This document shows positions 1 through 64,000 of a stretch of 64,000 nt of DNA, piece after piece. Where the stretch lies: the IMG/VR virus record IMGVR_UViG_3300023171_000009, positions 1-64,000 of that record; one strand, written 5' to 3'. The notes under the pieces were generated by a model that saw only the letters and a list, made by a program, of their open reading frames with translations, was not told where the DNA came from and did no database searches. Made by a program: the position numbers and the translations under genes. How positions within the stretch are numbered: position 1 is the first letter of the stretch; each line of letters starts with the position of its first letter. Source of the DNA: a virus.

Positions 1-5
1 CTGTT

Positions 6-101
6 TTAGCGCCCTCCATAGTCTTTTTCGTCCGGACTCAATGTCTCTTTAAATAACAAAGAAGATACGGCTTCATCAAGTTTTCCGTTATTGCGGCTCA
101 T
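6..101 (-). CDS. small hypothetical protein, 31 aa
   Basis: A short frame opens at the ATG at 101-99 (MSRNNGKLDEAV) and closes with TAA at 8-6. It lies downstream of the minor head protein gene, with a TGAAATCGTTGCA repeat about 30 nt upstream of its start. The protein is small, charged and has no recognisable domain. Support is position and a clean frame only. Confidence 0.45.
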   Translation of the reverse strand: MSRNNGKLDEAVSSLLFKETLSPDEKDYGGR

Positions 102-130
102 ATGTTTAAATTGTATAAGGGTTAGTATTT

Positions 131-143
131 TGAAATCGTTGCA
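131..143 (+). repeat. R1 dyad, exact, intergenic
   Basis: TGAAATCGTTGCA on plus, between the minor head gene stop and the 31-aa gene. Confidence 0.9.
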
Positions 144-155
144 AAAAATATGACG

Positions 156-950
156 TTAGATAATAGTCGTTCTTGTGCGACAGTTGGCATGGAAGGGCGG
201 GCTTAAAAAGCCTTCACTCTTCATTTCTTTAACATTTGCGGCTTCTTTGCTATTCATTATCCAAGGACCGTGCAAGGTGTCCTTGCCACGTAACTGCGAT
301 AGCTCTTCAATTCCTTCAATGGCTTTTTGAATGTTAAACGTGGTTCCATCAATTGAGCGGCAGAAAGGAGTGGTTCTATTATCAACTACGGCTATCAACA
401 TATACTTAGAATAGCCTTTCATTTGTGCGCCTTTAAGGACGCCAAAATTGTAGGCTCTTCCTTGGACTGTATCCGCGACAGACTTCCAGTATTGTTCGCT
501 TTCCTTGAAAGTCCTAGTCAACATTGCCTCTAAATCGCGCTTAAACGTAGGCGAATTCTTATTGTTTTTGATGAATGATTTTATCTTAGGCTCCGCGATT
601 CTACGAAAATAAGCTTCGCTATAGAATTCAACGTTTTTAGTTAAGCCGTCGACAACATCTAATCGCTGCTTACTTCTTTTTACCCCGCTTGAATTACTAA
701 CTTCCTCAGCACCGTCATACATAGCGCCCGCAATTTTTCGCCTTACTTGAGCTTCCATGCCCTTAAAGACACCTTTATAATCCTGTTTTGCCTCTTTAAT
801 TGCGGCGTAGAGATTGGCTGTTTTATTGCCCTTTACGTTTGAAGCTATGTGCTTAACAAACCCTTTTGAACGCTTTGAAGTTTTATCAGAAAGTAATTCA
901 GCTAAATCAATAGTGTGACTTTCGTATACGGTTCTATCGAACTTACCCAT
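156..950 (-). CDS. minor head protein, SPP1 gp7 / Mu gpF family
   Basis: 264 aa. The C-terminal third carries the signature of the phage head morphogenesis family: VVDNRTTPFCRSIDGTTF followed near the end by PPFHANCRTRT, the paired Cys/His-containing blocks typical of SPP1 gp7 and Mu gpF. Family members are minor capsid components at the portal vertex involved in head assembly or DNA ejection. The gene lies two genes downstream of the portal, the usual position. The start is the first in-frame ATG after the upstream stop; no Shine-Dalgarno is present. The family call is firm; the exact role is inferred from the family. Confidence 0.85.
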   Translation of the reverse strand: MGKFDRTVYESHTIDLAELLSDKTSKRSKGFVKHIASNVKGNKTANLYAAIKEAKQDYKGVFKGMEAQVRRKIAGAMYDGAEEVSNSSGVKRSKQRLDVVDGLTKNVEFYSEAYFRRIAEPKIKSFIKNNKNSPTFKRDLEAMLTRTFKESEQYWKSVADTVQGRAYNFGVLKGAQMKGYSKYMLIAVVDNRTTPFCRSIDGTTFNIQKAIEGIEELSQLRGKDTLHGPWIMNSKEAANVKEMKSEGFLSPPFHANCRTRTTII

Positions 951-951
951 A

Positions 952-1140
952 TTATTGATTTGGTAGGTCTGTGGCTATCAATCTTGCAAGGGCCGCCTGA
1001 AGATCAACATCAGTTGCCCTTGTCTCTTCTCCATTACGCATAAACGAAGTTCTCCAAATGCCATTCTCGTTGCATTTGATAGACAAAGCGGCTTCGTTTT
1101 TTTGTAATTCCTTTATAATAGGTTCTGGTAGAATGATCAT
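952..1140 (-). CDS. hypothetical protein, 62 aa
   Basis: A small protein between the portal and minor head genes, with one base between its stop and the next start. It has a hydrophobic N-terminus (MIILPEPIIKEL) and a mixed C-terminus ending in ALARLIATDLPNQ. No family is recognised. Its place in the structural operon suggests a virion-assembly accessory role, but this is only context. Confidence 0.6.
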   Translation of the reverse strand: MIILPEPIIKELQKNEAALSIKCNENGIWRTSFMRNGEETRATDVDLQAALARLIATDLPNQ

Positions 1141-1145
1141 ATTGT

Positions 1146-1158
1146 TGCAATGATTTCA
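1146..1158 (-). repeat. R1 dyad, spacer variant, supplies portal stop codon
   Basis: TGCAATGATTTCA on plus; TGA at 1158-1156 ends the portal gene. Confidence 0.85.
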
Positions 1159-2817
1159 CTTTTTAATAGCTACTTTTTTAGCTGGAACTGGTTTGGCTCC
1201 TAACGGTGGACGCTTTCCTTTAACAGGAGCGGCAGCGCCTGGTGGTAACGCTTTAGGTTTAGGTGGTGCTCCAAACTTATCTTTAAGCGCTTGAATGGAT
1301 TTAGTAGCTTCTGGCCCTATCATTTCTTCTGCTTTATCCATGTTAAGGAGTGCGGCAACAATAGCCATAGGTATGTTTGCCCATTCTTGTTCCCTTTCTG
1401 GCAAGTTATCACCAAACACGTTATTATACATCTTAACGGCGGAATTGGGGTCAACGGCCCCGGCTTGCACAAGGGCAGACATAGCTGCAATTGCTCCTTC
1501 GGGATCGCTAATCTTCATGCCGTTACTAACAAATTTGAAATACTCCAAAGGTTTGCCGTCCTTTAAGAGAATCTTTTCATTCATCATAGCATCAAACGTT
1601 GACCGCTTAGGGCCAAACACTTGATTCTCTGTTACCTCAAGAGAGGCTTTTGCGGTGGCATAGTTATACGATTCCGATCCGCCAATATAGATAGCGGGTA
1701 GGCGCATACTGCTTCTAACCTTCATTCCGCAATTAGCATCATACTCTTGGAAAAGAGCATCCTTACCGTCCTTGCCAAGTTCCTTGATGTCAACTTTAGG
1801 CGCGGGAATAGAGCCGTCAATACCAGTAGCTAGGGCTTTATCTCCCGTCGCTTCTAGGATGATAGCTTTATGGATTTTATCCTTAGCTTGCCCTGTATTG
1901 AACTTGTGTTCGATAGCTTCTGCCGCATCACTAGTAAGGGCTCCACCACTAACCATAACTACAAGGGCGGGCATACCTCCGTCGCGGAAAAACTCAAGGT
2001 TAACAACCTCAGCCTCCCTTGAACCCAAGATAGCAGGAAGGTTATTTTCCCACTCTGTATTACCGTAGTCAGATAGCGGAAGATTGCGGCAATGGATAAG
2101 CTCTGTTGCCGATCCTTTTAAACCAAGAGCTTCTTTCTTCTCGCCTGTTGTCGGATCGATTATCCTACCGTCTCCAAACTCTTTATAGTATGTTTTCTTG
2201 GCTCCATCAATCTTAACATACCTACGAAAGTTCTCCTTTACCTTGAAATCAGTTAGCTCACCGTTGCGGTATACGTTTCGAGTAGTCTCCACAAACTCAG
2301 GATCAAAGCCGCAAAGCTTTATGTTTTTGGCAGATATCCAACGATACCACAAAATTTCCCCTGTAGCATCGCGGCCTACTTCAATGAACGCATAACCATA
2401 AATAAGCCTATCCCACCAGTAACATTCCTTCAATTCCTGCAATGACATTTTGCCATCAGGAGACTTAGCAAGCCCTTCAATACGGTTATACTCTTCTTGA
2501 GCTTCCGGGGTATCTTCCAGCCCTTCTTCTTTGTTGAAGTAGTTAATGCTATAGTCAGTGAATGCGCAATTTACTACGATAGCACATAAGGTTTGAAGGA
2601 GAGTGTTGTTTCCGATTACCGCCCTTCGTAAGTTCTCAGGAGCATACGGCGTCGGAATCGTGTTAAGCCAAGCTATTGCCTTGTTAGTTGCCCCTAGTGA
2701 AAAGTTATAATCCTGCGCTCCTACAACAAATTTCCTAAGCATTTGATACATAGGATCTTTGCTGCGGATACGAAATATCTCATTCCGTTTTTTGATGGCG
2801 GGGATACGAAGTTTCAT
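1156..2817 (-). CDS. portal protein, PBSX-type
   Basis: About 553 aa from the chosen start MKLRIPAIKKRN; an in-frame ATG 39 bases upstream lies deeper inside the RNase H gene and is less likely. The block NYATAKASLEVTENQVFGPKR-like region near residue 400 and the preceding SMRLPAIYIGG are characteristic of PBSX-family portals, which form the dodecameric DNA gate of the capsid vertex and bind terminase. The C-terminus is Pro/Lys-rich (PPLGAKPVPAKKVAIKK). The stop codon TGA is part of a copy of the 13-bp repeat. The start overlaps the RNase H gene by 38 bases. The N-terminus belongs to the MKLK-type tag shared by several proteins here. Confidence 0.88.
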   Translation of the reverse strand: MKLRIPAIKKRNEIFRIRSKDPMYQMLRKFVVGAQDYNFSLGATNKAIAWLNTIPTPYAPENLRRAVIGNNTLLQTLCAIVVNCAFTDYSINYFNKEEGLEDTPEAQEEYNRIEGLAKSPDGKMSLQELKECYWWDRLIYGYAFIEVGRDATGEILWYRWISAKNIKLCGFDPEFVETTRNVYRNGELTDFKVKENFRRYVKIDGAKKTYYKEFGDGRIIDPTTGEKKEALGLKGSATELIHCRNLPLSDYGNTEWENNLPAILGSREAEVVNLEFFRDGGMPALVVMVSGGALTSDAAEAIEHKFNTGQAKDKIHKAIILEATGDKALATGIDGSIPAPKVDIKELGKDGKDALFQEYDANCGMKVRSSMRLPAIYIGGSESYNYATAKASLEVTENQVFGPKRSTFDAMMNEKILLKDGKPLEYFKFVSNGMKISDPEGAIAAMSALVQAGAVDPNSAVKMYNNVFGDNLPEREQEWANIPMAIVAALLNMDKAEEMIGPEATKSIQALKDKFGAPPKPKALPPGAAAPVKGKRPPLGAKPVPAKKVAIKK

Positions 2818-3499
2818 TAATCTTTTTTGGTAATTTAAATCTTTGGCTTCTAACAAAGCCTTTTTTTCTTATGTAAGCCTCTACGTTGAAAAGCTGTTTT
2901 CCTATTATCTTATCAAGGGCGGTGCTTGCTGAAAGTATAACTTTAGTATCACGGTTTATAACTATAAAAGCCGTTTCTGCTAAAGTAGTCCCTAGCTTCT
3001 TAACAAGAGCTATCTTAAATGGTTTTCTTGATTGAAGTCCTCCTGTGTAATTAGCCTTATTTACTCTAGCTTCACCGCAAAGATAATCTGCTCTTTCATT
3101 GTAATGGTTTTTGTTATGTCCCTTTACCCATGAAATGGTTATTGCTCTGCGCTGTTGTTCCTTCTTAAATAATTTGTGCAACGATTTCAATATATCAGCA
3201 TTCAAAACCTGAGCACCATCATACGCCTCCCATCCTTTTAATTCCCATCTAGCGCACCATGTGTTAATGCAGTTAACCGAATACTCAGAATCACTGAATA
3301 TTCGGACCGGGGTATTGTGGGGTGGAATTGATTGAACCGCTTTTAAAATCGCGGTCAATTCCATCCTGTTAACCGTAGTGTCAGATGAATGACCATATGA
3401 CTCTTTAAACAAACCTCCAAATGTGTATATAAAAGCCCACCCTCCTTCCCTTGTCTTTACACTACATGATCCATCCGTATAAATACTAATTGTTTCCAT
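2780..3499 (-). CDS. rnhA: ribonuclease HI with C-terminal extension
   Basis: 239 aa. The catalytic set of RNase HI is visible: Asp9 in YTDGSC, Glu47 in NRMELTAI, Asp70 in FSDSEYS, His128 in VKGH and Asp138 in NERADYL. RNase HI removes RNA from RNA-DNA hybrids such as lagging-strand primers. After about residue 155 there is an extension of some 80 residues of unknown role that ends with the basic tag RFKLPKK seen in other replication proteins here. A copy of the 13-bp repeat is in frame at residues 105-108 (KSLH). A canonical sigma70-type promoter lies just upstream, leaving a leader of about 9 nt. Confidence 0.93.
   Translation of the reverse strand: METISIYTDGSCSVKTREGGWAFIYTFGGLFKESYGHSSDTTVNRMELTAILKAVQSIPPHNTPVRIFSDSEYSVNCINTWCARWELKGWEAYDGAQVLNADILKSLHKLFKKEQQRRAITISWVKGHNKNHYNERADYLCGEARVNKANYTGGLQSRKPFKIALVKKLGTTLAETAFIVINRDTKVILSASTALDKIIGKQLFNVEAYIRKKGFVRSQRFKLPKKINETSYPRHQKTE
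3177..3189 (-). repeat. R1 dyad, exact
   Basis: TGCAACGATTTCA on plus; in frame as KSLH inside rnhA. Confidence 0.9.
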
Positions 3500-3514
3500 C
3501 TACTATATGATTCT

Positions 3515-3542
3515 ATTATACTAGCAATTAAGTAAACGTCAA
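3515..3542 (-). promoter_or_regulatory. sigma70-type promoter of rnhA
   Basis: On the minus strand TTGACG (3542-3537) and TATAAT (3520-3515) are separated by 16 bases. The predicted start lies only about 9 bases before the rnhA ATG. It sits in the 67-base gap after the upstream gene. Confidence 0.75.
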
Positions 3543-3566
3543 TCTATTTGACAAGTTTAGGATGTC

Positions 3567-3848
3567 TCAAGGGGCGGGTCTAGGTGTAATGGGCATAAAT
3601 CCGGGGATATTATACTCTATTCCTTTAATATCTTCATACCATCCCGCCCATAAGCTTCCCCATCTTAGAGGTCCTTCGCTTATGTGCGGGTTAGCCCTCA
3701 TTATTAACCATTCGGGATAGCTCAAGACAAAGTCGCTTTGTGCATACGGACAAGCTTTCCACTCTTCATAAAGCGCTGTATCAAAGTATTCTTTCTCCAT
3801 GCATCTTTCTCTTTTGAGTTGATGCGGAGGTTTAATAAAATTATTCAT
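3567..3848 (-). CDS. hypothetical protein, 93 aa, Trp-rich
   Basis: Starts 3 bases after the stop of the upstream gene; a second Met (MEKEY, at 3800) is possible. The centre contains CPYAQSDFVLSYPEWLIM and RWGSLWAGWYEDI, giving several Trp residues. No signal peptide or membrane segment is seen. No family is recognised. It lies in a run of small genes between a methyltransferase and rnhA. Confidence 0.6.
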   Translation of the reverse strand: MNNFIKPPHQLKRERCMEKEYFDTALYEEWKACPYAQSDFVLSYPEWLIMRANPHISEGPLRWGSLWAGWYEDIKGIEYNIPGFMPITPRPAP

Positions 3849-3851
3849 ATG

Positions 3852-4226
3852 CTATTCAAGGACAGTGGGCTTATTCACTTTCACTCTATTCCTTGCAGCG
3901 CGTTCGTTATGTGCCACAAGTAAAGGCTCCAACTCGCTGAACCATTCTATAGGTATTTCTTCAGGCGTGGAAATTTCTGTGGCTCCGCTAGTGTCAGCAT
4001 GGTTTCTATATCTAGCTATAGCATCAAGTATTTCATACATTCTTGCTTCGTCTGCTATCGATTTAGGACGCAATCCTATAGGAGGTTTTTTAAGCGAAGG
4101 TGCGGTTTTATCCGTATAAGCACCGTCCGCAGGATCTTCCTTTTTACCAATGATTACGATAAGAGGATCACCAGCATTAGGTGTAATGTCTTTATAAGGA
4201 GGGAAGTTTTCTCTTACTTTTGGCAT
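3852..4226 (-). CDS. hypothetical protein, 124 aa
   Basis: A soluble, charged protein starting MPKVRENFPPYKDI and ending NKPTVLE. It contains PPIGLRPKSIADEARMYEI and a helical stretch WFSELEPLLVAHNERAARN. It follows a small membrane-protein gene and precedes a Trp-rich hypothetical gene. No recognisable domain. Confidence 0.6.
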   Translation of the reverse strand: MPKVRENFPPYKDITPNAGDPLIVIIGKKEDPADGAYTDKTAPSLKKPPIGLRPKSIADEARMYEILDAIARYRNHADTSGATEISTPEEIPIEWFSELEPLLVAHNERAARNRVKVNKPTVLE

Positions 4227-4230
4227 ATTA

Positions 4231-4338
4231 TTATTTCTTGAGTTTGTTTAAGATAAAACGACTTAACGCAATGATAGGAAGTGTTCCAAATATCAATACA
4301 ATGAAGTATACAAAAAAGGTAATATCAGCGTGGGTCAT
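4231..4338 (-). CDS. small single-span membrane protein, 35 aa
   Basis: ATG at 4338-4336 overlaps the TGA of the upstream methyltransferase gene as ATGA, and the frame closes with TAA at 4233-4231. The peptide begins MTHADITFFVYFIVLIFG, continues as one hydrophobic span to about residue 25, and ends LNKLKK, so a single transmembrane helix with a basic cytoplasmic tail is likely. The ATGA coupling is the main evidence that it is translated. Confidence 0.65.
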   Translation of the reverse strand: MTHADITFFVYFIVLIFGTLPIIALSRFILNKLKK

Positions 4339-5141
4339 GGCTTTTTTCTATTCGGTAGTTTAAAGCCTTTTCGTTTTGGTGCAACGATTTCAATTTCCAT
4401 TTCTGGCTTAGCATTTGCTTCTCTCTGCCCGTCCGTAAGTGGGAATAGTGCTCCAGTTGTGGTGAACCAAGGAGGGTTATCTTGTCCCGCGTTTTGCCCT
4501 AGTGTATTACCTACGTAAACAACGCCCGGAGCGCCAAGTAAGCTCAATTGAATGAAGGCCATTTGCGCACACATAGGGTCAACGTCTATCGCTTCAAACC
4601 ACCACTGGCGAGGATGTGCGTCAACTTCCCTTAAGCATTGCACAATTGATATCAGCATGCTTCCCCCGCCTATGCATGGATCATTAACGGTAAACCGTGG
4701 GCGTGATATTCCGTAAGCAGGATACTTCGCCGCAAAACTCTCCTTGGTAAATTGGAATGTCATCTTAGCGCATATATCAGATAGCGCTCGCGGGGTAAAG
4801 AATTGAGCGGAGTTCTTATTCCCCATATTCATTTCCATGTATACCGATCCTAAGAAATCATAGCACGTTTCTTCTAACCCATTTACAAGGACGGCTAAAG
4901 CGTAAGCCATTTTATCAGGCTTTGGATACTTCTTGATAGTCCGCATATACTCTGCTTCAACGGTATCGTCCAAGACTCCATTTAAAAGCTTGTGGCTGGC
5001 CTGCCTCATAGTGCATGAAGCCAGTGTCACGAAATCGCGGTATATCAATGAAGTGTTCTTATCTCCCTTGTGGTTATTAGCTTCTTCCAACAAATTGGCA
5101 AAGTCGTAATGTAACGGTTTAGAAAAATCAGAACGCTTCAT
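4335..5141 (-). CDS. N6-adenine DNA methyltransferase
   Basis: 268 aa. Motifs of gamma-class N6-adenine methyltransferases of the HsdM type are present in order: NSAQFFTPRAL at 110-120 (motif X region), DPCIGGGSM at 154-162 (SAM-binding motif I), AIDVDPMC at 184-191 (motif II) and DNPPWF at 221-226 (catalytic motif IV, NPP[YFW]). No specificity or nuclease subunit is adjacent, so it is probably an orphan enzyme protecting or marking phage DNA. The C-terminus holds in-frame repeat-coded EIVA (251-254) and then the basic tag GFKLPNRKKP. It is compact because motif IV is close to the end. Confidence 0.85.
   Translation of the reverse strand: MKRSDFSKPLHYDFANLLEEANNHKGDKNTSLIYRDFVTLASCTMRQASHKLLNGVLDDTVEAEYMRTIKKYPKPDKMAYALAVLVNGLEETCYDFLGSVYMEMNMGNKNSAQFFTPRALSDICAKMTFQFTKESFAAKYPAYGISRPRFTVNDPCIGGGSMLISIVQCLREVDAHPRQWWFEAIDVDPMCAQMAFIQLSLLGAPGVVYVGNTLGQNAGQDNPPWFTTTGALFPLTDGQREANAKPEMEIEIVAPKRKGFKLPNRKKP
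4380..4392 (-). repeat. R1 dyad, exact
   Basis: TGCAACGATTTCA on plus; in frame as EIVA near the C-terminus of the methyltransferase. Confidence 0.9.
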
Positions 5142-5338
5142 TCAGGGCATATTGTTATCAAATAAGTATACTTAGGCTTAATCCACCAAAAGCCTTCCCA
5201 CTTTATACCCGGGTAATAATCGTAAGTAACAAATACTAGACAAGGGCAGCAAAGCAATTGAAAGCCTCCGCATACGTAGTCACATCCATTATATAGAATG
5301 TTTACCTTTCTATAAAATAAAGAGCGTAGATATTTCAT
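5138..5338 (-). CDS. hypothetical protein, 66 aa, hydrophobic Cys/Tyr-rich
   Basis: Starts MKYLRSLFYRKVN and contains GGFQLLCCPCLVFVTYDYYPG, a short hydrophobic segment with four cysteines including the upstream CDYVC. Its stop overlaps the methyltransferase start as ATGA, which supports translational coupling. Membrane association is possible; no family is recognised. Confidence 0.6.
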   Translation of the reverse strand: MKYLRSLFYRKVNILYNGCDYVCGGFQLLCCPCLVFVTYDYYPGIKWEGFWWIKPKYTYLITICPE

Positions 5339-5342
5339 TTAG

Positions 5343-5693
5343 TTAAAACTCTTTATAATGGCAGGTGCCGGTTAATGGGTTGTAGTGATTTACAAGATAT
5401 TCTCCTTGTGTGCAAGGAGCGTTGTCGTCCGGCTCTCCATCGTCGTCAAGATAGTCAGGGCATACAGTTCCTCCGGAAGTTCTAAAATCATCGCGGCGGT
5501 AGCAATCACAACTCCAGTTTCCTTCTATCCATGACCAGAAATCCAAAGTGAGTGTTTCTTTGCTTAGTATACCTTTATTTAAGTAAACCACAACCTCTCC
5601 TGTGGCCACACACTTGATATGCGTTTCTATAACTACCCATAAATATTCAGGATGAGTATCGCTTATATCTATGTTCCAGTCTTCACAGTTCAT
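5343..5693 (-). CDS. hypothetical Cys-rich protein, 116 aa
   Basis: Begins MNCEDWNIDISDTHPEY. Several cysteines lie in the second half (WSCDCYRR, TVCPDYLDDDG, APCTQGEY, GTCHYKEF), suggesting metal binding or disulfides. No signal peptide is seen. Function unknown; it is in a run of small genes downstream of the 132-aa gene. Confidence 0.6.
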   Translation of the reverse strand: MNCEDWNIDISDTHPEYLWVVIETHIKCVATGEVVVYLNKGILSKETLTLDFWSWIEGNWSCDCYRRDDFRTSGGTVCPDYLDDDGEPDDNAPCTQGEYLVNHYNPLTGTCHYKEF

Positions 5694-5704
5694 AACGGCC
5701 TTTC

Positions 5705-5717
5705 TGCAACGATTTCA
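5705..5717 (-). repeat. R1 dyad, exact, supplies stop codon
   Basis: Minus strand reads TGAAATCGTTGCA; its TGA is the stop of the gene at 5715-6113. Confidence 0.9.
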
Positions 5718-6113
5718 TTTTCCTTTTAATAGGTTGTATTCATTTATCAAACATTCTGCTTCTGACCGCAACGATTTCAATTTTAAAGTGGCGTCACCAC
5801 AAAGAACTGCCATCAACAAATGAGCGTTACTCCTCCCTTCGTCTGTAGGTTCAAATCTTGCTATAGGAGAATCTTTTTTGGTGCTAAAGTGTGGATCACG
5901 TTTTTTCACAGTGGCATTATATTTGCCCTTATAGAGCATCAGCTTAATGCCTTCATAGTTGGTGCATCCTTTATACTTTATTTCAAGTAAGTAGTATCCT
6001 TTTACTTCAAGGACGGATATAAGCTCCCAAGCTTCGGGATTAGGATTTGGAGCAATCGCGGCGGGATTACTCGGATTATTGAAACACGTTTTACCAAACA
6101 TTGCGCAACCCAT
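5715..6113 (-). CDS. hypothetical protein, 132 aa
   Basis: Begins MGCAMFGKTCFNNPSNP, with a central beta-rich stretch (YYLLEIKYKGC, KLMLYKGKYNATV) and a helical C-terminus ending EYNLLKGK. One near-copy of the 13-bp repeat is read as KSLR at about residue 115, and an exact copy provides the stop codon. Another exact copy lies 19 bases upstream of the start. No family is recognised. Confidence 0.6.
   Translation of the reverse strand: MGCAMFGKTCFNNPSNPAAIAPNPNPEAWELISVLEVKGYYLLEIKYKGCTNYEGIKLMLYKGKYNATVKKRDPHFSTKKDSPIARFEPTDEGRSNAHLLMAVLCGDATLKLKSLRSEAECLINEYNLLKGK
5767..5779 (-). repeat. R1 dyad, one outer mismatch
   Basis: CGCAACGATTTCA on plus; in frame as KSLR inside the 132-aa gene. Confidence 0.7.
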
Positions 6114-6131
6114 ATAGTTAAGAGGTTAAAG

Positions 6132-6144
6132 TGAAATCGTTGCA
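6132..6144 (+). repeat. R1 dyad, exact, intergenic
   Basis: TGAAATCGTTGCA on plus, upstream of the ATG at 6113 in a 97-base gap. Confidence 0.9.
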
Positions 6145-6210
6145 AAGTTTTGCGGATAAAAAAGTCTAAAATCAGTGATATTGTGGTTTAGGGGTAGGCT
6201 AAATCAAAGG

Positions 6211-6705
6211 TCAAACACGGATGTTTTCGATACTCTCATCTTGGTCCATCAGATACTTCACCTTATCCGCTGCTTCACGGTTAACGCAAGCCCTAAGAAA
6301 GGCCAATTCGCGGCCAACTGCCTTTCTATATTCAACAGTTTCCTCCTTTAATGCCTCATATTTAGCCAATAACTGTATAGCTTTCTTTTCCTCATGACGA
6401 AAATCAAGCCAAACCTCATCATAGTCAGTTTGGGTATAGGCTAAATCAAACGATAAATCTTCTGTATTTGCCCTTACCTCACATGGCTTATCAACTGATA
6501 TAGGATCTACAGCTAGTCCCTGCCCCTTGATATATCTATCTTTAAAGTCTTGGTTAGCTGTATGCTGTAGATCATATAGATTTTGCCAGTTTTTTGACTT
6601 TGATTCCCACTTTTCAGCCCATTTTTTATATGTTTTTGCTTTATTTGCAAAATATATCATTATCAAAGTATAAAGCATGAGCGCTATATATTGGGGTGTT
6701 TCCAT
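6211..6705 (-). CDS. membrane-anchored coiled-coil protein, 164 aa
   Basis: An N-terminal hydrophobic segment (YIALMLYTLIMIYFA, residues 5-19) is followed by basic residues and a long charged helical region rich in Lys, Glu and Gln, so an N-in or N-out single-span anchor with a cytoplasmic coiled coil is likely. It resembles inner-membrane spanins in layout but is longer and not next to a lysis gene. Upstream is an AT-rich region with the direct repeat ATTACTTATT. Confidence 0.6.
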   Translation of the reverse strand: METPQYIALMLYTLIMIYFANKAKTYKKWAEKWESKSKNWQNLYDLQHTANQDFKDRYIKGQGLAVDPISVDKPCEVRANTEDLSFDLAYTQTDYDEVWLDFRHEEKKAIQLLAKYEALKEETVEYRKAVGRELAFLRACVNREAADKVKYLMDQDESIENIRV

Positions 6706-6793
6706 AAGAATCTAATTTGCAGTTAAATTGTGTATTACTTATTGTTTATTACTTATTATATAAGTGTGAATACTCTTAGTGTTCTTAGATTGT

Positions 6794-7045
6794 TTATTCT
6801 TTTGGTAAGGTATTAGAGATTACGAATCTAGGCGGCAAGTATTCAAATAATAGAATTCCGTCATATAGGAATTTGCCTCCTTTTTCTGGATGGCCTTCAT
6901 ATACTTGATGTTTCAGCTTTGAGGCTAATTCTTCTTGAGTAGGGATATATCCTAAAAGCGCGGTTAGTTCGTCTTCCAATTGCTCTTGTAATAGCTTGGC
7001 ATGAGCTTCGTGTATTTTATCTACGATTGATTTGAAGAAATTCAT
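6794..7045 (-). CDS. hypothetical protein, 83 aa
   Basis: Begins MNFFKSIVDKIHEAHAKLL with an amphipathic helix, then ELTALLGYIPTQEELASKL and a beta-like tail ending in NTLPKE. It is soluble and mixed-charge. No family recognised; the gene ends about 70 bases before the AT-rich upstream region of the 164-aa gene. Confidence 0.6.
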   Translation of the reverse strand: MNFFKSIVDKIHEAHAKLLQEQLEDELTALLGYIPTQEELASKLKHQVYEGHPEKGGKFLYDGILLFEYLPPRFVISNTLPKE

Positions 7046-7060
7046 ATTAATTTATTTGGG

Positions 7061-7909
7061 TTATGCAATTTCTGTTTTTACTTTCTTACAACAGGACTCC
7101 CAAGCATTGGGATTCCATTTTCCTGTTTCTGGTATGGATCTATTTATTTGAAATCCTGAATGGAATAAATGCTCAAGAGTTATGCTGTGTTGATTACCGA
7201 AAACTATATAGCCAGTGCCCCAAAATACTACGTGTCCCATGGTTACACGTCCCCTAACTACACTTCCGGGTGGTATATCAGATAATTCAAGGAGAGTCCA
7301 TTCTTGTGATTCATCTTTCTTTTCTGCGGGCAGCCCTTTGTTTTCTCTGCTCTTTATTGAGTCTTCAGGGCATGAACTCTTATTACCGTTGCATTCATAT
7401 TGAACGATATATAAACGATCATCCACAATTTTATTAATATAAGCGGCATAACCATAAGCTATAACAGCTTCACCTTCTTTAAATTTAGGAATCCATGGAG
7501 TTTTGACTTCCTGTTTGAGGATACGTAGTGGTGCAGTTGTTCTTAGAGGAAGTTCTTTTCCTGTTACGTCGCGAGATTCATTAGGGCCTTTTACATGATC
7601 CATCCAACCGCTTGGGGTATAAGAAAGATATTGTGTAAATTCGTCTTTATACTCTCCAATGAATAAAGGACGGTATCCTTGGTTTAACATTTCTTGATTT
7701 ATGTATTCTGGCGCATGCCATTTCTTCCCTTCTGGAGCTTTAGGAAATGGAACATCAACAAGGCGTAGTGGATATTCTTTGTTGATATAGTATAAAGGTG
7801 GCTCCACTCCTTCAAGCCATTCGCTTAGGTGTAGGAATTTAAACTTTAGTCCACCGCGAACTATTTTGGCGCATAGTTCGATATTATCAGCTTTTTCTTC
7901 TCTTGTCAT
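7061..7909 (-). CDS. hypothetical protein, 282 aa
   Basis: The chosen start is the ATG at 7909 (MTREEKADNIELCAKIV); a TTG at 7933 would add eight residues. The sequence is mostly beta-like and contains two segments resembling small SH3-like barrels (FKEGEAVIAYGYAAYI and IPPGSVVRGRVTMGHVVFW). A copy of the 13-bp repeat lies immediately upstream. No enzyme motif is seen and the function is unknown. Confidence 0.65.
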   Translation of the reverse strand: MTREEKADNIELCAKIVRGGLKFKFLHLSEWLEGVEPPLYYINKEYPLRLVDVPFPKAPEGKKWHAPEYINQEMLNQGYRPLFIGEYKDEFTQYLSYTPSGWMDHVKGPNESRDVTGKELPLRTTAPLRILKQEVKTPWIPKFKEGEAVIAYGYAAYINKIVDDRLYIVQYECNGNKSSCPEDSIKSRENKGLPAEKKDESQEWTLLELSDIPPGSVVRGRVTMGHVVFWGTGYIVFGNQHSITLEHLFHSGFQINRSIPETGKWNPNAWESCCKKVKTEIA

Positions 7910-7928
7910 ATGTTTGGTTTGTTGATTT

Positions 7929-7941
7929 TGCAATTATTTCA
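7929..7941 (-). repeat. R1 dyad, spacer variant
   Basis: TGCAATTATTTCA on plus, upstream of the ATG at 7909 and just beyond the stop of the next gene. Confidence 0.8.
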
Positions 7942-7944
7942 CTT

Positions 7945-8268
7945 TTATATGTTAATAGATACCCCGTTTGGTAATGTAATAGACTGTTTTTTACACTCTC
8001 CTGTATTAGTTGAAGAAGTTGAAAAAAGATTTTCTTTCCAGTCAGATTGTGATTCTTCTTGAGCCTCCAATACTTTATGTCTAGGATTTTCGAACAAAAT
8101 TAGCCTGATAGCGTCCAATAAATTAGTTACCGCTGAGCATTTAGATTTGCCTTGTCCATTGGCTTCTGGAACTTCATTACAGGCAGCTACATACCAATGC
8201 TCTCGTTTAGTTATTCCAATCGTTAATGAAATAGTCGATTGGTCGCATTTTTGTATTTCTATACTCAT
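7945..8268 (-). CDS. hypothetical protein, 107 aa
   Basis: Begins MSIEIQKCDQSTISLTIGI and ends SITLPNGVSINI, with a central helical stretch AVTNLLDAIRLILFE. Its start overlaps the stop of the upstream 93-aa gene as ATGA. No family recognised. Confidence 0.6.
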   Translation of the reverse strand: MSIEIQKCDQSTISLTIGITKREHWYVAACNEVPEANGQGKSKCSAVTNLLDAIRLILFENPRHKVLEAQEESQSDWKENLFSTSSTNTGECKKQSITLPNGVSINI

Positions 8269-8546
8269 ATTTTTGAAATGTGACCTGCGATAAACATTTT
8301 TGCGGCGGTTTCGATATCATCAATGCCTCCTTTTATGCAAAGGGCTGTTCCTTGCGGAATAAATCCACGGTATCGACCTGATAATCTAGTATCAAGGGCG
8401 GGGTTTGGTTTAATTGTGAATATAAATCTTTCGAATATCTTTCCGTTTGAATGATCGTAGCCGCGAGATTTTACGTCTGTGATATTGCTGGTTAGTAATT
8501 CAAAGTCTGGTTTAGGTGAAGCCGGTTTTTTGAGCTTTAATTTCAT
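8265..8546 (-). CDS. hypothetical protein, 93 aa
   Basis: Begins with the N-terminal tag MKLKLKKPASPKP shared by unrelated proteins in this genome. The body has GRYRGFIPQGTALCIKGG and ends in AAKMFIAGHISKI. It is coupled by ATGA overlaps to both neighbours. Function unknown. Confidence 0.6.
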   Translation of the reverse strand: MKLKLKKPASPKPDFELLTSNITDVKSRGYDHSNGKIFERFIFTIKPNPALDTRLSGRYRGFIPQGTALCIKGGIDDIETAAKMFIAGHISKI

Positions 8547-9364
8547 GTGTTGTAATACGATCTATTTGTGTAGATCGCGTTTGGTTTCTTAATTTGTTGA
8601 AACTGTAATGGATAATATTTGTAGGCGTTGCATTCAATGCCTCCTTGATGCCAGATATATTTTGGATGATAAGCTAGCCGAAATCTTAAATCGGCAGTTT
8701 GTGGTAATACGTAGAAATTACACAACCCTTCTTTTTGATTCAGTTTTGGAATACCTAGTATTACTTGAGCCGCAAACAGTCCTAAGATAACAACAGCCTG
8801 CGGTGCAACGATTTCAATTTCTTTAAGAATAAGAGGAACAAAGGGCCGCGCATCTTCATAAGAAAGTTTGTCTTTGTCGCTGTATAATGCGTGTTTAGTC
8901 AGGGTAGTTAAATAAACTTCATTAGGGCGGTATCCTGCATCAAGGAGAGCTTGTTTTAGAATTTCTCCTAGCTGTCCTTTTTCATAACAGGTATTTGTAT
9001 CGCAGTCTTCAGGATAATCACCGATAACCATCAGCTTAGGATTAGGCTTTCCGTGCCCTCTAATTGTAGTCTCCACCAAAGGTAATCCGGATGCTACGTC
9101 TTGGAATAATTTCATTAACGGATCGAGAAGTATGTCCGTCCCTTGCAGCACTTTTTTCAGTCTAGCAACGCGTTTCCATTCAAAAGAATCATCGTCCCAT
9201 TTATGTAGTATAGTTTCTTTACCATCGTCGGCATAGTAAGTTATCACGGAATCACTATCATGTCCCGTTGAGGCTAAGGCTATGTCTTCACGGTTAAAAG
9301 GCCCGTTTATAGCACCTAAACAGTTTCCGTCCTTATCTCTTTGTTCTACTACATACGCACTCAT
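8543..9364 (-). CDS. uracil-DNA glycosylase superfamily protein
   Basis: 273 aa. The first 75 residues form a unique N-terminal region. From about residue 107 the UDG family 4/5 pattern is seen: KLMVIGDYPEDCDTNTCYEKG (in place of the usual GEAPG-x-E...G), GQLGEILKQALLDAGY, then VYLTTLTKH, AVVILGLFAAQVILGI and a C-terminal AYHPKYIWHQGG close to the usual HPS motif. Family enzymes excise uracil; some phage members are structural or regulatory. The catalytic residues are only partly conserved, so activity is uncertain. The repeat-coded EIVA lies in KEIEIVAPQAVV. A second UDG-like domain is fused to the DNA polymerase. Confidence 0.72.
   Translation of the reverse strand: MSAYVVEQRDKDGNCLGAINGPFNREDIALASTGHDSDSVITYYADDGKETILHKWDDDSFEWKRVARLKKVLQGTDILLDPLMKLFQDVASGLPLVETTIRGHGKPNPKLMVIGDYPEDCDTNTCYEKGQLGEILKQALLDAGYRPNEVYLTTLTKHALYSDKDKLSYEDARPFVPLILKEIEIVAPQAVVILGLFAAQVILGIPKLNQKEGLCNFYVLPQTADLRFRLAYHPKYIWHQGGIECNAYKYYPLQFQQIKKPNAIYTNRSYYNT
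8804..8816 (-). repeat. R1 dyad, exact
   Basis: TGCAACGATTTCA on plus; in frame as EIVA inside the UDG-family gene. Confidence 0.9.
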
Positions 9365-9367
9365 AAT

Positions 9368-9380
9368 TGAAATAATTGCA
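9368..9380 (+). repeat. R1 dyad, spacer variant, before a start
   Basis: TGAAATAATTGCA on plus, 3 bases upstream of the UDG gene ATG and just downstream of a candidate -10 box. Confidence 0.8.
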
Positions 9381-9388
9381 ACTCAATC

Positions 9389-9415
9389 ACTATAGCCAGC
9401 CATTTATAATATCAA
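9389..9415 (-). promoter_or_regulatory. candidate promoter of the UDG-family gene
   Basis: Minus strand TTGATA, 15 bases, TATAGT. The -35 overlaps a CCCTTGA sequence of the R2 motif family. An R1 dyad lies between the -10 and the ATG, as expected for an operator. Confidence 0.45.
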
Positions 9416-9419
9416 GGGC

Positions 9420-12287
9420 TTATCCTCTTGAAACACTCTTTCTTCTTTCTGCTTTTTGCCGTCCGGTTTTGCTGTCCACTTTTTCTTTTTCAGTCCAGCT
9501 TACTCTCTGTCCTAGTAAAACGGTATAAACTCCACAAATTGCATCCGCAACGTCCTTGGATGTAACTGGACCGCTTGACGGATGATCTATCTTACTAGGC
9601 TTCTTCTTGAAATCCGGAACTAACGCTAGCAACTCTTTAAATCCAATTTCATTGACTGGACAAGCCACACGTTTTTGATGAAGGGCGGATCTTAGTGCAT
9701 CATAAGTTACCAAATCTTCAACACTTATTTTATCGGTTTTAAAACCTTTACTGACAAGTATCTGCCTGGTGTCCACAGACTGGAAATTATCCATAGTTAC
9801 AATCTGGATAGGTATTTTCAAAACGTCTCTCAGATAATAAACCCAATGTCTTATGATATCGATATTAATTTGCCCGGACTTAGGTGGTTGAACGGCTAAT
9901 GCAAAATCATAAACGACATACGGAAAGGACTCTTCCACAAGCTTTAAATTTCCATCAGAATCAATAGTTGATGATTGTATAGGAACAACATCAAGGACGA
10001 ATCCGCATGCTATGCCTACCCGATCTTGTGATAAAGCCAAATCGATATGTAAAGCTCTTGGACATTCAGGCCATGGAGTGGCGTAATCATCAGTTACTTC
10101 CGGCATTCCATCATCAAATAAAGTTACAGTTTGTTTCCATGGAGAAATCATTCCTAGGGCTTTCCAAGCTTTAGCCATATTCCAAACGTCTTCACGATCT
10201 TTAAAGTAGACGTTAGAACTTCTAGCGCTTCTTCCGCCAAAATCGCGAAGCGCCCCCTCCGGGTCTGTTATAAAATGTTGTTTATATCTTACAGGAACTT
10301 CCATTATCTCAGCTCCTTTTCTAGGAGTTTCATCTGTGGAAAGTATACGCGTCATCGCCCTTTCATCCCCTACTTGGACTTTGAATTTTTGCTCTGTTTC
10401 CAATGTGGAGTCAGGATAAACTTCCCAATGCGCCTTCTCCCAAATAAATACCTTATGAGTGTCCTCAGTATTATCAGCAGCTAATACTTCTTTTTTTCTA
10501 ACTTCTGTAAAGTCTCCCGCATGTCCTTTGGAAGACACCATGCAAAACCTTCCTATATCGGAATCAGGGAAACGGCTTGCTCTACGGCGTATAAGCTTTT
10601 TATAAACTTCTTTAGCTTGGTCAAATTCCCCCGTCTCCTCTTTGGACCTTTTAGACTTCTCAACAAAAGTCATGAAATTTAACTCATCGACAATTGCCGA
10701 TATAACGTCTTCACCTAAAAATTTATCAGCACTTGCGGCACCATACATAATCATAAGATTATGAGGAAACAGCATCATTTCTTCTTTGCGACGATTATAT
10801 GGGAATTGTTCTTTAAAGTAAGGGCAGCGTTTTATGATGTTTTTTAGCTTTCCGTAAGTTACGCGCTTAGCCAATGAATCTGTTTTATTCAAACATAAAA
10901 CCATAACGGGAGAACCAGGAAGCATTCCTAGGTAGAGTTGAGGTTGTTTGAAAGTAGATAGGTTATATAGATCGTAAAGAGTAACAATTTGTGCTAGGGT
11001 CGTTTTTCCGCAGTTCCCTGTTATAAATATATTTCCCTCACGTCTTAACACTAGTAATCCGGTGTTTACCCTGAAACAATATTTAAAGCCATCTGTAGAT
11101 GGAACTCTTAATATATCTGACTTAGGAGTTGCAGCCATACTAGTTAGTGCATTCTTAGCCTTATGCACTATGTAATCTGTCTTACCGTCATCGCGAAGGT
11201 AACCACGCAATGAGGCTCTTTGCCCTAAAGTCGAAAAAGCATATTGTATAAAATCAGCCGAATCTTTATTTCGAGTATAAAAGGTTTGATCGGTTACAGA
11301 ACCATCCCATCTTAAGCATTCATCACATATAATAACTAATTGCTCAGAAGAAGCTTGCCAGAAAGTTTTAAACGATTTTACTCTTAAAGGAGCTTCGAAA
11401 TAAAATTTAACGTAACCCTCCGCTCCTTTATGCTCTTCCCAAGGGATGCCCGAGTCTTTCAATAGTATTCTTGCTCTATGTATCTTGTCTGTGCGTTTTA
11501 TGTTTACAGTGCATGCGTGACTCATCCTAGAAAAAGAACCATCTGCGATCACCATAACCATAACTCTTAAATCTTCATCGGACAATTCTAGCCCTATGTA
11601 ATCAGGCACTTTAAATGTAGTCTGAAAGGAGCCTCTGAATCCGTTAGTAGAAGCGTTGTGCATTAGGGCTACTTCCTTTGCTGACTTAAATAGCCAATTC
11701 TTTTTTGCCTTATAATAAACACGATGATCGTCGCATAGCATTTGGTCTATGCCATACTTAGTCTTAAAATGCCACATTTCAGCACAAGGCAATTTTATGT
11801 ATTCTTTAGGAATAACATAGTTTATCTCTTGTGTTACCGGGTCATATTCTGCAACCCTCTCTCCAGCATAGCTAGATATTTTTCTCCATCCATCAGGAGT
11901 TAAATATTCAGTCTTACTATCTACACAGCCGATCCCGCCCATTAACAGCGCCTCCATGTATCCACCGTCAGCAATACTTACAGCGGCCTCTAATACTTTT
12001 GCAAATACGCCTTGCTGTGGCGTAGTTTTATTTGACTTATCGGTTACAACGTCAAGCCCTAAAAAATCCTTGTCCCGGACAAACTGTTCCATTGAAACAG
12101 GGCGATGGCTTCTCCCGATAACACTAGCAAAATTCCCCTTCGCTTTTTTTAAATCATCTATGAAATCTGTAAACGTGGGTATGCTAAAATTAGGATTAGC
12201 TAATACAAGTTCTGATATTGCTTGATTAAGTATATCAGCAGGAGCGTTTGCTATAGCTAGTAATTGAGATTCCGTAAGGACTGCCAT
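9420..12287 (-). CDS. terL: terminase large subunit interrupted by an intein
   Basis: Precursor of about 955 aa starting MAVLTESQL; the in-frame ATG six codons upstream lies inside a 13-bp repeat and is rejected. The host protein is the phage packaging motor: Walker A is GGIG-CGKT (residues 117-120 joined to 426-429), Walker B is ISAIVDELNF (about 529-538), and the C-terminal RNase H-fold nuclease has HIDLALSQDRVGIACG, TMDNFQSVDTRQI and a final KDVADAICGVY. The intein occupies residues 121-425, exactly inside the P-loop. Without the intein the protein is about 650 aa. A leader with a terminator-like hairpin and an R1 dyad precede the start. Confidence 0.92.
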   Translation of the reverse strand: MAVLTESQLLAIANAPADILNQAISELVLANPNFSIPTFTDFIDDLKKAKGNFASVIGRSHRPVSMEQFVRDKDFLGLDVVTDKSNKTTPQQGVFAKVLEAAVSIADGGYMEALLMGGIGCVDSKTEYLTPDGWRKISSYAGERVAEYDPVTQEINYVIPKEYIKLPCAEMWHFKTKYGIDQMLCDDHRVYYKAKKNWLFKSAKEVALMHNASTNGFRGSFQTTFKVPDYIGLELSDEDLRVMVMVIADGSFSRMSHACTVNIKRTDKIHRARILLKDSGIPWEEHKGAEGYVKFYFEAPLRVKSFKTFWQASSEQLVIICDECLRWDGSVTDQTFYTRNKDSADFIQYAFSTLGQRASLRGYLRDDGKTDYIVHKAKNALTSMAATPKSDILRVPSTDGFKYCFRVNTGLLVLRREGNIFITGNCGKTTLAQIVTLYDLYNLSTFKQPQLYLGMLPGSPVMVLCLNKTDSLAKRVTYGKLKNIIKRCPYFKEQFPYNRRKEEMMLFPHNLMIMYGAASADKFLGEDVISAIVDELNFMTFVEKSKRSKEETGEFDQAKEVYKKLIRRRASRFPDSDIGRFCMVSSKGHAGDFTEVRKKEVLAADNTEDTHKVFIWEKAHWEVYPDSTLETEQKFKVQVGDERAMTRILSTDETPRKGAEIMEVPVRYKQHFITDPEGALRDFGGRSARSSNVYFKDREDVWNMAKAWKALGMISPWKQTVTLFDDGMPEVTDDYATPWPECPRALHIDLALSQDRVGIACGFVLDVVPIQSSTIDSDGNLKLVEESFPYVVYDFALAVQPPKSGQINIDIIRHWVYYLRDVLKIPIQIVTMDNFQSVDTRQILVSKGFKTDKISVEDLVTYDALRSALHQKRVACPVNEIGFKELLALVPDFKKKPSKIDHPSSGPVTSKDVADAICGVYTVLLGQRVSWTEKEKVDSKTGRQKAERRKSVSRG
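11013..11927 (-). mobile_element. intein with LAGLIDADG-like endonuclease in TerL
   Basis: 305 codons in frame. The first residue is Cys (CVDSKTEYLTPDGWRKI, block A), the end is IFITGN followed by Cys+1 of the extein (block G), and a DDHRVYY stretch looks like block B. Two dodecapeptide-like segments, MVMVIADGSF and ECLRWDGSV, suggest a degenerate or active DOD homing endonuclease. It splits the terminase P-loop GGIG/CGKT, a site commonly invaded by inteins because it is highly conserved. Confidence 0.9.
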
Positions 12288-12291
12288 AAAA

Positions 12292-12304
12292 TGAAATCGT
12301 TGCA
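12292..12304 (+). repeat. R1 dyad, exact, before terL start
   Basis: TGAAATCGTTGCA on plus; on the coding strand TGCAACGATTTCA ends 4 bases before the terL ATG and directly follows a hairpin T-run. Confidence 0.9.
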
Positions 12305-12340
12305 AAAAAGAAACCGGAGTTAGGAAAACCCCAACTCCGG
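12304..12340 (-). terminator. intrinsic terminator / attenuator upstream of terL
   Basis: On the minus strand CCGGAGTT (12340-12333) and AACTCCGG (12321-12314) form an 8-bp GC-rich stem with an 11-base loop, followed by TTTCTTTTTT. It lies between a sigma70-type promoter and the terL start, so readthrough or antitermination may control terL. Confidence 0.8.
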
Positions 12341-12402
12341 CTTGATTGAATTAAAAGACAGCCAATCCACCAAGAAAACCCTATCTTTTATTCAACTGTG
12401 AT

Positions 12403-12430
12403 AGTATAACTATATAATGGCAGTTGTCAA
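12403..12430 (-). promoter_or_regulatory. sigma70-type promoter upstream of terL
   Basis: Minus strand TTGACA (12430-12425), 16 bases, TATACT (12408-12403), immediately after the TAA of the upstream gene. A transcript would run about 90 nt before the hairpin at 12340-12304 and then enter terL. Confidence 0.75.
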
Positions 12431-12432
12431 TT

Positions 12433-12651
12433 TTAAGTATCTACAGAGATATGTAACCAAGCGGAAGGCGGGCTTTCTAAGCCTAGCTTTTCTTGTAAAT
12501 CCTCCAAAAAGTCTTCATCCTCATTTTCAGAAGTGGAAGACGCTACATCGACACCATGCACGTTGTCGTATCCATCAAATCCAACAATAGGCAAGTCGTC
12601 AGGTAAGTCTTTGATGATTTCTTTTAGTTCTTTAATAGTGGTGATATTCAT
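12433..12651 (-). CDS. hypothetical acidic protein, 72 aa
   Basis: Begins MNITTIKELKEIIKDLPDDL and contains a strongly acidic stretch (SENEDEDFLEDLQE). The form VGFDGYDNVHGVDVAS resembles small phage proteins of unknown role. It stands alone between two promoter-containing gaps, so it may be transcribed separately. Confidence 0.6.
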   Translation of the reverse strand: MNITTIKELKEIIKDLPDDLPIVGFDGYDNVHGVDVASSTSENEDEDFLEDLQEKLGLESPPSAWLHISVDT

Positions 12652-12744
12652 TTTATTTTGGGTTGATTGAAAAGGAATCCTGCCCTTGTCTGCTCCACTC
12701 TAACGATAAAGAATAAGTGAAGTAATAATTACTAAACAGTAGTA

Positions 12745-12773
12745 ATTAAACAAACAGCATCACGTCGTGACAA
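12745..12773 (-). promoter_or_regulatory. candidate promoter with palindromic elements
   Basis: Minus strand TTGTCA (12773-12768), 17 bases, TTTAAT (12750-12745). The gap also holds the palindrome CACGTCGTG at 12761-12769 and an inverted repeat TAATTACT/AGTAATTA near 12727-12748. The -35 overlaps an R2-type CTGTCCTTG. Likely drives the 72-aa gene. Confidence 0.45.
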
Positions 12774-12787
12774 GGACAGGAAATTGG

Positions 12788-13048
12788 TTATGAAATGCGA
12801 GTGAACCCCATACTGGATAAGGCTTCGCGCTGTGTCTCAATTGGGTAATATAGATCAATCCTCAAAGAAACAAAAAGGTCAAAAATCGTTGAAAATTCGT
12901 CTAAAGGTATAATTACTTTATCGACAATCCATATATGGACTTTATCTTGGACGTTTAAACGAAATTTAAACTTTTTATCAAGCTCCCAATGTTCTGGTGT
13001 AGGCTGTCCCGGAACTTCAAGATTTAAGTATATTCTATGTTTTATCAT
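12788..13048 (-). CDS. hypothetical protein, 86 aa
   Basis: Begins MIKHRIYLNLEVPGQPTPEHW, with alternating beta-like segments (KFRLNVQDKVHIWIVDKVII) and ends ALSSMGFTRIS. No membrane segment or motif. First of a group of small genes upstream of terL; function unknown. Confidence 0.55.
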   Translation of the reverse strand: MIKHRIYLNLEVPGQPTPEHWELDKKFKFRLNVQDKVHIWIVDKVIIPLDEFSTIFDLFVSLRIDLYYPIETQREALSSMGFTRIS

Positions 13049-13072
13049 TGTTAATATATCTATCTTTGCGTG

Positions 13073-13369
13073 TTAACTCTCCCAAAGATACTCTAAACGC
13101 TCTCTAAAGAGCCTCATATCCTCAGGAGAAACGCTTTGTTCCAAAGGTAATTCAGCCTCATTTACTTTAGTCACGGTTGTTCGTGCTATGATCCGTATTT
13201 CTTCAGGAAACTTAACAATAGAATTATGCCCTTGTGGCCGGGTAGAATTCCACAACGCGCCTTCTAAATGATCTGAGGGATTACCCATATCCACCCATTC
13301 TTCTTGAGTCCTGAATTTTCGGATTGTCTTTCCTTGTATAACAAATTGTGTTTTAGTTGTTTCACTCAT
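13073..13369 (-). CDS. hypothetical protein, 98 aa
   Basis: Begins MSETTKTQFVIQGKTIRKF and ends MRLFRERLEYLWES. It contains LEGALWNSTRPQGHNSIVKF. Soluble and mixed-charge. Overlaps the upstream 142-aa gene by 8 bases. No family recognised. Confidence 0.55.
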   Translation of the reverse strand: MSETTKTQFVIQGKTIRKFRTQEEWVDMGNPSDHLEGALWNSTRPQGHNSIVKFPEEIRIIARTTVTKVNEAELPLEQSVSPEDMRLFRERLEYLWES

Positions 13370-13790
13370 AAAAATGATTTGTTATGTTTACCGAATTTGA
13401 TGCGGAAGGGCGGATATCCATCGGGTTTTCCGTATACACCTTTAGCTTACAATTTCCATATACGGTTAAAATGATTTCAGACTCACCTTTATGGACAGAT
13501 ACCGCGCCTTTACCTTCCGTATTTTCTGTCTTCAGCACGATAGCCGCACTATCAGGAATAAACAAAGGGTTGGCTCCCTCAGCACCTATTTCACCCACCA
13601 TAAACTTTCGCGGGGATAAAGATCCTTTATCCATTGAAACAAGGATATCGGTTCCAAGGTTGTTATTGCGTTCATGAAGCTGTAGTTTTTGCTTCAAATC
13701 GTTAATTTCAGACTCCAAAGTTTGGATCTGCTCCACTCCCTCTTGAGTTAGACGGCTATACCATTTTGAATTTTTCCAGTCCGTTCTCAT
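13362..13790 (-). CDS. coiled-coil hypothetical protein, 142 aa
   Basis: Residues about 12-45 (LTQEGVEQIQTLESEINDLK onward) form a predicted coiled coil; the remainder is beta-rich (IILTVYGNCKLKVYTE). The architecture is reminiscent of small virion or tail-associated proteins, but no family is recognised. It starts one base after the stop of the DnaJ-type zinc-finger gene. Confidence 0.6.
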   Translation of the reverse strand: MRTDWKNSKWYSRLTQEGVEQIQTLESEINDLKQKLQLHERNNNLGTDILVSMDKGSLSPRKFMVGEIGAEGANPLFIPDSAAIVLKTENTEGKGAVSVHKGESEIILTVYGNCKLKVYTENPMDIRPSASNSVNITNHFYE

Positions 13791-13791
13791 G

Positions 13792-14037
13792 TTATCTAAT
13801 ATTTTTGCCTAAACTTCCGCAATTTGAATCCGAATCGACTTCTAAATACTTGATAAAGAAGTTCAGAAATTCATGCCCTAAATCACTTAAGATTTTGCCT
13901 GTTGCTTTACAGGAACCGCACCAACTCCAATCTTTTTGTTCTCTGCTCTTTCCAAGAAAAAACCCTCCCTTACCTTGGCATACAGGGCATTCTGTCTCTA
14001 AATGATCTAAATTAAGTTGTTTTTTTGCATCACTCAT
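13792..14037 (-). CDS. DnaJ-type zinc-finger protein, 81 aa
   Basis: The start MSDAKKQLNLDHLE was preferred to an upstream ATG because it avoids overlap with the preceding zinc-ribbon gene. Two CxxC knuckles are present: CPVCQGKGGFFLG and WCGSCKATGK, spaced like one DnaJ-type Zn-binding repeat pair. It probably binds zinc and protein or nucleic acid. No J domain is present. Confidence 0.6.
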   Translation of the reverse strand: MSDAKKQLNLDHLETECPVCQGKGGFFLGKSREQKDWSWCGSCKATGKILSDLGHEFLNFFIKYLEVDSDSNCGSLGKNIR

Positions 14038-14074
14038 AAAATTATACTTCGTTGTCTTTTTCCCACTCTTCAGT

Positions 14075-14251
14075 TTATTTGAAAGTTGGACCATCGAAAG
14101 TTACGCCGCAATATGGGCAAAACTTTGGTGGTTCAATTTCATAATGCCGCACATAAAAATTATTTTTACATATCGGGCAACTAATGGCACTAACATCAAA
14201 CTTCCGGCCTGTGGAGCTTGTGTACTCGAATTTTTCCGGCTCCCCGTCCAT
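14075..14251 (-). CDS. zinc-ribbon protein, 58 aa
   Basis: ATG at 14251 (MDGEPEKFEYTSSTGRKF) to TAA at 14075. Two CxxC pairs, CPICKNN and FCPYCGVTF, form a rubredoxin-like zinc ribbon. The overlapping longer frame that runs into the tRNA-like sequence has no such features and is not supported. The gene directly follows the tRNA-like element. Confidence 0.65.
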   Translation of the reverse strand: MDGEPEKFEYTSSTGRKFDVSAISCPICKNNFYVRHYEIEPPKFCPYCGVTFDGPTFK

Positions 14252-14275
14252 GGTCTAAAGTATTTAAAAATTGTT

Positions 14276-14360
14276 TGGCTGGCATGACAGGACTTGAACC
14301 TGCATAGCAATTAAGCTGACTTACGTTTAGTCTGGAATACCAATTCTCCTTCACATGCCA
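14276..14360 (-). tRNA. tRNA-like gene, class II shape, anticodon unclear
   Basis: On the minus strand TGGCATG (14360-14354) pairs with CATGCCA (14286-14280) as a 7-bp acceptor stem, followed by discriminator G and an encoded CCA. The T arm is GCAGG-TTCAAGT-CCTGT. A D-like hairpin (GGAG/TTCC) and a small variable arm (AGC/GCT) are present. The anticodon hairpin GACT-AAACGTA-AGTC has only 4 clear base pairs and lacks U33, so the isotype cannot be assigned and the gene may be degenerate. Confidence 0.6.
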
Positions 14361-14369
14361 AAAATTGTG

Positions 14370-14444
14370 CCACCCGCCTTTACTAAACTATATAGAACGT
14401 TCCACCGACTATATTGTTATTAAGTTTATTTTAAAGGCGGGTGG
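14370..14444. other. long nested inverted repeat, noncoding
   Basis: On plus, CCACCCGCCTTTA pairs with TAAAGGCGGGTGG (13 bp), TAAACT with AGTTTA, and ATATAG with CTATAT, all nested in one hairpin. Either strand could fold. It begins the 480-base gene-free stretch 14361-14840 and may be a terminator or a structured RNA. Confidence 0.65.
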
Positions 14445-14474
14445 TCTTTGTCTCTTCTTTCATATACCATTCAA

Positions 14475-14750
14475 TGTCTGTGATCCGCCACAGTGCTATT
14501 TTAAGGTAAGCTACATAGTGCTTGAAATTTTTCAGGCCAATTGTTATAAGTTGCGCGGCTTCCTTTACCGCAATGCTTTTTGCTTTCTAGGTTGGCCAGT
14601 GGTCGGGCTTCGCCCCGCTGCTATAAGAATGTCAACTACATAGTGCTTGAACGGTTAAGGGTTAAAAGCTACAAATATCTAAGTTTTTTCATAAGGGCTG
14701 TGTTCGTGCTACGCCACGATGCTATGAGTAACTACATTGGTTTAGAAGTT
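14475..14750 (-). repeat. array of three to four structured noncoding repeats
   Basis: Three units share, on the minus strand, a TTCAAGCACTATGTAG-like block, then about 15 bases, then TAGCA and a small hairpin (CTGTG-CACAG, GGGC-GCCC, CGTG-CACG). They lie near 14480-14530, 14600-14652 and 14697-14745. A degenerate fourth (AAGCATTGCGG) lies between the first two. No supported gene crosses them. Confidence 0.6.
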
Positions 14751-14809
14751 TAACCTTCTGGTTGAGGTTTAAAATGTATCCAAAAATGAGTTAAAGGCAA
14801 CTACTATTT

Positions 14810-14822
14810 TGCAACGATTTCA
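14810..14822 (-). repeat. R1 dyad, exact
   Basis: TGCAACGATTTCA on plus, about 20 bases downstream of the stop of the 124-aa gene. Confidence 0.9.
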
Positions 14823-14840
14823 AAAAGTCTCCTTAAATTC

Positions 14841-15215
14841 CTAAAAAAGATGCCTTACAGAACCATTTCTCACAAGTGCTTGTGCGAAGGTTAATCCGCC
14901 TCCATGGTCGTTTTTAATAACGCTGCAAGGGCCGTAGAGGCTCCATCCCTGCCTCATAAGAGAGGAAACTTTCTCGCTAAGCGGGGCGGAAAAATTACCA
15001 ACTACCATAGTGTATTCAGGTAACATAGGCGGGGCGTCTTTTAATGGGTGCGGAGAGGCTTTCGCTTTACCGACCATTAGCTTTAATACCACGTCTACAA
15101 ACTCTACAATATCCTCTTTAGTGTGCGTGTATTTACGGTCCCTAAGTTCTTGAAATACAATCAAAAGATCCTCCGCTTCTTGATCCGTTAGGTTATTTAA
15201 TCCTGGAGTGTCCAT
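14841..15215 (-). CDS. DUF1737-like protein, 124 aa
   Basis: The C-terminal half, EYTMVVGNFSAPLSEKVSSL through MRQGWSLYGPCSVI to FAQALVR, matches the pattern of the small DUF1737 domain (YxVV...L...V...L..GW...G......QA.V). That domain is common in phage and bacterial small proteins and its biochemical role is unknown. The N-terminal half is helical and acidic. Last gene before the noncoding array. Confidence 0.65.
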   Translation of the reverse strand: MDTPGLNNLTDQEAEDLLIVFQELRDRKYTHTKEDIVEFVDVVLKLMVGKAKASPHPLKDAPPMLPEYTMVVGNFSAPLSEKVSSLMRQGWSLYGPCSVIKNDHGGGLTFAQALVRNGSVRHLF

Positions 15216-15239
15216 GTTTTTATTAGGTTAGGTTGTTGA

Positions 15240-15581
15240 TTACTCTGATAAACCGCATTTTTCATCAATTATTTGGAAGCTTCTCTTAAGGTGCTCTATA
15301 ATTAAAGGCGATATCAATTTAAAGACGTGATAATCGACCGCTGTTTTAAAAATAGAATTAATTTCTTCATAAAACCGTTTATTCTCTTCCTCTATCTCTC
15401 TATAAAGGACGCCTTTTATCTCTTTCTTGTGCTCGTTAATCTTTAACTCTTTAAGATTAGGAATAACACAAACTTCATGGCCTTGCACAACAGAAGATGC
15501 ATAGATTGTTGTTTGGGTAGTGATCATTACTCCATCTGGACCACATGGAGTAGTGTTTGTCTGATAAACAAGCTTTTGCAT
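15240..15581 (-). CDS. hypothetical protein, 113 aa
   Basis: Begins MQKLVYQTNTTPCGPDGVMI and continues with a helical region rich in Lys and Glu (KEIKGVLYREIEEENKRFYE). No membrane segment. No family recognised; neighbours are a DUF1737-like gene and a pair of paralogous small genes. Confidence 0.55.
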   Translation of the reverse strand: MQKLVYQTNTTPCGPDGVMITTQTTIYASSVVQGHEVCVIPNLKELKINEHKKEIKGVLYREIEEENKRFYEEINSIFKTAVDYHVFKLISPLIIEHLKRSFQIIDEKCGLSE

Positions 15582-15583
15582 AA

Positions 15584-15790
15584 TTAAGATACTTGATAGT
15601 TTTTAGGATTGCGTGTTTGATTCGTCATATGAAGATCGTAAAAGAAATTAAAGTTATTTAAAAATATTACACTATCAAGGCTATAACGAAGGTCTATAAG
15701 TGAAGTATGTAGACTAACGCTGCCGAAAAGCATAACGTTATAAGTCCAGACAGTAAAAGGGCGGGGATTTTCGCACGCAATTTTTTTCAT
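15584..15790 (-). CDS. hypothetical protein, 68 aa, paralogue of the next upstream gene
   Basis: Begins MKKIACENPRPFTVWTYNVM. The block CENPRPFTVWTYNVMLFG matches CENPVPFTLWAYGVLKFG in the adjacent 105-aa protein, showing a tandem duplication. It lacks the zinc-binding N-terminus of its partner. Its start overlaps the partner's stop as ATGA. Function unknown. Confidence 0.6.
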   Translation of the reverse strand: MKKIACENPRPFTVWTYNVMLFGSVSLHTSLIDLRYSLDSVIFLNNFNFFYDLHMTNQTRNPKNYQVS

Positions 15791-16104
15791 GTTATGTCAT
15801 ATTCTACTGGTTTTGTGTTGCCCGCGTAAGTATTGGCGATTACACCAAGGTTCAATATGTAATCCTGATTACTAAGAAATCGATAATCACACATTGTGCG
15901 TATTATACTTTCAGGCCCTCCAAACTTTAGAACTCCGTAAGCCCATAAAGTAAAAGGAACTGGATTCTCGCAAAGCAAAGATGGACGTTCTTTTAATCCT
16001 TTACAGTCTGAACATTCTTTTTGCAGGATTCCGCCTCTATTGCTCATCACAAAATAATGACCGCGACCAGCGCAAAAGCTACAAAATACACCTATAGTTT
16101 TCAT
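15787..16104 (-). CDS. hypothetical zinc-finger protein, 105 aa
   Basis: The N-terminus has CSFCAGRGHYFVM and then ECSDCKG, two CxxC pairs like a DnaJ-type knuckle. The C-terminal part is paralogous to the 68-aa neighbour (CENPVPFTLWAYGVLKFG). Function unknown; the CxxC pairs suggest zinc binding. Confidence 0.6.
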   Translation of the reverse strand: MKTIGVFCSFCAGRGHYFVMSNRGGILQKECSDCKGLKERPSLLCENPVPFTLWAYGVLKFGGPESIIRTMCDYRFLSNQDYILNLGVIANTYAGNTKPVEYDIT

Positions 16105-16107
16105 GTT

Positions 16108-16413
16108 TTAAATACTCCTGTTAAGCGCGGCTTGGATTGCGTAAGGAGGGAGCATCCCGATTTGAATGCATCCCTTGATGTCTTCAGTTGCACCGATATA
16201 AAACATTGCACGAACTATGCGTTTGATCACGTCAGTAATGTCTTTCTGCAAAACATCGATTCTACGGGAGTCGCCATCGAAATAGAGAGTAGAGATACAG
16301 GCTTTCTTTTCAAGGGCGGTTAAATGCTGAAGTTCTCCAAACATTCTTTCAATGCGAGCCTCATCGATTTTAAGAGCCTTGGCTTGATCCTGTTTCATTT
16401 CGATTGCGTTCAT
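16108..16413 (-). CDS. hypothetical helical protein, 101 aa
   Basis: The start MNAIEMKQDQAKAL at 16413 is chosen because a conserved promoter module ends 6 bases upstream and because another gene (58757-59071) starts MNAIEANKA behind the same module; the longer frame reads through the R1 dyad and promoter. The protein is largely helical. Probably translated from a leaderless transcript. Function unknown. Confidence 0.65.
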   Translation of the reverse strand: MNAIEMKQDQAKALKIDEARIERMFGELQHLTALEKKACISTLYFDGDSRRIDVLQKDITDVIKRIVRAMFYIGATEDIKGCIQIGMLPPYAIQAALNRSI

Positions 16414-16418
16414 GTTTC

Positions 16419-16447
16419 GAAAGTAAGCAGATTTTTTAGAAGCACAA
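16419..16447 (-). promoter_or_regulatory. phage promoter module (TTGC-N17 class)
   Basis: Minus strand TTGTGC (16447-16442), 17 bases, ACTTTC (16424-16419); the ATG begins at 16413. An R1 dyad lies 9 bases upstream of the -35. Confidence 0.55.
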
Positions 16448-16455
16448 CCCCTTTT

Positions 16456-16468
16456 TGCAATTATTTCA
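16456..16468 (-). repeat. R1 dyad, spacer variant, upstream of promoter module
   Basis: TGCAATTATTTCA on plus, followed by CTTTTT. Confidence 0.8.
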
Positions 16469-16480
16469 CTTTTTGGCAAT

Positions 16481-16660
16481 TTAACCCCGTCTACTGGAGT
16501 AATACCAGACGATATTACCTATGATTAACAACATCGCGCCTCCAATCACATACCAAAATAACATATTAAACCATTTTTTTCGGGAAATGTTTGGTTTATA
16601 CAAATCAATGTAACCACACACGATACACAGAACGAAAACTAAGAAGGAGAGTAATTTCAT
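16481..16660 (-). CDS. two-span membrane protein, 59 aa
   Basis: Starts MKLLSFLVFVLCIVCGYIDLY (first span) with a second span MLFWYVIGGAMLLIIGNIVW and ends WYYSSRRG. The start at 16660 overlaps the upstream stop as ATGA. A small inner-membrane protein of unknown role; holin-like in size but not near lysis genes. Confidence 0.6.
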   Translation of the reverse strand: MKLLSFLVFVLCIVCGYIDLYKPNISRKKWFNMLFWYVIGGAMLLIIGNIVWYYSSRRG

Positions 16661-16899
16661 CGTATTCCTTGAGTTGAAGCCACACAATCTTCAGTTAAAT
16701 GTGGAGACGGCGGAAAAGGTATCCCCACTCTTGATAACAAGAAGGTTACTTCTTTTATCCAAGAATCGCGGTCCACGGCTTCAACAAAATAACATTGTCG
16801 CTTTTCTCCATCCACCCCGAATGTTACGTATCCTTTAAAAGTATCACTTTCCTTGGACCACAGCCCTAGTATTTTCCAACGTTGATACAAGAATTTCAT
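16657..16899 (-). CDS. hypothetical protein, 80 aa
   Basis: Starts MKFLYQRWKILGLWSKESD at 16899, coupled by ATGA to the 55-aa membrane gene upstream; a longer in-frame start would overlap that gene. Contains GYVTFGVDGEKRQCYFVEAV. Soluble, unknown function. Confidence 0.6.
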   Translation of the reverse strand: MKFLYQRWKILGLWSKESDTFKGYVTFGVDGEKRQCYFVEAVDRDSWIKEVTFLLSRVGIPFPPSPHLTEDCVASTQGIR

Positions 16900-17063
16900 G
16901 AAAAGAATAGTTGTTTCACCCCTCCTGCTAACATCCAACCTGCAAGAATAAAAAGAGCGCTGGAAAGTAAAAATCCATACTCCTCTTCGCCTTTTTGCCT
17001 AAATCGATCCTTCAGACATCTAGCAACCAAAATTAATACAATAGAAGCTAAAATAAATCTCAT
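16896..17063 (-). CDS. two-span membrane protein, 55 aa
   Basis: ATG at 17063 and TGA at 16896, each overlapping a neighbour as ATGA. Spans are MRFILASIVLILVARCL and FLLSSALFILAGWML, with a charged loop RFRQKGEEEYG between them. The double coupling makes translation likely. Function unknown. Confidence 0.65.
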   Translation of the reverse strand: MRFILASIVLILVARCLKDRFRQKGEEEYGFLLSSALFILAGWMLAGGVKQLFFS

Positions 17064-17539
17064 GATGTTAATAAAGGGCAGGTTGTTAACTCGGGAATTA
17101 TAGTTCCCTTGAGTGGTGGATATGAGATAAAATAAATAAATTTATTGGTGATTGGGATTTTACTTGATTTAATCAGCAGTCTCAACAATTCAAACCCGAA
17201 ATCAAAATTTCCCCAATTCGCGGCAAACCATTGAGACAAGGACGGGTTAGGGCTTACGCTGTATCCGGGTAGATCAAATCTAGCTCCATAATTTTGATAA
17301 GCGTCAATGCCTGATAGCCTGTAAACATGACCGAGAGCTTTAAACAGATATCCGGTTAAGTAATCAATCTCAGTTTGGCTGTGCTCAGCTATGTATTTTG
17401 CAACAATTTCACTTTCTGGCCCTTTAGAAAGCTTTGGGTGATAGTCTTTAACCAAGCCCGTGATCGGAGGCTTGAACTGTGGCCGGGGTTCCGGTCTTAA
17501 AATAACTTTCGACGGTGGTTTTTTTATCTGGAATTTCAT
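17060..17539 (-). CDS. hypothetical protein, 159 aa, tagged N-terminus
   Basis: The start MKFQIKKPPSKVILRPEPRP matches the MKLKLKKP-type tag. A proline-rich linker leads to PESEIVAKYIAEHSQTEID, where EIVA is coded by an R1 dyad. The remainder is a helical domain (YLFKALGHVYRLSGIDAYQN). It overlaps the upstream gene by 92 bases. Function unknown. Confidence 0.6.
   Translation of the reverse strand: MKFQIKKPPSKVILRPEPRPQFKPPITGLVKDYHPKLSKGPESEIVAKYIAEHSQTEIDYLTGYLFKALGHVYRLSGIDAYQNYGARFDLPGYSVSPNPSLSQWFAANWGNFDFGFELLRLLIKSSKIPITNKFIYFISYPPLKGTIIPELTTCPLLTS
17399..17411 (-). repeat. R1 dyad, spacer variant
   Basis: TGCAACAATTTCA on plus; in frame, still coding EIVA, in the 159-aa gene. Confidence 0.8.
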
Positions 17540-17993
17540 TAGGGAATAATTCTTGTATCTTAGCATTTATTTTTAGAAGACAATTAGCCCATCCCCAATG
17601 GTAATTGTCTTGAAAACCATGAATAGGATCTGCGATTGGAGCAAGAACCATTTCTTCAAAAAACTCCGTAAATTGCCTAACACCTTTTTGATTAGAAACT
17701 CCTTTATCTGGAATTTCATTGATCAAATTAAACAGTTCGTCTTTGTATTCGCGTAAAGCTTGAATTTGTTCTTCTTTAGAAAGCGCTCCTTTACCTAGAT
17801 CATAGGCATCAATAAACACTTCATGGTCATCCGGCAGTTGAACCGCAAGCATTACTTTTTGCGAAGAACTGAACTTAGTATCCGTGCCCTCATTACAGAT
17901 ACGCATACTGATAACGTAATTTACGTTGATGTCTCTTCCGTTTTTAAGTCTGATTAATTTCATATTAAATATATTGTAATTATTAGCGCTCAT
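17448..17993 (-). CDS. hypothetical protein, 181 aa
   Basis: Begins MSANNYNIFNMKLIRLKNGR; MKLIRLKNG at 17963 is an alternative start. The body has a repeated NEIPDK peptide at about residues 92 and 151, reflecting an 18-bp direct repeat in the DNA. The last 25 residues overlap the next gene in another frame and may be a product of rearrangement. No family recognised. Confidence 0.55.
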   Translation of the reverse strand: MSANNYNIFNMKLIRLKNGRDINVNYVISMRICNEGTDTKFSSSQKVMLAVQLPDDHEVFIDAYDLGKGALSKEEQIQALREYKDELFNLINEIPDKGVSNQKGVRQFTEFFEEMVLAPIADPIHGFQDNYHWGWANCLLKINAKIQELFPNEIPDKKTTVESYFKTGTPATVQASDHGLG

Positions 17994-17996
17994 GCT

Positions 17997-18380
17997 TTAA
18001 AGAAGTCCAGTCTTAATAAACGTATCAGCGGATTCAGGTTCGAAACTATGAACGCCAAACATAAAACCATGTGCATAATATCCATTATGGCAATTGAATA
18101 AGTGTAAGAAAAGTTCTTTATCTTCGAATACTAGCCTAAATATAGCTATCCCTCCTTCATCAAGACCAGGTGCATCTGCTAATTTTTTAAAGTAAGTGGT
18201 ATCAAAACACCAGCCATCAAATTCCAAGGTCTTTAACCCATTAAACTCCGGCTCTACAGCTTCTTTGTATGAAATAAACCAATCCGCGTATTCACAACAA
18301 TCTTGGCCTAAATCATACCCAACAAAAACATTGTTATCGTCAACAAAGTTTATCTTTTGGCCTGTTTCAAATATTTTCAT
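17997..18380 (-). CDS. hypothetical protein, 127 aa
   Basis: Begins MKIFETGQKINFVDDNNVFV and contains CCEYADWFISYKEAV and IAIFRLVFEDKELFLHLFNC. Acidic, soluble, mixed alpha/beta. Ends 3 bases before the next start. Function unknown. Confidence 0.55.
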   Translation of the reverse strand: MKIFETGQKINFVDDNNVFVGYDLGQDCCEYADWFISYKEAVEPEFNGLKTLEFDGWCFDTTYFKKLADAPGLDEGGIAIFRLVFEDKELFLHLFNCHNGYYAHGFMFGVHSFEPESADTFIKTGLL

Positions 18381-18391
18381 TTTAAATTGAT

Positions 18392-18715
18392 TTAATAAGC
18401 TTTAAAGGTTTGAGCTTCTTGATACCAGCTATATCCTCCGCCAATTTTCATTGGTCCGCGAGGGCAGCGTAAAGTTGGTTGTTTGTGATCTGCGTAAGCC
18501 CTTCCGCATTGCCTACATTTTTTGCTTAATTGAATTGTCGAACCATACTCACCCCGTCTATTATCGTAATGGTTTAGGGCGTTTATGATTTTATTAGCTG
18601 CAAGGGCGGTTTTACATGCAGCAAGAACTTCCCCGGACTCCTTTATCACAAATTCGTGATGCCCTGTAGTAGGGTTTATTTCATGCCAGTGGGAATATTT
18701 AGGAGGTTTAGGCAT
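18392..18715 (-). CDS. zinc-finger-like hypothetical protein, 107 aa
   Basis: Begins MPKPPKYSHWHEINPTTGHH. A CRQCGRAYADHKQPTLRCP segment (CxxC ... H ... C) looks like a zinc knuckle near residue 70. The N-terminal part KESGEVLAACKTALAANKII is helical. Function unknown. Confidence 0.6.
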   Translation of the reverse strand: MPKPPKYSHWHEINPTTGHHEFVIKESGEVLAACKTALAANKIINALNHYDNRRGEYGSTIQLSKKCRQCGRAYADHKQPTLRCPRGPMKIGGGYSWYQEAQTFKAY

Positions 18716-18719
18716 AAAG

Positions 18720-19253
18720 TTATTCTGTAGGGAATTCTATAGCTATTCCTGATTCAAGGACGGTGATTTTCTTGGAAATCCATTGTAAGGTGCTGTCAGC
18801 CCAAGAAACTGTTAGGTTATATTTCCTTGGGTATATTAGGAAATCGTCATTAGGGGTTGCGCACCAAGTATAATCCTTACCCGGTCCCGACAATATCTTT
18901 TTTAGCGCTTCGCTGGCCGAAATATACAGGCAAAGACGCACTCCTTGCCGTTCAAACCGCCGTGCATGGGAGTCAAATGCGTCAAAAGCTGCTTTAAAGG
19001 CTCCCTGTCCTCTTGAGATCGCGTAGACTCTTTTGAACTCTTTACCTTGTTCGATATAAGGCTCAAGTATAGTAGGCGTTCGGGCCACTGCTCCTTTACA
19101 AGAAGCGAATGCTTGATTCAATGAACTTTTTGTTTCACCCGTATGCGGTCTGACTAATACGGAGCGCGCTTGACGTAATGGGCCGGGTTCAAAGTTTGCA
19201 ATAATTTCATTTTCTTTTTCAGGTTCAATTTTGATGCCGCGTTTAAGTTTCAT
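18720..19253 (-). CDS. hypothetical protein, 177 aa, tagged N-terminus
   Basis: Start MKLKRGIKIEPEKENEIIAN at 19253, coupled by ATGA to the small membrane gene upstream. It combines the MKLK-type tag with an R1 dyad read as EIIA at residues 16-19. The rest is soluble, mixed alpha/beta with LCLYISASEALKKIL and a beta tail ending IEFPTE. Function unknown. Confidence 0.6.
   Translation of the reverse strand: MKLKRGIKIEPEKENEIIANFEPGPLRQARSVLVRPHTGETKSSLNQAFASCKGAVARTPTILEPYIEQGKEFKRVYAISRGQGAFKAAFDAFDSHARRFERQGVRLCLYISASEALKKILSGPGKDYTWCATPNDDFLIYPRKYNLTVSWADSTLQWISKKITVLESGIAIEFPTE
19197..19209 (-). repeat. R1 dyad, spacer variant
   Basis: TGCAATAATTTCA on plus; in frame as EIIA in the 177-aa gene. 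Confidence 0.75.
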
Positions 19254-19414
19254 GATAAGGACGGTAAGCATATTATGGATACTATTCCAACTCCTGCCAA
19301 GATACAAAGGATGGAGCCTCCTAAAGATTTAAAAAACCCTAACCCGCATAGGAGCATAAAAATAAACTCCATAAATCCACCTAGTGCTAGGGCAATTAAA
19401 ATCGTGTTTTGCAT
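19250..19414 (-). CDS. two-span membrane protein, 54 aa
   Basis: ATG at 19414 (MQNTILIALALGGFMEFIF) to TGA at 19250, which overlaps the next start as ATGA. Second span GGSILCILAGVGIVSIICL. Small membrane proteins like this recur in the region; function unknown. Confidence 0.6.
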   Translation of the reverse strand: MQNTILIALALGGFMEFIFMLLCGLGFFKSLGGSILCILAGVGIVSIICLPSLS

Positions 19415-19415
19415 A

Positions 19416-19772
19416 TTATTTAAGTAATTTGGTTTCTAACCCAAATGTCATTAATCCTAATTCAATTAATCTTTTTTTATCTCGATTTCTTTTTACCTGT
19501 GCTTTATATTTTTCAGGATTTCTTTTTTTCCAGGCGATGACACTCTCTTGCACTTTTTTAGAGTTATTTCTAACCCAATCACGGCGTGTCTTTTTAAACT
19601 GTTCAAGATTATTAATACGCCATTTAGCTGCTTGCCTTCTAGTATAGCCAGATACTACTAGAGACTTTTGATACTCTTTTACCTTTTCCTTATTCGCTAA
19701 CTTCCATGCTTTAGAGGCCGCTTTAGCTTTTTCTTTTTGACTATTTGACATACGTGAATATGGCGTCGGCAT
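19416..19772 (-). CDS. basic protein resembling the DNA-binding part of HNH-type phage proteins
   Basis: 118 aa, very Lys/Arg-rich, with repeated W/Y-x-x-x-NxxK units such as AWKLANKEKVKEYQKSL, RDWVRNNSKKVQESV and AWKKRNPEKYKAQVKR. Such repeats occur N-terminal to HNH nucleases in phages, but no HNH motif is present, so it may be a truncated or standalone nucleic-acid-binding module. Confidence 0.5.
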   Translation of the reverse strand: MPTPYSRMSNSQKEKAKAASKAWKLANKEKVKEYQKSLVVSGYTRRQAAKWRINNLEQFKKTRRDWVRNNSKKVQESVIAWKKRNPEKYKAQVKRNRDKKRLIELGLMTFGLETKLLK

Positions 19773-19777
19773 ATCGA

Positions 19778-20356
19778 TTACTTTTTAAAAGCGTGCTCCC
19801 ATATTGCTACTGCAACTTGCATTTCTCTGTGTGTCATAGTAAAAGAAATCCCCATTAAAGCTTTTTGAAAATTATCTTTATTAACAATGTCGCCTTTAAA
19901 TTGATTAAATTTGGCAGGACGACTATTTAAGTATTTCTTCTGGTCTATAGGTGTCCTTAGATTATTGCCATCAAAAACCTGAATTACCTCTTTGTATGTT
20001 AAAGTTTTCGGATCGACTTTAACAGTTTCTAAAGTATCAGGATTAACGAAATCAACACCTTTAGATATAACTTGCTGTTGTATAGTTATAGGCGCGTCTC
20101 GTAAACGATAAGCCCACAAAGATGTTTCCATCAGTAACTCAGGAAGCATTCGATTTTCGCCTATTTTAACCAAACTAGAAATTAAAGTCTTCGGAAGACC
20201 AGAACGTTCAATCAACTCTTCTTGCGATACTCCCTTATTAATTATAGAAACTGTCAACTTTCCAGCCTCCATTAAATTCCGAGAAGCTGAAGAAAGTAAA
20301 GTTTTTAATTGATCAATATCGGAAATACAAGACGGGCGTAAATTAGAGATTTTCAT
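19778..20356 (-). CDS. putative HTH-containing regulator, 192 aa
   Basis: A possible helix-turn-helix lies at about residues 45-66 (GVSQEELIERSGLPKTLISS). The remainder is helical with ALMGISFTMTHREMQVAVAI. It is preceded by a TTGC-type promoter candidate and an ATCCTTCCAA leader, so it may be expressed from its own promoter. It is one candidate for a DNA-binding regulator of the dispersed dyads, but this is speculative. Confidence 0.45.
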   Translation of the reverse strand: MKISNLRPSCISDIDQLKTLLSSASRNLMEAGKLTVSIINKGVSQEELIERSGLPKTLISSLVKIGENRMLPELLMETSLWAYRLRDAPITIQQQVISKGVDFVNPDTLETVKVDPKTLTYKEVIQVFDGNNLRTPIDQKKYLNSRPAKFNQFKGDIVNKDNFQKALMGISFTMTHREMQVAVAIWEHAFKK

Positions 20357-20374
20357 ATCTTGGAAGGATTTTAT

Positions 20375-20403
20375 TAAGGTATCCAGTTTAATCTGAAACG
20401 CAA
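20375..20403 (-). promoter_or_regulatory. candidate TTGC-N17 promoter of the HTH gene
   Basis: Minus strand TTGCGT (20403-20398), 17 bases, ACCTTA (20380-20375). The leader before the ATG at 20356 contains ATCCTTCCAA, as at three other module genes. Confidence 0.4.
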
Positions 20404-20446
20404 GCGGTATTAGTTAAGTTTCTTTACTAGCTTGTCCCTAGGCGAT

Positions 20447-20698
20447 TTATTTTGCACAAAAGATAGGAGCCATCGAATAGCTGCCCATGGGTTTAATGTA
20501 TTCACAAGAACCGTCGTTCATTACGTAGATTTTACAGCGTTTTTCCTCGCGGTTAATAAGGACGGTTGCCATAGACTTGGTGCGGCTAAGAACCTTGCAC
20601 TCAAAGATAGTATCGTAATCGCAGGCACTACGGGCGGTAAGAGTCTGGCCTGCTTTTACGGTAGGGGCGTTTTCTTTGAGGATTGTTTTTGTTTTCAT
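20447..20698 (-). CDS. hypothetical protein, 83 aa
   Basis: Begins MKTKTILKENAPTVKAGQTL and reads as a small beta-barrel-like protein (ATVLINREEKRCKIYVMNDG). It is directly behind a TTGC-N17 promoter module with an R1 dyad upstream. Function unknown. Confidence 0.6.
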   Translation of the reverse strand: MKTKTILKENAPTVKAGQTLTARSACDYDTIFECKVLSRTKSMATVLINREEKRCKIYVMNDGSCEYIKPMGSYSMAPIFCAK

Positions 20699-20710
20699 TG
20701 TGGTGTTTTC

Positions 20711-20739
20711 TGTTTAACTCGGTTTTTTAAGCTCCGCAA
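20711..20739 (-). promoter_or_regulatory. phage promoter module (TTGC-N17 class)
   Basis: Minus strand TTGCGG (20739-20734), 17 bases, TAAACA (20716-20711), with AAAAAAGGG just upstream and an R1 variant at 20758-20770. Confidence 0.55.
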
Positions 20740-20757
20740 ACCCTTTTTTCGAAATTT

Positions 20758-20770
20758 TGCAACTATTTCA
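20758..20770 (-). repeat. R1 dyad, spacer variant, upstream of promoter module
   Basis: TGCAACTATTTCA on plus, between two genes. Confidence 0.8.
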
Positions 20771-20772
20771 AA

Positions 20773-21078
20773 TCAATACCCCATTTCGCGTTCCTCTTTT
20801 TCAGAAACGTAACAATCTTTACAGTAGCCTGACCGATAAATTTTGTTATACCGGGTAGGAGAACATCCGCAACCCTTGCAACGGTAATGGACAAAAGGTT
20901 TCTTTTCTTGAGGAGCGGCACTGGCGGAATTAACGATGTCACGGGCTTGATCCGCCTTGGAAACATCAACCATCCAACATTTTTGATCGGGATTCCATTT
21001 CGCCCCAAGCTCCTTAAGCTTGTCCTTTACGGGGAAGGTATTGCCTACGATTGCAACTTTAGAAGAATTAGCAGTCAT
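20773..21078 (-). CDS. DUF5710-like protein with zinc finger, 101 aa
   Basis: Start MTANSSKVAIVGNTFPVKD at 21078 follows the promoter module; longer starts run through it. Residues 10-45 (FPVKDKLKELGAKWNPDQK, CWMVDV) match the DUF5710/primase-associated pattern of a short strand-turn-helix next to KxLGAKW. The C-terminus has HYRCKGCGCSPTRY and YCKDCYV, a zinc knuckle. It probably binds nucleic acid. Confidence 0.65.
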   Translation of the reverse strand: MTANSSKVAIVGNTFPVKDKLKELGAKWNPDQKCWMVDVSKADQARDIVNSASAAPQEKKPFVHYRCKGCGCSPTRYNKIYRSGYCKDCYVSEKEEREMGY

Positions 21079-21119
21079 TTTGTTTGGAAGGATTGAAATT
21101 AGCCATTTGGATGTGTTTC

Positions 21120-21148
21120 GATCATTCCACAGTTTTTTGCCTGTGCAA
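21120..21148 (-). promoter_or_regulatory. phage promoter module (TTGC-N17 class)
   Basis: Minus strand TTGCAC (21148-21143), 17 bases, ATGATC (21125-21120), preceded by AAAAAAGGGC. The leader to the ATG at 21078 carries ATCCTTCCAAACAAA. Confidence 0.55.
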
Positions 21149-21176
21149 GCCCTTTTTTCGTAAATTTTCAAAAAAG

Positions 21177-21189
21177 TGAAATCGTTGCA
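21177..21189 (+). repeat. R1 dyad, exact, between terminator and promoter
   Basis: TGAAATCGTTGCA on plus, directly after the hairpin T-run on the minus strand. Confidence 0.9.
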
Positions 21190-21221
21190 AAAAAGAACCG
21201 GATTCCGATCAAGGAATCCGG
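21188..21221 (-). terminator. intrinsic terminator after the spanin-like gene
   Basis: Minus strand CCGGATTCC (21221-21213) and GGAATCCGG (21206-21198), 9-bp stem with a 6-base loop, then TTCTTTTTT. Ends the operon above and is followed by an R1 dyad and a new promoter module. Confidence 0.85.
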
Positions 21222-21239
21222 CTAAAATCAACAGGCTTA

Positions 21240-21515
21240 TTATTTTTTCTCCCTATCTTCCGGGAAAGGCTCCAGTAAATCTTGATAGTGAACAGTTTGC
21301 TTTATCGGATCGTTTTTATACCTCCACTCTCGTTCACGCTGCATTGCTTTCTTCTCAGCTAAGTCGATAACGGCTAAATCCTGTTCAAGAAGCGTTATCT
21401 TGTCCTCTTTCTCAGAAACTTCCGCTTTTAGCGAATGCACGCTCTTTGAAAAGTTACTAACGCGCAAAGACTGAACAAACGCGACAAAGCCTAAAAAAAT
21501 TACTACGTATTTCAT
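21240..21515 (-). CDS. Rz-like inner-membrane spanin candidate, 91 aa
   Basis: An N-terminal signal-anchor (YVVIFLGFVAFVQSL, residues 3-17) is followed by a long charged coiled coil (SVHSLKAEVSEKEDKITLLE) and a basic tail. This is the layout of i-spanins, and the gene directly follows an endolysin candidate and precedes a terminator. No overlapping o-spanin frame was found; the lipoprotein at 59648-60076 is far away. Assignment is by context. Confidence 0.5.
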   Translation of the reverse strand: MKYVVIFLGFVAFVQSLRVSNFSKSVHSLKAEVSEKEDKITLLEQDLAVIDLAEKKAMQREREWRYKNDPIKQTVHYQDLLEPFPEDREKK

Positions 21516-21519
21516 GGCA

Positions 21520-22197
21520 TTAATTGATTGGTCCGTTGATAAGTTTGACTGGACAAATTTTTTGCTTTAACTTATCCATCCATTTATAAACAGTTGCCAA
21601 CATAAAATCGTTATACTGGCTAGGCGGTATGGTTTGGCACCCCCACGAACTTGTGCCGCTATTACCTCCACGATGATAGTTGATAGCACCATAGATTTCC
21701 TCAACGTAGCGGGCATTTTTTGCGCCGGGTTTTCCATTATCGCGGATTATAGGAAAATGCCCGTAGTTCTCAATACCGTATTTTTCGGCCTGCTCCTCGT
21801 CCGGTTGACGTAATGCTTGATAAGCTCCCTTGTGAAGTCCTCTTATAAAGTAGTGAACACCTTGATCAAGCATAGCGTAAGGTTTTCCAAGGGCAGCGTT
21901 CCACCCGATAATGCTAGGGTCTGTATTAGCATTGAATGCGTGAATCCCTTCAGGAGTTATAACAAAAGCGGCATCGTCGTAATCCCCGACATCATTCACC
22001 CTTGGTTTCCCTATAGTGTCGGCATAATAAGCCCTAACATTCAGAATACAAAGTTTATATTGATCCGGAATAGCCGGAACTGACTTTACATACGTAAATG
22101 CAGAGCCGTCTTTTGGAGTTTTATACTCCGATCTAGCTAGCTTTAAAATAAGGCTTTCGGGAGCCTGCGGGCGCGAACGTGGGATTTGTCCTGACAT
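21520..22197 (-). CDS. putative endolysin with L,D-transpeptidase-like motif
   Basis: 225 aa from MSGQIPRSRPQAPESL. The segment INYHRGGNSGTSSWGCQTIP near residue 180 places His, Ser, Gly and Cys as in YkuD-type catalytic centres (H...S-x-G-C), followed by PSQYNDFM. Such proteins occur as phage peptidoglycan-active enzymes. An i-spanin-like gene follows, suggesting a lysis pair. No signal peptide is visible. Whether it hydrolyses or modifies peptidoglycan cannot be told from sequence. Confidence 0.55.
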   Translation of the reverse strand: MSGQIPRSRPQAPESLILKLARSEYKTPKDGSAFTYVKSVPAIPDQYKLCILNVRAYYADTIGKPRVNDVGDYDDAAFVITPEGIHAFNANTDPSIIGWNAALGKPYAMLDQGVHYFIRGLHKGAYQALRQPDEEQAEKYGIENYGHFPIIRDNGKPGAKNARYVEEIYGAINYHRGGNSGTSSWGCQTIPPSQYNDFMLATVYKWMDKLKQKICPVKLINGPIN

Positions 22198-22198
22198 A

Positions 22199-22705
22199 CT
22201 ATTTTTTAGGTAAAGGTCTAGCCACAATTGGCCGTGATTTAGGGTATTTCGAAAACTCTAAACACTTTGGATCAATAGGGCCAGTAGTTGATTTAACAAA
22301 TTGAAATACCGGCGGTAACTGAGGTTCTCCTAGAGCATACGGCTCTGTCGTTACAGAATGTTTTTCAGCGCTAACAAAAATAAAATTCGAAGTATATTCG
22401 GTTCTAAGCCAAGAACTTCCCCTGCAAATTCCAATAACAAACCTACTCCACGCTTCTTGTGCAGTCCTTCCGCGTTCCCCCATTAAAGTGTGCGTGACGT
22501 GCTTAGGGATTGGCGTTTGTCCGCCGTCTCCAAACATTTTTGGGTTATAAACTTTAGCACTGAGTCGCCATCTATAAACAACGTTAGTAGCTACGTCGGT
22601 AAATGGATTTTCAGGAATAACGCTCCCTTCAAGGGCGGGTATTTCTCTTGGTAAAGAAACAGGCACAACCTCCTTAGCTTTGGAAATAATTCTTTTTAGT
22701 TTCAT
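22199..22705 (-). CDS. hypothetical protein, 168 aa, tagged N-terminus
   Basis: Begins MKLKRIISKAKEVVPVSLPR, one of the MKLK-tagged starts. The body is beta-rich (VVYRWRLSAKVYNPKMFGDG) and ends in a proline-rich basic tail RPIVARPLPKK. It lies between the PAAR gene and the endolysin candidate; a virion-associated role is possible by context only. Confidence 0.55.
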   Translation of the reverse strand: MKLKRIISKAKEVVPVSLPREIPALEGSVIPENPFTDVATNVVYRWRLSAKVYNPKMFGDGGQTPIPKHVTHTLMGERGRTAQEAWSRFVIGICRGSSWLRTEYTSNFIFVSAEKHSVTTEPYALGEPQLPPVFQFVKSTTGPIDPKCLEFSKYPKSRPIVARPLPKK

Positions 22706-22971
22706 AGACTAATTCTATAGGAGGGTTGAGAAGATATCAAGGCATCACCACAAGATGCTAAATCTGTTTGCTTACAAGCTGGAATACCATCGATCCTGTA
22801 AGAGGGAGAATTACCAACCATTAAAGCGGCGTCATGCGGTGAATCTCCGTGAGGCGTAACAGGGTCGGCAAGTCTAACAACCGGTAAACCATTAACCCGA
22901 TAGTTAAATTGCGTGGAGATAACCGGACCACCAGCTAAATCACCAAGAACTCCTATAGGAAAAGAAATCAT
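22702..22971 (-). CDS. PAAR-repeat spike-tip protein, 89 aa
   Basis: The full length fits a PAAR protein: FPIGVLGDLAGGPVISTQ, FNYRVNGLPVVRLADPV, TPHGDSPHDAALMVG and SPSYRIDGIPACKQTDLASC, with His and Cys residues suited to metal binding at the cone tip. PAAR proteins sharpen the spike of contractile tails, consistent with the gpD/gpU genes at the other end of the window. Overlaps both neighbours by 4 bases. Confidence 0.8.
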   Translation of the reverse strand: MISFPIGVLGDLAGGPVISTQFNYRVNGLPVVRLADPVTPHGDSPHDAALMVGNSPSYRIDGIPACKQTDLASCGDALISSQPSYRISL

Positions 22972-23258
22972 GAAAGTTTTCTAACTCTTATTTTAGCTCC
23001 CCTGCCATCGCGGCTAAAGTATAAAACTTGATTATTATCAAAGGTCAATTTTAAATCGTCCGCAGTTCCTTCAATGCCAATAAGCTTGTTATTTATTAAT
23101 TGTTCTGCTTCAATAGGGCCTATCAAGGAGCGTGGTTCTAGCTTTATGGTGGTGGATCTTTCTTTCTTACCCCGTGGGAAAAAGCTATCCGTTAAAGAGG
23201 GTTCTACCCCGTCTTTAGCGGTCAATCGCCGTAAGGTTCTAGCTAGATTCTCCTGCAT
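22968..23258 (-). CDS. hypothetical protein, 96 aa
   Basis: Begins MQENLARTLRRLTAKDGVEP and ends with a beta-rich part LKLTFDNNQVLYFSRDGRG then a basic tail. It overlaps the PAAR gene start as ATGA and so may belong to the same baseplate group. No family recognised. Confidence 0.55.
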   Translation of the reverse strand: MQENLARTLRRLTAKDGVEPSLTDSFFPRGKKERSTTIKLEPRSLIGPIEAEQLINNKLIGIEGTADDLKLTFDNNQVLYFSRDGRGAKIRVRKLS

Positions 23259-23559
23259 CTTCTTTTTTTTCAGAATTTTCCTCTTTCTCCTTTTTAAGTT
23301 CGATAAGAGCGGTCCGGGCGTCTACCAGCAAACGTATATAATCATCCATGTATTGCTCAGGTATGAAAAACCGGTTTTTATAACTGCCGAAAATTTCGCT
23401 TAAACGAATACCTATGCCTGCATTTTGCTGAACAACATCCACATAATATTTACGATTTTCGGTAAACATTTTGCTTTCGTGCAAAACTACGCTTCCGGGG
23501 TTAAGAGGAGCGCGGCGCGTCCCGTTAACAAAAATTCTAGGAGTTGGTTGTTCAGGCAT
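23239..23559 (-). CDS. PUR-alpha/PC4-like nucleic-acid-binding candidate, 106 aa
   Basis: Start MPEQPTPRIFVNGTRRAP at 23559. The core MFTENRKYYVDVVQQNAG, IGIRLSEIFGS and RFFIPEQYMDDYIRLL resembles the strand-strand-helix pattern of bacterial PUR-alpha-type (DUF3276) or PC4-like proteins that bind single-stranded DNA or RNA. The C-terminus is a Glu/Lys-rich tail (KKEKEENSEKKEDAGESS). An R1 dyad lies 17 bases upstream. Confidence 0.45.
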   Translation of the reverse strand: MPEQPTPRIFVNGTRRAPLNPGSVVLHESKMFTENRKYYVDVVQQNAGIGIRLSEIFGSYKNRFFIPEQYMDDYIRLLVDARTALIELKKEKEENSEKKEDAGESS

Positions 23560-23576
23560 ATTCAATAAGTTAAAAG

Positions 23577-23589
23577 TGAAATCGTTGCA
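23577..23589 (+). repeat. R1 dyad, exact, between genes
   Basis: TGAAATCGTTGCA on plus, between the MazG-type gene stop and the next start. Confidence 0.9.
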
Positions 23590-23593
23590 AATT

Positions 23594-24181
23594 TTAGACT
23601 GACGACATTTGCCTAGTCTTATCTCGTTTTTGCACGCTGCCTTTCCAAATTGATTCAATTAAATCCACCGCAGAAACTCCAAAAAGGATCATAGCGAGTT
23701 CTTCAAGTTGTATAAACAAAGCGATTATATTATCAGCCGAAAGATCATCAAAGCAAACTCCTTCATTTACCGTATCTGTGTATAACTGAATAATAAGGCT
23801 AGCAACTTCCGCGTAATTAATTTCAGCAGCTACAATTCGATTCAAATGCTCTGTTCGGTCTTGAGGAATAGCCCAAACACCAAAAATAAAATCCTCCTCA
23901 GTTAAATCATTAAATGTAAATTGCTGATTCTTCCACGCTACCGATATAAGATAGATACCAATATCAGCAATAGCGTCACGGGCTTCAGTAACATATTTTT
24001 CGAATACTTCAAAACCACGTATCCCCTGTTGAAATTTGAGTAAGCAATGAGCCAACTCTCCTAGCTCTTCAATCATACCTAACGCGGGTCGTTTAGCTTC
24101 TTGATGGCCAAAAGACTCAAGCTCCCATTTTTTATGCTCAGCGGCTATACGGGAAAGGATTTCAACTTTATTAGTAATCAT
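23594..24181 (-). CDS. MazG-like nucleotide pyrophosphohydrolase
   Basis: 195 aa. GMIEELGELAHCLLKFQQG (residues 35-53) and EARDAIADIGIYL (66-78) give the ExxE ... ExxD metal-binding pattern of all-alpha NTP pyrophosphatases. Phage MazG-type enzymes hydrolyse nucleoside triphosphates or alarmones and are often tied to nucleotide-pool remodelling. The C-terminal 100 residues are an unassigned helical extension. A sigma70-type promoter with palindromic GTATAC boxes precedes it. Confidence 0.75.
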   Translation of the reverse strand: MITNKVEILSRIAAEHKKWELESFGHQEAKRPALGMIEELGELAHCLLKFQQGIRGFEVFEKYVTEARDAIADIGIYLISVAWKNQQFTFNDLTEEDFIFGVWAIPQDRTEHLNRIVAAEINYAEVASLIIQLYTDTVNEGVCFDDLSADNIIALFIQLEELAMILFGVSAVDLIESIWKGSVQKRDKTRQMSSV

Positions 24182-24202
24182 AGTTAATCAAAGGGTATAC
24201 GT

Positions 24203-24230
24203 ATATTAGTATACGAATAGTTAAAGTCAA
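24203..24230 (-). promoter_or_regulatory. sigma70-type promoter of the MazG-type gene with GTATAC palindromes
   Basis: Minus strand TTGACT (24230-24225), 16 bases, TAATAT (24208-24203). GTATAC occurs twice around the -10, in a partly palindromic arrangement that could be an operator. The -35 overlaps the end of the glycosyltransferase gene. Confidence 0.65.
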
Positions 24231-25543
24231 TGCTTTAGTCTATATAGAGATAAATATCTGGGAGTATAATTTACAGTATCCCAATGAGTATAAGTTAAAC
24301 AGTCCTCTATCTTATCAGCACGCAAGGAGAGGTTATACGGTGGAAGATCAAGATTTTGTTCGCGATATCCGTAATTATCTAATGACTCTCCCCATGTCGG
24401 ACTTGAACGGTTTTCCTTGCGTTCGCAATAGTTAGTAATGATTAAATAATCTGCCTTACTGTTCAGAATATTTTGCAGCAATTTCAAAGTTGATTCATCG
24501 GACAAATGCTGTGTGCATTCGCGACAAAGTATTAAGCTTGTTGCGGTAAAAGGTAAAATAGGCTCGTTTACTATATCCTTAACACAAAAAAAATGCTCAA
24601 CTTTACTAACTACTTTTATATCTTTAAGATTATTAAGCTCGATTATTTCAGGAACTATATCCATTCCAAAATAGGTCGCAACATCCATTGTAACAAAATG
24701 CGATTCCATCCAAGTAAAAAGTCCACAAGGAGCGTCTATCAAAGTATCTACATAATATTCTCTTATTTTATCACGTATGAATCTAGCGTCTTTGACGGTG
24801 TTTTCATGTAAAGAACCCGGTCCGCTGGGATGCTCATTTCCCCATTTTCTTTCAAAGTAAGTCCGGGTAAAATTTGCCTTTAAATCGGCTTCTGGAGTAA
24901 CGTTAGGGTTTGTAACTTCAGGTTTCTTCCATCGCGCCTTCCATTCATGAACTGCATAACTGTCTTCATGTGGCGGGCAAACATCTTCATTCCAAGAATA
25001 CGGATAGAAATAACGCTTAGGTAAAATGTTAACGTCTCCTATTTCACCAATTAGACAAACGTTATCATTCCATTGCCCATACATTTCTTTCCACAATGTA
25101 GATACAAGGACAGGGCCTGCTACATTGCAGTATCCGGATTTTACTAACTCAACAAGGTCATACCGTTGCAGCCTTCTATTTAGTTCAATAAAGAATGGAT
25201 GGTCGGGCGGCGAAGCCATCGCACCATTAGCGATTGTGGTAAACCCTTCGACGCAAACCCAAGCTTTTCCTAGCAAATCATCAAGAGGCTTGCAGAGAGT
25301 AAAATCTATATCCAAATAAATACCGCCATGTTTTATAAGCGCTTGAACTCTTGAAACATCTGCTAGGGTCGCCCACGCTTCCAGCTTAATTAATTCCTCT
25401 TTCTGCGGATGCGTGACGTTTAATAGATTCAGCCAATTTAACTTCCATCCTGGTATAAACTCCATCCATTGGGTAGGGTTAGATGGAAGTTCTTCCGGGC
25501 CGTCCCAAAAATAATGCAAGATTTTAGGTATCATATTATTCAT
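24227..25543 (-). CDS. GT32-type glycosyltransferase fused to a methyltransferase
   Basis: 438 aa. The N-terminal 210 residues are an Och1/GT32-like glycosyltransferase: IPKILHYFWDGPEELP at the start, ADVSRVQALIKHGGIYLDID with the DxD motif at 78-80. The C-terminal half is a class I SAM methyltransferase: DTLIDAPCGLFTWM at 267-280 (motif I), then YFGMDIVPEIIELN and a later SLILCRECTQHLS. A phage enzyme that both glycosylates and methylates one target would fit decoration of surface glycans, virion proteins or modified DNA. A GT25 gene overlaps its start. Confidence 0.8.
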   Translation of the reverse strand: MNNMIPKILHYFWDGPEELPSNPTQWMEFIPGWKLNWLNLLNVTHPQKEELIKLEAWATLADVSRVQALIKHGGIYLDIDFTLCKPLDDLLGKAWVCVEGFTTIANGAMASPPDHPFFIELNRRLQRYDLVELVKSGYCNVAGPVLVSTLWKEMYGQWNDNVCLIGEIGDVNILPKRYFYPYSWNEDVCPPHEDSYAVHEWKARWKKPEVTNPNVTPEADLKANFTRTYFERKWGNEHPSGPGSLHENTVKDARFIRDKIREYYVDTLIDAPCGLFTWMESHFVTMDVATYFGMDIVPEIIELNNLKDIKVVSKVEHFFCVKDIVNEPILPFTATSLILCRECTQHLSDESTLKLLQNILNSKADYLIITNYCERKENRSSPTWGESLDNYGYREQNLDLPPYNLSLRADKIEDCLTYTHWDTVNYTPRYLSLYRLKH

Positions 25544-26183
25544 TGATTATGCTAGGAGAGCCTGACTGACCAGCGTAAGCGGTAAATGTGTTAAACCCGA
25601 ACACACTAGGCTTAACAGAACCGGAACGCATAACATGATCTGAACACATAATTACAGGCACGTTGTTATTAATAACAAACATAGCGCCTTTGCGACTAAT
25701 CGCGTAACAGGCAGTTCCATAGCTGGTTAAATACGCATGGAATACTTCATCCTGCATATTTTTAAAATCTTCGCCAATAGGGCTTTCTAAATGAAGTTTA
25801 GGTTCTGCGGGCTGACCTGCAAACATATGCTCAAAATTAACCCAATGCCATCTAGGGCACGCCTTTTTAACTAAACCAATTGCACGCTCAAAAGCGCAAC
25901 TAGGCTTATTAAACGTAACGTCATCTTCACAACATAAAGCAAATGAAGCTTTGGTTTTAAGAAACGCCAGCAACATTAGTATATGACCACTGGCGCAACA
26001 CACTTGGCCTGGACTCATCCAATCTGTAGTTGAAGGCATGGTCTTTTTCAACCAGTCCGGATCATTCTTATTGGGACTAGTTATAAGAATCGGTGCTCTA
26101 TCAAAGGTATCTGTTATTCTTTTAACAGCGGAATCCCTCCTATCCCCGGCACCTTCACAATTTAAAAGATAGATAGGGAACAT
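25536..26183 (-). CDS. glycosyltransferase family 25 protein
   Basis: 215 aa. MFPIYLLNCEGAGDRRDSAV at the N-terminus and FALCCEDDVTF at 81-91 (the E-D-D metal and nucleotide-sugar motif) match GT25 lipooligosaccharide galactosyltransferases; GQVCCASGHILMLLAFL is the usual helix before it, and the end has CSDHVMRSGSVKPSVFG. It overlaps the GT32-methyltransferase gene by 8 bases, so the two probably act in one pathway. Confidence 0.8.
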   Translation of the reverse strand: MFPIYLLNCEGAGDRRDSAVKRITDTFDRAPILITSPNKNDPDWLKKTMPSTTDWMSPGQVCCASGHILMLLAFLKTKASFALCCEDDVTFNKPSCAFERAIGLVKKACPRWHWVNFEHMFAGQPAEPKLHLESPIGEDFKNMQDEVFHAYLTSYGTACYAISRKGAMFVINNNVPVIMCSDHVMRSGSVKPSVFGFNTFTAYAGQSGSPSIINE

Positions 26184-26464
26184 TACAAGGCGAGTTCTGG
26201 CTGTTTGTCTGACTTAGTGATGTTAAGATAAACCACATATCCTAATCTAGCATATACCCCTTCTGGTAAAGGCTCACCAGCTTTTAAAAGAGCTAACCCT
26301 TCAATATGATCCTCTCTTTGCATTGCAGGATGATCTTCCGGATTACTGGAATGTGCTATAATCATCGGTGATTTTGGTGCATCGACAATAATTTTAAGAT
26401 CGGAAATATCCGCACCATGTTCCTTACATAATTCTTCAAGGGCGGTTGTGAATGGGGTGTTCAT
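26183..26464 (-). CDS. hypothetical protein, 93 aa
   Basis: Begins MNTPFTTALEELCKEHGADI and has DLKIIVDAPKSPMIIAHSSN and YARLGYVVYLNITKSDK. Soluble. Its stop overlaps the GT25 start. No family recognised; context suggests co-expression with the glycosyltransferases. Confidence 0.55.
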   Translation of the reverse strand: MNTPFTTALEELCKEHGADISDLKIIVDAPKSPMIIAHSSNPEDHPAMQREDHIEGLALLKAGEPLPEGVYARLGYVVYLNITKSDKQPELAL

Positions 26465-26468
26465 GGAG

Positions 26469-26816
26469 TTAAGAAAAGAGAATTACAACGGCGACGGCTA
26501 TACCAATAAAGGTTAAAAAAGAAAAAATTATAAATAAAGTATGTTTCAAGACCTGAAGGTTTTCTATCCTTTTTTGTTCGTCTACAATTTGTCGTTCCAC
26601 GTAAGCCGCAGCATCCATTAGCTCTTGCTGGTGGTGATTCAACCAATCAAGACGGGAAAGGTCTTTCCTATCAAGACCTACTCCGTATTTTTTCAACCCT
26701 GCTTGACTTCGGGACAAAAATTTCTCCCTAACACGTTCGATAATAGGATCTAGCGTATAACCATTTCTGGATATAGGGTTAGGCTGGGGCGGTGGGTTAT
26801 CGTTAGGAAAAATCAT
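26469..26816 (-). CDS. phage all-alpha NTP-PPase-like protein with membrane tail, 115 aa
   Basis: Residues 26-75 (REKFLSRSQAGLKKYGVGL, RKDLSRLDWLNHHQQELMDAA, AYVE) fit the short phage family related to MazG/MazZ diphosphohydrolases (R...S..G..KYG..L.R.DL...WL.H..EELMDAA.Y.E). A hydrophobic C-terminus (LFIIFSFLTFIGIAVAVVIL) suggests a membrane anchor, which is unusual for the family. Confidence 0.5.
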   Translation of the reverse strand: MIFPNDNPPPQPNPISRNGYTLDPIIERVREKFLSRSQAGLKKYGVGLDRKDLSRLDWLNHHQQELMDAAAYVERQIVDEQKRIENLQVLKHTLFIIFSFLTFIGIAVAVVILFS

Positions 26817-27241
26817 AGAACTGTATCGTCTAAAGGTTCAAGTATTTCAACCTTCTTAGGCATACGCACTAACAATCCGTTGAAATTAGAATCCCTGACA
26901 AAGCCGTTTCGATTATACCAGCTAATCAAATCACGATAGCTAAGCGGAGAATCAGGGTAAGGAGAGGGCACCACAAACGCCACACTTTGAGATTTATCCA
27001 TGTGTGCTAGAAATTCTTCTAACAAAGCAGTCCCATAACCGCGCCCTCTATATTTATCAGGGACGTTTATACGGGAAATCCAAAAACCAGACATCACAAT
27101 AGACGGCAGGCTTTCGCTACTTAGATTTGCTTTATGAGCATCAAGAACCGCAGCAAACGGAGGCAGCTTCATAAAAACTGCCACATATTCTTCTCTCGCT
27201 ATAGCGGTAACGCTAAATGGTTTATTGGTGTCTGCGCTCAT
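26813..27241 (-). CDS. GNAT-family acetyltransferase
   Basis: 142 aa from MSADTNKPFSVTAIAREEYV. ISRINVPDKYRGRGYGTALL is motif A with the acetyl-CoA pyrophosphate loop (RGRGYGT), followed by EEFLAHMDKSQSVAFVVPSP and WYNRNGFV (motif B). Substrate unknown. The start avoids an R1-free gap upstream; it is coupled by overlap to the next gene. Confidence 0.8.
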   Translation of the reverse strand: MSADTNKPFSVTAIAREEYVAVFMKLPPFAAVLDAHKANLSSESLPSIVMSGFWISRINVPDKYRGRGYGTALLEEFLAHMDKSQSVAFVVPSPYPDSPLSYRDLISWYNRNGFVRDSNFNGLLVRMPKKVEILEPLDDTVL

Positions 27242-27279
27242 TGAGTATACTAAACTGAATATCGATAGTTGCAAACGCG

Positions 27280-27660
27280 TTATGTGTTTTGCTGCAACGA
27301 TTTCACTTTTTTATTATACTTAGTTTCTGGTATTGGACAAGGCGTTAATTCAGGATATTTGCCTGATTCTTGAAGCTCTTTAATCCTTGAATACCTGCGG
27401 TCTTTTCCACCTGTTTTTATAGCACTTTCTAAGCTCGCGGCATCACCTCTGCTAGCGCAATATTTAATAAAGACAAGCTCAACCGGTCGCCTGCTACGCG
27501 TATACATCGCGGGTGATTTAGTTCCGGGCTCTCCATTATGTTCATCAACACGACGTTCAATATCCAATGTCATACCTGTATAAATTGAACCATCTGCGCA
27601 ACGTAACATGTAAACACAATATCGACCTTCTTCTTTTTTACTGAATTTGAATTTTCCCAT
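27280..27660 (-). CDS. GIY-YIG nuclease-family protein (UPF0213-like)
   Basis: 126 aa. YCVYMLRCADGSIYTGMTLD is the GIY-YIG core, followed by ERRVDEHN and KSPAMYTRSRRPVEL, and a conserved acidic ASLESAIK, all in the small YhbQ-type domain. A compact single-domain protein without extra DNA-binding domain. The C-terminus VKSLQQNT is coded by an R1 dyad. It overlaps a second GIY-YIG-like gene. Confidence 0.8.
   Translation of the reverse strand: MGKFKFSKKEEGRYCVYMLRCADGSIYTGMTLDIERRVDEHNGEPGTKSPAMYTRSRRPVELVFIKYCASRGDAASLESAIKTGGKDRRYSRIKELQESGKYPELTPCPIPETKYNKKVKSLQQNT
27293..27305 (-). repeat. R1 dyad, exact
   Basis: TGCAACGATTTCACTTTTT on plus; in frame as KSLQ at the C-terminus of the GIY-YIG gene. 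Confidence 0.9.
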
Positions 27661-28045
27661 ATTTGTTATCGTATTCTTCTTTTAACTCTATCCAATATTT
27701 AGCGGCAAACTTTGCCTCTCCTTTTACAATCTTATCCTTAGTCGTAGAAAGCACAACACTTAACATATCAGATAAACGGCGTGCTTCTGTTAAGGTGCCT
27801 GTGGCCACTATCCAAAGAACGTCAAATTTCTTAAACCTAGCTCTCCTTTTTCCTGAGATTAACGAACTTCTGTTATGCTTTGGCCATACGTATCCGTGAC
27901 TATGCTCCTTTATACGTTGTTGTATCATATCGGTTACTCCAACATGATAAAAACATACGGTTTCCTCAGTGTATTTAGCTTTACGAAATTCACGCAAGAT
28001 ATAAATGCACGGAACAGGTATCACTTCTTTTCGTTCTGCCAGCAT
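27638..28045 (-). CDS. second GIY-YIG-like protein, 135 aa
   Basis: CIYILREFRKAKYTEETV and FYHVGVTDMIQQRIKEHSHG follow the GIY-YIG layout (..YI....YHVG.T.....R..EH), with LSDMLSVVLSTTKDK where the acidic residue is expected. More divergent than its neighbour. Possible nuclease of the group I intron or repair type; function inferred from fold pattern only. It overlaps the neighbour by 23 bases. Confidence 0.6.
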   Translation of the reverse strand: MLAERKEVIPVPCIYILREFRKAKYTEETVCFYHVGVTDMIQQRIKEHSHGYVWPKHNRSSLISGKRRARFKKFDVLWIVATGTLTEARRLSDMLSVVLSTTKDKIVKGEAKFAAKYWIELKEEYDNKYGKIQIQ

Positions 28046-28046
28046 A

Positions 28047-28262
28047 TTAACGTTTGATTTTATAACATGGTTTTTTACAGCCGTGATTATAAGATCCGAT
28101 ATGATTAGGGTCAGTTATGCAAGGAGGCTTTGGCTCCGGTTTCTTTTTATCACCTATAACCCATAAAGAGGCTTTAATTAGAACTGCTATTAATACACCC
28201 ATGCCTATGAAAATAGCAGGAGTATCTAAATCAACCATTGATAAAATTTGCAACGATTTCAT
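28047..28262 (-). CDS. single-span membrane protein, 71 aa
   Basis: The start may be the ATG inside an R1 dyad (MKSLQILSMVDL) or the internal MVDLDTPAIF. A hydrophobic span IFIGMGVLIAVLIKASLWVI is followed by a Lys/Pro-rich segment and two CxxC-less cysteines (KPPCITDPNH, CKKPCYKIKR). Function unknown. Confidence 0.55.
   Translation of the reverse strand: MKSLQILSMVDLDTPAIFIGMGVLIAVLIKASLWVIGDKKKPEPKPPCITDPNHIGSYNHGCKKPCYKIKR
28249..28261 (-). repeat. R1 dyad, exact, at a start codon
   Basis: Minus strand ATGAAATCGTTGCA; the repeat lies just after the A of the candidate ATG. Confidence 0.9.
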
Positions 28263-28274
28263 AATTTAGTAAGA

Positions 28275-28568
28275 CTAAGGAGTCAATTTAAAATCGTTAT
28301 AGCCGATTTTTATTATACTAACTTCAGATACTTTTTTCCATTTAGCCTCGTCTCCAGAAACTAAAAAAATTTCAAGACCTAGCGATTTCTTAGAATAGAC
28401 TTTTACACATTTTATATCCTTAAAGTTATCAGGAACAGCCCTATTAGGGTTTACGGATACCAAAGTTGTATTATTGGGAAGTTCATCGACCTTGTAAGCA
28501 TAACAACGTCTAAAAACTTCAGCCGGGGTTTCTACTGGCACTTTCTCACTGTTTTTACGCTTACTCAT
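28275..28568 (-). CDS. hypothetical protein, 97 aa
   Basis: Begins MSKRKNSEKVPVETPAEVF and ends VSIIKIGYNDFKLTP. Beta-rich second half (CVKVYSKKSLGLEIFLVSGD). Overlaps the upstream gene by 8 bases. No family recognised. Confidence 0.55.
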   Translation of the reverse strand: MSKRKNSEKVPVETPAEVFRRCYAYKVDELPNNTTLVSVNPNRAVPDNFKDIKCVKVYSKKSLGLEIFLVSGDEAKWKKVSEVSIIKIGYNDFKLTP

Positions 28569-28788
28569 AGTATTCTAAAATCTCCAAATTTAATTTTATA
28601 ATGCGTATCCGACCTTTCCTAGTTTCACGGCATCTTGCGGCAGTTTGTCTAGCCTCGGATAAAGACCTAGCAATATACCCATAATCATAAAACTCTCTCA
28701 AAGTTGAATGTTCATGCTCTACTAAATATCTCGTTTTAAACGATAAACTAGGTATACACTTATGCTTCAACCATTTAAATAGTTTCAT
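28561..28788 (-). CDS. hypothetical basic protein, 75 aa
   Basis: Begins MKLFKWLKHKCIPSLSFKT and has helical TLREFYDYGYIARSLSEARQ and RKGRIRIIKL. Short and Arg/Lys-rich, possibly nucleic-acid binding. It overlaps the upstream stop as ATGA. Confidence 0.55.
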   Translation of the reverse strand: MKLFKWLKHKCIPSLSFKTRYLVEHEHSTLREFYDYGYIARSLSEARQTAARCRETRKGRIRIIKLNLEILEYYE

Positions 28789-29045
28789 AATCTTAACGGA
28801 AACAAGAAATTAGGAAGCCGTTGTTCGTTAATGTAAACAGAATCAGTAAATCGATTTAATACTATCGTGTTAGACGCCGCTATATATTCAACAGTAAGCA
28901 CTGGTATTTCTTTCCATCCCCAAGGGGAGCGATAATATACAGTCTCTCCCGTGCCCAGCGTCCGTAACCTATCCATGTCGTGAGCATGAAGTAACTTCCC
29001 ATGCTCTCCTTCCTTTGGAACGTAAGATAAAGATTCTCTATCCAT
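28785..29045 (-). CDS. hypothetical protein, 86 aa
   Basis: Begins MDRESLSYVPKEGEHGKLLH and contains TVYYRSPWGWKEIPVLTVEY, a beta-rich body ending NFLFPLRL. It starts one base after the PL3-like gene ends in transcription order. No family recognised. Confidence 0.55.
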   Translation of the reverse strand: MDRESLSYVPKEGEHGKLLHAHDMDRLRTLGTGETVYYRSPWGWKEIPVLTVEYIAASNTIVLNRFTDSVYINEQRLPNFLFPLRL

Positions 29046-29046
29046 G

Positions 29047-29736
29047 CTACTTTATCTTTTGTGTTACTTTAGCGCCGTTAGACGTTTTGACTTTTAGGCG
29101 AACATTGTCGTAAACCGTGTCTACGATAACGGCGGTTACCCCTCCACTGCAATTAAACGCCGTATCCACGTTTACAAACTTGTTTCCTTTGATGGATTTA
29201 GTTTTGATGTTATCAAACTTAGTGTCTGTTTTTTGAATACGAATTCCTGTTATACCGCCGGACACCGTATTACCTTCAAACACCAACCCACGGGCATCAT
29301 TACACTGGAAACTCTTATCACTCGCGCCAAACGCCCGGCAATCTTTGATAGTAAAATCTTCACTATCGTCAACTACATTGCTAAGACAATCCTCTCCTGT
29401 CTCAAGGAAGGTGAGGTTAAAGAAAGTGCATCCTTTTTCGCGTGCTACAATCCCGCCCGGTATCGCTCTAACACTACCATTTTTAAGAGTAAATCCGGGT
29501 ATGCGTGTCCGCAAAGGAATTGCATCTTCATCCTGTTTATTCTTTGGCTTGGGAAGTTTACTCCCCGAAATCTGACAGCCTTGAAGATCGACTACAGTTC
29601 CTGAAATCTTAACAGGCTTACCCTTAAACGCTTCAATAACGTCCGCCATAGTCCGCCAAGTATTATTTTTCTGTGTTAGAAACAGGGTGGCTTTAGGTTT
29701 GATTTTGGGTGTAGTCATTTGATTTAGATTGTTCAA
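29047..29736 (-). CDS. pectate lyase family 3-like right-handed beta-helix protein
   Basis: 229 aa (a second Met, MTTPKIK, lies six codons in). Repeated short strands form a beta-helix; GEDCLSNVVDDSEDFTIKDC and AFGASDKSFQCNDARGLVFE resemble the PL3 signature (E-D.....A.DK..Q.N). PL3 enzymes cleave pectate and are Ca-dependent. In phages such proteins are usually tail-associated depolymerases, but no tail-attachment domain is present here. Enzymatic activity is not certain. Confidence 0.6.
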   Translation of the reverse strand: MNNLNQMTTPKIKPKATLFLTQKNNTWRTMADVIEAFKGKPVKISGTVVDLQGCQISGSKLPKPKNKQDEDAIPLRTRIPGFTLKNGSVRAIPGGIVAREKGCTFFNLTFLETGEDCLSNVVDDSEDFTIKDCRAFGASDKSFQCNDARGLVFEGNTVSGGITGIRIQKTDTKFDNIKTKSIKGNKFVNVDTAFNCSGGVTAVIVDTVYDNVRLKVKTSNGAKVTQKIK

Positions 29737-29878
29737 GTAGTCTAGCCTGTTTTGCCTCCTCTTGCAACTGTTGCATACGCTGCGTTCTAAGAGGGTTTAG
29801 CTTTTTCATAACTATTTCCTCCGAAACACAAGTTCCAGGTCTGTGGCTGTTTCTACAGCGAATGCAGTATATTACCAT
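29693..29878 (-). CDS. small zinc-finger-like protein, 61 aa
   Basis: Begins MVIYCIRCRNSHRPGTC (CxxC ... C) and continues as a Gln/Glu/Lys-rich helix (LRTQRMQQLQEEAKQARLL). It overlaps the PL3-like gene by 44 bases and the internal start MKKLNPLRTQ is an alternative. Function unknown. Confidence 0.45.
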   Translation of the reverse strand: MVIYCIRCRNSHRPGTCVSEEIVMKKLNPLRTQRMQQLQEEAKQARLLEQSKSNDYTQNQT

Positions 29879-29884
29879 AATAAA

Positions 29885-29897
29885 TGCAACGATTTCA
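29885..29897 (-). repeat. R1 dyad, exact, supplies stop codon
   Basis: Minus strand TGAAATCGTTGCA; its TGA ends the groES-like gene. Confidence 0.9.
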
Positions 29898-30188
29898 ATT
29901 TACTTTTGCTAGAATATCCCCCTCAGATACTATTAAACACTCCTCCCCGGATACTGTGGTTTTAGTGCCTGCCCCTTTGTTATAAAGAACGCGGTCACCT
30001 GTCTTAACAAAGAAATCAATACGAGTCCCGTCAGTGGCAAAATCGCCAAGTCCAGTTTCAACCACAATGGCGTAATCAGACTTTTCTTTGCAGCTTTCAG
30101 GAAAAATAATTCCTCCCTTACTAACTGTTTCAGCCGGAAAAGGCTTAATTAAAACTCGTTGTCCTAATGGTATAATTTTGTCAATCAT
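29895..30188 (-). CDS. groES: GroES-like co-chaperonin
   Basis: 97 aa, the normal length of Cpn10. IIPLGQRVLIKPFPAETVSK and GGIIFPESCKEKSDYAIV contain the mobile loop that contacts GroEL, followed by VKTGDRVLYNKGAGT and CLIVSEGDILAKVN. Several large phages encode a co-chaperonin that redirects host GroEL to fold the capsid protein (T4 gp31); that role is inferred. The stop codon lies in an R1 dyad. Confidence 0.85.
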   Translation of the reverse strand: MIDKIIPLGQRVLIKPFPAETVSKGGIIFPESCKEKSDYAIVVETGLGDFATDGTRIDFFVKTGDRVLYNKGAGTKTTVSGEECLIVSEGDILAKVN

Positions 30189-30409
30189 ATAAAAATATGT
30201 CCTTCTGGAAAATTGTTTAACTCAGGTCGTTTTTTAAACAACCAACCTTCGATTGTTAAATGTAATCTAACGTCACCTTTGGCGTCTTGCGCAAACTTCT
30301 TTGTATATGTTATTTGAGATTTTGGAATCCAAACACCGTCACCTGTATTCTTTGGCCTAATGTATAACGCTTTATCTGAAGAGCGAATTAGGTATGCTGA
30401 TATTTTCAT
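30185..30409 (-). CDS. hypothetical protein, 74 aa
   Basis: Begins MKISAYLIRSSDKALYIRPK and reads as a small beta-rich protein with VWIPKSQITYTKKFAQDAKG and VRLHLTIEGWLFKKRP. Overlaps the groES start as ATGA. No family recognised. Confidence 0.55.
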   Translation of the reverse strand: MKISAYLIRSSDKALYIRPKNTGDGVWIPKSQITYTKKFAQDAKGDVRLHLTIEGWLFKKRPELNNFPEGHIFI

Positions 30410-30410
30410 A

Positions 30411-30614
30411 CTATGCGTATAAATATAAAGCTTGGCATATTGGACATCTTTTATCCAAAGGAGGGTCTATCATTCCTCTTTTTTTAGTAGACACAGCCCC
30501 GCATTTTGCGGTCTTGCTTTCCACAAATACACCATCAACAAAAACTCTATCAAAAGCGTGGTATAGATCATCGAATTCTTGAGTGTTTTCTACAGGCTTA
30601 CGAAGTGTTTTCAT
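30411..30614 (-). CDS. small zinc-binding hypothetical protein, 67 aa
   Basis: Begins MKTLRKPVENTQEFDDLYHA. The C-terminus has KCGAVSTKKRG and RCPICQALYLYA, so one CxxC and one more Cys are available for metal. Function unknown. Confidence 0.55.
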   Translation of the reverse strand: MKTLRKPVENTQEFDDLYHAFDRVFVDGVFVESKTAKCGAVSTKKRGMIDPPLDKRCPICQALYLYA

Positions 30615-30615
30615 A

Positions 30616-30900
30616 TCAATTCTTAGGTAGAATAGCTTTTAAAGTTTCTATGCTGTAATCAGTAGCGTCTACTCCGTTAACTAAGACTTTAATTTCAACT
30701 AGTCCGGAATCAACAGCGTTCGATAAAGTTTTCCATTCATCATACCTAAAACTAAGGTTTTTATGGGTTTTCTTTAGTCTTGAAACAAGGGCGGCATCTT
30801 CGCACTTGCTTGCGGCATCTGCGCTAAGATACGTATGTTTAGCACTTTCACTTTTGCTCCAATGAAGCGCTAGCTTCAACAAATCTTGCAACGATTTCAC
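30616..30900 (-). CDS. hypothetical protein, 94 aa
   Basis: The likely start is a GTG within an R1 dyad (coding KSLQDLLKLALHWS) and overlaps the upstream TGA as GTGA. Helical N-terminal half and beta tail LVEIKVLVNGVDATDYSIET. Function unknown. Confidence 0.5.
   Translation of the reverse strand: MKSLQDLLKLALHWSKSESAKHTYLSADAASKCEDAALVSRLKKTHKNLSFRYDEWKTLSNAVDSGLVEIKVLVNGVDATDYSIETLKAILPKN
30887..30899 (-). repeat. R1 dyad, exact, joins stop and start
   Basis: GTGAAATCGTTGCA on minus: TGA ends the 71-aa gene and GTG can start the next. Confidence 0.9.
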
Positions 30901-31112
30901 TTTTTAGCAAAGTCTTCCGGCTTCAATTTCACATAATTAGTAAAATCGATACCGTAGTAATTCTTACGCCGCATATCCAAGTCAGCTTTGATTCCTGATT
31001 TCTTTTTGCGGCTTCTTTTCTTTGCAATCGTGATTTGAGGGCAGATGTAAATTGAAGCCTTGGGAGTTTTAGGCTCAATGTGGATATTAAACGGTTTTTT
31101 ACAAGTAGTCAT
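30897..31112 (-). CDS. hypothetical basic protein, 71 aa
   Basis: Begins MTTCKKPFNIHIEPKTPKAS; Lys/Arg-rich (IAKKRSRKKKSGIKADLDM) and ends LKPEDFAKK. Possibly nucleic-acid binding. A GC-rich hairpin lies just upstream and the stop is in an R1 dyad. Confidence 0.55.
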   Translation of the reverse strand: MTTCKKPFNIHIEPKTPKASIYICPQITIAKKRSRKKKSGIKADLDMRRKNYYGIDFTNYVKLKPEDFAKK

Positions 31113-31127
31113 ATGGTGGATTTAAAT

Positions 31128-31164
31128 GGCCTGCCCCTAAGTGGGTAAAGTTTAAGGGCAGGCC
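31128..31164. terminator. GC-rich hairpin between genes
   Basis: Stem GGCCTGCCC-x-TAA with TTA-x-GGGCAGGCC, 12 pairs around one mismatch, and an 11-base loop. The T-run on the minus strand is weak (CATTTAAAT), so terminator function is likely but not certain. Confidence 0.5.
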
Positions 31165-31205
31165 GGGTTTGTCTATCGGTGTTTTTCTTTGGTGCGGAGA
31201 GGGTG

Positions 31206-31499
31206 TTATTTAACCAGTGACAAATCATCAAGGATCTTGTCAAAAGCATTGTCAGGAAGCCCTTCCTGGCTGCCGGACAAACGACGACAAAGTTCTTCAG
31301 CCTTCTTTTGTGTTTCCTTTGGCAAGGATTGCGTCAGCTTGAAAAAAGCCTTCATCGTCTTTTCTTTGGATGTTAGCCCTACCGTTCCTTCCTTTGGATC
31401 GCCTCCTTCAGCAGGACGGGCGGGGGTTACAATGACTTCTGGTGTAGCTTCCGGATTTTGTGGATCGGGAAGAGTAGTTGTATTAGTTGCTTCACTCAT
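31206..31499 (-). CDS. hypothetical protein, 97 aa
   Basis: Begins MSEATNTTTLPDPQNPEATP and has a disordered Pro/Thr-rich N-terminus, then a helical part KETQKKAEELCRRLSGSQEG. Its promoter (TTGTCA-16-TATACT) ends 9 bases before the ATG, implying a very short leader. Function unknown. Confidence 0.6.
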   Translation of the reverse strand: MSEATNTTTLPDPQNPEATPEVIVTPARPAEGGDPKEGTVGLTSKEKTMKAFFKLTQSLPKETQKKAEELCRRLSGSQEGLPDNAFDKILDDLSLVK

Positions 31500-31507
31500 A
31501 GAATGTT

Positions 31508-31535
31508 AGTATAGCAGATTATTTTAATATGACAA
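31508..31535 (-). promoter_or_regulatory. sigma70-type promoter, near-leaderless
   Basis: Minus strand TTGTCA (31535-31530), 16 bases, TATACT (31513-31508), ATG at 31499. The -35 overlaps CCGTCCTTG of the R2 motif family. Confidence 0.65.
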
Positions 31536-31545
31536 GGACGGCTGT

Positions 31546-31830
31546 TTACTTACGTGTTTCTTTTTTAGGTTCTGTTGGTTTGATGGCTTCCGCAAACGCT
31601 TGATATAAGGCGTAAGGTGAGTAATCCGTGCCGATAACCTGACCACCTTCCAATAAGATACTCGTTTCATAAAGATTATCGACACTCTTTGGATTACTGA
31701 CGAAGCCAATAATTCGCTTTGCATCCACTATGTGAACATCCTGAAGATCGTGTTTTTTAGGGTCGATCTTGAATTCAGCCACATTAATAATGATAGGCTC
31801 TTTTGGTATTAGGTATAGTGCTAGAAACAT
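31546..31830 (-). CDS. hypothetical protein, 94 aa
   Basis: Begins MFLALYLIPKEPIIINVAEF; beta-rich with VIGTDYSPYALYQAFAEAIK at the end. An R1 dyad sits 2 bases upstream of its ATG. No family recognised. Confidence 0.55.
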   Translation of the reverse strand: MFLALYLIPKEPIIINVAEFKIDPKKHDLQDVHIVDAKRIIGFVSNPKSVDNLYETSILLEGGQVIGTDYSPYALYQAFAEAIKPTEPKKETRK

Positions 31831-31832
31831 AG

Positions 31833-31845
31833 TGAAATCGTTGCA
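31833..31845 (+). repeat. R1 dyad, exact, before a start
   Basis: Coding strand TGCAACGATTTCA ends 2 bases before the ATG at 31830. Confidence 0.9.
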
Positions 31846-31886
31846 AAGTTTGAACTATACGTCGCTAAGTAAAAAGCCGTGGTAAA

Positions 31887-32168
31887 TTACTTATAGTAAG
31901 TATATTTGCTAAAATAGTCTAAATTGATTGTTATAGCCCTTGCGGCTGCCAATTTAAGCTCATAGGCTTTAAAATCGTAGTCCTTTATTGAGAATTCACG
32001 AATTGGGTCAAGTATTTTTCCTGTATCGACTAATTCTCTAAGTCGCTCTTTAGTAACAAACCAAATCCTAGATTTATCAAATTGTTCAAGAAGACGTGTA
32101 GTGCTTAATGAAAAGTGATCTGGATATCCTTTATGACAAGGGCGGTCGCTAAAACTTACTTCTTTCAT
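31887..32168 (-). CDS. hypothetical protein, 93 aa
   Basis: Begins MKEVSFSDRPCHKGYPDHFS and ends DYFSKYTYYK, with KERLRELVDTGKILDPIREF. Its start overlaps the stop of a 39-aa upstream gene as ATGA. No family recognised. Confidence 0.55.
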   Translation of the reverse strand: MKEVSFSDRPCHKGYPDHFSLSTTRLLEQFDKSRIWFVTKERLRELVDTGKILDPIREFSIKDYDFKAYELKLAAARAITINLDYFSKYTYYK

Positions 32169-32284
32169 GGCTTATAGACTTCAATTCCGTCCCTTGTGAA
32201 GTAATAACCAACTTGCGGACCTTTTTTATACCTGCGTGCCGTTAGGTTCAGGACTTTTTTCAAAATTAGAATTAGGTATTTCAT
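32165..32284 (-). CDS. small basic protein, 39 aa
   Basis: ATG at 32284 (MKYLILILKKVLNLTARRYK) to TGA at 32165. Its start overlaps the upstream TGA and its stop overlaps the downstream ATG, both as ATGA, which is strong positional support for translation. Amphipathic, Lys/Arg-rich; may be membrane-associated. Confidence 0.6.
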   Translation of the reverse strand: MKYLILILKKVLNLTARRYKKGPQVGYYFTRDGIEVYKP

Positions 32285-32790
32285 GTAGTTAGTTCTATGT
32301 GGTTTGGATAGTAGTAAACGGTGTTAAAGCGCTCTATTTTTTGTATCTCACAATTAGACACTAGGATTTCCAATCCTTTAAAAACTTTAGCCTGTGCATT
32401 AATAATGCCCGTAGTGTAACTGATTATTTTTTGAGCTACGTCCAAGTGTGTGATACCTCTTGGAGAATTAGCAACCACGTAAAAACACAAGCCATCTAAA
32501 CTAACCATGCGTTCCGATAACCCACTAAAAAAGTCTTCTATTTCATAACTGGCTAAAAAAGACGCGTCACTATTTATTTTCAAGCTGCGCTCTGGAGTAT
32601 GTCCGGACGGTTTCTTTACGTTAGGACGGCACTTTTTAGCTGCCGATTTGGCTTCTTTAAGCTGTTCCTCTATTCTAGCTAATCCTGTCAGGTAATCAGC
32701 TTTTTGAGTTTTATTTTTCCATTTAATGACAACACCAGTTGTGTTTTTCAAAATGGCTTTTGCTTGTCGTTCCGAAAGTTCGATTTGCAT
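32281..32790 (-). CDS. hypothetical protein, 169 aa
   Basis: Begins MQIELSERQAKAILKNTTGV. Helical Lys-rich N-terminal third, then a domain with YEIEDFFSGLSERMVSLDGL and LCFYVVANSPRGITHLDVAQ. No family recognised. Sits in the middle of a run of ATGA-coupled small genes. Confidence 0.55.
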   Translation of the reverse strand: MQIELSERQAKAILKNTTGVVIKWKNKTQKADYLTGLARIEEQLKEAKSAAKKCRPNVKKPSGHTPERSLKINSDASFLASYEIEDFFSGLSERMVSLDGLCFYVVANSPRGITHLDVAQKIISYTTGIINAQAKVFKGLEILVSNCEIQKIERFNTVYYYPNHIELTT

Positions 32791-32791
32791 T

Positions 32792-33067
32792 TTAGTTGGA
32801 AGATTGTTTGAGAGTTAATTCAACCGCTACCGCTAAATTTATCATTCTTGCCGCGTCGGGCTGCGTAAGCTTTTTAGAAGCTTCTTCACTATCGTTCACC
32901 AATATAGCGTATTCAATAAAGCTTAATCCAGAAACTTTTACACCCTCATAAAAACTAGAGGATAACGACTGAACTGCGTCAGCCCATTTTTCACGGCCTA
33001 AAGTATCTATGGTATATTGCCTACACTCTAACAATTTAGCATGGATCATATTTTGAAAAAGTTGCAA
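32792..33067 (-). CDS. hypothetical helical protein, 91 aa
   Basis: Begins MQLFQNMIHAKLLECRQYTI and is largely helical (MINLAVAVELTLKQSSN at the end). An R1-like dyad (TGAAA-AAG-TTGCA) spans the start region. No family recognised. Confidence 0.55.
   Translation of the reverse strand: MQLFQNMIHAKLLECRQYTIDTLGREKWADAVQSLSSSFYEGVKVSGLSFIEYAILVNDSEEASKKLTQPDAARMINLAVAVELTLKQSSN
33054..33066 (+). repeat. R1 dyad, half-sites intact, divergent spacer
   Basis: TGAAAAAGTTGCA on plus, at the 5' end of the 91-aa gene. Confidence 0.6.
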
Positions 33068-33068
33068 A

Positions 33069-33356
33069 TTAGAGTCTGAACCTTTTTATCGTTCTATTTT
33101 CTTCTTTCTCCTTACGTTTAAGAAGCTTAGCGCGGGCTTCAGCTATCATTTGTTTACGTTTTTCCAGTGGATCAATTTTCTCTTTTAAAGGGCCGTTACT
33201 TTCTTTTAACGAAGCTATCGGAACTTTCCATCCGTTAAATAATACAACTATTTCAATAGTTTTTCCTTCATTATCAATATCAAGGAAGGAGCGTTTGACG
33301 GGATATCTTCCCCCCGCAAAAGTAACAATATCTCCTTCTGAATACTTAGTTTTCAC
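33069..33356 (-). CDS. small beta-rich basic protein, 95 aa
   Basis: Begins MKTKYSEGDIVTFAGGRYPV, an SH3-like start (GDIVTFAGGRYPVKRSF), followed by EIVVLFNGWKVPIASL and a Lys/Arg-rich helix ending RTIKRFRL. It may bind nucleic acid; no family assigned. Confidence 0.55.
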   Translation of the reverse strand: MKTKYSEGDIVTFAGGRYPVKRSFLDIDNEGKTIEIVVLFNGWKVPIASLKESNGPLKEKIDPLEKRKQMIAEARAKLLKRKEKEENRTIKRFRL

Positions 33357-33817
33357 AAACTCTTGAACTTTGCTTGATAGTTAGGAGTCCCCGGAACTGT
33401 TGCTTGAGCCGCAAAAACAGGGCCTAAATTATTCTCTACCGCACTAATAGAAGTTGTGAAAACTCCGGAATCATAAAGTTTTTTTAACGATAGTCCGGAT
33501 ACTTGTAGCAACCGCTCAATGTCGATAATCTGACGGCTAGAGTTTTCATAAGTCACCAAGACTTTCTTTTTCTGCCCGTCTACCATTCCAGAAACTTCAA
33601 ATGTATCTATGCCATTTTCAGACATAAACTCACTCACCATAGCCCGTTGTTTGTTATAGGCGTTTAAAGCCCGAGATTGAAGAATCCTGTTATTTTCTCC
33701 TTCCAACGCGGCTTTTACAATGTTTTCCGGTATTGCTTTTTTACTAGCAGCTTTTTTTGCAATCGTTGCAACTGCCTTTAAAGGCTGACTTTTAACAGCA
33801 GGTCTATGAATTTTCAT
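33353..33817 (-). CDS. hypothetical protein, 154 aa
   Basis: Begins MKIHRPAVKSQPLKAVATIA and has an Ala/Lys-rich N-terminus in which a perfectly palindromic R1-type site is translated. The body includes NAYNKQRAMVSEFMSENGID and VEGMVDGQ-like turns. No family recognised. Confidence 0.5.
   Translation of the reverse strand: MKIHRPAVKSQPLKAVATIAKKAASKKAIPENIVKAALEGENNRILQSRALNAYNKQRAMVSEFMSENGIDTFEVSGMVDGQKKKVLVTYENSSRQIIDIERLLQVSGLSLKKLYDSGVFTTSISAVENNLGPVFAAQATVPGTPNYQAKFKSL
33768..33780. repeat. R1-type perfect palindrome
   Basis: TGCAATCGTTGCA: both half-sites are TGCAA with a 3-base spacer. Inside the N-terminal coding region of the 154-aa gene. Confidence 0.7.
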
Positions 33818-33854
33818 TGGTAAAGAAATTTAACTGGTTTACTTAAATTGTCAA

Positions 33855-34151
33855 TCAATCAAGTGTGCGGAAGTCAGTTATTTTTCCGGCTTTGATTCCC
33901 CGTAGTAACATTTCATCCCAAGACATCGTTTTAAGATGTCTTAACTGTTCGGATTCTTCAAGTGAAGACAGATACTCGAAAAGCTCATCGCGAGCTTGTG
34001 ACGCGTGTTCGGCTAGTTTTTTGACAAAGTGTAAAAAAGCGGCTTTTTTTGCACCTTCAGTGATCTTACTGGTAGAGGGGGCGCATAAAATAGGCTCTAC
34101 CCGCAAGGTTGATTGCTCTGGCCCATTTTTTTTGTTAATTTTTAATTTCAT
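33855..34151 (-). CDS. hypothetical protein, 98 aa, tagged N-terminus
   Basis: Begins MKLKINKKNGPEQSTLRVEP (MKLK-type tag) and then a helical domain AAFLHFVKKLAEHASQARDE and SWDEMLLRGIKAGKITDF. Function unknown. Confidence 0.55.
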   Translation of the reverse strand: MKLKINKKNGPEQSTLRVEPILCAPSTSKITEGAKKAAFLHFVKKLAEHASQARDELFEYLSSLEESEQLRHLKTMSWDEMLLRGIKAGKITDFRTLD

Positions 34152-34154
34152 AAA

Positions 34155-34388
34155 TTAATTATACCTTGTCTTATCAGATATGCGATTCCATCGGGCAAAA
34201 GTCCTACAATGTGCTTTCCAGCGCCTGTTACGCTTAGCGGATCTAGGTGGATGGTCGCTGCCTGTGTGACACCATGTCCAATTTCTATTATGGCAAATAG
34301 CTTTTGCCCTAGCTAAAGCAGCGGATGCTTTACCTACTTCGCGGTGAAACTTCATGTAATTAAAATTATCAAAGGTATCTATACTCAT
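34155..34388 (-). CDS. hypothetical basic protein, 77 aa
   Basis: Begins MSIDTFDNFNYMKFHREVGK; the second half is Arg/His/Trp-rich (WTWCHTGSDHPPRSAKRNRR). Preceded by a TTGC-N17 promoter module and the ATCCTTCCAAACAAA leader. Function unknown; nucleic-acid binding is possible. Confidence 0.55.
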   Translation of the reverse strand: MSIDTFDNFNYMKFHREVGKASAALARAKAICHNRNWTWCHTGSDHPPRSAKRNRRWKAHCRTFARWNRISDKTRYN

Positions 34389-34426
34389 TTTGTTTGGAAG
34401 GATTGCGGTTTTCCTCTCAGTGTAAA

Positions 34427-34455
34427 CACAATGGACGTAAAAAATAGGAACGCAA
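34427..34455 (-). promoter_or_regulatory. phage promoter module (TTGC-N17 class)
   Basis: Minus strand TTGCGT (34455-34450), 17 bases, ATTGTG (34432-34427). R1 dyad upstream, leader ATCCTTCCAAACAAA downstream, ATG at 34388. Confidence 0.55.
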
Positions 34456-34484
34456 GTGATTTTTCTTCAATTTCTTTAAAAAAA

Positions 34485-34497
34485 TGAAATCATTGCA
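34485..34497 (+). repeat. R1 dyad, spacer variant, upstream of promoter module
   Basis: TGAAATCATTGCA on plus, between the 246-aa gene and the promoter module. Confidence 0.8.
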
Positions 34498-34501
34498 ACT
34501 T

Positions 34502-35242
34502 TTATTCCGGCTCCACGTCAATTGTTCGCCCCGTAGCTTGTCGTGACCGGTTTTCTTGAATTTGCTGAACCCTGTCCCCGATTGACGCAAGCATTTCAAG
34601 TGTTGCGTTTTGATCATTCATCCTATTCATGACTAAAGAATTAGGTTTAACCTCGTTAATCGATTCGATTTCTTTAGGGGTTAGTCCGTAAAGCACCATT
34701 TTTTTGTCGAAAAGGTCTAAAAGATTTTTTGCAACAAGCTGCCTTATTTTTGCCTCTCCTCTTGTATTTAGCTTGCTAAAGTCATCATATAACATAGTTT
34801 CAAGGAACGACAACTTTCCAAGCATTAACCCACGTGCTTGTTTAACGTTAGAGACTCCCCCCGCAACCTCCATGCGTAGCATACATTCGGCTAACAAAGA
34901 TTTAGCCTCTGTATTAGATAATCCGTATACGAAAGATATTTCAGCAGTAGAAGTTACTCCTTGCATTGCTAATAAATCGATACCTTGAATCAATTGTTCT
35001 TTTTTGGTTGCGGGATCGTCGCTAAAGTCTGTTAAAGCTTTAACAAGGGTTTTTCTATCAGACAAACAAACTTCTGTTGTAGTTGCCTGATATATATCCA
35101 TTCCGGGGAGGTTAGCCTCATTCTCAAGGACGGGGAATTCTGGAATTTGTCCAGGCTCGGGCGGACCTATAGGAACATTAGCCGGAACTTGCCTAATAAC
35201 TGTTGCGGCCCTGCGAATGGAGTTGCGGCGAGTAAGCTTCAT
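34502..35242 (-). CDS. hypothetical protein, 246 aa, terminase-small-subunit-like helical protein
   Basis: Start MKLTRRNSIRRAATVIRQVP at 35242, just after an R1 dyad; the longer frame reads through the repeat. A proline-rich linker precedes a helical domain with IDLLAMQGVTSTAEISFVYG and LSNTEAKSLLAECMLRMEVA, then LVAKNLLDLFDKKMVLYGLT. The size and helical layout would suit a small terminase or other DNA-recognition protein, but this is only a guess. Confidence 0.45.
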   Translation of the reverse strand: MKLTRRNSIRRAATVIRQVPANVPIGPPEPGQIPEFPVLENEANLPGMDIYQATTTEVCLSDRKTLVKALTDFSDDPATKKEQLIQGIDLLAMQGVTSTAEISFVYGLSNTEAKSLLAECMLRMEVAGGVSNVKQARGLMLGKLSFLETMLYDDFSKLNTRGEAKIRQLVAKNLLDLFDKKMVLYGLTPKEIESINEVKPNSLVMNRMNDQNATLEMLASIGDRVQQIQENRSRQATGRTIDVEPE

Positions 35243-35246
35243 AAAG

Positions 35247-35259
35247 TGAAATCGTTGCA
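35247..35259 (+). repeat. R1 dyad, exact, before a start
   Basis: Coding strand TGCAACGATTTCA lies 4 bases before the ATG at 35242 and directly after a terminator. Confidence 0.9.
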
Positions 35260-35294
35260 CAAAAACCGCCGCCTCCAATCACGGAAAGCGGCGG
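35260..35294 (-). terminator. intrinsic terminator after the AK-rich gene
   Basis: Minus strand CCGCCGC (35294-35288) and GCGGCGG (35272-35266), 7-bp stem extended by flanking pairs, then TTTTTG. Followed at once by an R1 dyad and the next start. Confidence 0.8.
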
Positions 35295-35327
35295 TTAATG
35301 AGTTAGGGGTAACTTTTAAACTACCGC

Positions 35328-36542
35328 TTATTTTGCTTTTGCAGCCACTTTTTTAGCGGCTCCGGGGCGGGTAGCAGTAGCAGCCTTAGCTACAGGCTTG
35401 GTTCCGGCTTCAGAAGAACTAACAGCCAAGAAGGTATCAACAATTTTGAGCCAGATTTTACCATCCTTGTTAGGGGTTTCATCGGTAATACCTTCCTGTT
35501 CCTTCACCAAAGCAACAGCGCGGTTGACTAGCGCCTCTTCATCCGGCCCCATGGCAAAAAAGCTGAACTTTGTGCGAGCTTCGCGCGGTGAGTTTGTCGC
35601 GGTAGCGGCAGCTTCCCCATCCTCGGTTTCTTCCGCCACGCTGATATATTCCTTTTCCCGGATTTCGTCCTGAATATCGGCAACAGTATGCTTGGTATTT
35701 TTGGAGAATTCCACCAAAGGAGCGATGTAATCTGTTAGCTCCTTGACCTTCATTCCCTTACTAGCAAGCACAACGCGGGCAAGTTCCTTAGCTTTTGGCC
35801 AACCAAGAGATAGGATTTCAGGGAACGCCTTAAGCAGAGGCTTAAGGTTCTGGACGATTTGCACCCAATACTGCGCGGTCCGGTATTTGATCCCAAGTTC
35901 TTGATCCACGAAAGCGGCGAATCCGCCTTTTTCGGCATACAGGGGAGCGCCGTTTTCGTCCAGAATAGAAGTATAGGATTTGTTAGCTTTGATAGCGACA
36001 AGAGCTAAACCGATATCAAAATAGGTTTCGTTGGAACGATCCGCCAGCACGCGAACGGCTGCGATAATGTCGCCGCCCTGCTCGCTAATCAGGCCGTCAA
36101 GAGTCGGGGACAAAACAAGAGCTTTCCCTTTTCCCTTGACCTTTCCTTTTCCCTTGCCTTTAGCCTTGGCTTTAGGTGTAGTAGTGGCTTCTCCTTCAGC
36201 GGCTTCCTCCGACGCTTCAACTTCGCCAGCGCCTTCTTCATCTTCCTCAGACGCGTAAGTTTCATTGAGGTAAGCTTGCTGCTCTTCGTTAGGCTCGACA
36301 AGCTCGTCGTGACTAGCACAACCGATGCGGGCACCATCTTCGTTATCCTCAAGAGCGGAAACGTCGTAAAACTGAACGCCGTCAATTTCGTCAGAAAGTC
36401 CTGTAATAGTAACATATTCGCCAGCCTTAAGAGGCTCCGGAATCTCGCCCTCCAGAACCATCACGTCGTCGACTTCATAGAGCACGATTTCAGGTTCTGA
36501 TTTTTTTGGTGCGGGACGGGACGGGGTTTTTTTAGCAGCCAT
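35328..36542 (-). CDS. AK-rich DUF3102-like protein, 404 aa
   Basis: Basic N- and C-termini (MAAKKTPSRPAPKKSEPEIV; RPGAAKKVAAKAK) and a central histone-H1-like stretch (KAKAKGKGKGKVKGKGKAL) flank two domains: an acidic beta-rich region at about 20-95, and at 160-300 a helical region (YFDIGLALVAIKANKSYTSI, FAAFVDQELGIKYRTAQYWV) similar to DUF3102-type phage and plasmid proteins. The gene is more GC-rich than its neighbours. A DNA-binding or nucleoid-like role is inferred. Confidence 0.6.
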   Translation of the reverse strand: MAAKKTPSRPAPKKSEPEIVLYEVDDVMVLEGEIPEPLKAGEYVTITGLSDEIDGVQFYDVSALEDNEDGARIGCASHDELVEPNEEQQAYLNETYASEEDEEGAGEVEASEEAAEGEATTTPKAKAKGKGKGKVKGKGKALVLSPTLDGLISEQGGDIIAAVRVLADRSNETYFDIGLALVAIKANKSYTSILDENGAPLYAEKGGFAAFVDQELGIKYRTAQYWVQIVQNLKPLLKAFPEILSLGWPKAKELARVVLASKGMKVKELTDYIAPLVEFSKNTKHTVADIQDEIREKEYISVAEETEDGEAAATATNSPREARTKFSFFAMGPDEEALVNRAVALVKEQEGITDETPNKDGKIWLKIVDTFLAVSSSEAGTKPVAKAATATRPGAAKKVAAKAK

Positions 36543-36607
36543 GATGTTTTTGATTTGGGTTGGTTAGTTTATGTTATTGAATTTTAGCGCCTTTTCTGGC
36601 GACGGAT

Positions 36608-36636
36608 TAGATTACTTTATTCAAGGAGGATTGCAA
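36608..36636 (-). promoter_or_regulatory. candidate TTGC-class promoter of the AK-rich gene
   Basis: Minus strand TTGCAA (36636-36631), 17 bases, AATCTA (TAATCT with 16). An R1 variant lies about 20 bases upstream. Leader to the ATG at 36542 is about 60 bases. Confidence 0.4.
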
Positions 36637-36655
36637 GTCGTTTTATTCCCAAAGG

Positions 36656-36668
36656 TGAAATCATTGCA
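36656..36668 (+). repeat. R1 dyad, spacer variant, upstream of promoter
   Basis: TGAAATCATTGCA on plus. Confidence 0.8.
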
Positions 36669-36705
36669 ATATGTTAAATGTTATAAATAGGGTATTGACA
36701 TATAC

Positions 36706-36864
36706 CTATCTGACAATAATCGACTTTGTAAAATGCCCGCGAATTCTCAATAAATACGCGTCCGCGTTAAAGGGTATCCGTCGCCATTTACCTTTCAGCT
36801 TCCCATATTGACAAAAATATAGATTTAGTTTCCTTACCGGTTTGGGCTTAAGTCTAATTTTCAT
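36706..36864 (-). CDS. small basic protein, 52 aa, tagged N-terminus
   Basis: ATG at 36864 (MKIRLKPKPVRKLNLYFCQY) to TAG at 36706. Very Lys/Arg-rich, beginning with a version of the MKLKLKKP tag. It fills most of the 356-base gap between the RuvC gene and the AK-rich gene. Possibly nucleic-acid binding. Confidence 0.5.
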   Translation of the reverse strand: MKIRLKPKPVRKLNLYFCQYGKLKGKWRRIPFNADAYLLRIRGHFTKSIIVR

Positions 36865-36898
36865 GTAAATCGGACAAATCCGCCAGATTTGAAATAAA

Positions 36899-37504
36899 TC
36901 AAGTCGATTTTTGCAACGATTTCACTTTTTTGGGTTTATTTGGCTTTATCAGGCAATTTTTTACAGTTTCTATCTGAAAAAGTTGAAATTTTGGCGTCAA
37001 GCCTGCGGATAACATGCTCCAAACTCTTGTCATTTGTGCCAAAATAAATGCATCCGCTAAATCATTGTCCTCCGTGTCATACCCAAACCAGTGTTTTACG
37101 TTTAACATAACCTCATCTTTATCCGCGTTTCCTATTCCTACAAAACTTTTGACGGCAGTAGGGGGAGCCTCAAAGTAATTACCTAGCTTTTCGTATAACT
37201 CCATTCGAACAATCCCACCGATTTCAGCCATTTGCAGCTTTCTGGAGCCTAACGCTCTAATAGCGTAACCTTCAACTCCAGCATAATTAATTCCCGGTAA
37301 CATTTCTCTCACTGCATCGCGAATATATTGCCACCTTAAAGTGCCTTCCAGCCTATTTTTACCTTTACCCGGAATAACCACACGTTCAGTTATTTTAGGG
37401 CTTTTGCTTGATAAATCCGTGCTAGGAACTTCTAAGACTATTAGGCCAGTGCGGTTCAAGGAAAGGTCAATCCCCAAATATTTGATAGGTTTGGAAAGCT
37501 TCAT
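36899..37504 (-). CDS. ruvC: RuvC-like Holliday junction resolvase
   Basis: 201 aa from MKLSKPIKYLGIDLSLNRTG; the start overlaps the upstream TGA as ATGA. RNase H-fold RuvC motifs are visible: YLGIDLSLNRTGLIVLE with the first Asp, GVEGYAIRALGSRKLQMAEI with Glu, and YDTEDNDLADAFILAQM with the final Asp pair. RuvC resolves four-way junctions before packaging. The C-terminus VKSLQKST is coded by an R1 dyad. Confidence 0.85.
   Translation of the reverse strand: MKLSKPIKYLGIDLSLNRTGLIVLEVPSTDLSSKSPKITERVVIPGKGKNRLEGTLRWQYIRDAVREMLPGINYAGVEGYAIRALGSRKLQMAEIGGIVRMELYEKLGNYFEAPPTAVKSFVGIGNADKDEVMLNVKHWFGYDTEDNDLADAFILAQMTRVWSMLSAGLTPKFQLFQIETVKNCLIKPNKPKKVKSLQKST
36912..36924 (-). repeat. R1 dyad, exact
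   Basis: TGCAACGATTTCACTTTTT on plus; in frame as KSLQ at the RuvC C-terminus. Confidence 0.9.
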
Positions 37505-38364
37505 GGCGGTAAAGTGAAACATCCTTGGCATTGATCGCAACCTTTTGCACGGGACGACTCGTTAGTATTACAAATTCTTGTTGGAAGTTTAGAAGTATCA
37601 AAAACGGATGCAGCCTGTCGTTTTAAAGAATCAGCCAAGGTGCGATAAATTGAGTCTTTACTTAAATCCAATTCAAAATATTTATACGGAGAATTGAACC
37701 TGTATTCTTTCCTTGCATAAATATTCAAACCATAATCAGCCACGGGAAAAGGCAATTTATCATCAGGTAATAATACTCCATAAAGTGCTAATTGCGTAGC
37801 ATGACTACCTATCGCCTTTTTTAAAGATGAAAATCCTTTATTAGTCTTGTTGCCTGAATCACTATCAGTAATTGATTTAATCTCAATTGGAACAATGATC
37901 CCGTTTTCTACGATGGCAAAATCCATGCTTCCTGTTATTCTCCATGTCCAGTTTTCAATAACATATTCTGAATAATTGTTGAATGGAGTATCACAACACG
38001 CGGAAATCATTCCGGGTTTATAAACGTTATCGTAGTAACTTTTGCCACATCGGCAACGCCATCGACCAAAACAATTTTCAGGGCCGTAGCCGTCTATCAA
38101 GGAGCGTCTAATGTGTCGTTCAACTTCACGGCCAATTGCCCATACTAGCCTGTCCGCGCCAGTGGGTTTCCATGTTCTAGCTCCATGTTGCAGGTATTTT
38201 AGAGATAGAGCATAAGCGCGGGCGCACCAGTCAACTAATGTGCTAACATGGACAAGGTCAGGGTTAGTGCGTATTTCCTCCGGAGCCGAATCTTGCGCCC
38301 ACAAAACATTACCAATATCGCGCCTTAGATTTAAAGCGTTTTCTAGGTTAGACGATAAGCTCAT
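37501..38364 (-). CDS. Cas4/RecB-like PD-(D/E)XK nuclease
   Basis: 287 aa. The catalytic core is SMDFAIVENGIIVPIEIKSI (D ... E-x-K) near residues 135-155, with an upstream ALSLKYLQHGARTWKPTGAD. Cysteines in CRCGKSYYDNVYKPGMISAC and at the C-terminus CDQCQGC may bind a metal or Fe-S cluster as in Cas4-type exonucleases. Likely acts with the recombinase in DNA-end processing. It overlaps the Hjc-like gene by 17 bases. Confidence 0.7.
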   Translation of the reverse strand: MSLSSNLENALNLRRDIGNVLWAQDSAPEEIRTNPDLVHVSTLVDWCARAYALSLKYLQHGARTWKPTGADRLVWAIGREVERHIRRSLIDGYGPENCFGRWRCRCGKSYYDNVYKPGMISACCDTPFNNYSEYVIENWTWRITGSMDFAIVENGIIVPIEIKSITDSDSGNKTNKGFSSLKKAIGSHATQLALYGVLLPDDKLPFPVADYGLNIYARKEYRFNSPYKYFELDLSKDSIYRTLADSLKRQAASVFDTSKLPTRICNTNESSRAKGCDQCQGCFTLPP

Positions 38365-38719
38365 TTAATTTTTGCAATAGTTGCAGTAAATCTTCTACAG
38401 GGATTACAGCAAATCCGCTCTCTATTGTTCCGCGTTCATTTAAAAACTCCACTATTAAAGCGGGAATTTCACTGGCACTTGCGGCGGCAGTTTGAATTTT
38501 ATACAAAGTTTCACGGGTGACGCTAAAAGACTTCAAAGAAGTTGCTTTGCATTCAAGCCTATATATACCATTCTTTCTAACATCGCCTTTCTCTTGCTTA
38601 GCTCCGGAAGCTTTAGTGGTTCTGGCTCCTAGTTTCTTTGCAAGGGAGGATTCTTGTTTGTTAGAATGTTTATAGGCTACTCCCTGTTTTATCAAAGTAT
38701 GCCTAGGACGTTTTAACAT
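38348..38719 (-). CDS. Hjc-like PD-(D/E)XK nuclease
   Basis: 123 aa. ESSLAKKLGARTTKASGAKQ and EKGDVRKNGIYRLECKATSL show the E ... D ... E-x-K order of archaeal-type Holliday junction nucleases found in phages. A small, single-domain enzyme. Together with RuvC it would make two junction-resolving activities, unless one has another substrate. Confidence 0.7.
   Translation of the reverse strand: MLKRPRHTLIKQGVAYKHSNKQESSLAKKLGARTTKASGAKQEKGDVRKNGIYRLECKATSLKSFSVTRETLYKIQTAAASASEIPALIVEFLNERGTIESGFAVIPVEDLLQLLQKLNELIV
38373..38385. repeat. R1-type perfect palindrome
   Basis: TGCAATAGTTGCA on plus, inside the C-terminus of the Hjc-like gene. Confidence 0.65.
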
Positions 38720-39899
38720 GTCTTACGGGTAACTTAAATTTAGGCTTAGCAGGACTTGCCGCAGGTTTGGCGGCATGTGTTGAAGCGGTGGTTTTTAGTG
38801 GTGCCAGTTTTTTAGCGCCTCCTAGATAATTATCGATAGGAAACGGCGTCATTCCTTTTATTTCCCTGAACTTAGCAAGAGTAGCCTGCCGCATGTAGAG
38901 ATTGAATTCTTTGTCAGTTTGCAACAAAGAGGACACTTCAGCGCCGGTTCTAAAATGATAGTCAAACATAGGAACATACAGCTTAGGTGCTCGCCCTTCC
39001 ATAATGCCCATTTGTGCCGCATAATTACGGATTTGATCGAACTCCACAACCGTTCCATAACCGTATTTATTCTGAGGATCAGTTACCATTTCAAAAGCAC
39101 CCTCTTTAAGGCCGGACGATCCTTTGCTCTTCCAGATTTTAAATCCACCTTCATAGGCGTCATTTTTATCAGTTATTTTTCCGTTCTCCATGTTAATCTT
39201 TTTAGCGAATAACTCTACCTTAGTTTGATGGAAGAAATTGCTAAGCACTCCACCGGGCAAAACACGATTATCCATTTTAGGATTTTGAACTTGTTTATAC
39301 CGCCATTGATTAGTGCTAAGGACGGTTAGTTTATTGCCGATTTTAGCGCGTTCAAGCATGTATATACGCATCTTAGTGCAAAGCCGCGTAATCTGGTTAG
39401 CCATGTAAGCGTAATTTGCCCCATCTTCCGCAGACTTTTCCACAATATCAGAATGCACAATACCAGATAGCGGATCAACAATAATTAATGAGATTTCTTC
39501 AGTATGCGCAGCTACATCAGCTAAATCCACCGCTGCCTGCCCACTTGGTGCTTGCAGCAGTTCAACCTTTGTCATGTCCGCCCCTTGTGCCGCTGCCCAT
39601 TCTTGCTGGATACCCATAGGGTCAAGGTCAATCCAAGCAACCCGCTTATTTGGGTATTTTTTTTGGAATTCTCCAATTACCCGATAGCAATTAGTAGTCT
39701 TCCCCACGCTTTCCCAGCCTAAAAACATGTTAGCAGTTGACTCACATATTCCACCACAAAGAGCCAAATCCAACATAAATATGCCAGTAGGAATAATAGT
39801 AAAAGGTTCAAGAGTGCTGGCGGTCCTCATTGTCTTTTCCCCATACGCTGCGCTAACTTGCTGGCGCGTATCAGTCAATTTTTGCATTTCAAAAGCCAT
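38703..39899 (-). CDS. RecA/UvsX-like recombinase
   Basis: 398 aa. TGIFMLDLALCGGICESTAN and MFLGWESVGKTTNCYRVIGE give Walker A at 61-68, KRVAWIDLDPMGIQQEWAAA follows, then ISLIIVDPLSGIVHSD (Walker B) and LTVLSTNQWRYKQVQNPKMD (L1/L2 region). It promotes homologous pairing and recombination-dependent replication. The C-terminus ends with the basic tag PKFKLPVRHVKTS. The gene sits in a recombination cluster with nuclease genes. Confidence 0.9.
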   Translation of the reverse strand: MAFEMQKLTDTRQQVSAAYGEKTMRTASTLEPFTIIPTGIFMLDLALCGGICESTANMFLGWESVGKTTNCYRVIGEFQKKYPNKRVAWIDLDPMGIQQEWAAAQGADMTKVELLQAPSGQAAVDLADVAAHTEEISLIIVDPLSGIVHSDIVEKSAEDGANYAYMANQITRLCTKMRIYMLERAKIGNKLTVLSTNQWRYKQVQNPKMDNRVLPGGVLSNFFHQTKVELFAKKINMENGKITDKNDAYEGGFKIWKSKGSSGLKEGAFEMVTDPQNKYGYGTVVEFDQIRNYAAQMGIMEGRAPKLYVPMFDYHFRTGAEVSSLLQTDKEFNLYMRQATLAKFREIKGMTPFPIDNYLGGAKKLAPLKTTASTHAAKPAASPAKPKFKLPVRHVKTS

Positions 39900-39900
39900 A

Positions 39901-40233
39901 TTAGTTTCCGCAGATTAAGTTAAAGTTTTGGCGTGTTATTGACATTTCATCAATTAAATATTGCTGCCCTTCAGCGCTCGCTTGTTGTATAGCGGCAGAA
40001 CGAGCATCCACAGAATTTTCACAAGGGATGTGGACGCTTACATTTACTTTTATTGAGTAAAAATCACCCATGTTTTGAGTCGCGCCTATAGAAAGTGTTA
40101 CTCCGGAGTCCAATTCGCTTTGTTCAACTCCTGCTTTTTTTGCAACGATTTCATTATCCTTCTCGGCTATTACCTTTCCATGGCTGTGAATAGAACTTCC
40201 TACTGAGATAGCTTTTACCTTGGCTAACTTCAT
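39901..40233 (-). CDS. hypothetical protein, 110 aa, tagged N-terminus
   Basis: Begins MKLAKVKAISVGSSIHSHGK; an R1 dyad codes EIVA in EKDNEIVAKKAG. The rest is a beta/helix domain (DFYSIKVNVSVHIPCENS, AIQQASAEGQQYLIDEMSI). It overlaps the RecA-side gene by no bases but is one base from the recombinase, implying a recombination accessory role (context only). Confidence 0.5.
   Translation of the reverse strand: MKLAKVKAISVGSSIHSHGKVIAEKDNEIVAKKAGVEQSELDSGVTLSIGATQNMGDFYSIKVNVSVHIPCENSVDARSAAIQQASAEGQQYLIDEMSITRQNFNLICGN
40141..40153 (-). repeat. R1 dyad, exact
   Basis: TGCAACGATTTCA on plus; in frame as EIVA in the 110-aa gene. Confidence 0.9.
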
Positions 40234-40751
40234 AAGATAACACCTTTCTCTAAATCAAGTTTTCTAGCTATTTTAAGATGATAATTAATTAGAGATTTGA
40301 GTCTATCCTTCGTGATGGCAGTCCAACGTTGGCGCTGTCCAAAATCGTAATAATCGATAAAAGTTTCTTGAATAGCTAGACACTCTCTAACTGTTAAAAA
40401 TTGAGTCCTTACATAGTAGCCATCAAGACGCATTGTGTTTGATGGCCTACGTCGTTTCCACCATATGTCAAAAAATTTAACCTTTCCAACCATTTCCGAG
40501 ATTCTAAGGGTGGAATACCACATAGTGTGCTTATTATTGAACGTTCTCAGAGATAATCCCCTAACTGGCAAATACGTAAATTTACATAATGGATTTTCTC
40601 CAAATGGATACCCAAAAGTGTTAATGCACATATCTTCCACTTCAGCCAAGCTAACGAGTGGCGTTTTGTGTATAACTTTAACTTTTGGCTTCCATTCACG
40701 CCGCTGGCCTCTTCTGCAATTGATAGGATTGATTAAGGTTGTAAGACACAT
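40230..40751 (-). CDS. hypothetical protein, 173 aa
   Basis: Start MCLTTLINPINCRRGQRREW at 40751, which avoids overlap with the helicase gene; an upstream ATG exists at 40781. Basic and Trp/Tyr-rich (KFFDIWWKRRRPSNTMRLDG), with a helical C-terminus LINYHLKIARKLDLEKGVIL. No family recognised; located between a helicase and a recombinase accessory gene. Confidence 0.55.
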   Translation of the reverse strand: MCLTTLINPINCRRGQRREWKPKVKVIHKTPLVSLAEVEDMCINTFGYPFGENPLCKFTYLPVRGLSLRTFNNKHTMWYSTLRISEMVGKVKFFDIWWKRRRPSNTMRLDGYYVRTQFLTVRECLAIQETFIDYYDFGQRQRWTAITKDRLKSLINYHLKIARKLDLEKGVIL

Positions 40752-40758
40752 AAGAGTT

Positions 40759-42078
40759 TCAAAGGTTTGCCACAGTAACACCCTTTATCTGTTCGCACAA
40801 GGAGAGTCGTTTAGTTGAAATAGCTCTTAAAAATGGTATAGCGGTATCGATAGGCGTAATCCAAATAGGGTCTAATTTATCAGGGAATAAGCGTCTAACC
40901 CGCCCTAACTCCTGTTCCGGTTCTGAACTTGGGGTTAAATCTATACCTGCGTTAAGCCGTGGTATATTCTTAGCTCTGCGAAAGGTTCCCCTTGTTGCTA
41001 GTATTACCCTTGCTTCAGTTTCAATAAATTGTTTTTCTTTATCGGTAAGTTTTGCTTTATACACAAAACAAGTAATACCCATTGCAGTCAACAAATCTCT
41101 CAAAGTCTCAAGTTGAGATATCCGGTCAGAGACTCCTAAAACATGGCGTCCGCGATTTATCATCCATCTTAAATAACCGGCTATCCAGTGGTTTCTAGCA
41201 CCGTCAGTAGCAACAGCCGTGATAACTTTACCTAAACTATAAGATCGTTGAATATGTAGCGGGTATTTACCAGTATACACAATAGGCTTAACGGTCAACG
41301 GCATTACATCCTGACCGCTAACTACAAAATCACTTCCAAATTGATTGATGAATAAACCTTGGCAACCGTCTTTACGTTTCCAAGTAGCGGACAAGGCGAG
41401 CTTGTATTTTGCGGGGAATAATCCTATCGCTTTACTAAAACTTCTTGCCCCTAGAACGTCGCACTCATCAAACGAAATAAAACCAAAAGCATTGTAAAAT
41501 TCTCTAGGATACCTCCTTTGAACTAACGAATGCACCATCGCAATTGAGATAGGCTTATTGTATTCACATTTATCAGATTGGATTATCCCGATGTGATCTT
41601 CAGCCAATCCAAGATGTTTTGTTATCTCAAGTTTCCACTGCCTTATAAGACTATCTTCTGGAACTACTATCAAAGTTCTAAGCTTCAAGGAGGACGCTAT
41701 TTTAAGCGCCGACACGGTTTTTCCACTCCCGGTTTGAGCATTACCAAAAGCGACACCTTTAGTCTTGAGCCTTGAAAATAGGCCGTCAAAAAACTGTTGC
41801 TGTGCTTCGTCGCGTGCAACGATTTCACTTTTTGCTAGCTGGGGAATTACAGGCCCTTTATAGCGTAAATCTAACGAATTCTCGTTTTGGAAATACTCTT
41901 GCGACCACGCTATAGGCAAGAAAATGTGAGTTCCAGAAATCCGATACCCTAAAATAGAGTCTGGCTCTTTTTTAGAAAAAGATTTAGGCGTATATGTATG
42001 AATTCGCTTTATCCTAGCAAGCTCGCTTTTTTCAATCTCAAATAAAGGCTTGGATGCCCATGAGCGAAGTGTATACAT
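40759..42078 (-). CDS. SF2 DNA helicase, UvsW/SSL2-like
   Basis: 439 aa. Motif I AQTGSGKT at 114-121, TLIVVPEDSLIRQWK (Ia), DECD at 204-207 (motif II), LALSATWKRKDG (III), and QELGRVRRLF (VI) with the C-terminal helicase domain. T4 UvsW-type enzymes process branched intermediates. An R1 dyad codes EIVA at 85-88 just before motif Q. First gene of the recombination group downstream of the SSB gene. Confidence 0.88.
   Translation of the reverse strand: MYTLRSWASKPLFEIEKSELARIKRIHTYTPKSFSKKEPDSILGYRISGTHIFLPIAWSQEYFQNENSLDLRYKGPVIPQLAKSEIVARDEAQQQFFDGLFSRLKTKGVAFGNAQTGSGKTVSALKIASSLKLRTLIVVPEDSLIRQWKLEITKHLGLAEDHIGIIQSDKCEYNKPISIAMVHSLVQRRYPREFYNAFGFISFDECDVLGARSFSKAIGLFPAKYKLALSATWKRKDGCQGLFINQFGSDFVVSGQDVMPLTVKPIVYTGKYPLHIQRSYSLGKVITAVATDGARNHWIAGYLRWMINRGRHVLGVSDRISQLETLRDLLTAMGITCFVYKAKLTDKEKQFIETEARVILATRGTFRRAKNIPRLNAGIDLTPSSEPEQELGRVRRLFPDKLDPIWITPIDTAIPFLRAISTKRLSLCEQIKGVTVANL
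41815..41827 (-). repeat. R1 dyad, exact
   Basis: TGCAACGATTTCACTTTTT on plus; in frame as EIVA in the SF2 helicase. Confidence 0.9.
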
Positions 42079-42094
42079 ATACGCCTAATTGTTA

Positions 42095-43231
42095 TCAACC
42101 AAAAGCTTCGGGTTTGCCTACGCTTCTAGGCGCGGGCCTAGTAACGAGTGCGGGCCTTGATGTTGACGGTATAGCTGTTGGTTTAGCGGTGGTCGGAGCC
42201 GTTTTAGGCTGTGGCCTGCCCGGCATACTAGCAGGAGGCCTAGAAGTGGGAGGCTTAGGTGGGGTTTTTTCAAGGCCGGGGATTTCTTCACCGTCTGCCG
42301 GAGCCTCTTGATTTTCGTAAGCGGCCCATTGTTCTTGAGCGCTCTGACGGCTTCCAGCAACTTTCCCTCTACCCTCTTCCGCCTTACTGAAAACTTCTTC
42401 GATATTAGGTTCACCGAATATGCTAGCATAGTCCATAGGCCACATATGTTCACCCTCTTCAATGTAGACTTTCCCTTCCTCATTTTTGACTTCAGGGTTG
42501 TTAGCCCATCCTTCGATATCCTCTTCAGTGGCGAAAGTGTAAGAAACTGGCTCACCGGTTTCAGGATCGGCAAAATCAATCGGAAATCCAGTGCGAAAAC
42601 TTTTTTCTGAAGAACTTCGTTCCATCATCAAAGTCATTCCCCGCAACGTTTTACCGCGCTTTACCGCCATAGCCTCTTTTTTAAGAAGCTCAGTAGCTAA
42701 GTCTCCACTAACAGGCAGCAACGTATGCCGGTATGCATGTTTTACTTTCTGCCCTTCCTTACCAGTTTCATACTCTTGGAAAGCTAGGATTGTGAGAAAA
42801 TTAACAAGTTGCCCTTTCTTTCCTAACTCACGGCATTTAGGGCAAGGGCCGATGCCCATATCCATGAAACACCATGAATAATTACCCCATTTTCCATCCT
42901 CACCGGGCTCGTTGTGCTCGCGCCGATAAAAACTGGTAGGGCCATTAAGACTTTCGTCCAGTATAACGATAAAACAGGAGTTTGCAGGCTCTAGCCAAAA
43001 ACGGTATTTGGCTTTCCGTTGCGGAGAATTTCTTTCTTCCGCCTCTTTCTTCCTACGGGCATTATCCGCTGCTAGTGCGTCAGCGTAAGACATTTGATTT
43101 CCCATAGGAGGACGCGGGCTAACGCTAGCAGTATTCGGCCTCGACGACGGGACTGGTCTTGCGGCGGGTCGTTGTCCGGGCAGCGGTCGGGCTGTCGGAG
43201 CGGTTGTTTTTGGGAGTGGTCTTGATGGCAT
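42095..43231 (-). CDS. candidate ssDNA-binding protein (gp32-like), 378 aa
   Basis: Pro/Arg-rich tails at both ends (MPSRPLPKTTAPTARPLPGQ; ... RPAPRSVGKPEAFG) flank a central domain with FWLEPANSCFIVILDESLNG, a CPKCRELGKKGQ zinc-type knuckle and FLTILAFQEYETGKEGQK, similar to phage gp32-like SSBs. The acidic, flexible C-terminus would recruit other replication proteins. The start at 43231 overlaps the upstream gene by 107 bases; MGNQMSYADAL at 43108 would not overlap. Confidence 0.6.
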   Translation of the reverse strand: MPSRPLPKTTAPTARPLPGQRPAARPVPSSRPNTASVSPRPPMGNQMSYADALAADNARRKKEAEERNSPQRKAKYRFWLEPANSCFIVILDESLNGPTSFYRREHNEPGEDGKWGNYSWCFMDMGIGPCPKCRELGKKGQLVNFLTILAFQEYETGKEGQKVKHAYRHTLLPVSGDLATELLKKEAMAVKRGKTLRGMTLMMERSSSEKSFRTGFPIDFADPETGEPVSYTFATEEDIEGWANNPEVKNEEGKVYIEEGEHMWPMDYASIFGEPNIEEVFSKAEEGRGKVAGSRQSAQEQWAAYENQEAPADGEEIPGLEKTPPKPPTSRPPASMPGRPQPKTAPTTAKPTAIPSTSRPALVTRPAPRSVGKPEAFG

Positions 43232-43661
43232 TTGATTTAGTGGTTTTTTGTTTTTTAGTTTTTACTTTTTTAGCAAGTCTTTTGCATAATTGGCCGATTT
43301 TTCGGCCGGGCCAGTCTAACATTCTATCATAATTAAGTGGATTTTTGGGAGCCTTAACTGGAAAAAATATAGCACAAAGAAAGGCATAAACTATACCTGC
43401 TTCCCTCATTGGAAAGCCTTGAATAACAAGTTTTAAAGCGTTTCTAGGCGGGTTATTATAGTCAAAGATAAAACTTCCAGCTTGGGCATAAGAGCCTTTA
43501 GCTTCAAGGTTTACAAGTATTTGTGTTGATTTTTGGTTAGTAAAAAAAGAGAGGGGTGTTAAGTATAAGTTTCGATTATCTTGTTTTAGTAGAGGGAATA
43601 TTATTCCCTTGTTGTGTTTTAGTTTGTTTCTAAAATCGGAATACCGATCAAATGCTATCAT
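43125..43661 (-). CDS. hypothetical basic protein, 178 aa
   Basis: Begins MIAFDRYSDFRNKLKHNKGI. The first 120 residues are a mixed domain, and the last 50 are Lys/Thr/Ser-rich and disordered (KTKKQKTTKSNAIKTTPKNN). That tail is the part that overlaps the SSB start in another frame. Its promoter (TTGACC-16-TATAGT) ends about 10 bases before the ATG. Function unknown. Confidence 0.6.
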   Translation of the reverse strand: MIAFDRYSDFRNKLKHNKGIIFPLLKQDNRNLYLTPLSFFTNQKSTQILVNLEAKGSYAQAGSFIFDYNNPPRNALKLVIQGFPMREAGIVYAFLCAIFFPVKAPKNPLNYDRMLDWPGRKIGQLCKRLAKKVKTKKQKTTKSNAIKTTPKNNRSDSPTAARTTTRRKTSPVVEAEYC

Positions 43662-43670
43662 AGCAAAGTT

Positions 43671-43698
43671 ACTATAGGTAGGGTTGGTAATAGGTCAA
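43671..43698 (-). promoter_or_regulatory. sigma70-type promoter, near-leaderless
   Basis: Minus strand TTGACC (43698-43693), 16 bases, TATAGT (43676-43671); ATG at 43661. The -35 is part of CTGCCCTTGACC, an R2-type sequence. Confidence 0.65.
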
Positions 43699-43706
43699 GG
43701 GCAGCT

Positions 43707-44750
43707 TTAGTTTGCCATTATCGAATGTTCCATCATTTGTGAAATCGTTGCAGATTCTAACTGGTCGGGATCGGTCAAAGGTTCATTGCTTTCCGCATTA
43801 ACCGGCCATGGTGGAATAAATAATGGATGTCCTTTTAACAGGTCGACTACGCCTTTTACCCGCCTTCCTGATTCAGTGGTATACCCATTGATACCTTTCT
43901 TTCCGGCTTCATCGTTATCATAAAATGCATAAACAGGTAAACCCCAATCAACTAAAGTTTCAGCCTGCCACTGACTTAGCCGGGCTCCAAGAGTGGCTAT
44001 AGGATGGCCAAATCTATCGGCCCCGACTTCATACATTGAAGCATATGCAAAAAGACCTTCCACCAACAAGATAGGCTTTTTAGTTTCAGAAGGTATCAAG
44101 TCAGCGCCTAAAAGATTGAATTCTTTATGAAGTCCTAGCATGTCCTGAATCTTAACTTTGCTGTCATGACGAATTGAGCGACCACTAAAACCAAATAATT
44201 CACCTTTCCGATTCTTAACAGGAAACATTATTCTTTTGTGGCTGATAACATCCTGCCCCAATGTTCCAGAATAACATAAGCCTAACATTGTGGCCGTCGA
44301 TTCGGAAATAAGTCTCTCCTTCAAATATTGCCTAGCTTCAGGAACTTCCCAAGCCGGTTTATACATTCCTTTTATTTGTCCGGGAGATATAGGCTCTGGC
44401 CTTTCTACCTGAGTAAATTCGCCAAACTCAAAGTTTTGAACAACTTCAGATTCCGCAAGCATTATATCATGAACTAAAGAAATATAGTCAAGTCGACGAT
44501 ACCCCCCTAACATAGTGGCAAGGTCAACTATGCTGCCTGAGCGACCACACACGTAACAATTAAAACCTGAACGCTTTTTATTATCAGCTTTTACATGAAA
44601 TTTATTACCTTGTGCCCTTAAATCCCCTTTTGATTTGTGTCCTCCAAATGGAGCAAAAGGGCATTTACCATACATCCAACCGTCATCGCGGGGAGCACCT
44701 ATTTGTATTTCAAGGAGAGCTAAAATTGGCCTTAATTTTGATATATGCAT
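43707..44750 (-). CDS. DnaG-like primase
   Basis: 347 aa. The N-terminal zinc domain has CPFAPFGGHKSKGD and FNCYVCGR (Cys30, His38, Cys65, Cys68). The TOPRIM core has PILLVEGLFAYASMYEVGAD (conserved Glu) and VYAFYDNDEAGKKG (DxD). It synthesises lagging-strand primers. The C-terminus is only about 50 residues past TOPRIM, so there is no fused helicase; DnaB is separate. An R1 dyad is in frame near the end (SATIS). Confidence 0.85.
   Translation of the reverse strand: MHISKLRPILALLEIQIGAPRDDGWMYGKCPFAPFGGHKSKGDLRAQGNKFHVKADNKKRSGFNCYVCGRSGSIVDLATMLGGYRRLDYISLVHDIMLAESEVVQNFEFGEFTQVERPEPISPGQIKGMYKPAWEVPEARQYLKERLISESTATMLGLCYSGTLGQDVISHKRIMFPVKNRKGELFGFSGRSIRHDSKVKIQDMLGLHKEFNLLGADLIPSETKKPILLVEGLFAYASMYEVGADRFGHPIATLGARLSQWQAETLVDWGLPVYAFYDNDEAGKKGINGYTTESGRRVKGVVDLLKGHPLFIPPWPVNAESNEPLTDPDQLESATISQMMEHSIMAN
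43740..43752 (+). repeat. R1 dyad, exact
   Basis: TGAAATCGTTGCA on plus; in frame as ATIS in the primase C-terminus. Confidence 0.9.
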
Positions 44751-44753
44751 AAG

Positions 44754-44766
44754 TGAAATCGTTGCA
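44754..44766 (+). repeat. R1 dyad, exact, before primase start
   Basis: Coding strand TGCAACGATTTCA ends 3 bases before the primase ATG and follows the stop of the polymerase gene. Confidence 0.9.
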
Positions 44767-44767
44767 A

Positions 44768-47641
44768 TTAATCACCAGAAGTAAACCAACATGGCTTTTG
44801 TGCTACTATGTCTTTCCTCTTAACTAGGTCTTTTAAATTATAACCCATTTCTATATCCGCGACAATCGGCAAAGGAGGGGTGATACCAAACCATTCTTGA
44901 AAAGGTATATTCTCCAGATACCATCTTGCAGCGGAGGCGTAATGTTCCGCTTTACTTATAATAACTTCAAAAATGATAGCGTCATGAATTGGTGCTAAAA
45001 CACACGCTTCCTCTTTAGGGGCATCACGATCAAATCTGATAGCTCCCATCAAACAAATATCACTAGAAAAACCCTGAACCGTGCTGTTAATAGCTTGTCT
45101 TTCCGCCTCCTGACGAATCATCTTATCGTAAGAACGTATATTAGGAAGATGCCGTATACGCCCGTGCAAAGAACGAACGTATCCTGTCTGATTAACAAAT
45201 TCCCGCTTTTTCTTATGCCAATTTACTAATCCTTTATAAAGATCGAAATAGGCATCATAGCTTTCTTTAGCTTGTTCGTCTGTAAATTCCACATGGTAAG
45301 TAGTTTTAGCATATGTTTTGAATTTCTTCCACCACATCCCGAATAAATATCCGAAATTAACGGCTTTAGCTCCTTGTCGTTTTTCATCTTGAATATCTTC
45401 TGCCATTAATAAAAAAGCTTCTACACTTACGTGCATTGTTCTGGCAGCCGTTGCTTGATGCAAATCTTTACCTTCATTATACAACCGCAGCATAGTTTTT
45501 TCTCTAGCTTCCCAAGCCGCAACTCTCAATTCAGCCTGAGATAAGTCTACAGATATTAAAATTCTACCCGGCCTAGCTACATAAATAGCCCGATATGCTT
45601 TAGCAAGCTTTCCATGTTTAGGAACATTTTGTCCATTAGGGTTTGCACTAGCAACACGGCCTGTCACAGTCCTATGTAAAAAATAACTAGCATGAACGCA
45701 CCCATCAGGAGCAATATACTTCCAAATACCTTTGGCATCTTTTTTATCGACACCTACTTCTAAAATTTCAGAATTAACATCTTCTTCTTCAGTATTATAT
45801 CCTTCACAACCTGCTAGCGTCAGCATGGTTTTAAACTTATTGTATGCGATATAATCAGCGACCCAAGGAACATCTTCGAAATAAGGCAAATGTTCCTTAG
45901 CAGAAGTCATAGGAACTTTTTGATCATCAGGAAGCTTTCGAGTTCCTTTTGTAAACATTACCGGTGTAAGTCTTAATCCTTTTTCGTGAGTAAATAAAAT
46001 ATCTCTAACAAAATCATGTCTGGTAAACGATAACCCTTTTTTAGGTTTCTTTTCGTCCCACCATTTGTTTCTGATTTCAGGATCTATACTTCCTATCAAT
46101 TTGTCATATTTATTTTTACCCTCTTTTTCGGTAATTCGAGTGAAATCACGAATCTTTTCTTTATCAATCAACATGCCGCGTTTCTCCATCCCATAGAACA
46201 TTCTAAGGGCAGGCATTTGAATTCTCTTATAACAATTCCAATGCCTATCATCTTTACTGCAAAGCCCTACCAAATAGTTAGTCATTCTCAAGCTGGCGTC
46301 ACTATCCGCAGCCGAATAAAAAAGCATGTCGTCCGGATTTTCTCTAGGCATTTCTGCATAGTTTGCTTTTTCTTCAAACGCGTCTGAATACCCACTAAGT
46401 GCGGGAACGTAAAGGCGAGCACCTGTTGCCAAATCTTTTGATAACGTGTTTTCATCCCTGACAAACATTAGCTGCATGGAATCATGCATCCAATTTTCTA
46501 AGTTAGGCCGGACTCCTACATTTTCCATTACGTGCCAGTCATAAGCTAGGTTATGGCCTGTGAATTGATATTTATCGCTTTCAAGGACGCTCTTAACCGC
46601 TGCCAGATTTTTTGCTGCTTCCTGTTCTGATACCGTCCAATAATCGTATTGTCCTTTTGGTATAGTCTTTCTTGTTTCAAATTGTTTCCAGCTTTGAATG
46701 GGGATAACGTAGGACTCCCCTTTCTTCCAGCTTATTTGAAAGATGAAAGGTTTACTTCCAGCCCACCATGAATTACTTCCGCCGTCATTGTAAGTTTCAG
46801 TATCGAACGCAATAGCAACAGGCTTATCTTTTTGCAACTTTTTCAATAACTCTTCACCGGAGATATATTGATAGTTTACATCTTGAATTGCTAATTCTGC
46901 CGCTTTTAAATCATATTCATACTGCCGCAAACGGCATACCATATCAAAATCCACCCTAAAGGATTCCTCAAAGCCAGGCTGTCTAAAGACTTGGGCCGGG
47001 GATACCATAGGAATGCAAGGCAGATTGAATTCTTCCAAGTGCCTAATCTGTCCGCGAACCTTTGTTATCTTTAGGGGTTTGTTGAACGTCTGTTTTGTGG
47101 CGTGTAAACCTAGCGTCAAGACCGCTCGTGGTAATCCTCCTTCGGATTCCATAATCCTGTGAAAGTCATGTAAGAAACCGTCGCGGTTATCCTTTAGCCA
47201 CTTGGTTTCTCTTGAGTCGCTTCCTGTCATTTCTTCCGGTATTGGCGGACAGGGGGAGACAAACCTAAAAATGCTTGTGGGTAAGTTTTTATCGTTAGCG
47301 GTGTTTAAGAATAAAGATTTGGATTTCTTACCTAGTCCCAAATTCTTTGCGTAAACTTCATGGCTTGGAATATCACAAACTACAATAATATATTCGCCCT
47401 TTGCGGCCTCTGTAAACTCGCGTTCGTCTAACTCTGAGCGCGTTATAACAACATCAGCGGCAACATCAACATCCTTTTTTTCTTTAGCTCTCGCCCCATA
47501 AGCTTTGCTTGAGGCTGCTAGTATTGCGGCTAACCCTCTAGGTTTTTGTGCAACGATTTCACTTTCCGGAGTCTTAACAGCAGGAATAACTGGTTCTGGC
47601 TTACGTAATTTTAGTTTCATGTTAGGTAATTTTAGTTTCAT
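44768..47641 (-). CDS. polA: DNA polymerase I with N-terminal UDG-like domain
   Basis: 957 aa. Residues 1-35 are a tag region with a duplicated MKLKL start and repeat-coded EIVA (28-31). About 80-240 is a UDG-superfamily-like domain (RAVLTLGLHATKQTF, VSPAQVFRQPGF), as in SPO1-type polymerases. The 3'-5' exonuclease has AIAFDTETYNDG at 277-288. Polymerase motif A is VDLSQAELR (698-706), B is KRQGAKAVNFGYLFGM (754-769), and C is IHDAIIFEV (885-893), with Ala where Glu is usual. Replicates the phage genome. Start MKLKLRKPEP at 47620 is an alternative. Confidence 0.93.
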   Translation of the reverse strand: MKLKLPNMKLKLRKPEPVIPAVKTPESEIVAQKPRGLAAILAASSKAYGARAKEKKDVDVAADVVITRSELDEREFTEAAKGEYIIVVCDIPSHEVYAKNLGLGKKSKSLFLNTANDKNLPTSIFRFVSPCPPIPEEMTGSDSRETKWLKDNRDGFLHDFHRIMESEGGLPRAVLTLGLHATKQTFNKPLKITKVRGQIRHLEEFNLPCIPMVSPAQVFRQPGFEESFRVDFDMVCRLRQYEYDLKAAELAIQDVNYQYISGEELLKKLQKDKPVAIAFDTETYNDGGSNSWWAGSKPFIFQISWKKGESYVIPIQSWKQFETRKTIPKGQYDYWTVSEQEAAKNLAAVKSVLESDKYQFTGHNLAYDWHVMENVGVRPNLENWMHDSMQLMFVRDENTLSKDLATGARLYVPALSGYSDAFEEKANYAEMPRENPDDMLFYSAADSDASLRMTNYLVGLCSKDDRHWNCYKRIQMPALRMFYGMEKRGMLIDKEKIRDFTRITEKEGKNKYDKLIGSIDPEIRNKWWDEKKPKKGLSFTRHDFVRDILFTHEKGLRLTPVMFTKGTRKLPDDQKVPMTSAKEHLPYFEDVPWVADYIAYNKFKTMLTLAGCEGYNTEEEDVNSEILEVGVDKKDAKGIWKYIAPDGCVHASYFLHRTVTGRVASANPNGQNVPKHGKLAKAYRAIYVARPGRILISVDLSQAELRVAAWEAREKTMLRLYNEGKDLHQATAARTMHVSVEAFLLMAEDIQDEKRQGAKAVNFGYLFGMWWKKFKTYAKTTYHVEFTDEQAKESYDAYFDLYKGLVNWHKKKREFVNQTGYVRSLHGRIRHLPNIRSYDKMIRQEAERQAINSTVQGFSSDICLMGAIRFDRDAPKEEACVLAPIHDAIIFEVIISKAEHYASAARWYLENIPFQEWFGITPPLPIVADIEMGYNLKDLVKRKDIVAQKPCWFTSGD
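47549..47561 (-). repeat. R1 dyad, exact
   Basis: TGCAACGATTTCA on plus; in frame as EIVA near the polymerase N-terminus. Confidence 0.9.
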
Positions 47642-47642
47642 G

Positions 47643-49043
47643 TTAGCGCATATAATCAGTTACTTCTTCGTCTGAATCATTGTCGTCCGAACCCATGATT
47701 GTTTCAATTGGGAACTCGCTAAAGTCCATGGTATCAAAATCCATACTAACAGCAAATCTTTCTGCCGCACCGTCGCGGGTTTTCATAGGGTCGATAATCC
47801 TATGACTTAACTGATAAGGGGAAGGAGCGTATAACATCGCGGCTACAATATCAGCGTCTTTACCTACTGCATCCGTTCCCGCGATTGAACTTAAATCTGC
47901 CCGATGCTTCTTTCCTTGTGAGGAGTTTTTTTCAGTTCGATTTAGTTGATAGGTTACAAAACCCGGAAGCTTTCTATCAAGCAATAATCCTTTAATTTCT
48001 CTAACTACTTGTTCCTGCATATCGGCTTGCTGTTGCCTGTTAGTTATTCCGCTTGCTTTAACCAAGTAAGCAGCATCAATAAATAAAGCGTCAGGGCCAA
48101 AATTAGCACAACTACGTTCAAGATCAGGAATAGTCTGATTAAACGAGCCGGATATAACATCGGTATCAGGGCCGCGAGCTATTTGTTCAGCAACTGCGTA
48201 TAATCGACGCTCACCATGCGTGGAAACCTCGCCTTTCTTGATCAAAGAATGATTTATCCCTGCCTTACGTCCAAGCCATCTTCTAACAAGTTGCTTGCCC
48301 GGCATTTCGTTTGAACAAACAACGCAACGCAATCCAGCGGCATGACAGGCTAAGAAAGCTTCAGATAGTAAAATTGTTTTACCAACTCCGGGACGGCCAA
48401 CATAGGCAGTTAATTCTCCAGGCATAATGCCTCCTGTAGCCATGTCTAAAGACTCATAGCCCGTAGGAACACCGATTAATCCGACAGTTCTTCTAGCAAG
48501 TTGAAAGTCAACTAATACTTCCTGAGCAAGAGTTGAAAAGGTATCCGTTCTTTGATTGCGGGTTACCGCAAGCATATCAGAAAGTTGTTTTCTAACAATA
48601 GCAAGGAGGGTTGCTTGATCTGCTTTACCGGCTAATGCCTTAATAAGTAGCTTTTGGTTTTCTTGGATAGCAACGTGCGTTTCCCGCTCCGCAATTCTAT
48701 TAATGAAATAATCCGCTGTTTCGTTAGATACTACATCTAAAGCATGCCCGCTTGATCGTGCGGTGTCTGGCTCCGGCAATCTGCCGTATTGTCTTAAGTG
48801 CGCTTTAGAAAATTCGTAAAGAGCTATCTCTTGTTCATGTAAATGCCGTGTTTCTATGTTCTGAAAGGTGGGAATGTCGTTACCTTGCAAAACTACTTTC
48901 AACAGCTTTAACCCAAGGTCAGGGTTGAATTGTGGTTTCTCTGCTACCAATAAGGATTGTGCCGGTCTTGCGCGTGGCGCTGAATTTTCTTCTGAGGGGG
49001 CGGGTTTCGCCGTGCTTGTAAGCAATTTTGATAGTGCGGACAT
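47643..49043 (-). CDS. dnaB: DnaB-like replicative helicase
   Basis: 466 aa. An N-terminal helical part (DnaB-N-like) is followed by the RecA-type core: GIMPGELTAYVGRPGVGKTI with Walker A at 216-223, FGPDALFIDAAYLVKA (Walker B) and GFVTYQLNRTEKNSSQ. Unwinds the fork and cooperates with the separate primase. The C-terminus ends in an acidic tail DDNDSDEEVTDYMR. It starts one base after the loader gene stop and an R1 dyad separates the two. Confidence 0.88.
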   Translation of the reverse strand: MSALSKLLTSTAKPAPSEENSAPRARPAQSLLVAEKPQFNPDLGLKLLKVVLQGNDIPTFQNIETRHLHEQEIALYEFSKAHLRQYGRLPEPDTARSSGHALDVVSNETADYFINRIAERETHVAIQENQKLLIKALAGKADQATLLAIVRKQLSDMLAVTRNQRTDTFSTLAQEVLVDFQLARRTVGLIGVPTGYESLDMATGGIMPGELTAYVGRPGVGKTILLSEAFLACHAAGLRCVVCSNEMPGKQLVRRWLGRKAGINHSLIKKGEVSTHGERRLYAVAEQIARGPDTDVISGSFNQTIPDLERSCANFGPDALFIDAAYLVKASGITNRQQQADMQEQVVREIKGLLLDRKLPGFVTYQLNRTEKNSSQGKKHRADLSSIAGTDAVGKDADIVAAMLYAPSPYQLSHRIIDPMKTRDGAAERFAVSMDFDTMDFSEFPIETIMGSDDNDSDEEVTDYMR

Positions 49044-49044
49044 A

Positions 49045-49566
49045 TTATTGCAACGATTTCACTACTTCAACATTGCTAGTATAGAAAGACCGGAAATCCT
49101 TAGAAAACCAAGGTAGCGTTTCATCAGTAGTCCGAATTATAACCGTTTTATCGTATTGATTGATCATCATTCTAACAAAAGATTCTATTTTATGTGTCTG
49201 CCCTTGAGTATAGGGCGAGGCTTTACCTGTTTCAGCGCTGCAAAAAGAAAGCAACGTTAGTATCTCACAATTGTAGATTGGAGATAGTTTTTCAGCGTCA
49301 TTATTTTCCAAATAATGGAGCATCATGGCCGTTTCTACGGCAAATAAGTCTTTTCTCAATAGAGCCAATGCCGCAGAAAACACTAAGGCTCCGATATCAT
49401 TAGGGCCTTCAATTATCAGATTAGTTTCATCTGCAATTATCTGATTAATCCTATCATATGGTTTAAGCATACTAGGAAAATCTTTAGAAATTCTGAAGTC
49501 CGCATATCTTGCCCCTACTCCACAACTGAGCAAGACATTTCTAATCTGAACAGGAGTCATTGCCAT
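49045..49566 (-). CDS. degenerate DnaC-like helicase loader
   Basis: 173 aa from MAMTPVQIRNVLLSCGVGAR. The layout (VLLSCGVGARYADFRI, NLIIEGPNDIGALVFSAALA, late VIIRTTDETLPWF) follows DnaC/IstB-type loaders, but the Walker A lysine is missing (GPNDIGA instead of GPxGxGKT), so it is probably ATP-independent. Adjacent to DnaB, as expected for a loader. Its C-terminus VKSLQ is coded by an R1 dyad. Confidence 0.6.
   Translation of the reverse strand: MAMTPVQIRNVLLSCGVGARYADFRISKDFPSMLKPYDRINQIIADETNLIIEGPNDIGALVFSAALALLRKDLFAVETAMMLHYLENNDAEKLSPIYNCEILTLLSFCSAETGKASPYTQGQTHKIESFVRMMINQYDKTVIIRTTDETLPWFSKDFRSFYTSNVEVVKSLQ
49049..49061 (-). repeat. R1 dyad, exact
   Basis: TGCAACGATTTCA on plus; in frame as KSLQ at the C-terminus of the loader gene, just before its stop. 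Confidence 0.9.
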
Positions 49567-49570
49567 AACG

Positions 49571-51037
49571 CTAATTACTAAAATTATCAAATATAGGTAT
49601 TTGCTGGAATATTATATTTCCCTCATCATCATACTCTGTCGGAGGCAAATCTTCAGCTAGTTTTTCCAACAATTGCCGCTCTTGTTCCCGACGTTCTTTG
49701 TAGGTTACAAGGGGACTGACGGGGTTGTAAAATTCTTGGACGTTGGTTTTCCGTTCCTCTTTTCTAACGGCTTTGGCGTCTCTCGGGCTAAGTTTACCCG
49801 TGGCTTCAAACCGCCGCATTCTCAGCGCGTCACGCTTATCTTTAACCACTTCGCGGTATTCTTCCGCCTTCTCCTTCACGATAGCGCTTCTATTTTTGTA
49901 GTCACGGAAGCCTGTAAAGCATTGCACAAATAGCCCCAGCGAGGGTTGCACCGCTTGATGCAATTTCATGGAAGATGTTATTTGCGCCCATTGGGTTATG
50001 GAATCCGTGATCAATTCCAGAAAGTCTTCAATGGTTCCGCCTCCGGCTTTCCATTTTGTTATTAGGCATTTCATCTGCCCTCTTTGTTTTTTGCCCCATG
50101 CCATGACGGGAGAAAGCCGCGCTCCATTTTGAGCCGTGACATATTCCTTTTCAAGTGACTGCCACAATTGCGCGGCTTGTTCGTAGTCGCTCAATTCTTT
50201 TTGCGGTCGGGCGGTCGGAATTTTCCCATACTCAAACTGGTATTTGCTAGGGGGCGCGGAACATTCCTCCTTATCTTCAAGGGTTTCAATCACCGGGGTA
50301 ATTATCCTTCTATTCAAGGGCAGCTTAAATCTTCTCCTTGCCGGAATCGCGGCGCTTGCGTCGCAGTTCTTATTTAAATTATCTTCTCCTTTATAAACAT
50401 CCTCTTTATACAGGTCGATCTTCGGCCCACTAACAGACTGAACTTCGGCCCCTTCGTTTAAGCTAGAGGGTTGATCGTCGTCCCTTCCAGTAATACGAAA
50501 TACACGCTCTTTGTTGGATTTTTCATGTTGTTCATCCCACAGCGTTTCATATTTCAAATCCTCGGGATTATATTGTTTTTTAGCGCGGGCTCTTTTAAGC
50601 ATATCGTTGTAAAGAAAATTGTGATTAGGTTCAAAACTGTGAGTCAGCCGTCCTGTATATTTGCTGCGCTTCCAACTTATGAATAACAACTTGTTCCCCT
50701 TGTTGTCATAAGTTGAGTCTAGTTCTTTTATTTTAAGCTTAATTGTGGATAAGGCATACGGTAAGCCGTAGTTAGCCTTTACTCCATCTTTGCTGGTAAC
50801 GCCGTCTAATAGATGACGCATAGGGATTACTTCAGAATCTTTTCCGTAACCCCATACCCTGTTTAAAATGGCTCTAAGAACTGCGCATAAAGTGGAGTCC
50901 CGGCAATTTTCTGTAAATGCCTCCATGCACTTATCCCGCTTCCTCATATACTCACCCGGAGTAACGGGCTTTAAATTTTCAAGACGGGTGGTTGACTTTT
51001 TATAAGGTTCTTGTATGATACACATAATATATAGCAT
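49571..51037 (-). CDS. putative replication initiator/organiser, 488 aa
   Basis: The N-terminal 170 residues look like a winged-helix replisome organiser (FTENCRDSTLCAVLRAILNR, TSKDGVKANYGLPYALSTIK), the middle is a Pro/Arg-rich linker containing the tag RRFKLPLNRR, and the C-terminal 200 residues are helical and basic. It is upstream of the loader, DnaB and polymerase genes, the expected place for an initiator. A candidate promoter overlaps its start, so MCIIQEPYKK (51025) or a later start may be used. Confidence 0.55.
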   Translation of the reverse strand: MLYIMCIIQEPYKKSTTRLENLKPVTPGEYMRKRDKCMEAFTENCRDSTLCAVLRAILNRVWGYGKDSEVIPMRHLLDGVTSKDGVKANYGLPYALSTIKLKIKELDSTYDNKGNKLLFISWKRSKYTGRLTHSFEPNHNFLYNDMLKRARAKKQYNPEDLKYETLWDEQHEKSNKERVFRITGRDDDQPSSLNEGAEVQSVSGPKIDLYKEDVYKGEDNLNKNCDASAAIPARRRFKLPLNRRIITPVIETLEDKEECSAPPSKYQFEYGKIPTARPQKELSDYEQAAQLWQSLEKEYVTAQNGARLSPVMAWGKKQRGQMKCLITKWKAGGGTIEDFLELITDSITQWAQITSSMKLHQAVQPSLGLFVQCFTGFRDYKNRSAIVKEKAEEYREVVKDKRDALRMRRFEATGKLSPRDAKAVRKEERKTNVQEFYNPVSPLVTYKERREQERQLLEKLAEDLPPTEYDDEGNIIFQQIPIFDNFSN

Positions 51038-51053
51038 GGATTAGGAGCGTTAA
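51026..51053 (-). promoter_or_regulatory. candidate promoter at the initiator gene
   Basis: Minus strand TTAACG (51053-51048), 16 bases, TATATT (51031-51026). It overlaps the annotated 5' end of the initiator gene, so either the start is later or the site is not a promoter. Confidence 0.4.
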
Positions 51054-51070
51054 CTCCTGATTTAAATTTA

Positions 51071-51101
51071 GCCCGCTTGGAACTGGTAATTCCTCGCGGG
51101 C
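51071..51101. terminator. hairpin with T-run on the plus strand
   Basis: GCCCGC (51071-51076) pairs with GCGGGC (51096-51101). On plus it is followed by TTTTTATT, on minus by TAAATTT. It lies between the membrane protein gene and the initiator gene and could end transcription in either direction, but the better T-run is on the strand with no genes. Confidence 0.55.
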
Positions 51102-51123
51102 TTTTTATTGGTTAGTTTTAATT

Positions 51124-51136
51124 TGAAATAGTTGCA
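51124..51136 (+). repeat. R1 dyad, spacer variant
   Basis: TGAAATAGTTGCA on plus, just downstream of the 103-aa membrane protein gene. Confidence 0.75.
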
Positions 51137-51137
51137 A

Positions 51138-51449
51138 TTATTTTGAATTGAATAGCTCCTTAATTGCTTCAATTCTATGTGTGTATCTTACTGCCAAAAC
51201 AGAATTCAAGGAGCCTTCTGGAGCGTCTTTGCTAATTCTGGTAAACTCTTGGTCTAACAATAATAAATCCCTTTCAAGTTCGCGAATTGCTTTTGCGTAT
51301 CGGTCAGAAGATACACTTCCTCCGGCTGATATCACTAAAATTAAAACAAAGACTAGCCATCCCCATCCCGCAATATGGTTTATAGCCATCAAGGTAATTC
51401 CTGCCACTAAAGACAACGATATCAATAACTGTGCATGTATAACTCTCAT
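51138..51449 (-). CDS. two-span membrane protein with charged tail, 103 aa
   Basis: Start MRVIHAQLLISLSLVAGITL at 51449; the R1 dyad and upstream frame are excluded. Two hydrophobic spans (LLISLSLVAGITLMAI; WGWLVFVLILVISAGG) are followed by a helical cytoplasmic part RELERDLLLLDQEFTR. Function unknown. Confidence 0.6.
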   Translation of the reverse strand: MRVIHAQLLISLSLVAGITLMAINHIAGWGWLVFVLILVISAGGSVSSDRYAKAIRELERDLLLLDQEFTRISKDAPEGSLNSVLAVRYTHRIEAIKELFNSK

Positions 51450-51450
51450 A

Positions 51451-51726
51451 TTATGAAATCGTTGCAGATTTAGAACTAGAATTCTTAGAGGTTTCAATAA
51501 AGAAACAGCCGTCGTATATAGGCAAAGTCCGGTTGGGAGGAACAGCGATGATAAATATAAAAGGGCCTTCGTATTTTCTAAGTAATTTACGTTTATAGAT
51601 TATATCCATAACGCCAATATCATTCGTTACCTCAAATGTAGAGTTAGGAGGCACTATCCTCCCATCAAGTGCTTGTGCTACCGTAGTTTTACCTGACCCC
51701 TGTGGTCCATATATGATAGTGTGCAT
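51451..51726 (-). CDS. small P-loop protein, 91 aa
   Basis: IIYGPQGSGKTTVAQALDG at residues 3-21 is a complete Walker A. No Walker B is clear, and the protein is much shorter than AAA or kinase families, so it may be a minimal P-loop or a regulator. The end SKSATIS is coded by an R1 dyad. A long structured 5' region (51727-51955) precedes it. Confidence 0.6.
   Translation of the reverse strand: MHTIIYGPQGSGKTTVAQALDGRIVPPNSTFEVTNDIGVMDIIYKRKLLRKYEGPFIFIIAVPPNRTLPIYDGCFFIETSKNSSSKSATIS
51454..51466 (+). repeat. R1 dyad, exact, end of P-loop gene and before next start
   Basis: TGAAATCGTTGCA on plus; codes ATIS at the P-loop C-terminus and lies 4 bases before the next ATG. Confidence 0.9.
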
Positions 51727-51742
51727 ATCTTTATATCTAGCA

Positions 51743-51886
51743 ATGAATAAAATTCCGCCTCCTTGGTAACTAAGTTACTAGGCTACACAAAAGGCTCAAT
51801 GGCTAACAAAACAACCTTTTACCTGCTACACAGATCGATTTTAGAAGAATCGACGGCAGGCACCAAAGAAGCGGAATTTTATTCAT
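51743..51886 (-). ncRNA. structured element closed by a 16-bp inverted repeat
   Basis: ATGAATAAAATTCCGC (51743-51758) and GCGGAATTTTATTCAT (51871-51886) are perfect inverted copies. Inside are further pairs GGTAAC/GTTAC, AAAAGG/CCTTTT and CCTGC/GCAGG with CGATT/AATCG, giving a four-helix multibranch layout. It is in the 5' region of the P-loop gene, so it could be a leader RNA. Confidence 0.55.
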
Positions 51887-51902
51887 AAACTGTTTGTTGT
51901 TT

Positions 51903-51933
51903 TGTTATTATGTAACCTAGTTCAGTATAATAA
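51903..51933. promoter_or_regulatory. palindromic operator-like site with -10 box
   Basis: GTTATTAT and ATAATAAC are perfect 8-bp inverted copies around 15 bases. Minus strand TATACT within it resembles a -10. Upstream of the structured leader. Confidence 0.45.
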
Positions 51934-51955
51934 CCTAACTGTTTAAGATTGCAAG

Positions 51956-52174
51956 TTAAAGTTTTTCAGGCGAAAAAGTGATAGTAGGGACTTCAAAACT
52001 TTGTGGAGGGCATATTGAAACGCCTTTAATTCCATTAGTAGTAGTAATTAATACGCACCAATCTTCAGGATGCTCACTTAAAGCATTTTTTAGTTCCTTT
52101 GATAAATGGGGCAGTTCCAACGTTTGTTTAACTGTTAGAGTTATACGATTTAAAGGTAATAAATCTGTTTTCAT
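51956..52174 (-). CDS. hypothetical protein, 72 aa
   Basis: Start MKTDLLPLNRITLTVKQTLE at 52174 was preferred over a longer start that overlaps the next gene. It has HLSKELKNALSEHPEDWCVL and ends SFEVPTITFSPEKL. Soluble, unknown function. Confidence 0.5.
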   Translation of the reverse strand: MKTDLLPLNRITLTVKQTLELPHLSKELKNALSEHPEDWCVLITTTNGIKGVSICPPQSFEVPTITFSPEKL

Positions 52175-52178
52175 GAAG

Positions 52179-52505
52179 TTAAACCTTCCTTGCCTTAATC
52201 TCATCTTCTGATAGCTCTTCGATACCTGCGTTTTCTGTAGTTGCGCTATCGATTTGTTTTTCAAGATCATCCAATTTAACATGGACCGCTAGCCTATCTT
52301 TTCGACTATTTTCTAATGTTATCATCATGAGCATAGATGTTAAAACGCTGATTCCATAATCGAAAACATCAAAATTCACAAAAGGCATGATTATGCACCA
52401 CAACAAAAATATACTAAATGAAGCAGGACGGCTTAGCGCTTTTTCAAACGCGTCCGCTACCTTTGAAAAGTGGGACATAACTATTGATGTGTGAAGTTCT
52501 ATCAA
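52179..52505 (-). CDS. low-affinity iron permease-like membrane protein, 108 aa
   Basis: VADAFEKALSRPASFSIFLL followed by WCIIMPFVNF and ISVLTSMLMMITLENSRKDR then AVHVKLDDLEKQI is the pattern of the PF04120 low-affinity iron permease family: two spans and a terminal Lys/Asp helix. In phages this family's role is unknown. It overlaps the winged-helix gene by 62 bases; MSHFSKVADA (52478) is a possible later start. Confidence 0.6.
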   Translation of the reverse strand: MIELHTSIVMSHFSKVADAFEKALSRPASFSIFLLWCIIMPFVNFDVFDYGISVLTSMLMMITLENSRKDRLAVHVKLDDLEKQIDSATTENAGIEELSEDEIKARKV

Positions 52506-52725
52506 CGTTTAGGTATCCAGCATCTTCTAACTCTTTAATTGCTTTAGTTAGGGTAGGACGTGAGGAATTTGCATTCTTTGCAAGGGACGACAAAGATTCT
52601 TGAACCGGGGACATACTGCCATCGTATTGATTGCAGATATAAGACAACAATTTAAAAGCACTTGGTTGAACTTTCGTTATAACCAATCGCAAAAATAAAT
52701 CAGTAGGGGTATTAAGATTACTCAT
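52444..52725 (-). CDS. winged-helix DNA-binding protein, 93 aa
   Basis: LSSLAKNANSSRPTLTKAIK and ELEDAGYLNVDR form a complete winged-helix with a recognition helix and wing. Small single-domain size fits a transcription regulator. It is one candidate to bind the dispersed R1 dyads, though this is only a possibility. Confidence 0.65.
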   Translation of the reverse strand: MSNLNTPTDLFLRLVITKVQPSAFKLLSYICNQYDGSMSPVQESLSSLAKNANSSRPTLTKAIKELEDAGYLNVDRTSHINSYVPLFKGSGRV

Positions 52726-52727
52726 GA

Positions 52728-53096
52728 TTAATATTCCTCGTATCCATCCCGGTTGCGCAAAAATGGAATTATAACATTCTCAAAATCAACGGCGTCTTCG
52801 TAGGATTCAAATCCGGCTTTAAAGTCATCCACTATTTTGATACTTTGATAAATTTTCCAGATTTTATCAGAGACTTCCGATATGTTCCACCAGCTTTCTA
52901 TTTCTTTTAAATGCCAGTAACAAACATATTTCGCGGCTTTCACCATGTAAATAACAAAACGCCTTGAATCACAACGAAATTCAATAACGCTGGTGCGCTC
53001 CATCTTGACCGTCCCTTCCATGGTAGGTAATAATGTATGATCAAGGGCAGCTATTTTGCCCGTGGGAAAGATTGTTATTTCTAGTGGAACGGACAT
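52728..53096 (-). CDS. hypothetical protein, 122 aa
   Basis: Start MSVPLEITIFPTGKIAALDH at 53096. Beta-rich N-terminal half and helical C-terminus (FKAGFESYEDAVDFENVIIP). It overlaps the upstream paralogue gene by 56 bases, so its start is uncertain. Function unknown. Confidence 0.5.
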   Translation of the reverse strand: MSVPLEITIFPTGKIAALDHTLLPTMEGTVKMERTSVIEFRCDSRRFVIYMVKAAKYVCYWHLKEIESWWNISEVSDKIWKIYQSIKIVDDFKAGFESYEDAVDFENVIIPFLRNRDGYEEY

Positions 53097-53292
53097 ATTT
53101 TTTATACGCTTTACTATGAATTTCTGCAACCTTCCTAGCGGACGTTAGCTTGTTAAATACGCCTAAAGGTATATGATTTCCAGTAGGACGACAAGATAGA
53201 GTAAATTCTTTAGCCTGGTGACTGATTACATAAGGTCCGGATATGGAAAGCTGGCATACATTTTCGGTAGCAGGAATGTTAGTCCATTTCAT
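53041..53292 (-). CDS. hypothetical protein, 83 aa, paralogue of the 67-aa protein
   Basis: Begins MKWTNIPATENVCQLSISGP. It shares MKW-x-NIPAT, PY-x-I and a late HSK motif with the gene at 54350-54553, showing an intragenomic duplication. No known family. Confidence 0.6.
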   Translation of the reverse strand: MKWTNIPATENVCQLSISGPYVISHQAKEFTLSCRPTGNHIPLGVFNKLTSARKVAEIHSKAYKKYVRSTRNNNLSHGQNSCP

Positions 53293-53295
53293 ATA

Positions 53296-53436
53296 TCAAT
53301 ATTTATGGATCATTAGTAACCAAACCGGAGTCTTAAATTTAGCCTCCAAAGATTTTAAATACTCCATAGGATCTTCGTTAATAACAACAGTGCAAGGATT
53401 GATTATATCAGTCTGGTATGTGATTAGGTATTTCAT
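53296..53436 (-). CDS. hypothetical protein, 46 aa
   Basis: ATG at 53436 (MKYLITYQTDIINPCTVVIN) to TGA at 53296. Small, soluble, with KSLEAKFKTPVWLLMIHKY. It fills a gap between two genes and starts just after an R1 dyad variant. Confidence 0.5.
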   Translation of the reverse strand: MKYLITYQTDIINPCTVVINEDPMEYLKSLEAKFKTPVWLLMIHKY

Positions 53437-53438
53437 TT

Positions 53439-53451
53439 TGCAACTATTTCA
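53439..53451 (-). repeat. R1 dyad, spacer variant, supplies stop codon
   Basis: TGCAACTATTTCA on plus; on the coding strand TGAAATAG, and TAG ends the 84-aa gene. Confidence 0.8.
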
Positions 53452-53698
53452 AAAATTCAAGCCTTACTGATATTACAAAATAGTCAGTATCTGAAAAGTC
53501 TTTCGTTTCAGGCTCTCCTTTCAAATTGTATATACAGCCCGATATGTCTATTTGAGTTGAGCCACAGCCCTTAAGATCACCTTTAACCGTAATAGGGGTT
53601 TCATACGTAACTTTAACAGGAAGACTAGCACCTAAAGGATGGGGCTTAGCCGCTTCGTATAATTCGTCTAAAAGATTTTGTAAGGTAAGGAAGTTCAT
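53444..53698 (-). CDS. hypothetical protein, 84 aa
   Basis: Begins MNFLTLQNLLDELYEAAKPH. Beta-rich middle (DLKGCGSTQIDISGCIYNLK) and tail SVRLEFLK. Its stop codon is a TAG inside an R1 dyad. No family recognised. Confidence 0.55.
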   Translation of the reverse strand: MNFLTLQNLLDELYEAAKPHPLGASLPVKVTYETPITVKGDLKGCGSTQIDISGCIYNLKGEPETKDFSDTDYFVISVRLEFLK

Positions 53699-53699
53699 A

Positions 53700-53885
53700 T
53701 TATTTAGCTTTGTTAGTTACTTTTGCGGCTGGTTTATTAAAGCCAGCTTGCTCTTTTCTCTTAAGCTTTCCTTTCAGAGCATCTTCAAAAGGCTTTGTAT
53801 CGCTGGCGCACTTGTTGTCTTTATAGCCCTGAGCTTCTATGACAACGGCTCCGTTAGGTTTGATAGTAATTTCGATTGCTTCCAT
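53700..53885 (-). CDS. hypothetical protein, 61 aa
   Basis: Begins MEAIEITIKPNGAVVIEAQG, similar to small DUF-type proteins with a conserved beta hairpin, and ends in a Lys-rich stretch KAAKVTNKAK. Function unknown. Confidence 0.55.
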   Translation of the reverse strand: MEAIEITIKPNGAVVIEAQGYKDNKCASDTKPFEDALKGKLKRKEQAGFNKPAAKVTNKAK

Positions 53886-53888
53886 AAA

Positions 53889-54353
53889 TTAACGTTTTGG
53901 GGCATGGCAAAGAATTTTAATTTCACCATTGGATTTTCTAACCGGCGCTCCTTCCAAAGTATAACCACGGTCTTTAATTACTTTCATTTGAAGCGCGTAA
54001 TTATATTCAACTGTCAAAGCTCTAAAATGATCACTCTTTACCTTAGAATCAAAACCATCATATAGCTTGTTTCCAAGGACGGATGAAACGTATCCGCAAA
54101 AATCATCGAATACAGGGATAAACTTACCGTCCTTCTTTATAAATCCTATGTCATATGGGCAGTCTTTCAGCTTTAACACTAAGTCTGCCGGTGTTCCGTA
54201 TTTATCCATAAACTGGTCAGGGTAATACATACGGGGAACCGCGTTTTCTTCCAGTTCACACTCAACGCCTTGTTTTTTAAGACTATCAACAGCCTGTCTT
54301 AGCACGGCTTCGCTAGTAAATGGAACATCTTCGCAAGTGGTAGTATGACTCAT
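53889..54353 (-). CDS. DUF1257-like hypothetical protein, 154 aa
   Basis: Contains SEAVLRQAVDSLKKQGVECE and DLVLKLKDCPYDIGFIKKDG, then YALQMKVIKDRGYTLEGAPV and KSNGEIKILCH. This resembles the phage/plastid Ycf35-type DUF1257 pattern (VLxxAL..LG..V......YN......K..GY.). Role in these phages is unknown. Overlaps the upstream gene as ATGA. Confidence 0.5.
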   Translation of the reverse strand: MSHTTTCEDVPFTSEAVLRQAVDSLKKQGVECELEENAVPRMYYPDQFMDKYGTPADLVLKLKDCPYDIGFIKKDGKFIPVFDDFCGYVSSVLGNKLYDGFDSKVKSDHFRALTVEYNYALQMKVIKDRGYTLEGAPVRKSNGEIKILCHAPKR

Positions 54354-54553
54354 GATTTAGTTGTTTGTTTACTATGCTTGACGGCAGCGTCCATAGCATC
54401 GTAAGAACTGTTGTAACTATCTATAGGGATAAAAAATCCACCTTCGTCTCTATAGGTTAGGTGATATTTTTTGTTAAAATACGCTATTTTATACGGCTCG
54501 CATCGTAATAAAGGCGGAGAGTATTTTGTTGCTGGTATATTTACCCATTTCAT
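54350..54553 (-). CDS. hypothetical protein, 67 aa, paralogue of the 83-aa protein
   Basis: Begins MKWVNIPATKYSPPLLRCEP and aligns with the 83-aa protein at 53041-53292 over the first 60 residues. Small, soluble. Function unknown. Confidence 0.6.
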   Translation of the reverse strand: MKWVNIPATKYSPPLLRCEPYKIAYFNKKYHLTYRDEGGFFIPIDSYNSSYDAMDAAVKHSKQTTKS

Positions 54554-54554
54554 A

Positions 54555-55193
54555 TTAGCGCCTTCCTATTTTGATAACTGGTTTTGCAATGATTACTTGA
54601 TTAGTATTTTTAGCGTTAGCAATAGTAGTAATAGCGGTCATTTCCACATCACGAATAGACTCTTTTTCTGGCTCCAATATATGCTCATCGAACGCTTTTG
54701 CAACCATTCCGGAATCCGCAAATTGTATAAAATGACGGGGAATGACTACTCCGGCGGCAGCAACTTGATCAACGGTTAGAACATCGTAATTACCGCGTAT
54801 GTAAGCGAATAGATTCAAGGAACGGTCTTGCGCGGTTAGCTTGAGTCTACGCTCTCTCAAAGCCGCTTTATCGCGGATTTGAATATACATACTAGCCATT
54901 ACTTCAATATTACCTTTTATGGATCTTTTAGCAAAGAACTTGATAATCTGCCCCTCCGGTATCATAAAACGGGCACTAGTCCATTCACCGCAAAGAGTTT
55001 TAAGCCCTCTAAAAGCCGGTCCTTTTTCAGCGTTACTTCTACTAATATTGCCGTGCTTATATTGCGCAGCCATATCAAGAATAGTCTCTTTTAAGCCGAT
55101 GTCCTCAGACTTAGGGCACCAATAAGCTTGTAGAGAGGCGGTTTTGCCGTCGTAATTTTCGCTTCCTGTTAGTATATCGATTGGTAGTCTCAT
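54555..55193 (-). CDS. hypothetical protein, 212 aa
   Basis: Begins MRLPIDILTGSENYDGKTAS. Mixed alpha/beta with FRGLKTLCGEWTSARFMIPE and IRGNYDVLTVDQVAAAGVVI. Its stop is one base from the next gene. It is expressed just after the AAA ATPase gene and may be functionally linked. No family recognised. Confidence 0.55.
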   Translation of the reverse strand: MRLPIDILTGSENYDGKTASLQAYWCPKSEDIGLKETILDMAAQYKHGNISRSNAEKGPAFRGLKTLCGEWTSARFMIPEGQIIKFFAKRSIKGNIEVMASMYIQIRDKAALRERRLKLTAQDRSLNLFAYIRGNYDVLTVDQVAAAGVVIPRHFIQFADSGMVAKAFDEHILEPEKESIRDVEMTAITTIANAKNTNQVIIAKPVIKIGRR

Positions 55194-56812
55194 CGTTTAG
55201 TGATTGTTGGACGTGCTAACGGTCTAGATGGCGGTAAAGGTCTAGGCTTTGCTGCAACGATTTCATTTTTATCCTCTTTTAAGGTAGAGGCATTCACCGC
55301 ATGCATATCGCCCCATTTACGCATGGCTTCAAATCGTTCTTTGTGTGAATTGCTTATAGGATTAATAGCTTTAGCGTGCTGTAACAATAGGTCAGAAGTA
55401 GGCAGTTTACCATTGTTAAGGCAAAAAGTGATAGTATCAACCACGCATTTTTCAATCTCAGCACCAATAAAGCCAGTAGTGGCTAGATCAAATGCATTCA
55501 TGGGCACACTAGGCGCAGTATATCCCCGTTTTTTAAGGTGGATTTTAAGGATGTCCCATCGGTCTTGAACATTAGGAATATCCACAAAAAACTTTTCATC
55601 AAGACGCCCTGGCCGTAAAAGCTCAATGGGAATTTGAGTTACATCATTTGCGGTCAAAACGAAAAACGCGCCTTCGTTCATTTCTTGCATGTTAAATAAC
55701 AATTGCTGAAGGACGCGGCTAGATGCTCCACTGTCCCCGTTAGCGCCAGAAGATAAACCTGCCTTATCGATTTCATCAATCCATATAATGCATTGACCTA
55801 ATGCTTTCAATGTTTTGAAAGTAGCTGTGGTTTTAGCTTCTGATTCCCCTACTATCCCGCCAAAACACATGCCGACATCAAACCTAATCAAGGGCAGGCT
55901 TAGCTTAGCTGCGATGGCTTTTGCGATAAGGCTTTTACCGTTTCCAGGCGGTCCCACTACTAGGACACCCTTCATAGGGTCGGCTCCTTTGGCAATAGCT
56001 GCGGATTCTAGTCTGATTTTATTGAAGTCTAGCCACTGTTTTAAGCCGTGTAAACCGCCTACTGTATCCATGTTAACTGGCGGGTAAAGTTCCAAAGTTT
56101 CAGATTTTCGAATGATTTCCTCCTTGGACTGAAGAACATCACTAACTAAAATTCCTATATCCGTTGACGTGATAGCGTCGATATTTTTAGCGGCAGCACG
56201 CGAAAAGGCTTTCTCTGCTTCAAATTGTGTCATTCCAGCGCCAGAATGCGAAAGTGCAACGATTTCACTTGAGGGTAAATCACGAGATTGCCCTATCTTA
56301 TCAAGCGCTATTTGGGCCATAGCGGCAACATCGGGTAACTCCAAATCAATGATTGTTATCTCCGGCTCAATCTCTACTGGAATTTTACAGGCTTCCGGGA
56401 TTACAAAAACCAACGTATGCCCGGTTGATGGGAATATATGGCAGTATTCGCTAATTATCGCCTGAGCGGTAGGCGAGTCAAAATGCGGATGCGGATGCGT
56501 CATTACTGCAATTGCATTATCCGCAAACTTTTCCACAGCCAGCAAAGCAGCTATAAACCCATTATCTGGCTCATAATCTGTATACTTCTCCCAAACACTT
56601 ATCAAAACGCCATGGGCATCTGGTTTACCGTATTTCAACACCTCCCATCCCTTAGCTGCATCCCAGCGGTAAAACGGTTGTGGCTTTTGTTCTCCATTAG
56701 CTGCAAACGCTTGAAGCAAGTTTTGAGTTCTGCGAGCCTCCCTTGTCCGGGTAGCAATAACACCCACTCTAGCGATACGGGATAAGTTGAATTCAGATAA
56801 GTAATCAGACAT
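55190..56812 (-). CDS. AAA+ ATPase, Ycf46/Cdc48-like
   Basis: 540 aa. The C-terminal AAA module has VVGPPGNGKS at 285-294 (Walker A), IIWIDEIDK at 342-350 (Walker B), TAND at 387-390 (sensor 1) and LLRPGRLDEKFF at 398-409 (arginine finger region). The N-terminal 240 residues resemble the Ycf46/putative Cdc48-type regulatory region with EAEKAFSRA. R1 dyads code EIVA in frame at 183-186 and again near the C-terminus (NEIVAAKPRPLPP). Role unknown; possibly remodelling of host or phage complexes. Confidence 0.8.
   Translation of the reverse strand: MSDYLSEFNLSRIARVGVIATRTREARRTQNLLQAFAANGEQKPQPFYRWDAAKGWEVLKYGKPDAHGVLISVWEKYTDYEPDNGFIAALLAVEKFADNAIAVMTHPHPHFDSPTAQAIISEYCHIFPSTGHTLVFVIPEACKIPVEIEPEITIIDLELPDVAAMAQIALDKIGQSRDLPSSEIVALSHSGAGMTQFEAEKAFSRAAAKNIDAITSTDIGILVSDVLQSKEEIIRKSETLELYPPVNMDTVGGLHGLKQWLDFNKIRLESAAIAKGADPMKGVLVVGPPGNGKSLIAKAIAAKLSLPLIRFDVGMCFGGIVGESEAKTTATFKTLKALGQCIIWIDEIDKAGLSSGANGDSGASSRVLQQLLFNMQEMNEGAFFVLTANDVTQIPIELLRPGRLDEKFFVDIPNVQDRWDILKIHLKKRGYTAPSVPMNAFDLATTGFIGAEIEKCVVDTITFCLNNGKLPTSDLLLQHAKAINPISNSHKERFEAMRKWGDMHAVNASTLKEDKNEIVAAKPRPLPPSRPLARPTITKR
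55253..55265 (-). repeat. R1 dyad, exact
   Basis: TGCAACGATTTCA on plus; in frame as EIVA near the AAA+ C-terminus. Confidence 0.9.
56255..56267 (-). repeat. R1 dyad, exact
   Basis: TGCAACGATTTCA on plus; in frame as EIVA in the AAA+ N-terminal region. Confidence 0.9.
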
Positions 56813-56838
56813 AGGTTAAGTTTCTTTACCAGTATAGC

Positions 56839-57264
56839 CTAAACACTAGAACTTGCAACAGGAACCATATTTAAAAGTTTATTTAACTTATTGAGTGACG
56901 TTAACGTAGATTTTAAATCAAGTATAGCACGCTCTAATGCCTCTTCAGTCACATTGTAATTATATGCCAACGAGACTCCACCCTCGGTTACGCACTTTAC
57001 CCGCTCCTGCCCCCCCTCCCCCTCTTGGCCTAATAATCCAAAATGCCCCCCTAATCCATTTTCTCTATAGTATAGAACATTCGATCTAAAAGGCCCATTA
57101 GGCTCTGTGCCAGCCAATAGTTTGCCTGTTTTAGTAAAATAAAGGCAGAAGACGCCACATCCTTCATACAAAAAATATACTTTGTTTTTAACAACTCGAA
57201 TATTTTTAATACTTTCGATGGGGAAACCTGCTACTTTTGCTATTTGTTCAACTGTAAAGTTCAT
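56839..57264 (-). CDS. hypothetical protein, 141 aa
   Basis: Begins MNFTVEQIAKVAGFPIESIK with a possible small HTH-like start, then a beta region KVYFLYEGCGVFCLYF and a Gly-rich stretch HFGLLGQEGEGGQERV. Helical C-terminus ILDLKSTLTSLNKLNKLLN. Function unknown. Confidence 0.5.
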   Translation of the reverse strand: MNFTVEQIAKVAGFPIESIKNIRVVKNKVYFLYEGCGVFCLYFTKTGKLLAGTEPNGPFRSNVLYYRENGLGGHFGLLGQEGEGGQERVKCVTEGGVSLAYNYNVTEEALERAILDLKSTLTSLNKLNKLLNMVPVASSSV

Positions 57265-57311
57265 ATGATGTTATTTTATTTATTTTATTTATTTTAATTT
57301 ACCCTTCAATC

Positions 57312-57476
57312 TTACATTCCACGGGTAATTTTTTTAACAAGACCGCATTTATAACGATATACAAGGGCGGACCGGCCATTGTTCAACTTTACCATAAAAG
57401 CTTCAATGTCGCGAACCATACCTTTTGAAAGGATTGGGTAAGTTTGGCCGGAAGTTGTAGTGATTGTTTCGTTCAT
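57312..57476 (-). CDS. hypothetical protein, 54 aa (MNET family)
   Basis: Start MNETITTTSGQTYPILSKGM at 57476, just after a promoter module; the longer frame reads through the promoter. Shares its N-terminal MNET and leader with the 66-aa gene at 57834-58034. Beta-rich, soluble. Function unknown. Confidence 0.6.
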   Translation of the reverse strand: MNETITTTSGQTYPILSKGMVRDIEAFMVKLNNGRSALVYRYKCGLVKKITRGM

Positions 57477-57481
57477 GCGTG

Positions 57482-57510
57482 GATGATGGACCATAAAAAA
57501 GATTCTGCAA
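57482..57510 (-). promoter_or_regulatory. phage promoter module (TTGC-N17 class), leaderless
   Basis: Minus strand TTGCAG (57510-57505), 17 bases, ATCATC (57487-57482); ATG at 57476. R1 dyad upstream. Confidence 0.6.
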
Positions 57511-57528
57511 GCTGTTTTCTTCAGATTT

Positions 57529-57541
57529 TGCAATTATTTCA
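57529..57541 (-). repeat. R1 dyad, spacer variant, stop codon and promoter upstream element
   Basis: TGCAATTATTTCA on plus; TGA ends the 97-aa gene. Confidence 0.85.
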
Positions 57542-57832
57542 CTTTTTACAGTCTCCTTTTTCATGATGACTTACAGTCGTAAACCATATTTGCCCTCCGC
57601 AGTTGGTGCAATAGTCAACAGGAAAAAGAGGCGTTTCACCCGGATAACAAACAATTAGCTGCCCCGCTGTTTTGTTTTTATTTTTCTTCCGATTAAAATC
57701 TATTGATGTTGTTAAAGGTTCGGAAATTCTTATTCCATTAGGCATTTCATAAAGGTTACGAACAAAGCCAAATCCGTTTCCAATTCCTACAATTTGCTTT
57801 TCAGCAATCAATTTCATTTCACTAGTGGTCAT
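57539..57832 (-). CDS. hypothetical zinc-binding protein, 97 aa
   Basis: Begins MTTSEMKLIAEKQIVGIGNG. The C-terminus has DYCTNCGGQIWFTTV, a CxxC pair; a second pair is not clear. Coding is coupled to the R1 stop codon. Function unknown. Confidence 0.55.
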   Translation of the reverse strand: MTTSEMKLIAEKQIVGIGNGFGFVRNLYEMPNGIRISEPLTTSIDFNRKKNKNKTAGQLIVCYPGETPLFPVDYCTNCGGQIWFTTVSHHEKGDCKK

Positions 57833-57833
57833 A

Positions 57834-58034
57834 TCAATCTTTAAATTTAATACAAATTATCCGTTTTCCTGCTAATGCTAGATCGCGAGCAGCTTTAATT
57901 CCCTTACGGGTAATTACAGAGTAAGAAATGTTTTCATAATCGAAACTAACACAACCTGTATAGCTATCCACTATCGCTTTAGCTTTTTTTATAATTTCAG
58001 GAGTAAGGACTGGCAGAAGAGCGGTTTCGTTCAT
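57834..58034 (-). CDS. hypothetical protein, 66 aa (MNET family)
   Basis: Start MNETALLPVLTPEIIKKAKA at 58034, immediately after a promoter module. Helical N-terminus, beta C-terminus (GKRIICIKFKD). Function unknown. Confidence 0.6.
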   Translation of the reverse strand: MNETALLPVLTPEIIKKAKAIVDSYTGCVSFDYENISYSVITRKGIKAARDLALAGKRIICIKFKD

Positions 58035-58039
58035 GGGAG

Positions 58040-58068
58040 GACAATGGACCATAAAAAAGCATTCGCAA
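58040..58068 (-). promoter_or_regulatory. phage promoter module (TTGC-N17 class), leaderless
   Basis: Minus strand TTGCGA (58068-58063), 17 bases, ATTGTC (58045-58040); ATG at 58034. AAAAAAGGC lies before the -35 and an R1 dyad at 58086-58098. Confidence 0.65.
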
Positions 58069-58085
58069 GCCTTTTTTCGAAATTT

Positions 58086-58098
58086 TGCAATTATTTCA
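58086..58098 (-). repeat. R1 dyad, spacer variant, supplies stop codon
   Basis: TGCAATTATTTCA on plus; the coding strand TGAAATAA gives TAA as the stop of the 80-aa gene. Confidence 0.8.
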
Positions 58099-58333
58099 AT
58101 TTTTCTAAAATATCATTGTTTGAATCTGTAGAAGGGTAGACTCTTCCGCTTTTGTGCCAACGATCACGGATAGGGGTTTCTTCTCCCGTATCATAAAAAC
58201 CGCATCGGTCACAGCCTCCACCTTGTTGGATATGAGTAATCACAACCGTTTCTCCGCAGCGAGTCCGATATTTACCCGGCCCATCAATAATAACTGGAAG
58301 CGTAACAGAATAGTAATGAGGGAGAATTTTCAT
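58091..58333 (-). CDS. zinc-finger-like hypothetical protein, 80 aa
   Basis: Begins MKILPHYYSVTLPVIIDGPG. CGETVVITHIQQGGGCDRCG gives C ... CxxC, a probable metal site. Ends in ILEKLK. Preceded by a promoter module with the ATCCTTCCAAA leader. Confidence 0.6.
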   Translation of the reverse strand: MKILPHYYSVTLPVIIDGPGKYRTRCGETVVITHIQQGGGCDRCGFYDTGEETPIRDRWHKSGRVYPSTDSNNDILEKLK

Positions 58334-58372
58334 TTTTGGAAGGATTGGGTTACCGCTTGTTTGCGATGTGGT

Positions 58373-58401
58373 GACAATGGGCGATAAAAAACACTATGCA
58401 A
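58373..58401 (-). promoter_or_regulatory. phage promoter module (TTGC-N17 class)
   Basis: Minus strand TTGCAT (58401-58396), 17 bases, ATTGTC (58378-58373); ATG at 58333 after a leader with ATCCTTCCAAA. Confidence 0.6.
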
Positions 58402-58414
58402 GCGATTTTTCGTC

Positions 58415-58457
58415 AAAAAAACAAAATCCCCGGAATTCTTTAAGAAAACCGAGGATT
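58415..58457 (-). terminator. intrinsic terminator after the 76-aa gene
   Basis: Minus strand AATCC-x-CGG and CCG-x-GGATT pair around a T-rich loop, followed by a long T-run (TTTTGTTTTTTT). Confidence 0.75.
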
Positions 58458-58474
58458 TCATTAAGTTTAGTTTT

Positions 58475-58487
58475 TGCAACGATTTCA
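58475..58487 (-). repeat. R1 dyad, exact, supplies stop codon
   Basis: TGCAACGATTTCA on plus; TGA ends the 76-aa gene and a terminator follows. Confidence 0.9.
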
Positions 58488-58715
58488 AGCTTGTGTCAAA
58501 AGCCCAATTTTATAGTTAAGCGTATCTATTTCTTTTTTAGCTTCTTGCAATAAATCTTCTAAAACCAAGCGTTTCGCAAGTTCGCGCAATGCTTGAGCTT
58601 TAAAAGTGTCAGGTATTGTAGGAAGCTGCGAATGCCCCTTTCTAGGGTATCCATAGTCTGTCAACATTGAACGCTCTTTAGCGACTTCATTGGACCACAT
58701 ATTCCAATTTTTCAT
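58485..58715 (-). CDS. coiled-coil hypothetical protein, 76 aa
   Basis: Start MKNWNMWSNEVAKERSMLTD at 58715. Helical with LAKRLVLEDLLQEAKKEIDT forming a short coiled coil. Function unknown. Confidence 0.5.
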   Translation of the reverse strand: MKNWNMWSNEVAKERSMLTDYGYPRKGHSQLPTIPDTFKAQALRELAKRLVLEDLLQEAKKEIDTLNYKIGLLTQA

Positions 58716-58756
58716 AAAACAGCGCCGGTTTTTAAAGGACCGGTAACCTTTTAATT

Positions 58757-59071
58757 TTATCGAATTGACGCTGGAAAGTAAATGTAAGGCGTTACGCTCC
58801 ATTTTTCCCAAACGATTTCACCATCCGCGTTTTCATCTATTCCTACGTAAGCCACGGTTTTAAGGAGTTTGGCGGGGCGGGTTCCTTTACCTAAACCCGC
58901 ACCACAATAAAGAGTATGGGTTGCACCACGCTCTTCGCTCCACTCACAAGGAGCGCTAGTGTAAAACTCATGGCTATTTTTAAATTCCGTGTCCTTTACA
59001 ATTAACAAATCGCGGGTTTTGACATTAGGGATGGCGGCTACTAAGGCTTTGTTGGCTTCGATTGCGTTCAT
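58757..59071 (-). CDS. hypothetical protein, 104 aa (MNAIE family)
   Basis: Start MNAIEANKALVAAIPNVKTR at 59071, right after a promoter module; the longer frame passes through the R1 dyad and promoter. Contains KTVAYVGIDENADGEIVWEK and ends YIYFPASIR. Function unknown. Paralogous N-terminus with 16108-16413. Confidence 0.6.
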   Translation of the reverse strand: MNAIEANKALVAAIPNVKTRDLLIVKDTEFKNSHEFYTSAPCEWSEERGATHTLYCGAGLGKGTRPAKLLKTVAYVGIDENADGEIVWEKWSVTPYIYFPASIR

Positions 59072-59076
59072 GCCTT

Positions 59077-59105
59077 GACAATGACACACGAAGAACGCTG
59101 CGCAA
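59077..59105 (-). promoter_or_regulatory. phage promoter module (TTGC-N17 class), leaderless
   Basis: Minus strand TTGCGC (59105-59100), 17 bases, ATTGTC (59082-59077); ATG at 59071. R1 dyad at 59114-59126. Confidence 0.65.
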
Positions 59106-59113
59106 CCTATTTT

Positions 59114-59126
59114 TGCAACGATTTCA
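59114..59126 (-). repeat. R1 dyad, exact, stop codon and promoter upstream element
   Basis: TGCAACGATTTCACTTTTT on plus; TGA ends the PEP-CTERM gene. Confidence 0.9.
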
Positions 59127-59549
59127 CTTTTTCGGTTTTTTACGGGCAAAAAAGAAGCCGATAACCAATAATCCGATCAAAATCATAATATCAGGCTCCG
59201 GAATAGCGCACGTTCCTGGAACAGGAACCGTAGAAACACTTATAAATTGCGGTCCCTCATACCCTAAAACCACGGATTGCACTGGCACGAAGGGCGAATC
59301 AAATCGGATACTCGTTACGCTTGGCGTATAATTTCGTGTTCCCATGTATTGATACCCGTTAGAAATCGTTCCTACGTTCGGCATCCCTTGGATTGGCCCG
59401 TCAGAAAGACTTGAAAAAGAAGAAACATAAGCTTCCAGAAATACAATCTCCGTTCCCGCAGGAAACATGTAATCGTAAGTGTAAGTATCACCGTTTAAGA
59501 AGGCGGAACCTGTAACGGTATCGAATTGCAGAGTAAGTATAGTGTCCAT
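59124..59549 (-). CDS. protein with C-terminal PEP-CTERM sorting signal
   Basis: 141 aa. The body is beta-rich, with aromatic and Gly-rich segments (YMFPAGTEIVFLEAYVSS, YQYMGTRNYTPSVTS). At residues 116-141 it has IPEPDIMILIGLLVIGF then FFARKKPKK, that is PEP followed by one hydrophobic span and a basic end: the PEP-CTERM signal recognised by exosortase in bacteria that make extracellular polysaccharide. No N-terminal signal peptide is visible, which is odd for the class. May be displayed on or anchored to host cells. Confidence 0.75.
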   Translation of the reverse strand: MDTILTLQFDTVTGSAFLNGDTYTYDYMFPAGTEIVFLEAYVSSFSSLSDGPIQGMPNVGTISNGYQYMGTRNYTPSVTSIRFDSPFVPVQSVVLGYEGPQFISVSTVPVPGTCAIPEPDIMILIGLLVIGFFFARKKPKK

Positions 59550-59592
59550 AGGGTTATATAGTATAGGCTAGATTATAAGTTTTTCAATGCAC

Positions 59593-59627
59593 GAAAAAAC
59601 CCGGACTCCATGACAGAATCCGGGTTA
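59593..59627 (-). terminator. intrinsic terminator after the lipoprotein gene
   Basis: Minus strand AACCCGGA and TCCGGGTT pair (one internal mismatch in the extended stem) followed by TTTTTT. It follows the R1 dyad at 59631-59643. Confidence 0.8.
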
Positions 59628-59630
59628 AAG

Positions 59631-59643
59631 TGAAATCGTTGCA
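59631..59643 (+). repeat. R1 dyad, exact
   Basis: TGAAATCGTTGCA on plus, between lipoprotein stop and terminator. Confidence 0.9.
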
Positions 59644-59647
59644 GAAT

Positions 59648-60076
59648 TTATGCCGCCGTTGACTTTGCCTGTTCGGCAATAGCTTTGATCAACTCGGAAT
59701 AAGGAACTTTCACACGATTTTGATCGTAAGCCACGCTAATCGCCGCGCCTAGCAAAATCCAATGCTCCTTGTCCCCAGCAATGGACAAAACAAGCTTGTT
59801 AATATCGGCTCCCGTGGTGCTTTCATCGGTGGCTACAAGGAGCGTATCCGCTACTTGGGTAATCACGGCAGCTTTTGCGGCGCGATCTTCAGGAGATTTT
59901 GCCTTGCTGAGAACTTTAGTAACAGCCAGCGAAGTTGCGGTTTGTGCTAAAAACGTATAATCCGCAGGGTTTTTGGTGCCGTCCGGGTTGGTAGTTTGAC
60001 ACGCCGTGAAAAACGGCATGATGGCAAAGACCAGAAGCAGGCAAAGCAGATTTTGAAGCATTTTAGGGAATTTCAT
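59648..60076 (-). CDS. lipoprotein, 142 aa
   Basis: A signal peptide with lipobox: basic N-terminus MKFPK, hydrophobic LLCLLLVFAIMPF and FTAC with Cys26 as the lipidated residue. The mature part is a helical soluble domain (SLAVTKVLSKAKSPEDRAAK, ADTLLVATDESTTG). Near a holin-like gene; an outer-membrane spanin is possible but unproven. Confidence 0.65.
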   Translation of the reverse strand: MKFPKMLQNLLCLLLVFAIMPFFTACQTTNPDGTKNPADYTFLAQTATSLAVTKVLSKAKSPEDRAAKAAVITQVADTLLVATDESTTGADINKLVLSIAGDKEHWILLGAAISVAYDQNRVKVPYSELIKAIAEQAKSTAA

Positions 60077-60097
60077 AGGTTGTTTTAGGTTAGGTTT

Positions 60098-60110
60098 TGC
60101 AATAGTTGCA
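60098..60110. repeat. R1-type perfect palindrome, intergenic
   Basis: TGCAATAGTTGCA on plus, between the lipoprotein start and the holin-like gene stop. Confidence 0.75.
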
Positions 60111-60131
60111 ATTTTTTAACGAGGCTGAACC

Positions 60132-60527
60132 CTACTCCTTTTTAAGCTCCGGATCAACTGGAATAATCACATCTGAATTAGCTTCCGCCGTTTGTTTGAT
60201 AGTATCAGCAGCTTCGTTAGTGTCAGGACCGGCAAAACCATCCTCATCAAGCGGCTGCGTAGCGATAGGTGTTTGATTGATAGTTTTTTGCAATTCCTTA
60301 ACCCCCGCTCTGTTCTGAGAGCCTACCCAATCCGCTATAATAGCCCATGCAGTTGCGCCGAAAAACGCGGCCCATCCTAAAATAGTTTCTTGTGGAATGT
60401 TTAAATTCAGCGCAATTACAGCTTTAGTTAATGCAATAGTAGCTAAACTAATAAGAGCCTTCAAAACAAGGCCTTTTGCCCCCATCAGAGAAGTAATGAG
60501 GATTGTTTTAATTGGTTTTGGGTTCAT
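60132..60527 (-). CDS. holin-like two-span membrane protein, 131 aa
   Basis: Two hydrophobic segments, LKALISLATIALTKAVIALN and ILGWAAFFGATAWAIIADWV, then a hydrophilic tail with TKQTAEANSD-like disordered residues. Size and topology fit a class II holin, and an adjacent lipoprotein and coiled-coil protein could form part of a lysis or membrane module. No lysis enzyme is adjacent. Confidence 0.5.
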   Translation of the reverse strand: MNPKPIKTILITSLMGAKGLVLKALISLATIALTKAVIALNLNIPQETILGWAAFFGATAWAIIADWVGSQNRAGVKELQKTINQTPIATQPLDEDGFAGPDTNEAADTIKQTAEANSDVIIPVDPELKKE

Positions 60528-60552
60528 GTCTACGATTTTATATGTTATTTTA

Positions 60553-61308
60553 TCACTGTCCTAACGGTTTATTCTGCGAAATATCTGGAAAATAGTTAAT
60601 AGGCGGGAGCGTTTGCTCAAAAACCTTAGCCCAAAGTAATCCAGTCATTTGAGAATTATGCGCCCTTGTTAAATTAAGGACTTGAGATTGTGCTCTAAAT
60701 TGCGTTTCAACTTCTTTAAGCTTTTCTCCTACTGACGTTTTCAATACTGCCAGTTCATGGGCTTGATTGTTATATTCTGATTTCAACTCTGCTATGTCAC
60801 GGCCTTTATCGCCTCTATCAACTTCAGAAGCCGTAGCTTTCTGGTTCAAGGAGGCTAGAATTCCGGACGCATTAAATAAGTCCTGAGCATTTCTACTAAC
60901 GGTTGAATCAAGTCTTGAAATATCAGCACGTAAAGGGATTCCATAACTATCAACGTAGCTTCTAACGGTAGAGACGCCCCAAGTCATTAACCCACCAGCC
61001 ACTAAACCAAGGACGGCTATTCCTGTTTGAATCGTAAACTTTTTGTTATCGTCCTGCCCTTTAGTTTTGGAATTTATAGTTTGCGCCAAGCTTTCATGAC
61101 TTTGGTGAATTGCTTTTTCCAGATTTTCCTGATTGCTTCGCTGGATTCTGGAAAGATTCTCCATCCCTTCCTTAGTATTAGCGGCTAAATCAGCTAAATT
61201 TTTAGCAAACGTATTCTGTTGGAGTTCCAGTAAAACTAACCGCTCTCCTAATGCGTAATTACTTACTCTTTTTTCAGTAGTGGTTGGACTATCCGATTCA
61301 TTAGACAT
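60553..61308 (-). CDS. membrane-anchored coiled-coil protein, 251 aa
   Basis: A central transmembrane span (QTGIAVLGLVAGGLMTWGVS at about 94-113) separates an N-terminal coiled coil (KNLADLAANTKEGMENLSRI) from a C-terminal one (AELKSEYNNQAHELAVLKTS). The layout resembles XhlA-type or spanin-like membrane proteins but is larger. Function unknown; lies next to the tail hub gene. Confidence 0.55.
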   Translation of the reverse strand: MSNESDSPTTTEKRVSNYALGERLVLLELQQNTFAKNLADLAANTKEGMENLSRIQRSNQENLEKAIHQSHESLAQTINSKTKGQDDNKKFTIQTGIAVLGLVAGGLMTWGVSTVRSYVDSYGIPLRADISRLDSTVSRNAQDLFNASGILASLNQKATASEVDRGDKGRDIAELKSEYNNQAHELAVLKTSVGEKLKEVETQFRAQSQVLNLTRAHNSQMTGLLWAKVFEQTLPPINYFPDISQNKPLGQ

Positions 61309-61322
61309 AATAATCTTAAAGT

Positions 61323-62495
61323 TTATAAAGTTTTTCGCTTTGCCTTGTTATCCGCTTTTATGATAGCCTTGTTAGTGGCTTTGAGTTGTTTTCTCATCGC
61401 GGCAGCCGCTTCATTAGCGGCCTTTCGTTCAGCTTCTGTAGCGTTTTCTCCTAACCCATTAACTTGGACAGCAGGCTTATCACACTCTGCTGAAGTCACG
61501 TATCCTCCGGTTTTATCAAAAGAATGAGTTACACTCTTTAAATGCCAGTATGACGGCATCTTAATGCCCGTTTCCACATCATAAAACCCTTCGGTTTTTA
61601 TCATCGTCTCTGCCTTAAGCTTAGGGTTTCCTCTATAAAGAGAAAACTCAAAAGAATGCCCCTCTACTTCCAGCATCGAAGCCCGTCCCGCCGCTGCCGC
61701 GTTTGCCAACTCTTCTGTAGCATACACCCCCGGTAAGGCTAGTCTAGCATTTTCTTTGCGATCTGCTTCGCCTGAATCAGTTCTAACAACTTTTACGGCA
61801 TATGAATATTTGCCAGTATCTTTATTATATACATTAGCCACTACTGCCCCGTAATTACTTGTGCTCTGATTTAACCAACTCCAACTAGAACAAGCGTCTT
61901 CTTTTACGGTATCTGATAGTGCTTGGATAGTTCCGACTTTTGCAAATAATAAAGTTTTACCACTAACTTTAAAGCTGGCACCATAACGTAACCCAAGGGC
62001 AGTTAAGAACGATTGATCGGACTCGTTGCGTTGAATCATCGAACTTGCAATAATACCATAAAATTCAGGATCAATTATGGGCGTCATTTCGTTGCGCTGA
62101 GCAACGTGTTCAACAATATCAGCTAATGATTGATTATCGTAAGTAGTGTTATGAGTTTCTTTCCACATTCCTCCGGTAGCCAAAGCGTGAAAATGAAAAG
62201 CAACCTCTCTTCCTCCGGATTTACTTTTTTGAACGCTGGACTCATCAAAGATAAAATCGCCCATGTTAACCATGCCTTCGTATTTAGGCATGTTGGACGC
62301 TTCCTGATAGCCTAAAAATAACGTAGCTTTGGCTCCTCTTTTGGGGATTTGAATAGCGGGAACGGCATCCAATCTAACAACTAACCTATCGTTGTTAAAG
62401 CCATAAGTATCTTGTAAAGTTAACCCTATGAAGCGATCCTGTAAACGGTCTGTATAGTCAATTCCGTTTATGTAAAATATGTATCCGGGTTTCAT
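61323..62495 (-). CDS. tail hub protein, P2 gpD family
   Basis: 390 aa. The layout YIFYINGIDYTDRLQDRFIG with YDNQSLADIVEHVAQRNEMT and SFLTALGLRYGASFKVSG fits the late-control gpD/T4 gp27 family, a hub under the tail spike. The C-terminus is basic and Ala/Lys-rich. Overlaps the gpU gene as ATGA, as in P2-like phages. Confidence 0.8.
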   Translation of the reverse strand: MKPGYIFYINGIDYTDRLQDRFIGLTLQDTYGFNNDRLVVRLDAVPAIQIPKRGAKATLFLGYQEASNMPKYEGMVNMGDFIFDESSVQKSKSGGREVAFHFHALATGGMWKETHNTTYDNQSLADIVEHVAQRNEMTPIIDPEFYGIIASSMIQRNESDQSFLTALGLRYGASFKVSGKTLLFAKVGTIQALSDTVKEDACSSWSWLNQSTSNYGAVVANVYNKDTGKYSYAVKVVRTDSGEADRKENARLALPGVYATEELANAAAAGRASMLEVEGHSFEFSLYRGNPKLKAETMIKTEGFYDVETGIKMPSYWHLKSVTHSFDKTGGYVTSAECDKPAVQVNGLGENATEAERKAANEAAAAMRKQLKATNKAIIKADNKAKRKTL

Positions 62496-63004
62496 TTAAA
62501 GAATTCTGTTAACCCACCAACAAAAGATTTTATTTGCGACTGCCATTGCGAAATGTCAAAAGCGCCGCTTGAAACTATACCATCACCACCAATAACATCA
62601 GTAGTGTAATGCAATAAATCTATGGAATAGGAACTTGTTTGATGATCGCCATTCCTTAGAAAGTCTTCTTGTTCATCAGATATATCAAGAATAGCAAATA
62701 AGCCATAAGAAACGCCACTACCATCAACTAATGGAAAAGGCACTCCTTGTTTCTGAAGTGCAACGATTTCATTTATTTGGTTTAGCCCCGCAGCTTGAAG
62801 ACCATATGCTGCTCCTAACGCGCTAAAGGTAACACCCGTAAGGCTGATAGAATGATTCTTAAATCCTGTAAACTGTAAAGGATCTTCGCTGCCAATGCGA
62901 GACATAGCAACCCATGAAGCTGAATTCTTGATAGACTTTTTAAGCAAGGGCCGCATCTTTGCCGTAAAGGTTACCCCTCCTAACGTGTATAATATTTCGT
63001 CCAT
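62492..63004 (-). CDS. tail protein, P2 gpU family
   Basis: 170 aa from MDEILYTLGGVTFTAKMRPL. The pattern of a short gpU protein is present: TFTAKMRPLLKKSIK, then LQFTGFKNHSISLTGVTF and a C-terminal YSIDLLHYTTDV. gpU caps or joins the tail tube end. An R1 dyad codes EIVA in NQINEIVALQKQG. The start was chosen at 63004, before the upstream stop at 63006. Confidence 0.75.
   Translation of the reverse strand: MDEILYTLGGVTFTAKMRPLLKKSIKNSASWVAMSRIGSEDPLQFTGFKNHSISLTGVTFSALGAAYGLQAAGLNQINEIVALQKQGVPFPLVDGSGVSYGLFAILDISDEQEDFLRNGDHQTSSYSIDLLHYTTDVIGGDGIVSSGAFDISQWQSQIKSFVGGLTEFFK
62759..62771 (-). repeat. R1 dyad, exact
   Basis: TGCAACGATTTCA on plus; in frame as EIVA in gpU. Confidence 0.9.
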
Positions 63005-63005
63005 T

Positions 63006-64000
63006 TTAGTAAGGGCTAGTAGCGTTATCTTGACCCGTCCGGGCAGCATGGTCAGAGTCGGCTTGTTGCTCCGTATTCTTCTCATCAAGTTTTGCCTTAA
63101 TGGCTGTAGCCAAGGCTTCCGCATTATCAAGCGGAACTCCAGTTATCGTAATACTAACGTCTCTGATAGCTTGTAACTGTTTCTTCTCAGAACTAGTCAT
63201 CGCTGAAGGCTGCTTAGCCTCAAGTCGTTTTTGATCATCAATCAATCTAGCATTGGCATCCGCTGCTTGTTTTAACGCGTCTTGATCACCTGCCTTAAAT
63301 TTAGTAGCATAATCGATAATGCCTAGTTTACTTTCAAGAGCGGCCTTTTCGGAGTCCATCCTAGAAATTGCTCCTTTGACTTGATCAAGTTGCGAGGGAG
63401 CGTTTTCATATATTTTTGCATCCAAACTTCTAGGAGCTAGCCAGCTTTTATCAGCGGTCGCCGCATTATATTTATCAACGTATCCTTGCTGTGTTGCCTG
63501 CTGTTGAAGCATTAATGGCTTCTTCGCTTCAATATCAGCAATTGATTTTCGGATTTCATCCTTAACATAAGGATTATCTACTAGCTTTTTATAAGCAGCA
63601 TTCCTATCTTCAGGGTTAGCAGAACGTGTATTAGATAGTTCGTTAGCTAAATTATCGAATTTACTACCTTTAAGAAGCCCAGCACCACCATCAAGGGCAG
63701 CGTTGCTCTTTTCCTTCATCCCGTTAGCTATACCTTCACCAATTAAACTGCCGACTCCATATCCTATAGATACTAACGCCGCACCGCCAAGTAAAGTTGC
63801 GAAAGGTCCACCGGCAGCAAAGAACCCTCCTACTTTAGAGGATACTCCACTGTTAATTCCAGTTCCAAGAGCGGTGCCCGCCGCTTGACCGGCTGCGGGG
63901 GCAATACCAGTCATATAACGTAGAGCATTACTAAAACCGCTTAACGCTAGTTGACCTGTTTGAAAAAGTTTAACTGCCGGGCCGACGGCTAAGTTTAACG
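63006..64000 (-). CDS. tape-measure protein, C-terminal part (5' end outside the window)
   Basis: About 330 codons are visible; the frame remains open at base 64000, so an ATG at 63914 is internal. Gly/Ala-rich hydrophobic segment GGFFAAGGPFATLLGGAALV followed by long coiled-coil helices (RMDSEKAALESKLGIIDYAT, ADANARLIDDQKRLEAKQ). Position before gpU and gpD matches P2-like tail cassettes, where the tape measure sets tail length. Confidence 0.7.
   Translation of the reverse strand, partial: LNLAVGPAVKLFQTGQLALSGFSNALRYMTGIAPAAGQAAGTALGTGINSGVSSKVGGFFAAGGPFATLLGGAALVSIGYGVGSLIGEGIANGMKEKSNAALDGGAGLLKGSKFDNLANELSNTRSANPEDRNAAYKKLVDNPYVKDEIRKSIADIEAKKPLMLQQQATQQGYVDKYNAATADKSWLAPRSLDAKIYENAPSQLDQVKGAISRMDSEKAALESKLGIIDYATKFKAGDQDALKQAADANARLIDDQKRLEAKQPSAMTSSEKKQLQAIRDVSITITGVPLDNAEALATAIKAKLDEKNTEQQADSDHAARTGQDNATSPY

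What the first reader, a model, noticed from the sequence alone, without database searches (positions are those of the whole stretch)
14361..14840. 480-bp gene-free stretch with a nested hairpin and structured repeats
After the tRNA-like gene there is a 13-bp inverted repeat enclosing two further stems, then three units sharing TTCAAGCACTATGTAG-like and TAGCA-hairpin blocks, spaced about 120 and 95 bases, plus a degenerate fourth. The hairpin loops differ while stems are kept, which suggests selection for RNA structure. This could be a small RNA array, an origin region or a regulatory RNA.
Basis: seen in the sequence. Interest (0 to 1): 0.6.

Follow-up and report, generated by a model that had tools for sequence, protein, structure and literature searches.

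The report
Three hairpin repeats beside phage tRNA
In the longest gene-free stretch of a phage with no close known relative, just ahead of a tRNA-like gene, there is a strong stem-loop and three diverged copies of a small hairpin module whose stems changed in step while the loops stayed the same; it is a real element, probably an RNA, but its job is unknown and no relative was found to test it.

Summary
On the gene-bearing (minus) strand, 14470-14748 holds three copies of one ~58-nt module: a block (TTCAAGCACTATGTAG in two copies, ATGTAG in all), a 6-11-nt spacer, ATAGCA, then a 4-5-bp hairpin. Next come a nested 75-nt stem-loop (14370-14444) and a tRNA-like gene with encoded CCA (14276-14360). 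The 16-nt repeat occurs in 0 of 1000 shuffles. A model of the module finds only these three copies, so there is no fourth. The array is no more stable than shuffled sequence (z about 0); only the stem-loop is (z about -7). The genome (~98.3 kb, apparently complete and circular) is an orphan myovirus, so covariation across relatives could not be tested. No Rfam family, IMG/VR, INPHARED or plasmid relative was found. N4-type promoters, attP, IS200/REP elements and a coding origin lack support. Best guess: a noncoding RNA carrying three copies of a recognition module, perhaps a protein decoy or scaffold. Confidence is low. A separate, possibly stronger observation: 75 copies of a 13-bp repeat, regularly spaced over the genome.

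The parts
14470..14527 (-). unit C: TTCAAGCACTATGTAG - 11 nt - ATAGCA - hairpin CTGTG(GCGGAT)CACAG (hairpin 14478-14493)
   Evidence: model match 72.2 bits; hairpin pair probability 0.98-0.99 within the full 480-nt fold
14595..14652 (-). unit B: TTCAAGCACTATGTAG - 11 nt - ATAGCA - hairpin CGGG(GCGAAG)CCCG (hairpin 14604-14617)
   Evidence: model match 77.9 bits; two alternative registers of the hairpin with pair probabilities 0.36-0.40 and 0.45-0.47
14696..14748 (-). unit A, the most diverged copy: TCTAAACCAATGTAG - 6 nt - ATAGCA - hairpin TCGTG(GCGTAG)CACGA (hairpin 14704-14719)
   Evidence: model match 63.8 bits; hairpin pair probability 0.69-0.76
14528..14594 (-). inter-unit stretch between B and C with a possible GGCCAA/TTGGCC stem and inner TTGCGG/CCGCGCAA stem
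   Evidence: fold of 14527-14605, z -0.9: not above chance
14370..14444 (-). 75-nt nested stem-loop: 13-bp perfect outer stem CCACCCGCCTTTA/TAAAGGCGGGTGG with two inner 6-bp stems
   Evidence: z about -7
14276..14360 (-). tRNA-like gene: 7-bp acceptor stem, D arm, T arm and encoded CCA; anticodon loop AAACGTA (A instead of U at position 33), variable arm longer than usual
   Evidence: Rfam tRNA 28.4 bits, gathering 29, E 0.002; ARAGORN finds nothing; the CCA end and anticodon loop are read from the sequence
14810..14822 (-). one copy of the genome-wide dispersed repeat TGAAATCGTTGCA, upstream of unit A; probably a separate feature

Best explanation
The stretch is a noncoding part of the phage's minus-strand transcript, lying between the DUF1737 gene and a tRNA-like gene. 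It carries three diverged copies of one recognition module: a conserved single-stranded block, a spacer, ATAGCA, and a small hairpin with a GCGNAN loop. The modules are followed by a strong stem-loop that probably protects or helps process the RNA next to the tRNA 5' end. The three modules most likely each bind the same partner, a host or phage protein, so that the RNA acts as a multi-site decoy or scaffold, in the general manner of CsrB-like RNAs. Shown here: the repeat units, the conserved loops with co-varying stems, the strong stem-loop, the lack of coding capacity and the position next to the tRNA-like gene. Inferred: that it is transcribed as RNA, that the modules bind a protein, and the role of the stem-loop.
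For: Three copies with blocks of perfect conservation (ATGTAG, ATAGCA, G-GCG-N-A-N-C) separated by diverged spacers. Three of five hairpin pairs changed on both sides; sliding the pairing by 1-3 columns drops pairing from 93% to 27-47%. The hairpins form in the full-length RNA ensemble. No ORF of 20 aa or more on the gene strand inside it; longest gap between genes in the window. A 75-nt stem-loop with z about -7 lies directly 5' of a tRNA-like gene with encoded CCA. The larger ORFs of the record are on the minus strand, so transcription through the region in that direction is expected.
Against: The units and the array as a whole are no more stable than shuffled sequence (z between -0.4 and 1.7). 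No promoter beyond chance and no minus-strand terminator was found. No relatives, so no covariation outside this one genome. Compensatory changes among three copies of one genome could also come from palindrome correction during replication. No partner protein is identified and there is no expression evidence.
Confidence: 0.35

Rival explanations
1. A DNA-level site: the three repeats are a nucleoprotein assembly site (terminase packaging site like cosB or pac, or a replication site), and the hairpins act when the DNA is single-stranded or extruded as cruciforms.
For: The array lies about 2 kb upstream of the large terminase gene (9420-12305). Two of the three hairpins contain GCGNAGC, and the GNA-type loop with a sheared G:A pair is the stable DNA hairpin fold described for N4 promoters (PMC4496689). 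CTATGTAG is a near-palindrome.
Against: A double-stranded protein site does not explain compensatory stem changes with a conserved loop. DNA folding of the units is not above shuffles. No small terminase was identified and no skew switch is seen. The larger stem-loop and tRNA-like gene are not explained.
Confidence: 0.2
2. Recent tandem duplication in a neutral spacer: three copies arose by duplication, and the stems stay paired through template-switching correction of quasi-palindromes; no function.
For: Unique to this genome in everything searched; unequal spacing; copy A is eroded in its first block; no energetic signal.
Against: Divergence is patchy, with several blocks invariant in all three copies and spacers freely changed. 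Phages rarely keep the longest gap of the genome without use. Random palindrome correction does not explain the conserved blocks outside the hairpin.
Confidence: 0.25
3. A new large structured phage RNA of the GOLLD/ROOL type, in which the three modules are sub-domains of one folded, possibly oligomeric RNA.
For: GOLLD and ROOL are encoded in phages and prophages, often near tRNA islands, with unknown function (PMC12286853); here a ~480-nt noncoding stretch abuts a tRNA-like gene.
Against: No Rfam match, GOLLD and ROOL included, even at E up to 5. The global fold is only z -2.1, and the array alone about 0.
Confidence: 0.12
4. Three hairpin promoters of the N4 virion-RNA-polymerase type.
For: N4 has three early promoters with conserved sequence from -17 to +1 and inverted repeats around a GC-rich heptamer (PMC4496689). 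Here there are three short hairpins with a G-N-A loop and a conserved flank.
Against: No giant RNA polymerase: the longest ORF outside the window is 1157 aa, belongs to PHROG family 877 and resembles phage particle/VrlC proteins. No match to PF00940 (its control did not ring, so this is weak) and no polymerase among the unassigned large proteins. Copy C breaks the C-GNA-G closure. The template-strand rule would direct transcription against all genes.
Confidence: 0.03

Closest known systems
GOLLD and ROOL RNAs (phage/prophage large ornate RNAs, Rfam)
   Same: long phage noncoding stretch next to a tRNA gene, several hairpins, unknown function
   Different: no covariance-model match at E up to 5; shorter; low overall folding excess; built of three repeated small modules
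CsrB/RsmZ-type multi-hairpin decoy RNAs
   Same: repeated small hairpins with a conserved loop and variable stems
   Different: the loop is GCGNAN, not the GGA motif of CsrA/RsmE sites (recalled; only one of three loops has GGA); partner unknown; only three modules
Phage lambda nut sites (boxA plus boxB hairpin)
   Same: conserved linear block, spacer, then a ~5-bp hairpin
   Different: no sequence match known to me; three tandem copies close together just upstream of a tRNA-like gene; no antiterminator identified
N4 virion RNA polymerase promoters
   Same: three copies, 4-5-bp hairpins, G-N-A loop in two of three
   Different: no virion RNA polymerase in the genome; one loop does not close; direction wrong
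Lambda cosB R sites / pac sites
   Same: three direct 16-bp-class repeats near the terminase gene
   Different: co-varying hairpins with conserved loops; ~2 kb from terL; no small terminase or ends mapped

Membership tests
GOLLD / ROOL | match to the Rfam covariance model | tested here: not met
   no hit at gathering or at E up to 5 over 13800-15300
GOLLD / ROOL | encoded next to a phage tRNA | tested here: met
   tRNA-like gene 14276-14360, Rfam 28.4 bits, just under gathering 29
N4-type vRNAP promoters | phage encodes a giant virion RNA polymerase | tested here: not met
   longest ORF found outside the window 1157 aa, of another family
N4-type vRNAP promoters | GNA triloop closed by C-G in every copy | tested here: not met
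   true in A and B; C has C-GGA-T
attP with arm-type sites | phage integrase gene | tested here: not met
   PF00589 and PF00239 absent from the record; controls ring
IS200/IS605 or REP/RAYT elements | Y1 transposase (PF01797) in the genome | tested here: not met
   no match; control rings
Type III toxin-antitoxin RNA repeats | ToxN-like toxin gene adjacent and 34-50-nt repeats | tested here: inconclusive
   repeat pitch is 101 and 125 bp, unlike ToxI (recalled); the genes tested on either side gave no toxin family
CsrB-like decoy RNA | conserved GGA in the hairpin loops | tested here: not met
   only unit C has GGA
CsrB-like decoy RNA | binds a protein at several sites | not testable with these tools
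   needs a binding assay; the claim that it works like a decoy is not excluded
Structured RNA with covariation across relatives | stem pairs kept by double changes in homologous loci | not testable with these tools
   no homologous locus found; within-genome copies only

The most novel reading that the evidence does not exclude
A previously undescribed phage RNA (or single-stranded DNA) element made of repeated two-part modules, conserved block plus GCGNAN hairpin, that binds a host or phage factor and sits in the leader of a phage tRNA with an unusual anticodon loop.
Probability: 0.3. Interest if true: 0.6.

Novelty: new variant of a known kind. Interest (0 to 1): 0.38.

Why it matters
If it is a functional RNA, it adds an undescribed design to the small set of phage noncoding RNAs found beside tRNA genes, with a clear repeated module (block, ATAGCA, GCGNAN hairpin) that can be searched for once close relatives are sequenced and that gives a direct handle on its binding partner. 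If it is a neutral duplication it is a caution: two strong visual cues, a long inverted repeat and exact 16-mers, do not make an array more structured than shuffled sequence.

Tried and rejected
Exact scans of IMG/VR for TTCAAGCACTATGTAG, for ATGTAG-gap-ATAGCA-hairpin, for two tandem hairpins and for one arm of the inverted repeat. The first gave six stretches; L004 was checked and is coding, and the rest give at best weak model scores around the seeding 16-mer. The second gave one hit inside a gene. The third gave 99 stretches, 80 listed; one in the loci held keeps a pairing hairpin, single and in unrelated GC-rich sequence. The fourth gave six without a matching arm; L253 has a chance CCACCCGC. 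Terminase and tail-protein relatives are at most 44% and 37% identical and none has the module (only weak 15.8-bit hits; the one in L041 lies within its terminase match). Genome contigs gave no relative. INPHARED gave only the tRNA 3' part; plasmids nothing. N4 promoters, attP, IS200/REP and coding origin rejected as listed. A second hairpin in the units around CTATGTA was considered, but its pairing register differs between copies, so it was not claimed. The dispersed 13-mer was used to look for relatives: 18 single-copy stretches, about the number I expect by chance.

Full report
What was checked. The finding covers 14361-14840 of a 64-kb window. The window is part of a 98,476-base virus record. 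The record's two ends share an exact overlap of about 126 bases, so the genome is probably complete and circularly assembled at about 98.3 kb. The larger ORFs run on the minus strand. Gene content is that of a contractile-tailed phage: tail sheath, P2 GpU-like tail protein, portal, terminase, its own DNA polymerase, helicase, primase, RecA and RuvC. It has no close relative in the collections searched: terminase relatives reach 44% identity over the best-matching long segment and those of a large tail-region protein 37%.

The observation. The stretch is the longest gap between minus-strand ORFs in the window (486 bp) and has no minus-strand ORF of 20 aa or more inside 14374-14840. A 13-bp perfect inverted repeat (14370-14382/14432-14444) encloses two 6-bp stems; this 75-nt stem-loop folds far better than shuffles on either strand (z -7.2 and -6.6). 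Three units share TTCAAGCACTATGTAG (two exact, one eroded to ATGTAG), a spacer of 11, 11 or 6 nt, ATAGCA and a small hairpin. The 16-nt repeat is not reached in 1000 dinucleotide shuffles; a 13-bp inverted repeat is reached in 2. In random 480-bp windows of the same sequence a 16-nt repeat occurs in 2.4% and a 13-bp inverted repeat in 1.9%. A covariance model of the three units finds them with E 1e-14 to 1e-17 and nothing else in the window or record, so the 'degenerate fourth' is not supported.

Structure. The hairpins are TCGTG(GCGTAG)CACGA, CGGG(GCGAAG)CCCG and CTGTG(GCGGAT)CACAG. The loop GCGNAN is conserved; the stem letters differ. Of five aligned pairs, two never vary and three change on both sides; 14 of 15 cells pair, against 75% in shuffles, with 17 of 500 shuffles doing as well; sliding the partner columns destroys pairing. 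With three copies of one genome this is limited evidence. It does not decide between RNA and single-stranded DNA, since all pairs are Watson-Crick. Each unit, and the whole array without the inverted repeat, has folding energy like shuffled sequence as RNA, and the units do so as DNA. Within the whole fold, the hairpins of A and C form with probability about 0.7 and 0.98, and that of B in two registers of about 0.4 each.

Surroundings. In the direction of transcription the order is: DUF1737 gene (14841-15215), one copy of a dispersed 13-bp repeat, units A, B and C, the stem-loop, then nine bases later a tRNA-like gene (14276-14360). The tRNA-like gene scores 28.4 bits against Rfam tRNA (gathering 29) and is missed by ARAGORN. 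Read directly, it has an intact 7-bp acceptor stem, an encoded CCA, a longer variable arm and an anticodon loop AAACGTA in which the nearly universal U33 is A. Two zinc-ribbon-like ORFs follow.

Relatives. None carry the element: IMG/VR pattern scans, the model over 64 loci and 37 whole viral records, INPHARED, plasmids and genome contigs by terminase. The tools warn that records very near the window's own genome may be left out. The test that would settle selection on structure therefore remains open.

Mechanism. The pattern, short invariant blocks and loops with freely changing spacers and co-varying stems, repeated three times, is what one expects of repeated recognition modules. Because the region is noncoding, lies between co-directional genes and abuts a tRNA-like gene, I favour an RNA read from the minus strand in which each module binds the same partner, with the stem-loop marking or protecting the RNA next to the tRNA. 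Transcription, binding and the role of the stem-loop are inference. The main rivals are a neutral duplication and a DNA site near the terminase gene. N4-like hairpin promoters were considered because two of the loops have the C-GNA-G form that PMC4496689 describes for N4; they are disfavoured because no giant RNA polymerase is encoded. attP and IS200/REP readings fail because integrase, resolvase and Y1 transposase are absent while controls ring. GOLLD and ROOL are the nearest known analogues by setting (PMC12286853) but not by sequence or model.

Verdict. A real, well-described but orphan element. Its function is open, and membership of every known family tested was either not met or not testable.

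Noticed in passing
whole virus record; window examples 131, 12292, 14810, 27293, 47549, 59114: A 13-bp repeat TGAAATCGTTGCA (consensus TGMAATNRTTGCA, imperfect dyad, A-rich flanks) occurs 75 times at up to 2 mismatches (42 exact) in 98 kb on both strands, against about 2 expected per 64 kb. Spacing is regular: mean 1329 bp, CV 0.52 against 0.99 at random, 0 of 2000 random sets as even. In the window 22 of 51 copies lie outside ORFs, which make up 92.5% of the sequence. It resembles stoperator or SPBRE-type repressor sites (PMC9283540, PMC10516654) but is more numerous than I recall for those, and evenly spread.
   Followed up: partly
51743-51886 (-): A second strongly structured gene-free stretch: 25-bp nearly perfect inverted repeat enclosing several hairpins, RNA fold z -7.2, no Rfam match. 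It lies in the second-longest gene gap of the window.
   Followed up: partly
14276-14360 (-): tRNA-like gene with encoded CCA but A at position 33 of the anticodon loop (AAACGTA) and a longer variable arm; missed by ARAGORN, just below Rfam's cut-off.
   Followed up: partly
9420-12305 (-): The 961-aa terminase matches two different groups: residues 116-438 match PhoH-like or other viral proteins, residues 426-960 match Vibrio phage large terminases; possibly an unusual layout or fusion.
   Followed up: no
window 1-20 and record end: About 126 bases at the record's end repeat window bases about 22-147 exactly, while the first ~21 bases differ: a circular assembly with a frayed end. The tool lists this record among virus records without giving a completeness.
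   Followed up: partly
57466-58409 (+): Four related ~53-nt repeats (D5, 64-81% identity) within 1.6 kb, overlapping small ORFs.
   Followed up: no

Follow-up and report, generated by a model that had tools for sequence, protein, structure and literature searches.

A small gene of a contractile-tailed phage was found to encode a protein that ends in a PEP-CTERM sorting-type tail, but that lacks the N-terminal signal peptide usual in such proteins. The gene lies on the minus strand of the window, the 64,000-nucleotide stretch analysed here (positions 1 to 64,000 of IMG/VR record IMGVR_UViG_3300023171_000009). The original prediction proposed that its product could be a virion or host-surface protein sorted to the envelope, or could mimic host PEP-CTERM proteins. 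An envelope-sorted phage protein is plausible: the tail is real, phage-borne proteins of this class recur, and the translation signals of the phage fit a host lineage rich in PEP-CTERM proteins, although the usual signal peptide is missing and the role in the virion found no support. The stronger result is that phage genomes repeatedly encode PEP-CTERM proteins that do have a signal peptide.

The PEP-CTERM tail and its gene

The open reading frame (ORF) has 141 codons, starts with ATG and ends in ...CAIPEPDIMILIGLLVIGFFFARKKPKK, in the order PEP, hydrophobic helix and basic tail. Residues 115-139 scored 22.9 bits against Pfam PF07589 (curated cut-off 20.7) and 18.5 bits against TIGR02595 (curated cut-off 16), which bears out the PEP, hydrophobic span and basic tail described in the original prediction, with a margin over the curated cut-offs of only about 2 bits. 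The PF07589 score of the tail in a DNA search was 24.6 bits. The domain, about 24 residues long and made up of PEP, transmembrane helix and basic cluster, is present, and it stands at the extreme C-terminus, with fewer than 10 residues after it, as the match stops at residue 139 of 141. The PEP is followed by Asp-Ile, whereas Ser-Thr is common. AlphaFold2, run on the single sequence, predicted the C-terminal helix at residues 119-136 with a pLDDT of about 78. This ORF holds the sole PF07589 match in the virus record of 98,476 bases to which the window belongs, and none of 50 related phage records had one at E <= 0.1.

Chance was assessed with a profile made from 45 independent viral PEP-CTERM tails, scored without the HMMER composition correction, in which the tail reached 19.4 bits. 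When the last 39 residues were shuffled in full, none of 5000 permutations attained this score; with the helix and basic tail kept, 70 of 5000 did so, and the median of these local shuffles was 14.2 bits. Local shuffles put a PEP 0-3 residues from the helix in 1.0% of cases, and whole-body shuffles did so in 0.1%. By the same test a C-terminal helix with basic tail is found in none of the other minus-strand ORFs of the phage, and multiplicity within the genome therefore does not arise. It is unlikely that the motif is an accident. Conservation lends the tail no support, since no relative of the body was found in phage, viral-contig or genome collections (tblastn in INPHARED; pattern scans of viral and genome contigs). 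The ORF scores as coding at 0.12 bits per codon, with the other frames negative, but falls below all genes in a reference set of 28 from phage (0.28 +/- 0.08 bits per codon, lowest 0.155).

Table 1. Features of the PEP-CTERM gene and its surroundings in the window
Feature	Position	Strand	Basis
Copy of dispersed repeat TGAAATCGTTGCA, whose TGA serves as stop codon for the PEP-CTERM gene	59114..59126	-	
141-residue ORF with C-terminal PEP-CTERM sorting-type domain, without signal peptide	59124..59549	-	ORF list; PF07589 and TIGR02595; sole ATG
PEP motif, membrane helix (about 119-136) and start of basic tail (residues 115-139)	59133..59207	-	HMM ranges; AlphaFold2
Body (residues 1-114), Lys/Arg-low, Ser/Thr-rich, probably beta-rich	59208..59549	-	Composition; AlphaFold2
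Promoter-like TTGAAA-16-TATACT, 10 nt before the ATG	59560..59587	-	Best of region, 10/12
Intrinsic-terminator-like hairpin of 13 pairs, between lipoprotein and PEP-CTERM genes	59598..59626	-	RNA fold
Second TGAAATCGTTGCA copy, opposite orientation	59631..59643	+	
Upstream neighbour, small lipoprotein (lipobox FTAC)	59648..60076	-	Sequence; crude signal scan
Small membrane protein, holin-like by topology only	60132..60527	-	Hydrophobic segments; marginal PHROG match only
Membrane-anchored coiled-coil protein, weakly phrog_276	60553..61308	-	E 0.002
GPD-like tail baseplate hub; the contractile-tail module ends with this gene	61323..62495	-	VgrG-related 1.6e-7; Phage_GPD 1.1e-5, below cut-off

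Between the hub and an AAA+ ATPase, the window carries in succession the genes for the coiled-coil membrane protein, the holin-like protein, the lipoprotein and the PEP-CTERM protein (Table 1), and the PEP-CTERM gene is in the lysis region of the phage. The lipoprotein had no PHROG or INPHARED match and is possibly, from its sequence, an outer-membrane lysis lipoprotein. The PEP-CTERM gene looks like its own transcription unit, because a strong terminator-like hairpin (RNA fold of 59540-59640, z = -2.85) and a promoter-like site both lie in the 98-nt gap that precedes it. The promoter-like site is weak, as promoter counts overall were not above those of shuffles. The mRNA may be leaderless.

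The two repeat copies in Table 1 form a 20-bp inverted repeat around the gene. The repeat itself is dispersed: TGAAATCGTTGCA is the consensus of a 13-bp imperfect palindrome with about 75 copies, 42 of them exact, spread in either orientation over 98 kb at intervals of about 1.3 kb (window 131-62771, loci L002 and L003), and the window holds 51 copies against 2.15 expected. Forty of the 75 lie between genes or at gene edges, as compared with 8% of random positions, and in eight cases a gene takes its stop codon from the repeat, which may be an operator or a stoperator-like site. The repeat was not found in other viral contigs, where an 18-base extended form gave two single matches, which is about chance.

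Topology and alternative explanations

The body of 114 residues contains no Lys and two Arg (Lys+Arg 1.8%, against 11.7% over the ORFs of the phage), with 11.4% Ser, 11.4% Thr (Ser+Thr 23%), 0.9% Cys and a net charge of about -7. The published pattern of PEP-CTERM bodies is few basic residues, low Cys and more Thr, Ser and Asn (PMC1569441); by composition the body matches this pattern, except that Asn, at 3.5%, is not raised. AlphaFold2 placed eight strands in the body at low confidence (mean pLDDT 44, single sequence). The PEP-CTERM protein had no PHROG match, and so none to the lysis families (holin, spanin).

The absence of an N-terminal signal peptide, already noted in the original prediction, is real. 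The N-terminus MDTILTLQFDTVTG is not hydrophobic, and the frame is open for just six codons 5' of the ATG, without any other start. A signal peptide that was frame-shifted or missed upstream was considered and rejected, as the 98 nt upstream contain the terminator and, in all frames, lack a hydrophobic start; one hidden in another frame is ruled out because this stretch is taken up by the terminator and the promoter-like site. The ORF thus departs from a usual feature of PEP-CTERM proteins, one that lies outside the HMM definition, since signal peptides are present in about 97% of them (PMC1569441, Haft and colleagues). With the PEP-CTERM/EpsH exosortase system (TIGR02595/PF07589; PMC1569441) the protein shares the extreme C-terminal PEP, hydrophobic helix and short basic tail, a Ser/Thr-rich and basic-poor body, and homology confined to the tail. 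It differs in being phage-encoded, in lacking the signal peptide, and in having a partner exosortase that is only putative.

The explanation that we favour, though tentatively, takes the ORF to be an accessory gene with a transcript of its own; it would encode an envelope protein that bears an exosortase-type sorting signal and that the host processes to the surface. The gene would be a moron in the late or lysis region, expressed from its own transcription unit. With no signal peptide, the C-terminal helix would insert into the inner membrane, and the body of 114 residues, negatively charged and almost free of Lys and Arg, would cross as a translocated N-tail, leaving the PEP at the periplasmic face and the Arg-Lys-Lys in the cytoplasm. 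Host exosortase would then cut at the PEP and pass the body to the surface, where it would alter the envelope late in infection, for example by blocking superinfection or changing the exopolysaccharide layer. In inner-membrane proteins of the E. coli ProW type, a tail of about 100 residues can be translocated without a signal peptide if it is poor in positive charge, and the charge of the body, by analogy, would suit such translocation. We infer the topology, N-tail translocation, host processing and surface function of the protein, the function because the body has no detectable relative. The explanation hangs on the proposed translocation without a signal peptide, and N-tail translocation of 114 residues is unusual, which was counted against it.

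A plain C-tail-anchored inner-membrane protein with a cytoplasmic body, such as a lysis-timing or superinfection factor, would also have no signal peptide and could be expected in a lysis region; the PEP would then be due to chance or structure, and exosortase uninvolved. Most of the HMM score does come from the helix and basic tail alone, as the shuffle median indicates. This alternative is nevertheless rather unlikely: a Ser/Thr-rich body almost free of Lys and Arg would be unusual among the cytoplasmic proteins of this phage, the basic residues after the helix favour a cytoplasmic C-terminus, and the curated cut-offs of two PEP-CTERM models were passed.

The gene might instead be a non-functional relic, an ordinary PEP-CTERM gene acquired from a host or another phage that has lost its 5' end together with the signal peptide. 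Its codon score under the reference set would fit, as would the signal peptides of nearly all other viral PEP-CTERM proteins, the lack of a Shine-Dalgarno site (though this is true of the whole phage) and the inverted repeat copies that flank it (though the repeat occurs about 75 times). We consider a relic improbable, as the ORF is intact, its ATG stands just after a promoter-like site, and the upstream sequence is a terminator with no signal-peptide remnant in any frame. A virion or tail-fibre-like protein, its C-terminal helix anchored in the particle or, at entry, in the host membrane, would suit the nearby tail and baseplate genes and the beta-rich body, but is very improbable given that the protein has no similarity to structural PHROGs, that tailed virions have no membrane and that the gene is a separate transcription unit.

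PEP-CTERM proteins in other viral contigs

Two pattern scans of IMG/VR for PEP-CTERM tails gave 50 and 20 loci, in 69 distinct contigs (L091-L140 and L141-L159). Like the window protein, those found are phage-borne, with similar tails and bodies low in Lys and Arg. They differ in being mostly longer (about 96-440 residues), in having mostly PEPST- or PEPA-type tails, in bodies unrelated to that of the window protein, and in nearly all having signal peptides: by a crude test about 64 of the 69 ORFs carry one, and two others are cut by contig ends. TIGR02595 was passed by nine of the ten proteins tested.

Many of these genes have evident phage surroundings, some of them in clear phage cassettes. 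In L143 the PEP-CTERM gene is between the terminase small subunit (phrog_51, 2.6e-16) and a head-tail adaptor (phrog_332, 2.6e-151), and in L101 and L105 such genes are near a portal-like protein and a major head protein. M15 endolysins adjoin PEP-CTERM genes in L102 and L111, the latter with a tail collar gene nearby; a GH108 endolysin does so in L139. In L133 and L100 the neighbour is a phage helicase or methyltransferase. Host DNA may be present in a few contigs where several PEP-CTERM genes occur (L109, L113). A family of secreted PEP-CTERM proteins of about 240 residues, whose mature part often starts with LQIAFSDG, was seen in unrelated phage contigs (L091, L093, L102, L111, L121, L122, L133, L137 and others), beside helicase, methyltransferase or endolysin genes. 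A PEP-tail match in MT836954 was rejected as chance, since it lies inside a long unrelated ORF of another frame, and a PHROG scan with PEP-CTERM consensus tails gave nothing significant.

Phage-borne exosortase substrates thus appear to recur, with PEP-CTERM tails in 69 viral contigs, some in phage cassettes. No exosortase gene was found in the phage record or in 49 PEP-bearing viral records, so the enzyme would have to come from the host. Searches of the open-access full-text literature found no paper on phage PEP-CTERM proteins; one paper has listed, as gene transfers from cells, virus-borne members of a family with a putative exosortase-interaction domain, with no comment on sorting (PMC11003980). 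A broader proposal, that phages of exosortase-bearing Gram-negatives repeatedly carry exosortase-substrate morons that remodel the host surface in the course of infection or lysogeny, the window holding one that acts via N-tail translocation, we regard as doubtful.

The phage and its host

The phage has a contractile tail, with sheath, GpU and GPD-like hub genes, as well as portal and major capsid protein (MCP) genes, and it encodes DNA polymerase I, a DnaB-like helicase and a RecA-like protein. It is an orphan, as no MCP relative in IMG/VR exceeds 43% identity, and no near phages were found with the tail hub as probe. Among cultured phages that have this tail order, the closest is Aeromonas phage HJ05 (OQ594355), which shares the order of major capsid, sheath, tail hub and AAA+ ATPase, and has lysis genes between hub and ATPase that include an apparent amidase endolysin (read from sequence, not HMM). 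HJ05 differs in having no relative of the PEP-CTERM gene, and in its translation signals: a Shine-Dalgarno-like motif precedes 41 of its 49 genes, and 65 of 80 MCP genes of relatives, as compared with one of 90 genes in this phage (11% of random positions).

This near-absence is a strong sign of adaptation to a host in which Shine-Dalgarno sites are scarce. Such bacteria with an intact anti-Shine-Dalgarno sequence are mainly Bacteroidota, with some Verrucomicrobiota such as Akkermansia and IMCC26134 (PMC10783764), and the motif counts point to a host in one of these groups. Verrucomicrobium spinosum has 65 PEP-CTERM proteins (PMC1569441). The host is probably, on balance, a member of the Verrucomicrobiota; tRNA, prophage and bacterial-homologue evidence gave no confirmation, and a glycosyltransferase used as a host marker had no match in genome contigs.

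Two DXD-type glycosyltransferases are encoded by the phage (window 24227-25543 and L002:14584-15366), the second adjoining tail genes. Five consecutive fibre-like genes, each with a Sec-type signal peptide at its start, were also observed (L002:7167-13987; record 70167-76924), one with a GDSL hydrolase-like domain and one with a K1-lyase C-terminal domain. Sec-type signal peptides are unexpected in tail fibres, whose assembly takes place in the cytoplasm, and the corresponding HJ05 genes have none.

If it is routine for phages to provide a host sorting enzyme with substrates, this would be an unrecorded route by which the envelopes of environmental bacteria, and with them flocs, biofilms and exopolysaccharide, are remodelled, and exosortase would deserve testing as a host factor in phage resistance. 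A substrate that functions without a signal peptide would, in addition, put to the test the present model of exosortase sorting, in which Sec export is assumed to come first.
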